A DNA stretch of 14,418 nt from NCBI GenBank assembly GCA_025998575.1, contig BNWD01000016.1:1-14418 (forward strand). Direction: 5' to 3'. The position numbers were made by a program, and so were the translations under genes. Below, piece after piece: positions 1 to 14,418 of this stretch (its first letter is position 1; the number at the start of each line of letters is the position of its first letter). This DNA comes from Alphaproteobacteria bacterium (GTDB taxonomy: Bacteria > Pseudomonadota > Alphaproteobacteria > RUG11792). Under the pieces are notes generated by a model. The model did not search any database and was not told where the DNA came from. It saw only the letters and a list, made by a program, of their open reading frames with translations.

Positions 1-18
1 TTTTGAATCACAATGTGT

Positions 19-24
19 AAGGAG
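19..24 (+). promoter_or_regulatory. Shine-Dalgarno site of the large secreted protein gene
   Basis: AAGGAG lies 9 bases before the ATG at 34. It decides against the in-frame ATG at 13, which lies upstream of this site. The same site and spacing recur at 13519, where the match to this locus also begins. Confidence 0.85.
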
Positions 25-33
25 TTAACTACT

Positions 34-3000
34 ATGAGAAATAACAATGCTAATACCAGAATGTTGAGGAAGTTACTACTCCTCGCTATCCCTTGCTTTC
101 CTGAAACAGTGTGGTCAATGCAAGAACCGAACAAGTTTCTTGCTGTGTTTGATCAGGTTCAAAAACTAGATCTAAAGAAATTTAATACCAATGAAAAAGA
201 CATTATGTTATTGCAAACCCTTTTTACTTACACTCAAGACGATGTGCATAAAAGTGCGATTATGTGTCTTTATGGTTTGCATTGTTTGAAAAAAGAAATG
301 AAAAGAGTTGCGGAATTTCTTTCTACTAACGATTCTGACTTAAAAACTCAATTTCTTGCTGAATATAAAGGCAACCCTCATACAGCCGAACAAATTGTAA
401 AGTTGTTTGAAAATGATAATAGCTCGAAACAAATGCGTGTGGCATGTTCACTTGCATCTGATTGGTTTGATGATATTTCGAAGGTAGAAGATTTTAGCAC
501 CTTTAAATTTCTTGATTATTTGAAATATTACCCTATGCTTGCTGTTGTCGCCCAGGTTTTTACTCCTGATTTGCATGTTCTTCTTTCTTTGATGAGTGTG
601 AAAAATCTCTTTGGCATTAAAGAGTTTTTTCTGGATGAAGGAACACTGTCTCTGCTGCTCAATTCTTTTGATATTTTATTTGATCTATGTTCTTTTAGGC
701 AAGTTCTTTTCTCTCTATTTTACGATATTGATACGGGTCACCTTTTATGTTCCCCAAACGCAAACTCACTCGGCACACACCTTTCTAAGAGCTCGCTTGA
801 CGTCGTTAATGAAAATATGTTTATTTGTAAAACTTCAGACTACGGACTGTTCAAGCAAACATTAATTTATCTAAATACAATCGACTTTCCTAACAAAAAA
901 GAAGTCGAAGGCACTCTTGCCAAACACATTGATCCATTCTTCTTTGTCGGTATCGACACAGACTGGATGAAAATGTATGGAGTAGCTGTGAAGCAGCTAG
1001 AGGATGATAGAAAGTCTATATTTTCGTGTGCTTGCTCTTCAGCTTTGAACGCACTACAGAAAATCGATCAACAAAGTCAAGATGACACAAACCAACTTAT
1101 AAGTAACATGTGTGCTGATCAGGAAGCCTTTCCTGCTTTTTCTAGCATTGATAAAATTGCTTGTTTATTGCGCGACAAATTTGAACAACACCCATTAATA
1201 CAACACAGTTTCGACCAATCTCAATTGAACGAATTAACAACCTTGATACAGAAACCAGCGCAATGTAATTCATTAACAACATCTTTTCCTCGTTATGATG
1301 TGTGTTTGACGCCCTCCTCCTCTTACGAGTTTTTCTTTCCTTTTTTCTATCGCTTCCTTGGTTTGGATGATCTGGAAATGTTTGAACTCTATAAAGTTAA
1401 CTGCGTCGATTTACAAATATTTCCCCTACTGGAAGAATGCGTCTCTTACAATTTTAAATTTGACAAGGATGCGCTTATAGAAAAGAGCAAGACATTTGCT
1501 AATTATATGCGCAAATTGTGTAAAACAGTCACACAACAAAAGGTTGGCGCTATTCAAGCTCGACAATTATGTGTAGATACTAGAAACGCATTTAAGGCAT
1601 TACAAAACGAGTATAAAACTCAATTTTATCTTCGCGATGCTTCAAATGCTAGTTGTATTGAGGGTATAGATGACTGGTTTGAAAATAACATCTCGTCGGT
1701 TATTTGCGGCGAGGCACATTATCCCTGCGGAAATTTTAGCTATTTATCTGCCAATAGACAGGCTGCTGAAATATATAAATATAGAAAGGAAATTGTTAAT
1801 GATATAAACCAAATTTTTGATTGGATGAAAGGATGGGACGAAAACAAAGATTTTGATATTGAAGGTATGAAGAATGAAAAAACTTATCGAATGGAATGCT
1901 TTGTTAATGCATTCGAACAGAAAAACGATCTTAGGTTTGCAGGTTTTGTTTTTCCTCTATTTCTTTTTGCCCCTGAATTATGGCCAGATGAATATAATGA
2001 ACGGCGTATTATTAATAGATATTTTAAGGCGAAAATGGAGCAACGTCTTGATTTAGAGTTGCTTAACGACTTAAATAAATTTTGTAAACAGTATCCTAAA
2101 TATGAGCAAGATATTAATAATATAAAAAACGCTTTTGAAGGCTTCTTTACACAAATTAATGAATTAGATAACACAGCTGGTTGCCATTTGTGTGAATTTA
2201 ACCATTGTTTAGACAACATTTCTCCATGGCGGAATAGTGCCCGTGCACGAGCATACATTCAGTTTAAACGCGATGCCCCTGAATGGCGTGTGTTTCAGGC
2301 GCTGAGAGCTTTTGAAAGAGAGCAGAGTTTGCAAGTTGATGATGCTTCGCTTTCAGTTAATTCACCAGAAAACCCGTTATCATTAAGCTCGGTGTCTTCT
2401 TTGACGTTTTCCCCCGAGTCGACGTCCTCTATATCCTCATCTGTTCCCTTGTCTTTCTCCGAAGAGTCGCTATTTCGGCTTACGCGTCCATTGAATTTGA
2501 CCACGCAAAATGTTCAAGCTGTATGGAAGTATTGTTGCCCAGTTATTAGTCCTGGGTCGTTTGCTGGAAGTAAGTGCACGGCGGATTTTGATGTAGCTGC
2601 TAATCAGTATGGGTTTGAAGTTTTGGATATTCTGTCTAAGACGCGTAGAGTCGTAAAGGATCTGGATTCGCAAGGGAAGCTAACAGGTACTGAAGTTGCA
2701 GCAGCTATTGGTGGGAGTGCAAAGTTAACGGATGCTGAGGGTCAGGCTTTGGCAGATGCCCTTTGTGGTAATTTGTATGGCTGTTCTGATGCTTTGAGTT
2801 TTTTTAATACGCTTGCTGTTGTTGTTTGCGGGTCGAGGGCTAACATTAATTCATTGAAGGAGTTTGCATTAAGTAATACGTTGGGTTTCTGTCAGATCGA
2901 AACGTTTCTGGACAGTTTTACAAAGGATAATTTTGGGGGTTCGACTTTTGAGGCGATATTGACAAAGCTGGCGAATCAAACTACAGTGTGTCAAAAAGCC

Positions 3001-3954
3001 GATGGTAGTAATCAGCAATTAGGAAAGACGGGTAGTGAACATGATGTTAGTGATGATGGTGCGGCTTGGGTTACTGGTGCCGTTGGTTCAGCTAAAACGT
3101 TTGGTACGACGCTAGCCGATGCGTTTACGACAAAGTTGAAGGTTACTGCCGGTTTTGAAGCGAAACTTAGAGCTACTCTACCTAATTTGTTTGCTGGTAT
3201 GAAGGTTAACTTGGCGGGTTCAGAAGGTGTTGCTATTGTTCCAAATATGACCGGTACTTATTACACAGGTGGGGAATTTCGTGTTAACAAAGAGAAGTTG
3301 ACTGCTATTAATCAAGTTGGATACAAAGGGTACTATAGCGATGGTGGCTCCTCATCTGTTACTAATGCTAAGACACGCGATAATGATGATAGGTTGATTG
3401 AAATCCTGTTTTATGATTTAATTCAAGATCGTGTTAAGCAAGAAGGTCTTGGCGATAGCTCTTTTATTGCAAAGATGGATGACTTAGTCGTTGACGATGG
3501 GGGTTGGGAAATGCTAACGAATAGTACTGCTAGCGGGAATGTTGATGGATGTTGTATTAATTATTCTTCTTCTGGTAAAGTTGTTGCGCCTAAAGCCGAG
3601 TCTCCGTTTATCAGCCTTGCTAAACCTCTTGGTTGGGATGTGAATGCGTTTAATCGGTCTACTCCTCCTAATATTGGGGAATTGGGTATACAAGAGTATG
3701 GGAAGAATAACACTAAAGCCCCTACTGGTCTGGACAAGTTGGTCAACCATATTGCTGCAAAAAATCCGGTGCATTTGGTTAGTACTGTTAAGGCTCTTAC
3801 TGGCAATCCCAAGACCCTCAGGTTAGTACTTGGTGAAAGAGCTGTTCTCGATGCTTTTAATAAAAAACTTGGGTATTTGAAGGGCACTATTGAGGCTGCG
3901 CATAAAGGTGGTACCATCAGTTCGGGTTCTCTTACGAAGTATAAGTTTACGTGA
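34..3954 (+). CDS. Large cysteine-rich secreted protein, unknown family
   Basis: This gene encodes 1306 residues that I do not recognise. The ATG at 34 is chosen for its AAGGAG site; an in-frame ATG at 13 would add 7 residues. Residues 1-28 form a signal peptide: basic N-terminus, LLLLAIP core, likely cleavage after VWS near residue 28. There is no lipobox, because P precedes the Cys of AIPC. The mature protein has about 34 cysteines, including C-rich clusters near residues 330, 560 and 720, which fits an exported, disulfide-containing protein. A Ser/Pro-rich low-complexity linker lies at about residues 770-814 and separates a helical, Asn/Phe/Lys-rich N-terminal part from a Gly/Ser/Thr/Asp-rich C-terminal part. 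I see no transmembrane anchor, autotransporter barrel or catalytic motif. Base composition changes at the linker, suggesting a mosaic gene. The signal-peptide module is shared with fragments at 13534 and 13882. An effector or surface protein is possible but unproven. Confidence 0.88.
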   Translation: MRNNNANTRMLRKLLLLAIPCFPETVWSMQEPNKFLAVFDQVQKLDLKKFNTNEKDIMLLQTLFTYTQDDVHKSAIMCLYGLHCLKKEMKRVAEFLSTNDSDLKTQFLAEYKGNPHTAEQIVKLFENDNSSKQMRVACSLASDWFDDISKVEDFSTFKFLDYLKYYPMLAVVAQVFTPDLHVLLSLMSVKNLFGIKEFFLDEGTLSLLLNSFDILFDLCSFRQVLFSLFYDIDTGHLLCSPNANSLGTHLSKSSLDVVNENMFICKTSDYGLFKQTLIYLNTIDFPNKKEVEGTLAKHIDPFFFVGIDTDWMKMYGVAVKQLEDDRKSIFSCACSSALNALQKIDQQSQDDTNQLISNMCADQEAFPAFSSIDKIACLLRDKFEQHPLIQHSFDQSQLNELTTLIQKPAQCNSLTTSFPRYDVCLTPSSSYEFFFPFFYRFLGLDDLEMFELYKVNCVDLQIFPLLEECVSYNFKFDKDALIEKSKTFANYMRKLCKTVTQQKVGAIQARQLCVDTRNAFKALQNEYKTQFYLRDASNASCIEGIDDWFENNISSVICGEAHYPCGNFSYLSANRQAAEIYKYRKEIVNDINQIFDWMKGWDENKDFDIEGMKNEKTYRMECFVNAFEQKNDLRFAGFVFPLFLFAPELWPDEYNERRIINRYFKAKMEQRLDLELLNDLNKFCKQYPKYEQDINNIKNAFEGFFTQINELDNTAGCHLCEFNHCLDNISPWRNSARARAYIQFKRDAPEWRVFQALRAFEREQSLQVDDASLSVNSPENPLSLSSVSSLTFSPESTSSISSSVPLSFSEESLFRLTRPLNLTTQNVQAVWKYCCPVISPGSFAGSKCTADFDVAANQYGFEVLDILSKTRRVVKDLDSQGKLTGTEVAAAIGGSAKLTDAEGQALADALCGNLYGCSDALSFFNTLAVVVCGSRANINSLKEFALSNTLGFCQIETFLDSFTKDNFGGSTFEAILTKLANQTTVCQKADGSNQQLGKTGSEHDVSDDGAAWVTGAVGSAKTFGTTLADAFTTKLKVTAGFEAKLRATLPNLFAGMKVNLAGSEGVAIVPNMTGTYYTGGEFRVNKEKLTAINQVGYKGYYSDGGSSSVTNAKTRDNDDRLIEILFYDLIQDRVKQEGLGDSSFIAKMDDLVVDDGGWEMLTNSTASGNVDGCCINYSSSGKVVAPKAESPFISLAKPLGWDVNAFNRSTPPNIGELGIQEYGKNNTKAPTGLDKLVNHIAAKNPVHLVSTVKALTGNPKTLRLVLGERAVLDAFNKKLGYLKGTIEAAHKGGTISSGSLTKYKFT

Positions 3955-4031
3955 TCTTTTCTTTCTTTTTTGTTTTCGCACAACATGTTTCGTGTGCACG
4001 CAAGTGTGATATTGAAAAGTTCTCCAAAAAG

Positions 4032-4128
4032 AAGCTATGAGAAAGTTTCCTTGGAACAAACCTCACTACCAACTCCCAAGAAAAAAGCATAAGTGGATTG
4101 GGTGAAGATGAATAGACTTTACTGTATG
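4032..4128. repeat. Dispersed repeat, copy 1 (about 79% identical to 8409-8504)
   Basis: About 97 bases resemble 8409-8504, with 63 of the first 80 positions identical by hand alignment and no gap in that stretch. One plus-strand frame (4037-4105) reads a peptide with MRxFxWN and HYQLPRK, the same motif that ends the reading frame at 8110-8472. It lacks its upstream part here, because a TGA stop stands 24 bases before that ATG. I read it as a remnant 3' end of a gene related to the 8110 locus, though two other frames also stay open, so the coding frame is uncertain. Confidence 0.6.
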
Positions 4129-4185
4129 GATCTTTGTGTTTTCTAATTCTTGACATAGTTTGCCACTTTGCACAATTTTTCATTC

Positions 4186-4213
4186 AAAAATTCTCGGAAA
4201 TATTATTCCGAGA
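4186..4213 (-). terminator. Rho-independent terminator of the MFS gene
   Basis: Read on the minus strand, TCTCGGAA and TTCCGAGA form a perfect 8-bp stem with a 6-base loop (4192-4213), followed by AATTTTTG. It begins 19 bases after the MFS stop codon. Confidence 0.8.
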
Positions 4214-4232
4214 GGCAATTGCAACGTATTGT

Positions 4233-5492
4233 TCAGCAGCTCGCTCGTTTGACGTCGTTTGTGAAGAATGTAGCGACGAGGGCGCAGATCATGGAGACTA
4301 CGACGAACACGAAGGCGCTTCGAAACATTGTCAAATTATATATTGGAGTTCCTGCATCTGTGACGAGTCCGTTTCGGAAAAAGTCCAGGAGGCGCCCAAG
4401 GATCGGCTGAAAAATGACTCCACTTGACATTATGAGCATGTTCATAAAACCGGTCGATGTTCCTCCGAATTCCGCAGGAACGAGGTCTATTGATAGCGCG
4501 AAGCATAGTGTGTTGGCACCAGCAAAAAGGCCGCAAAAGAATAATAGAGCGACGCAAAGTTCGAAACTGAGGCTGTCGTTGTAAATCGCAAAAATGAACG
4601 CTATGAGCATACCAACAGCAGATATGCTAATGGCGTTTTTGTAGCTGTTTATTTTTTCGGCAAGCCATGAAAAAATGATGCCTCCGACTCCGAATCCTAT
4701 AAAAATAAATGCAGAAGAGAGTGCCGCTTTCTCTGTAGAAACACCATATCTCTGTTCGAGAAACGGAATTCCCCAGAGCTCTGCTATGGCGCTTAATGGA
4801 AGGTATGAAGCCATTCCATAAATTCCTACTATCCATGTTTTTTTGTTTTTGATGACTTTTTTTATACCATCGAGTATTTTCTGTTGACTTTTATTTTTTT
4901 CTTCTGTCGCTTTTTCCTCTTTTTTATTCTTGAGGAGCAACGCTGCGATTATGGAAATGACGATTCCAGCAGCAGCGAAAATGAACGTCGTTTGCCTCCA
5001 TCCTATTTTGTCGACTAGAAATGCCGTAGGTGCAGCTCCAGAGATTCCCCCAAAGCACCCCATAAACATTGTTATGCTCATCAACATCGAAACCTTGCTC
5101 TTTTCGAAAAAATCAATTGCGACCTTTCCGCAACACAAAAACGCGGAGGCAGATGCAACTCCTATTAAGAAACGCCCTAATTCCAATTGAAAAATGCAAG
5201 TTGCAGAACCAAAAATGAATGCGCCAACTCCGCACAATGCGCTGCTAATTGCTATCATACCGCGCACTCCGAGCTTGTCTGTTAACATGCCGCACGGAAC
5301 TTGCAACGCAACATATGGGATATAAAGGACGGAAATGACGAAGCCGATCATCGAGGAATTCAAGCCGAAACCACCCATCAAATCATTGACGAGTACACTT
5401 GGCTCAACGCGAAGAACGTACTCATACAAATAAAACAACCACGCTATGCTTATCATAAGCATAGGGGCTCCTCTATTGCTTTTGCACTCCAT
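4233..5492 (-). CDS. MFS transporter, 12-helix permease
   Basis: This encodes a major facilitator superfamily permease of 419 residues in the inner membrane; the substrate cannot be told from sequence. Hydrophobic helices fill both halves. The first-helix block WLFYLYEYVLRVEPS (residues 19-31 region) is typical of an MFS subgroup common in intracellular gammaproteobacteria and alphaproteobacteria, and the loop 2-3 motif A appears as GMLTDKLGVRG at about residues 68-78. A charged Lys/Glu loop at about 189-219 joins the two six-helix halves, and GWRQTTFIFA at 164-173 is typical of helix 6. The open frame extends to 5603, but a good promoter at 5524-5552 would start transcription near 5517, so the ATG at 5492 is preferred; an ATG at 5516 would be nearly leaderless. 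The Shine-Dalgarno site is weak. The gene is monocistronic, convergent with the large secreted protein gene, and looks intact. Confidence 0.93.
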   Translation of the reverse strand: MECKSNRGAPMLMISIAWLFYLYEYVLRVEPSVLVNDLMGGFGLNSSMIGFVISVLYIPYVALQVPCGMLTDKLGVRGMIAISSALCGVGAFIFGSATCIFQLELGRFLIGVASASAFLCCGKVAIDFFEKSKVSMLMSITMFMGCFGGISGAAPTAFLVDKIGWRQTTFIFAAAGIVISIIAALLLKNKKEEKATEEKNKSQQKILDGIKKVIKNKKTWIVGIYGMASYLPLSAIAELWGIPFLEQRYGVSTEKAALSSAFIFIGFGVGGIIFSWLAEKINSYKNAISISAVGMLIAFIFAIYNDSLSFELCVALLFFCGLFAGANTLCFALSIDLVPAEFGGTSTGFMNMLIMSSGVIFQPILGRLLDFFRNGLVTDAGTPIYNLTMFRSAFVFVVVSMICALVATFFTNDVKRASC

Positions 5493-5523
5493 CTTACAAC
5501 CAACAAAATACACCATTCCTATA

Positions 5524-5552
5524 AGTATACTATACTTCTGAACGAAATTCAA
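5524..5552 (-). promoter_or_regulatory. Sigma70-type promoter of the MFS gene
   Basis: On the minus strand TTGAAT (5547-5552) is followed after exactly 17 bases by TATACT (5524-5529). The predicted start near 5517 lies about 25 bases before the ATG at 5492 and excludes the longer reading of the MFS frame. Confidence 0.65.
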
Positions 5553-5725
5553 GATGAATAAATGCGAGCGGCCACCAGCTACGGCCGGGAGATATTCAAA
5601 CATATTTCAATATTATAATCCAGTACTAATTGCAAATCTCTGCTTGCGAATTAAAATTAGTGATTTAATTTTGAGAATTACACGGCTTCTATTGTAAAGT
5701 TGCTTAAAATGTTTTGTACCTTTTT

Positions 5726-5845
5726 AAAGATTGGTGTTGTAACCTGAAGTTAGAGCTGAAGCTCTATAAGATTTTCATGAAAGTTTAGAAGCGGTTATGC
5801 GCTTTGCATAATCTTTAGCAAATTTATTATTTAAGGAGAGTTAAA
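5726..5845 (+). promoter_or_regulatory. Structured 5' leader with two hairpins and a competing stem
   Basis: Three structures precede the 66-residue gene. Hairpin 1 is TAGAGC-TGAA-GCTCTA at 5751-5766. Hairpin 2 is GGTTATGC-GCTTT-GCATAATC at 5793-5813, 8 bp with one G-T pair, followed by TTTAG. AAAGATT at 5726-5732 can pair with AATCTTT at 5810-5816, which overlaps the 3' arm of hairpin 2, so the two folds exclude each other. A palindrome TTTCATGAAA lies between the hairpins. I match it to no known riboswitch. AAGGAG at 5833-5838 follows 20 bases after hairpin 2. Confidence 0.4.
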
Positions 5846-6046
5846 GTGACTAAATCAAATATACTTTCATCAAGTGAAATTGGTGGTAGTAATATGGAAA
5901 ATATCATAGAAGCTGAAGTAGGAGAGGTATATGGATATTTCAATGGAAAGTGGCTTAAGGCGAAGCATTCACGGACTGAAGGAGACAAAAAGCATATAAA
6001 GCAATCAAAAAAGAGAATTCTTATGAAGGATATTTCATGGGAATAG
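5846..6046 (+). CDS. Hypothetical 66-residue protein with strong RBS
   Basis: A GTG start lies 7 bases after AAGGAG. An in-frame ATG at 5894-5896 would give a shorter form without a clear Shine-Dalgarno site. The product is soluble and basic toward the C-terminus (KKHIKQSKKR), with EVYGYFNGKWLKAKH in the middle; there is no signal peptide or membrane segment, and I recognise no family. Its last codons contain AAGGA followed by an ATG at 6037, so the next frame overlaps it by 10 bases, a layout seen in translationally coupled pairs. The partner is decayed. The leader in front is structured. The gene may be intact, or the first piece of a longer decayed gene, since the same frame carries coding-like sequence again from 6122. 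Confidence 0.5.
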   Translation: MTKSNILSSSEIGGSNMENIIEAEVGEVYGYFNGKWLKAKHSRTEGDKKHIKQSKKRILMKDISWE

Positions 6047-6337
6047 ATAATTTACTGCATCATATAGTCCTGAGTTTACACTATATCAACTCAAGAGTAA
6101 GCTTGCCATAATAACAGCACAAATGTTGATGACATAATATGGACAATTGATCCAGCTCAAATGTAAAAACCAAAAACCTTTGAAATTGCTAAACTTATCA
6201 CTGCTAATGGGCATAAAGTCTAGGTTGATAATCAGAAATATGATGAATTAAAAAAGATGATTGGTTGCGAAATGCTAATTATAATAAAGATTTGTATTAA
6301 GTGTGGTTCTATAAATATAGAAAGAATTGGAAAATAA
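6037..6337 (+). pseudogene. Decayed gene overlapping the 66-residue gene
   Basis: An ATG at 6037, 6 bases after AAGGA, opens 24 codons (MGIDNLLHHIVLSLHYINSR...) that end at TAA 6109-6111. Coding-like sequence resumes in another frame from 6122: NVDDIIWTIDPAQM, then TAA at 6164, KPKTFEIAKLITANGHKV, then TAG at 6221, VDNQKYDELKKMIGCE, ending at 6337. Both TAA and TAG interrupt it, so decay is likelier than a reassigned stop codon. The amino-acid texture (I/L/K/D alternation, GHKV turn) looks like a real globular protein, but I do not recognise the family. The overlap with the preceding small gene recalls toxin-antitoxin or other coupled pairs; that is inference from layout only. Confidence 0.45.
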
Positions 6338-6467
6338 ATAATTACTTTTTGTAGTAAAAGCAAGATATGCAATATAATTGGAATTAAGGCTGGGACCAAT
6401 TATGAATAAATTATTAATATGTAATATAGTATTGCTTATATTTAAGTGACGTTGGATGCACAATTGA

Positions 6468-6770
6468 GAACGGGCATCAACTTCAAGAGAAAATGTACGC
6501 TCATTTTATTGTTATTTAGCTCTTTTATTGCCAATTTGCGGACCAGAAGACTATAAACTAAAACCACATTTACTCCAGTAAAAGCTGAAGAAAATCATTG
6601 ATTTAACTAATAATTGCAAACTCTATTGGAGCGAAACGCTTGGATTCATTTGCGGAATACTGCAGATTAATGCTGAGGCTTATACTGAAAAATTCTTGGA
6701 ACTAAACGGCACTTTTATCACAGGAGAACGACAATTATCTCAGTGGAAAGAGTGGCAGTTATCAATATAG
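6468..6770 (+). pseudogene. MPWGAHGW-family secreted protein, truncated copy C
   Basis: One frame from 6468 to TAG 6768-6770 holds CGPEDYKLKPHLL and KKIIDLT, matching CGPADHKLEKPFLL and KKLQKFIDL of the copy at 13996-14410 and CGTADYKLKKPFLL of the copy at 7170-7536. Near the end FLELNGTFITGERQLSQWKEW aligns with FWFLNxxFIxGYKxIEEW. The signal peptide and the MPWGAHGW box are missing, and an in-frame TAA lies at 6579-6581. This is a 5'-truncated, more diverged pseudogene. Its 3' end overlaps the start of the 6743-7102 frame. Function unknown. Confidence 0.6.
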
Positions 6771-7102
6771 ATGACGTTATATCAAATGATATATGTTATG
6801 AATTGGATAGAATTTCTTTTGCTAAGGATAGCGAAATATTTAAAGAAATGAAGCGGTTATTAGAAACGTGTCCTGTTCGAATATTGACAGGAACTTCACA
6901 GAGAATACAAATTTTATATCGAATACATAAATCTTCAGAGGTATATAACAAACTAGAACCATTAAAAGAATTCTCTGATGATAGTTTAATTTTGGAGAGA
7001 AAACGTAAAGAAAGAATATTGGTAATATGCATTTCTATTAAAGATGGATTAACATCAATTGAACTCGAACGCTTTTTAAAGAGAAAAAAAATGAGAAATT
7101 AA
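6743..7102 (+). CDS. Hypothetical 119-residue protein
   Basis: The open frame starts at GTG 6743 and ends at TAA 7100-7102. The start is uncertain: AGGAG at 6722-6726 is 16 bases away, too far for normal use, and the frame stays open upstream into pseudogene copy C. The product is acidic early and basic at the end (FLKRKKMRN), with no signal peptide or membrane segment; RILTGTSQRIQILYRIHKS in the middle and RKRKERILVICIS near residue 90 suggest a mixed alpha/beta protein. I recognise no family. It lies directly upstream of MPWGAHGW copy A on the same strand, 67 bases away, so it could be part of that cassette. It could also be a remnant whose true 5' end was replaced. Confidence 0.45.
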   Translation: MERVAVINIDDVISNDICYELDRISFAKDSEIFKEMKRLLETCPVRILTGTSQRIQILYRIHKSSEVYNKLEPLKEFSDDSLILERKRKERILVICISIKDGLTSIELERFLKRKKMRN

Positions 7103-7169
7103 CTAATATTTAATCATTAATCGATATTCTATAACTAAGGAGATATATTAAAAAGCTTGGGGAGGCAAT

Positions 7170-7536
7170 GTGAATATTTTATTGAAGATAATAGCGGTTG
7201 TTGTTGTTTTTATTAATTGTTTAGAGGCAGAGGATTGGAAACCAAAGATGCCCTGGGGAGCTCATGGATGGTACAGAGGTCTTGTTTGCGCTCTAGTTGC
7301 AAAATATATTGCCATGTTGCGGCACTGCTGATTATAAATTGAAGAAACCATTTCTTTTGGAGAAGAAGAAAAATGAATTTTTATATGACACACCTTCTGG
7401 CCCAGCAGTTATTCTTAGTTATTTAGAAGAATTTTATGGTCTCCAATTTGCGGATGAGTTCTGGTTTCTAAACGAACGCTTTATCTATGGCTATAAGAAA
7501 ATAGAAGAATGGGTGGAAATATGCAAAGATAATTGA
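7170..7536 (+). pseudogene. MPWGAHGW-family secreted protein, frameshifted copy A
   Basis: A GTG start at 7170 follows GGGGAGG (7159-7165). Residues 1-20 are a signal peptide (NILLKIIAVVVVFINCLEA), then EDWKPKMPWGAHGWYRG. This frame stops at TGA 7329-7331. The homologous continuation, CCGTADYKLKKPFLLEKKK to FADEFWFLNERFIYGYKKIEEW, is in the next frame and ends at 7536. Against copy B the region 7295-7312 is 2 bases shorter, placing the indel there. Repaired, the protein would have about 122 residues. The downstream part is clean for 70 codons, so the break is recent, or the join is made by frameshifting. Function unknown; export to the periplasm or host is inferred from the signal peptide. 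Confidence 0.7.
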
Positions 7537-8109
7537 CGTTAGGATCGAATATTATAGAAATAAAAAACCAACTGGTCACTACTGAGTTAAGCGCACTAAA
7601 GATTACCATCCTAAAAACTTTCATACTTTACAATGAGAAACCATTCCTAAATATTTGATTGAAACAGCAAAATACTTGGTATATTTGCAATCATTTTTAC
7701 TGCTAACGTTAAAAAAATTAAATGCAATCTTTTACTATTTGCATTTCTAGTTAATATTGCAAAATTTGCATCAGTGTAAATAGCATTTGCTTTATGAAGA
7801 AGCTTTTAAAGAATTAGTGTTTTTGTTACTAATTTCAAATTCAAAAAACAACTGTTTCTGTAGACAGCAGGTTATTCATATGAAACTAAACTTTTTGCTG
7901 TATTTTTTTAATTGCCCTCAAATCTTGCAACATTCTTTTATTTTTACAAGCATTATTAAAATATAATTCATAACGCATTACAGTGCTAAAATCACTCTTT
8001 CAATATGCAAACTCTGAATTATGTATAATTTTTACATTCAAAACCTGTTATCGATAAAGCAGTATAATATTGGCCATTGCTTCTTGTAGTGGTCTTGGAA
8101 TTTTAAGGA
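7537..8109. other. Gene-poor stretch with remnants downstream of copy A
   Basis: No intact gene is seen. At about 7545-7640 one plus frame reads RIEYYRNKKPTGHY, a TGA, then VKRTKDYHPKNFHT; this aligns at DNA level with the segment downstream of copy B (13922-13987, minus). At about 7690-7780 another plus frame reads KKIKCNLLLFAFLVNIAKFAS before TAA, a signal-peptide-like string resembling the LAIP-type leaders elsewhere in the window. The rest is AT-rich without clear structure. AAACTCTGAATTAT at 8009-8022 recurs at 9014-9027. Confidence 0.35.
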
Positions 8110-8241
8110 ATGTATGGAAACTACATTTGTTATTATAGTGTTTGCGCTTTCTTCTTGAGTTTTGCAAGGCTTTACGTCTTTGAATACATAAGAATTTTTC
8201 CTTTTCATTCCATTATAAGAAAGTTCTATGACTTTAAACAA
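8038..8241 (-). pseudogene. Possible coding remnant, unknown
   Basis: A minus-strand frame of 67 codons reads MKRKNSYVFKDVKPCK, then a stretch ending SLKFQDHYKKQWPILYCF and stop. Its composition is more protein-like than the opposite strand here, which is aromatic-rich, the usual look of antisense. It has only a TTG start and no Shine-Dalgarno site. I recognise no family; it may be a fragment of a mobile-element or accessory gene, or chance. Confidence 0.2.
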
Positions 8242-8472
8242 ATATCAAACTTAATGAGAGCGAGAGCAATGAATGGCATAAAAGCTATTACTAGAAAAAA
8301 ACTTGATGAATTGGAAGAATATTCAAAAACAGTCGATGAACGCCTTGAGCGCTATAGACAAAAACGAGACTATTCGTTTGATAATTACTACTATAAAAAA
8401 CACAAAAAAGCCATGAGAACGTTCCATTGGAACGAACTTCACTATCAACTTCCAAGAAAAAACCCTCCTTGA
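8225..8472 (+). pseudogene. Hypothetical charged protein, probably a 3' fragment
   Basis: The frame is open from 8110, but only the part from about 8225 looks coding. ATGs at 8254 and 8269 lack good Shine-Dalgarno sites. The product is a highly charged helix (RKKLDELEEYSKTVDERLE, possible coiled coil) followed by a Tyr/Lys-rich segment FDNYYYKKHKKAM and the motif MRTFHWNELHYQLPRK. The motif recurs as MRKFPWNKPHYQLPRK at 4037-4105, where the frame runs 3 codons further than here: TGG there is TGA at 8470-8472 here. That points to a premature stop or simple divergence. I recognise no family. Confidence 0.35.
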
Positions 8473-8504
8473 ATCGGGTGAGGATGTGGGAGACCACTGT
8501 ATGA
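8409..8504. repeat. Dispersed repeat, copy 2 (partner of 4032-4128)
   Basis: This is the second copy of the 79%-identical element, here continuous with an upstream open frame. Similarity continues past the stop codon to CTGTATG in both copies, so the duplicated unit included 3' flanking DNA. Confidence 0.6.
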
Positions 8505-8886
8505 AAACTTGAAAAAGATTATCTTGGTTTGAGTTTGACCTTATTAAAGCAGAGCGAAAAACTCTGTCGTTTGGTGTAGTGATGGCGAGCTGTTATAATT
8601 CGAGAGCAACAAGATAAATGTCGCTATTCATAGCTTCTAGGCTCAAAAAAATACTGATCATGTTTTTACATATGGAAGAAATGTGTTTACAGAACAATAT
8701 AGAACAAGATATTTTTACTATATAGAAATTGCAGAACTAGAAATTCATGTTGATAATATACATATTACAGAGCAAAAAGTATCTCCATCTCATATCAGGC
8801 AGATAGTAAAGTATATAAAGAATATCCTGATATAAATGCATCTATCCACAACTTCCTAAAATAATAAAAGTTGGTAACAGAATTAT
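8505..8886 (+). other. Gene-poor stretch with decayed reading frames
   Basis: No intact gene is seen. On the plus strand one frame (about 8657-8835) reads TDHVFTYGRNVFTEQYRTRY and IEIAELEIHVDNIHITEQK, and a second frame continues SISYQADSKVYKEYPDINAS to a double TAA. These look like pieces of one frameshifted gene of unknown family. The frame resumes with ELFREYPDIRK near 8880-8910, so EYPDI occurs twice, encoded by a 17-base direct repeat. Confidence 0.3.
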
Positions 8887-8907
8887 TTAGAGAATATCCT
8901 GATATAA
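8819..8907. repeat. 17-bp exact direct repeat, 72-bp period
   Basis: AGAATATCCTGATATAA occurs at 8819-8835 and again at 8891-8907. The offset of 72 bases is a multiple of three, and both copies encode EYPDI in the same frame, as expected of an in-frame peptide repeat in a decayed gene. Confidence 0.6.
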
Positions 8908-9010
8908 GAAAGTAGGCACAAAATTAATTTCCGGAGATTGATAAACTTGCTCTAAAACTCTCTCGATTGCGGCAGGTGGGTTTATAATAATCTTTGTTGA
9001 ATTTAAGATA
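8887..9010 (-). pseudogene. Remnant of a repeated gene (AAIERVLEQ motif)
   Basis: The minus strand reads RILNSTKIIINPPAAIERVLEQ, then VYQSPEINFVP, and stops at 8887-8889. It resembles SCAIDRVLNQEEISIP at 13173-13298 (minus) and SCAIDIVLNQESLEEV at 12189-12332 (plus). DNA similarity supports it: TAAAACTCTCTCGATTGCG here against TAAAACTCTGTCTATTGCG near 13250. There is no start codon or Shine-Dalgarno site. The function is unknown. Confidence 0.4.
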
Positions 9011-9135
9011 CGTAAACTCTGAATTATAATAGAACTTATTCTTATAAAAACGTTAAAATATGTATATATAATTTTTAAATAATTCTTGTTTCAAAATTTC
9101 AAAAAACAAATCTTGTTCATCTCAACGTGATATTC

Positions 9136-9164
9136 TTGAAAAGATTTTTGAAGTATGATATCCT
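9136..9164 (+). promoter_or_regulatory. Promoter of tRNA-Leu and probably tig
   Basis: TTGAAA (9136-9141), a 17-base spacer and TATCCT (9159-9164) give a good sigma70-type promoter. The expected start near 9171 lies about 26 bases before the mature tRNA. No other good promoter is seen in the 50 bases between tRNA and tig, so tig is probably co-transcribed. Confidence 0.6.
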
Positions 9165-9196
9165 GAAGATATAGGTTTGCTCTGAGTTTAAGTCGA

Positions 9197-9281
9197 GCGG
9201 ATGTGGTGAAAATGGTAGACACGCAAGATTTAGGTTCTTGTGGCTGAGGCCGTGGGGGTTCAACTCCCTTCATCCGCACCA
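9197..9281 (+). tRNA. tRNA-Leu (anticodon UAG), CCA encoded
   Basis: The 85-base gene folds as a class II tRNA. The acceptor stem GCGGATG pairs with CATCCGC (9271-9277), followed by A and an encoded CCA. The anticodon stem CAAGA/TCTTG encloses loop TTTAGGT, giving anticodon TAG, which reads CUN leucine codons. The long variable arm (GGCTGAGGCC region) fits leucine, and the T arm carries GGTTCAACTCCC. It lies 50 bases upstream of tig and probably shares its transcript. Confidence 0.96.
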
Positions 9282-9331
9282 AGTTTTGTGTATTTTTGTT
9301 TTCCTGGCTAGTTTTGAAGGGAGTTTTGGCT

Positions 9332-10693
9332 ATGAAGTTTGAAAGAATAAAAGCTGACGGCATGAAATATGAATATAAAATTGCGATCAGTGCCGACGAG
9401 GTCGAAGAAGGCATAGTTTCTGCTGTTCAGGAGCGCGCTAAAACATTCAAAATGCAAGGGTATCGGCCTGGTCATGTTCCTCTCAATATCGTAAGAAATA
9501 GTGTTGAGACTTCTGTTATCAATAAAGTTTTGGAAGAGCTGGTTAATAACGCCTATTCTGAAATTATAAAAGAGATTGGCGTTAAAGAAATTGCGACGAG
9601 GCCAGTTTATACTCCTGAGAAATCATATGAAAAAAACTGTGATTTTACCGTGGCGATAGTTTTCGAGGCGGCGCCTGTATTCGAATTGAAGTCATATGAT
9701 ATGAGTTTGACAAAAATTACTGCAAAAGCTAGCCAACAAGAGATAGATGGCATGAAGAAAACTTTTATGGAAAAAGATCCAGCTTATGAAGATGTTGATA
9801 AGGATTACGCAATAAAGTCAACGGATTTGGTTAGTTATAAGGCTATTTGCTATGTCAACGGAATTGAAAGCAAGAAGAAAAGTTTCCAAAATACTGTCGT
9901 TATTCCTGAAGAAATTTCGGAAGATGCTAAGATGCTAAACGAGTTTTTTGATAAGAAAAAAGGCGATGTTTTCGATTTTGTTCCTGATAATGAAAAGAAG
10001 TTGAAATATAAGATAGTAATCAAATCTGTAAAAAAGGCTGCGGTTAATATAACTGAAGACGAGTACGCAAAGAATAAAGGCCTCAAAAATGCAGCGGATT
10101 TTCATTCGGCGGTTGTTCAACATATTATTTCTGAAATGGAAAAAGGAATTTATTTATATCATAAAAATCAGGTTCTTGAGTATTTTGACACACAATATAA
10201 TCTTGAATTGCCACAAGATCTTCTTGCTCGAGAAATGAAAAACGTTTTAGTTAGCGTCAAGCAGGAATTGGCGCGCGAAAAAAGGGAAGGTACCGCATCT
10301 GACGAGGATCTGAAGAAAACTGATGACGAGTTGATGGAAGAATACAAGGAAATCGCTGAAAAACGCTTGAAATATAGCTTTATTTTGAACAAACTTGCTG
10401 AAACTGAAAAAATCACTGTCACTAATGAGTTGTTGCAAAAAACGATTTCAGCTGATATTTCACGTGATCCAAATAATGCTAATCGCCTAATGGCTTACTA
10501 TACGAAAGTTCCAGGGGCTATAGATACTAAGATTGCTGAAATAAAAGAGCGACTCGTTGTCCAGACGATTTTTGACAAAGCAAAAGATGTGAGAAACGTT
10601 GAAAAATCAAAGACTGAAATTGATGCACTTGTCGACAAACTGCTCAACGACGAACCAGAAACGGATAATGTTAGCGCTAATGAAATTAAATAA
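9332..10693 (+). CDS. tig: Trigger factor, ribosome-associated chaperone
   Basis: Trigger factor binds the ribosome exit tunnel and shields nascent chains; the family also has peptidyl-prolyl isomerase activity. The ATG at 9332 follows GAAGGGAG by 8 bases; an in-frame upstream start at 9296 lacks support. The product has 453 residues, normal for the family. Residues 1-115 are the ribosome-binding domain, with the signature GYRPGHVP at 43-50 (GFRxGxxP in most homologues). Residues about 157-235 sit where the FKBP-like isomerase domain belongs but are strongly degenerate: the usual FxGG-type active-site segment is replaced by SYKAICYVNGIES, so isomerase activity is doubtful. Residues about 240-430 are the helical arm domain, rich in Lys/Glu. 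The gene is intact and follows tRNA-Leu. The clpP-clpX genes that often follow tig in Alphaproteobacteria are absent here. Confidence 0.97.
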   Translation: MKFERIKADGMKYEYKIAISADEVEEGIVSAVQERAKTFKMQGYRPGHVPLNIVRNSVETSVINKVLEELVNNAYSEIIKEIGVKEIATRPVYTPEKSYEKNCDFTVAIVFEAAPVFELKSYDMSLTKITAKASQQEIDGMKKTFMEKDPAYEDVDKDYAIKSTDLVSYKAICYVNGIESKKKSFQNTVVIPEEISEDAKMLNEFFDKKKGDVFDFVPDNEKKLKYKIVIKSVKKAAVNITEDEYAKNKGLKNAADFHSAVVQHIISEMEKGIYLYHKNQVLEYFDTQYNLELPQDLLAREMKNVLVSVKQELAREKREGTASDEDLKKTDDELMEEYKEIAEKRLKYSFILNKLAETEKITVTNELLQKTISADISRDPNNANRLMAYYTKVPGAIDTKIAEIKERLVVQTIFDKAKDVRNVEKSKTEIDALVDKLLNDEPETDNVSANEIK

Positions 10694-11815
10694 ATGTCGT
10701 CTTTATGTTGGTTTTTGCTTAACGCATTTGCTTGACTTTTTTATATATAAAACGATAATTTTAAACAATCTAATTATATTTGGCGTCTAAAATATAAATG
10801 AAGTATGTGAGCTCCTTGAACATCGAAATTGTATGCAATATACCGAATTTGCAAATAAGAATTATGTAAATAACATCTCTGAAGCTTTTCATTAAAAATA
10901 ACCAGTTGTAATTTCCATATAGAGACGTTCATAAAAAAACTATTTAGAAATAGAACTATTATATAATTTACGAATGCATTTTTGTTTAGAGAAGCCGTTG
11001 TTTTTCGATGCAATTTAGCAAAATAACATATTCATAATAGAGATGTGTTTTTATATGAAAAATTCCATGTCAAAATACTTGTTTTCGATCAATTTATTTA
11101 ACGAATAGCGTTTTCTCTATATATTTCAAGCTCTGTCTTTTTCTAAAATCGAAGTATTTTATAATTCTTTGTGTTACTGATTAGAATTGTCTCAAGCTCA
11201 AGAATAAATTTCTTTAATATACCAAAGTTAAAGCAATATCTAGTTTTGTTAGCATTATATTTTATTGCCGATTTTCCACAACGCTATATATGCTAAAGAA
11301 ATATCTGCGTAAAAAAATCAACAAACAAGTAGACATTGTAACAACCAAATCACATAGAATTCGATATTAAAGTGAGCGTCATTTGATCTGCTTGAAATTC
11401 TTCATATAAAAATAGTTCATGAATTAACAAAGCATATTGTTTTGTAAAGATACAATAATTATGTTTAGTTTTAAATAAATAATGAACGTCACAAATCGAC
11501 GTTCTGAGCATAAATCTTATACACACTATAAAACGTTAATGTCAACTGTTTTAGAAAAATATTTATTCGTCAAGAATTCATTTGCAAAATGCCTATATTG
11601 CACTTCTAATAGATATAATTAAAATGCAACAATCGAAAACAATAATTAAGCTTTGGGTAAACTAAACATTTCTTTGTTTTTATTATGAACTAAAGTTTTA
11701 TTAACAATATTCTATTGGCAATTACAAATATTTTACTCGTGTAACGCAACACTCCGCTCAACGAAATAATCGCTCCACTTTACAGTAAAGATTTTTTTCA
11801 AAAATATTATAATAA
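10694..11815. other. AT-rich gene-free stretch downstream of tig
   Basis: No intact gene, tRNA or clear terminator is seen; the only terminator-like feature is a T-run near 10737-10742 without a stem. One short plus-strand remnant at about 10793-10894 reads NEVCELLEHRNCMQYTEF and ends in ISEAFH plus TAA. A long minus frame at 10774-11013 overlaps it with only a TTG start and is not supported. Two DnaA-box-like 9-mers occur (11272-11280, 11517-11525), too few to call an origin. Confidence 0.4.
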
Positions 11816-11989
11816 TTTGTATTTAGAAAGAACTATAATTCAAAGAGAAATATTTGCAAGATAGCAACCAATGATACACTTGATAAAGAAATAGAATTAA
11901 ATCTTGTTTTAACTACGGCTGAGTTTGAAGTTAACTTAGCTTCAACAATTTGTAAAAAAATATATTTAGAAAAATGTTTCATCATTTAA
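11816..11989 (+). pseudogene. Coding remnant, unknown (57 codons, no start)
   Basis: The frame is open between stops and reads KIATNDTLDKEIELNLVL, then TTAEFEVNLASTICKKIYLE, ending at TAA 11987-11989. The amphipathic Leu/Glu/Lys pattern and absence of AT-homopolymer residues look like real protein rather than random AT-rich translation. There is no start codon or Shine-Dalgarno site. It may belong with the remnant at 12189-12332 on the same strand, but the frame in between is broken. Confidence 0.3.
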
Positions 11990-12188
11990 ATCAATAAAAC
12001 ACATTATTAGATAACTCAAAAACTTGTTCTGGTAACTTAATATAAATCTATTCTTGGATTATCTACGTAGAATTCCACGACAAATAATATAACTGATAAG
12101 TTTTCATCATATAATATGAACATGAAAAATTAATAAAATATCAGAAACTATTATAGCAAGCAAGCTTCCGGAATCTGACATTATATAA

Positions 12189-12332
12189 ACCAAATCATGT
12201 GCAATCGATATAGTTTTAAATCAAGAAAGCTTAGAAGAAGTTTACTTATATTTAGCCATCCTAGTAATTGATCTTACAGATATTTTTTTTAATACAGTAT
12301 CACTAAGATTTTCTACAGTTTTCACAAAATAG
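12189..12332 (+). pseudogene. Remnant of a repeated gene (SCAIDIVLNQ motif)
   Basis: The open frame after TAA 12186-12188 reads TKSCAIDIVLNQESLEEV, then LYLAILVIDLTDIFFNTV, and ends at TAG 12330-12332. Upstream of the TAA the same frame reads SETIIASKLPESDII, so the TAA is probably an internal lesion. SCAIDxVLNQE is shared with the minus-strand remnant at 13173-13298, and AIxxVLxQ with the one at 8887-9010. Function unknown. Its end overlaps the last codons of the convergent minus-strand pseudogene. Confidence 0.4.
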
Positions 12333-12943
12333 CATTGCCCCATAATTTACCACACAATAAGATATTATTTTTTATATCGGTGTATTTCATAAATAATTCT
12401 CTTGTTAAGCTGTCTTTTAGTAAGTTATGAATAGCTATATTTATCTCGTTGCCATCGATGTCACTATCCATCACGGTCGCAAGTGACAGCGTTTTTCGCT
12501 TCGCTATGATAAACTTAGGAATTATCTTCTCATACTTGTAATTCGCATTTCTACATATAGCTTTTATATTCAGATGAGACATCTTATTTAGCAGTAATTT
12601 TAATAAATCCCCATCTCTTCCACCTATCTCAAATGCACTAAAGCAAGACATGTTCATGTCAACATCAGTCAATATTCTAATTCTGTTTTCTTTTCTTGCT
12701 CAAGTCTCATTTCAAGACCATTAAATCCTAGCTATTCTTCGAAAGGCCTTTCCTTCAAGATATAGTCCTGGCAGGACCATATCTTTTGCTACATATACTT
12801 TACACGATTATCTACCAAACTTTGACTACGCTTGCAATACTTATACATATACATATTCGTAACTGGTTGGCTATTCCCTATGTTCGTTTCCAGCATAGCC
12901 ACTTTTTCATTTAGTTTTGATAAAATATTCATTTCTTTCTCCT
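12322..12943 (-). pseudogene. Broken gene starting MNILSKLNEKVAMLET, unknown
   Basis: An ATG at about 12941-12943 follows AAAGGAGAAAGAA, a near-perfect Shine-Dalgarno site. The first frame reads MNILSKLNEKVAMLETNIG, then NMYMYKYCKRSQSLVDNR, and hits TAG; it continues as SCQDYILKERPFEE, a second TAG, and LGFNGLEMRLEQ. A frame change near 12700 leads to ARKENRIRILTDVDMNMS and an open 116-codon stretch to 12322 (FEIGGRDGDLLKLLLNKM, FIIAKRKTLSLATVMDSD). Two stops plus a frameshift make it a pseudogene, although the 3' part is clean. There is no signal peptide or recognised family. The promoter, leader hairpin and ribosome-binding site all remain, so the 5' peptide of about 46 residues may still be made. 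Confidence 0.6.
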
Positions 12944-12971
12944 TTTACTAATATGAATTTTTTTGAAAAAC

Positions 12972-13005
12972 ATCAGCAAAGCTATGCTGATATCTATATG
13001 ATATC
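12972..13005 (-). promoter_or_regulatory. Leader hairpins, attenuator-like
   Basis: Read on the minus strand, ATCAGCA-TAGCTT-TGCTGAT (12972-12991) is a 7-bp hairpin followed by GTTTTTC, the form of a weak Rho-independent terminator, 30 bases before the Shine-Dalgarno site of the pseudogene at 12943. It overlaps a second inverted repeat GATATC-N5-GATATC (12989-13005), so the two folds could compete. Confidence 0.45.
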
Positions 13006-13027
13006 ACCCAGATTATGTGAGTATCAA
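12998..13027 (-). promoter_or_regulatory. Promoter upstream of the MNILSK pseudogene
   Basis: On the minus strand TTGATA (13022-13027), an 18-base spacer and TATCAT (12998-13003) match the sigma70 consensus well. The expected start falls at the edge of the hairpin in the leader. Confidence 0.5.
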
Positions 13028-13115
13028 CTAAAAAACGGGGATTGTCATCAAAATGGTTTTGTGTAAATTTTATTAGGTTTAAGCGGAAAATGTAGTCGCT
13101 TTGTGTCGTGATGCT

Positions 13116-13310
13116 GAGATATTCTAATGTAAAAAGAATGTTTTCTGTGGAGTGTTCTAAATGCTAGCGAGACTATAATAATAGAGTATGTACAAAATCA
13201 ACAAGAAGTTGATAAGGAATAGAAATTTCTTCTTGATTTAAAACTCTGTCTATTGCGCATGAGATTCTTATCAAAAACGTAGTTGATGGGCGATCACATT
13301 AGAATATCTC
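13116..13310. repeat. Perfect 15-bp inverted repeat, 165 bp apart
   Basis: GAGATATTCTAATGT at 13116-13130 is the exact reverse complement of ACATTAGAATATCTC at 13296-13310. The flanks do not extend the match. The enclosed segment contains a minus-strand coding remnant and no transposase, so a miniature mobile element is possible but unproven; no clear target duplication is visible. Confidence 0.55.
13173..13298 (-). pseudogene. Remnant of a repeated gene (SCAIDRVLNQ motif)
   Basis: The minus strand reads RPSTTFLIRISCAIDRVLNQ, then EEISIPYQLLVDFVHTLLL, and stops at 13173-13175. It is the closest relative of the plus-strand remnant at 12189-12332 and resembles the one at 8887-9010. It begins within the right arm of the 15-bp inverted repeat; a TAA precedes it. 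Function unknown. Confidence 0.4.
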
Positions 13311-13518
13311 TAAATGACGCAGCTTATTTCTTCTTGAACATCTAAGGTATATTTAATTTTCAAAAAATTTGCTAGAAAAACATTTAAGAATAATACTGAT
13401 AATCTTAGTATATTGCCAAAGCTTATAAACGCAACCCAAGAAGTGGCGCAGAAAAATACTATGTCGCCAATGCTATTTCTTTATAAAAAGAAAACAACAC
13501 TCTAGGCTGGGTTCTTAG
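13311..13518. other. Gene-free junction region with fragments
   Basis: No intact gene is seen. A plus frame at about 13384-13506 reads NNTDNLSILPKLINATQEVA, then SPMLFLYKKKTT to TAG, coding-like but without a start. The opposite strand over 13460-13500 reads SFYKEIALAT, echoing SFYNEIALL in the minus fragment at 13658-13882. Confidence 0.3.
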
Positions 13519-13735
13519 AAGGAGTGAACTACTATGACGTATAACAATGCTAATATCAGAATGTTGAGGAAGATACTGCTCCTAGCTATCCCTTGTTTGT
13601 GTAAACCTGTTTATGCTAACCAGGACAACGTACAACAGCAGTGCAAAAATAATCAAGTTAACCTTGACACTCTTTTTCTGACGTTGATCCAAGTTTGCAA
13701 CCAGCGGTTAACAATGCTATTTCGTTATAAAAAGA
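13468..13735. repeat. 24-bp direct repeat with one mismatch, 244-bp period
   Basis: CAATGCTATTTC(T/G)TTATAAAAAGA (23-24 bases) lies at 13468-13491 and 13712-13735. Between the copies sits the Shine-Dalgarno and signal-peptide module of the fragment at 13534. The repeat may mark a recombination joint. Confidence 0.6.
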
Positions 13736-13797
13736 GATCGACAACAATAGATTTAGAGTTTGCCAAAATTCGAACACAGCAAGAAAATTACCACTAG
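13534..13797 (+). pseudogene. 5' fragment of a paralogue of the large secreted protein
   Basis: AAGGAG (13519-13524) precedes the ATG by 9 bases. Residues 1-27 form a signal peptide (NNANIRMLRKILLLAIPC, cleavage likely after VYA), nearly identical to the protein at 34-3954: 71 of 80 bases from the Shine-Dalgarno site through the LAIPC codons match by hand. Past about 13630 there is no similarity; from 13658 the frame runs antisense to the minus-strand fragment. The 87-codon frame is therefore a chimera: a functional-looking export signal joined to unrelated or antisense sequence. Translation and export of a short peptide is possible. Confidence 0.6.
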
Positions 13798-13882
13798 CGC
13801 GCTCTGTTTCATGAAGTAAGGGGATAGCGATGAGTAGTATCTTCTTTAACAGCTTCATGCTTGTTCTCTTTGGCATTTTCAT
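13658..13882 (-). pseudogene. 5' fragment of another large-secreted-protein paralogue
   Basis: On the minus strand a GGAGG site precedes an ATG at 13880-13882 by about 12 bases. The product reads MKMPKRTSMKLLKKILLIAI, then PLLHETERAS with a likely signal cleavage after ERA, then GNFLAVFEFWQTLNLL. Both the leader and the mature start match the intact protein at 34-3954 (MLRKLLLLAIPCFPET and NKFLAVFDQVQKLDL). The frame stops at 13658 after 74 residues, so almost the whole mature domain is missing. It faces and overlaps the plus-strand fragment at 13534 by 140 bases. A GTG at 13900 in the same frame is a possible alternative start. Confidence 0.55.
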
Positions 13883-13921
13883 GCTTTCCACCACCTCCAC
13901 AGCAGGGAGTCTATCTTCACT

Positions 13922-13987
13922 CTATTCATAATGTTTTCTGCGACAATAGTCTTCATAATCATAGTATCCTTCCGGTTTTTTACTCAT
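13922..13987 (-). CDS. Small 21-residue frame downstream of copy B (KKPEGYY)
   Basis: The minus-strand ATG at 13985-13987 opens MSKKPEGYYDYEDYCRRKHY plus E and TAG. It starts 8 bases after the corrected stop of MPWGAHGW copy B and has only a weak Shine-Dalgarno site. The DNA aligns with the segment after copy A (KKPTGHY at about 7570), so the arrangement is inherited. It may be a tiny gene, or the decayed start of a longer one: the frame continues past the TAG into the leader of the fragment at 13882. Confidence 0.35.
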   Translation of the reverse strand: MSKKPEGYYDYEDYCRRKHYE

Positions 13988-13995
13988 AAAGCACT

Positions 13996-14410
13996 CTAAT
14001 CTAGGTCATCAACTGTTTTTGCACATTCATCCCATTCTTCTATGTTTTTATAGCCAGATATGAATGGTGAATTTAGAAACCAAAACTCATCTGCAAATGC
14101 CCACGCCATAAAATCTCTCTAAACAGTTAGTAATTTTGCAAGCAGCTATCCATGGGTGCGGTATAAATTCATAAGAAAGATCGATAAATTTCTGCAATTT
14201 CTTCTTTGCCAAAAGAAATGGTTTTTCCAATTTATGATCAGCAGGTCCACAACCATGAAGAAGATTTTTAGCTAATAAAGTACACGCTAATCCTCTATGC
14301 CATCCATGAGCTCCCCATGGCATCTTTGGTTCCCAATCCCATATACTTCCTGCTTGTGCAATGCTCATTGCATAAATCACAATCATTATAAGCTTTAATA
14401 CTATCTTCAT
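13996..14410 (-). pseudogene. MPWGAHGW-family secreted protein, frameshifted copy B
   Basis: The ATG at 14408-14410 follows GAGGTG closely. Residues 1-20 are a clean signal peptide (MKIVLKLIMIVIYAMSIAQA, cleavage at AQA), then GSIWDWEPKMPWGAHGWHRG, then CGPADHKLEKPFLLAKKK and CLERFYG. The frame ends at 14087 in a non-homologous tail (VGICR), while the homologous end (FADEFWFLNSPFISGYK, NIEEWDE) lies in the next frame to TAG 13996-13998. Alignment with copy A shows one extra base near 14101-14107, in a GTGGG stretch. Repaired length is about 138 residues. The 107-residue truncated form could still be exported. Function unknown. Confidence 0.7.
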
Positions 14411-14418
14411 AGCACCTC

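Follow-up and report, generated by a model that had tools for sequence, protein, structure and literature searches.

The stretch of DNA analysed here, the window, is 14,418 bases long and carries at least five fragments of an orphan family, hereafter Y, that is, the three copies recognised in an earlier sequence-only reading and two more. Copy b begins with an open stretch of 107 aa (14087..14410, minus strand) comprising a signal, the MPWGAHGW box, the CGPADHKLEKPFLL box, a variable middle and LERFYG. It continues in another frame (13999..14118, minus strand) from FADEFWFLN to GYKNIEEWDECAKTVD, ending in TAG, and then in a third frame as a C-terminal remnant (13925..14005, minus strand) with a weak profile score (E=0.29), which recurs on contig C43 at 5243-5323. 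Copy a starts at a GTG (7170..7331, plus strand) with a signal and the MPWGAHGW box, loses its frame near the end of this stretch and continues in another one (7297..7536, plus strand) with CGTADYKLKKPFLL, LEEFYG, FADEFWFLN and GYKKIEEW, ending in TGA. Copy d (6468..6767, plus strand) is strongly diverged and lacks MPWGAHGW; a TAA after 6578 divides it into stretches 6468-6578 and 6582-6767. Copy c (8278..8475, plus strand), overlooked in the sequence-only reading, retains only the C-terminal half (ELEEYSKTVDERLERYRQKRDYSFDNYYYKKHKKAMRTFHWNELHYQLPRKNPP; E=3.5e-28 for a stretch that is also a profile row). The second added fragment, e (4016..4102, plus strand), retains only the last box (EAMRKFPWNKPHYQLPRKKHKWIG; E=3.8e-6, not a profile row) and sits just past a 1313-aa gene. 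Upstream of copy a lies the remnant of a second orphan multicopy gene, X (6743..7102, plus strand, 119 aa from a GTG). It is present at 7 places in its own genome and in 0 of 58 other genomes, and the X-Y order is repeated on contigs C23 and C32. A dispersed repeat with counterparts on other contigs (8541..8911, plus strand) begins ~65 bases past copy c, and a block of dispersed repeats (12183..13320) recurs in the genome, with 96 matches at E<=1e-5, self included.

A family profile, run against six-frame stretches of the contigs examined, matched all three places first proposed to carry the family. Copy b was matched at 14090-14416 (minus strand, E=2.1e-56) and 13999-14118 (minus strand, E=3.6e-20), and copy a at 7152-7328 (plus strand, E=1.7e-24) and 7297-7533 (plus strand, E=1.7e-37), these four E-values being inflated because the stretches are themselves rows of the profile. 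Copy d, matched at 6582-6767 (plus strand, E=1.4e-4), is not such a row. Used alone as a query, the 14090-14410 piece retrieved 7173-7310 (E=1.8e-13), 7288-7443 (E=2.7e-6) and 6522-6608 (E=0.010). The MPWGAHGW box had been attributed to all three copies. It is indeed present in those at 7170 and 14410, but absent from the frames of the copy at 6468, which has CGPEDYKLKPHLL in common with the family, plus a diverged middle.

The organism is a small bacterium of the Holosporales, kin of known symbionts of single-celled hosts, with a repeat-rich, low-density genome. Its assembly amounts to 855,653 bases and is 63.5% complete, and ORFs of at least 120 aa make up 49% of the window. Outside the window, the assembly holds ~16 further Y fragments, giving ~21 in total; weak profile rows, among others C38:3659-3823 (E=0.0011) and C29:2113-2250 (E=0.0096), were left out of this count. 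The exact MPWGAHGW box occurs at 4 genome sites, two in the window and one each on C33 and C58. Y is a protein of ~167 aa with an N-terminal hydrophobic signal, conserved boxes, a hypervariable middle and a basic C-terminus. None of the ~21 assembled fragments is a full-length open close copy. The trigger factor, the MFS transporter and the 1313-aa ORF of the window are all open, which speaks against generally poor sequence.

The view that every copy is broken holds for the assembled close copies, but not beyond the window. In profile searches, significant relatives outside the genome itself occurred only in record FACS1894113, in which P0001 (167 aa, known from the protein alone) is full length as deposited and P0002 and P0005 are shorter; P0001 lacks the MPWGAHGW box. 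Within the genome itself, a divergent Y paralogue of 179 aa is open at C19:1614-2150 (E=2.4e-8 against a Y copy in a genome search; hhalign probability 97.2% against the Y profile). By eye, the copies at 7170 and 14410 have good putative N-terminal signals, as the sequence-only reading stated; positive residues with a hydrophobic core, as might belong to Sec-exported proteins, were seen in both and in P0001 and the C19 paralogue as well. The signal of copy a, MNILLKIIAVVVVFINCLEAE, is present in P0001 too. Profile searches found relatives where a single-sequence search did not: the 107-aa piece had no match among 5.8 billion proteins, relatives of up to ~187 aa being within reach of that search. 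The Y piece was found in 0 of 58 other genomes, query A1 in 0 of 34 other genomes of the order, and the stretch of C1a had no phage relatives. Matches of query A2 in 2 of 384 other genomes of the class (E=0.003-0.004 per genome) and of the C19 protein in 1 of 34 other genomes (E=0.039) were taken as chance. A second C19 gene (137 aa) was rejected as a family member (hhalign probability 19%; BLASTP against the C19 paralogue E=0.80). For P0001, P0002 and the two C19 genes, the best matches to named families (E of 0.059 in Pfam, 0.085 in NCBIfam and 0.22 in PHROGs) fall short of the cut-offs where cut-offs are given. A search of PDB sequences with A1 gave no significant match (best E=0.11), and the AlphaFold model of P0001 had a mean pLDDT of 41.5, too low for fold comparison.

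Codon positions indicated that Y copies were once under selection as proteins. Over boxes A, B, C2 and D, differences at the three codon positions were 0.25/0.18/0.37 in three disjoint pairs (p=0.00068) and 0.26/0.20/0.38 in five pairs, partly of the same copies (p=6e-5). The signal region (0.30/0.24/0.33) and box D (0.36/0.26/0.36) showed little of this bias, and the short LERFY box (0.19/0.10/0.15) showed none. In the variable middle the test gave p=0.28 and 0.67, and saturation or misalignment may be the source of the missing bias. Differences cluster at third positions in three conserved boxes, so the proteins were constrained before they broke. The copies show what defines a pseudogene family: they diverged while coding constraint still acted, and they carry disabling lesions. 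The earlier suggestion of a recently active multicopy family stands insofar as the family is real, multicopy and, from its open relatives and this bias, formerly constrained.

The copies are also mosaic. Copy b, C33 and C58a share a near-identical start of 118 bases, beyond which identity drops to ~60%: copy b and C33 agree at 117/118 positions and then at 75/120 (p=1e-14), copy b and C58a at 118/118 and then at 38/63 (p=7.8e-14). Such a pattern suggests either segmental recombination or a duplication whose ends were replaced; if recent, the latter could account for the identical starts without gene conversion. In addition, five pairs of stretches have exactly 127 bases in common, each including at least one contig end. 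Two such blocks belong to copy b, 14292-14418, at the contig end, matching the end of C58 exactly, and 13870-13996, identical to the end of C43. Since Y sequences lie repeatedly at contig ends with exact 127-base sharing, near-identical copies are probably absent from the assembly.

How the copies came to be broken admits several explanations. It had been stated that each copy is disrupted differently, which is true of the three window copies but not of one spot, just after LERFYG, where 6 copies are readable and 3 of them lose their frame. This recurrence counts in favour of phase variation or programmed frameshifting, also put forward in the sequence-only reading, as a way of making full proteins from broken frames. 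However, lengths differ at this spot, and the same copies carry further stops or frame losses. By eye, lesions vary between copies, most of which have more than one defect and many of which are truncated. In the 13 aligned copies the longest homopolymer was A7, none reaching 8, and Tandem Repeats Finder reported no repeat (0 rows) in window stretches 6400-8600 and 13850-14418, so that the simple-sequence tract found at the switch of a phase-variable contingency locus was not seen here. Dissimilar lesions and the lack of long homopolymers or tandem repeats argue against phase variation, as does the full-length P0001, and we regard such expression as very improbable. The same can be said of assembly or sequencing errors as the origin of the lesions. 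As a matter of fact, Y copies are placed at k=127 assembly forks, one of which (13996/13997) coincides with copy b's last change of frame, and the stop of C33 is the sole difference in a 176-base block otherwise identical to C58a. Yet copy a loses its frame near 7297-7331, copy b near 14100 and C33 near 4800, in each case outside every exact run of at least 40 bases common to the contigs examined. C33 has no 127-mer in common with the C16 or C58 starts, and unique genes in the window keep open frames.

A different possibility is that the broken copies serve as silent cassettes, as in Anaplasma msp2/p44 with its "functional pseudogenes" (PMC11946796, PMC2789410), one of the closest known systems. 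An intact, expressed Y gene would gain segments of broken copies by gene conversion and thereby vary its middle. Like msp2/p44, Y is a multicopy gene of surface or secreted type in a host-associated alphaproteobacterium with a small genome, with truncated, putatively silent copies, recombination mosaics and a variable middle; the likeness is one of organisation and implies no sequence relation. The mosaic blocks are sharp-edged, as a msp2/p44-type family would show (duplication with replaced ends being the alternative), and conserved flanks enclose the variable middle. Among the 7 copies that span this middle, 6 (b, a, C33, C1a, C43a and C47, not C58b) are open through it, so these putative silent copies keep the cassette as an open reading frame. 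Open relatives are known, and the X-Y junction at the end of C23 runs into a P0001-like start, the contig stopping just inside it. Against this, and unlike msp2/p44, Y copies have stops and frame losses besides, in or beside conserved boxes; several are single-box remnants unable to donate a middle, and no expression site was found in the assembled contigs. We hold silent-cassette diversification to be unlikely. Slightly more doubtful still is its extension, in which a protist-associated Holosporales symbiont diversifies an intact exported orphan by gene conversion from broken mosaic copies, a variation resembling that of antigens, whose target might be a single-celled host and not the immune system of an animal. 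A plain relic, that is, a family that formerly functioned but has died in this lineage, its copies drifting without function, would agree with the lack of any full-length open close copy, the low coding share of the window and the abundance of dispersed repeats. It is a little less improbable than the cassettes but still unlikely: the C19 paralogue is open in the same genome, P0001 is full length elsewhere, and the exact 127-base forks point to missing copies.

We therefore favour, with a probability of about 0.62, the reading that Y is a fast-evolving, lineage-specific family of exported proteins, which is duplicated, reshuffled and decaying in a repeat-rich Holosporales genome. Its multiplicity, its lesions, the past coding constraint in conserved boxes, the mosaic structure and the open relatives are direct observations, and the existence of open versions points to a gene family that expands and decays rather than to switching of a gene through broken frames. 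Under this reading, the Y gene, which lies downstream of gene X in several places, would have multiplied. Segments would have been reshuffled between copies, perhaps by gene conversion, and some copies would have been cut beside dispersed repeats, the family decaying in a low-density genome while intact close copies would sit in its unassembled part. Weighing against it are C33, which is broken although both of its ends are present, the missing MPWGAHGW box of P0001, the patchy codon bias, the low pLDDT and the lack of a significant match to a named family. Export and host contact are inferred: the putative signal, together with the variable middle and a lineage associated with hosts, makes a surface or host-facing role likely for this protein.

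Repeats lie within ~20 bases of the truncated ends of C58b, C43a, C43c and C1a. Repeat insertion was rejected as a general cause of truncation, 6 of 15 examined fragments having no repeat match within 400 bases; matches beside C16c and on the 5' sides of C33 and C1a are partly self-matches because the repeat library included pieces of C16, C33 and C1. Rickettsia palindromic elements insert in genes. Like these elements and MITE-like repeats, the repeats here are short, dispersed and located within genes or next to them, in an alphaproteobacterium whose genome is reduced; what is shown for them is that they recur and that they adjoin some Y ends. Symbionts of termite flagellates share genome reduction and possibly the habitat, but their reduced genomes belong mostly to other phyla, with no Y family named for them. 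Should Y prove to be exported and quick to change, it would be a marker of the way in which a reduced symbiont engages its host. Incidentally, counting pseudogenes in a fragmented assembly can exaggerate decay, since the copies most alike are those most likely lost from the assembly.

Searches with Y profiles and with single pieces recovered all three copies that the sequence-only reading had placed in the window for Y, an orphan multicopy family of putative exported proteins. A2, a profile assembled from Y pieces, matched 14090-14416, 13999-14118, 7152-7328 and 7297-7533 with E=2.1e-56 to 3.6e-20, all four being rows of that profile, and it matched 6582-6767, outside its rows, at E=1.4e-4. 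With the 14090-14410 piece as sole query, we found the 7170 copy at E=1.8e-13 and 2.7e-6 and the 6468 copy at E=0.010. The MPWGAHGW box, said to be common to the three, was read in the frames of the 7170 and 14410 copies and was missing from the 6468 copy. Two more Y fragments, unreported until then, were observed at 8278-8475 and 4016-4102.

Combined searches and frame reading brought the genome to about 21 Y fragments, a count that may include some physical copies more than once at assembly forks (contigs C4, C62 and C21 have 127-base stretches in common) and that omits lower-scoring rows of the profile search, C38:3659-3823 (E=0.0011) among them. Five lie on the window contig C16, three on C43, two each on C58 and C1, and one each on C33, C32, C47, C29, C21, C4, C62, C18 and C23 (the start only). 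The A1 profile by itself pointed to 18 places in the genome at E≤0.1. None of the 21 assembled fragments is a full-length open gene: the C33 copy has both ends but is broken by a stop inside it and a frame loss, and C1a (C1:6112-6576) is open and lacks both ends. By eye, the disruptions differ between copies, as had been claimed for the three in the window, and most copies carry more than one defect. The frame is lost just after LERFYG in three of the six copies readable there, with differing lengths. The aligned copies contain no long homopolymer (longest A7), and the two window stretches scanned contain no tandem repeats.

We then compared codon positions in a DNA alignment of 13 Y copies, using all pairs, which are non-independent. 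For boxes A, B and C2, differences at positions 1/2/3 came to 0.24/0.12/0.36, 0.25/0.13/0.38 and 0.16/0.16/0.37, respectively. The pattern was less marked for the signal region, at 0.30/0.24/0.33, and for box D, at 0.36/0.26/0.36, and the 15-base LERFY box did not show it (0.19/0.10/0.15). When only disjoint pairs were used, pooling boxes A, B, C2 and D gave p=0.00068 and 6e-5 in two pair sets with copies in common. This bias in the boxes indicated that the copies diverged largely while coding, many of the lesions coming later. The variable middle (0.53/0.39/0.49) showed no codon-position effect with disjoint pairs (p=0.28 and 0.67, again two sets with copies in common), and it may reflect diversifying or relaxed selection, or plain saturation or misalignment.

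The copies are also mosaic. Copy b, at 14410 on the minus strand, is identical to the C33 copy at 117/118 positions in its first part and then at 75/120 (p=1e-14), and to C58a at 118/118 and then 38/63 (p=7.8e-14); C33 and C58a are alike in both parts (117/118 and 61/63). The edge falls directly after the MPWGAHGW box. No identity drop was seen between the 7170 copy and b (78/109, then 69/94). Judged from these alignments, the mosaic would be the product of recombination, or of duplication with end replacement. A silent-cassette system fits such broken mosaic copies as well: it is consistent with the blocks, and it would expect the open middles observed in six of the seven copies spanning that region. 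Recent decay would also explain the open middles, and no expression site was seen.

A possibility was that intact copies had escaped assembly. Exactly 127 bases are common to each of five stretch pairs, every one involving at least one contig end: C16/C58 (start of Y), C43/C16 (near the end of Y), C21/C4 (last Y box), C7/C43 (gene X, a second orphan multicopy gene) and C4/C62. Shared stretches of this length are expected of an assembler using 127-base words wherever near-identical copies branch. C23 terminates just past X and a start matching P0001, a Y relative from another record, through EEWS. The assembly therefore selects against the copies most alike, and intact close Y copies may be among those missing.

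Searching 5.8 billion proteins with the profiles turned up Y relatives in this genome and one record only, FACS1894113. Its P0001 (167 aa) is full length as a protein; P0002 (110 aa) and P0005 (129 aa) are shorter. These three, known here from protein sequences alone, come from contigs 1726 and 1040 bases long. P0001 shares its N-terminal signal with the 7170 copy and lacks the MPWGAHGW box. At the same place, C1a (L051 6513-6576) and P0005 pass into tails that resemble each other (QPITVLINNSCAIDRVLNQ and QPVTVLISRSCAIDRVLKQ), which may represent one old insertion common to two genomes. In the present genome, a divergent paralogue at C19:1614-2150 (minus strand) is open over 179 aa; comparison with a Y copy gave E=2.4e-8, and hhalign against the Y profile gave a probability of 97.2% over 87 columns. 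The adjoining gene (L089 2173-2586, minus strand) is open over 137 aa with a putative N-terminal signal by eye; an hhalign probability of 19% fell short of establishing a relationship with Y, of which it is possibly a very distant relative.

Family and PDB sequence searches gave no significant match for Y, and prediction yielded no usable structure model. Read by eye, the N-terminal sequences suggest putative export, and the variable middle together with the lineage would point to a surface or host-facing role. The window takes up all of contig C16, and its genome comprises 855,653 bases in 171 contigs, with completeness given as 63.52%; the same-family comparison genomes (n=34 among the relatives used) span 0.5-1.1 Mb. 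A scan with the trigger factor (9296-10693) returned a single locus, in the MAG 'Holosporales bacterium isolate Cc175_bin12', at 57% identity. One review describes an uncharacterised clade within 'Candidatus Paracaedibacteraceae' as often coming from animal guts, particularly those of termites (PMC11909080). From the sample-style names, our guess is that this genome came from a termite gut.

Gene X, with a remnant at 6743-7102, occurs at seven places in its own genome and in 0/58 others; in the window and on C23 and C32, it precedes Y. The block of dispersed repeats at 12183-13320 has 96 matches at E≤1e-5 in the genome, itself counted. Repeats lie within about 20 bases of the truncated ends of C58b, C43a, C43c and C1a, some matches near Y ends being self-matches, and 6 of the 15 Y fragments examined have no repeat match within 400 bases. 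The block has a core like AGCGTTTCTCGCTNCGC, found 17 times with at most two mismatches and 0 times in the reversed control. C33 and C29 have identical blocks of 80 and 48 bases (L045 4255-4392, L049 6378-6515), the 48-base one also being on C38; they form a further short repeat, placed between the two X pieces on C29. A secreted-type ORF of 1313 aa (13-3954) has partial matches to long open frames on C5 and C52 and none in the 34 other genomes of the order. Its start recurs at 13519-13635 with 78% identity and again, in inverted orientation, at 13748-13851 with 66%.
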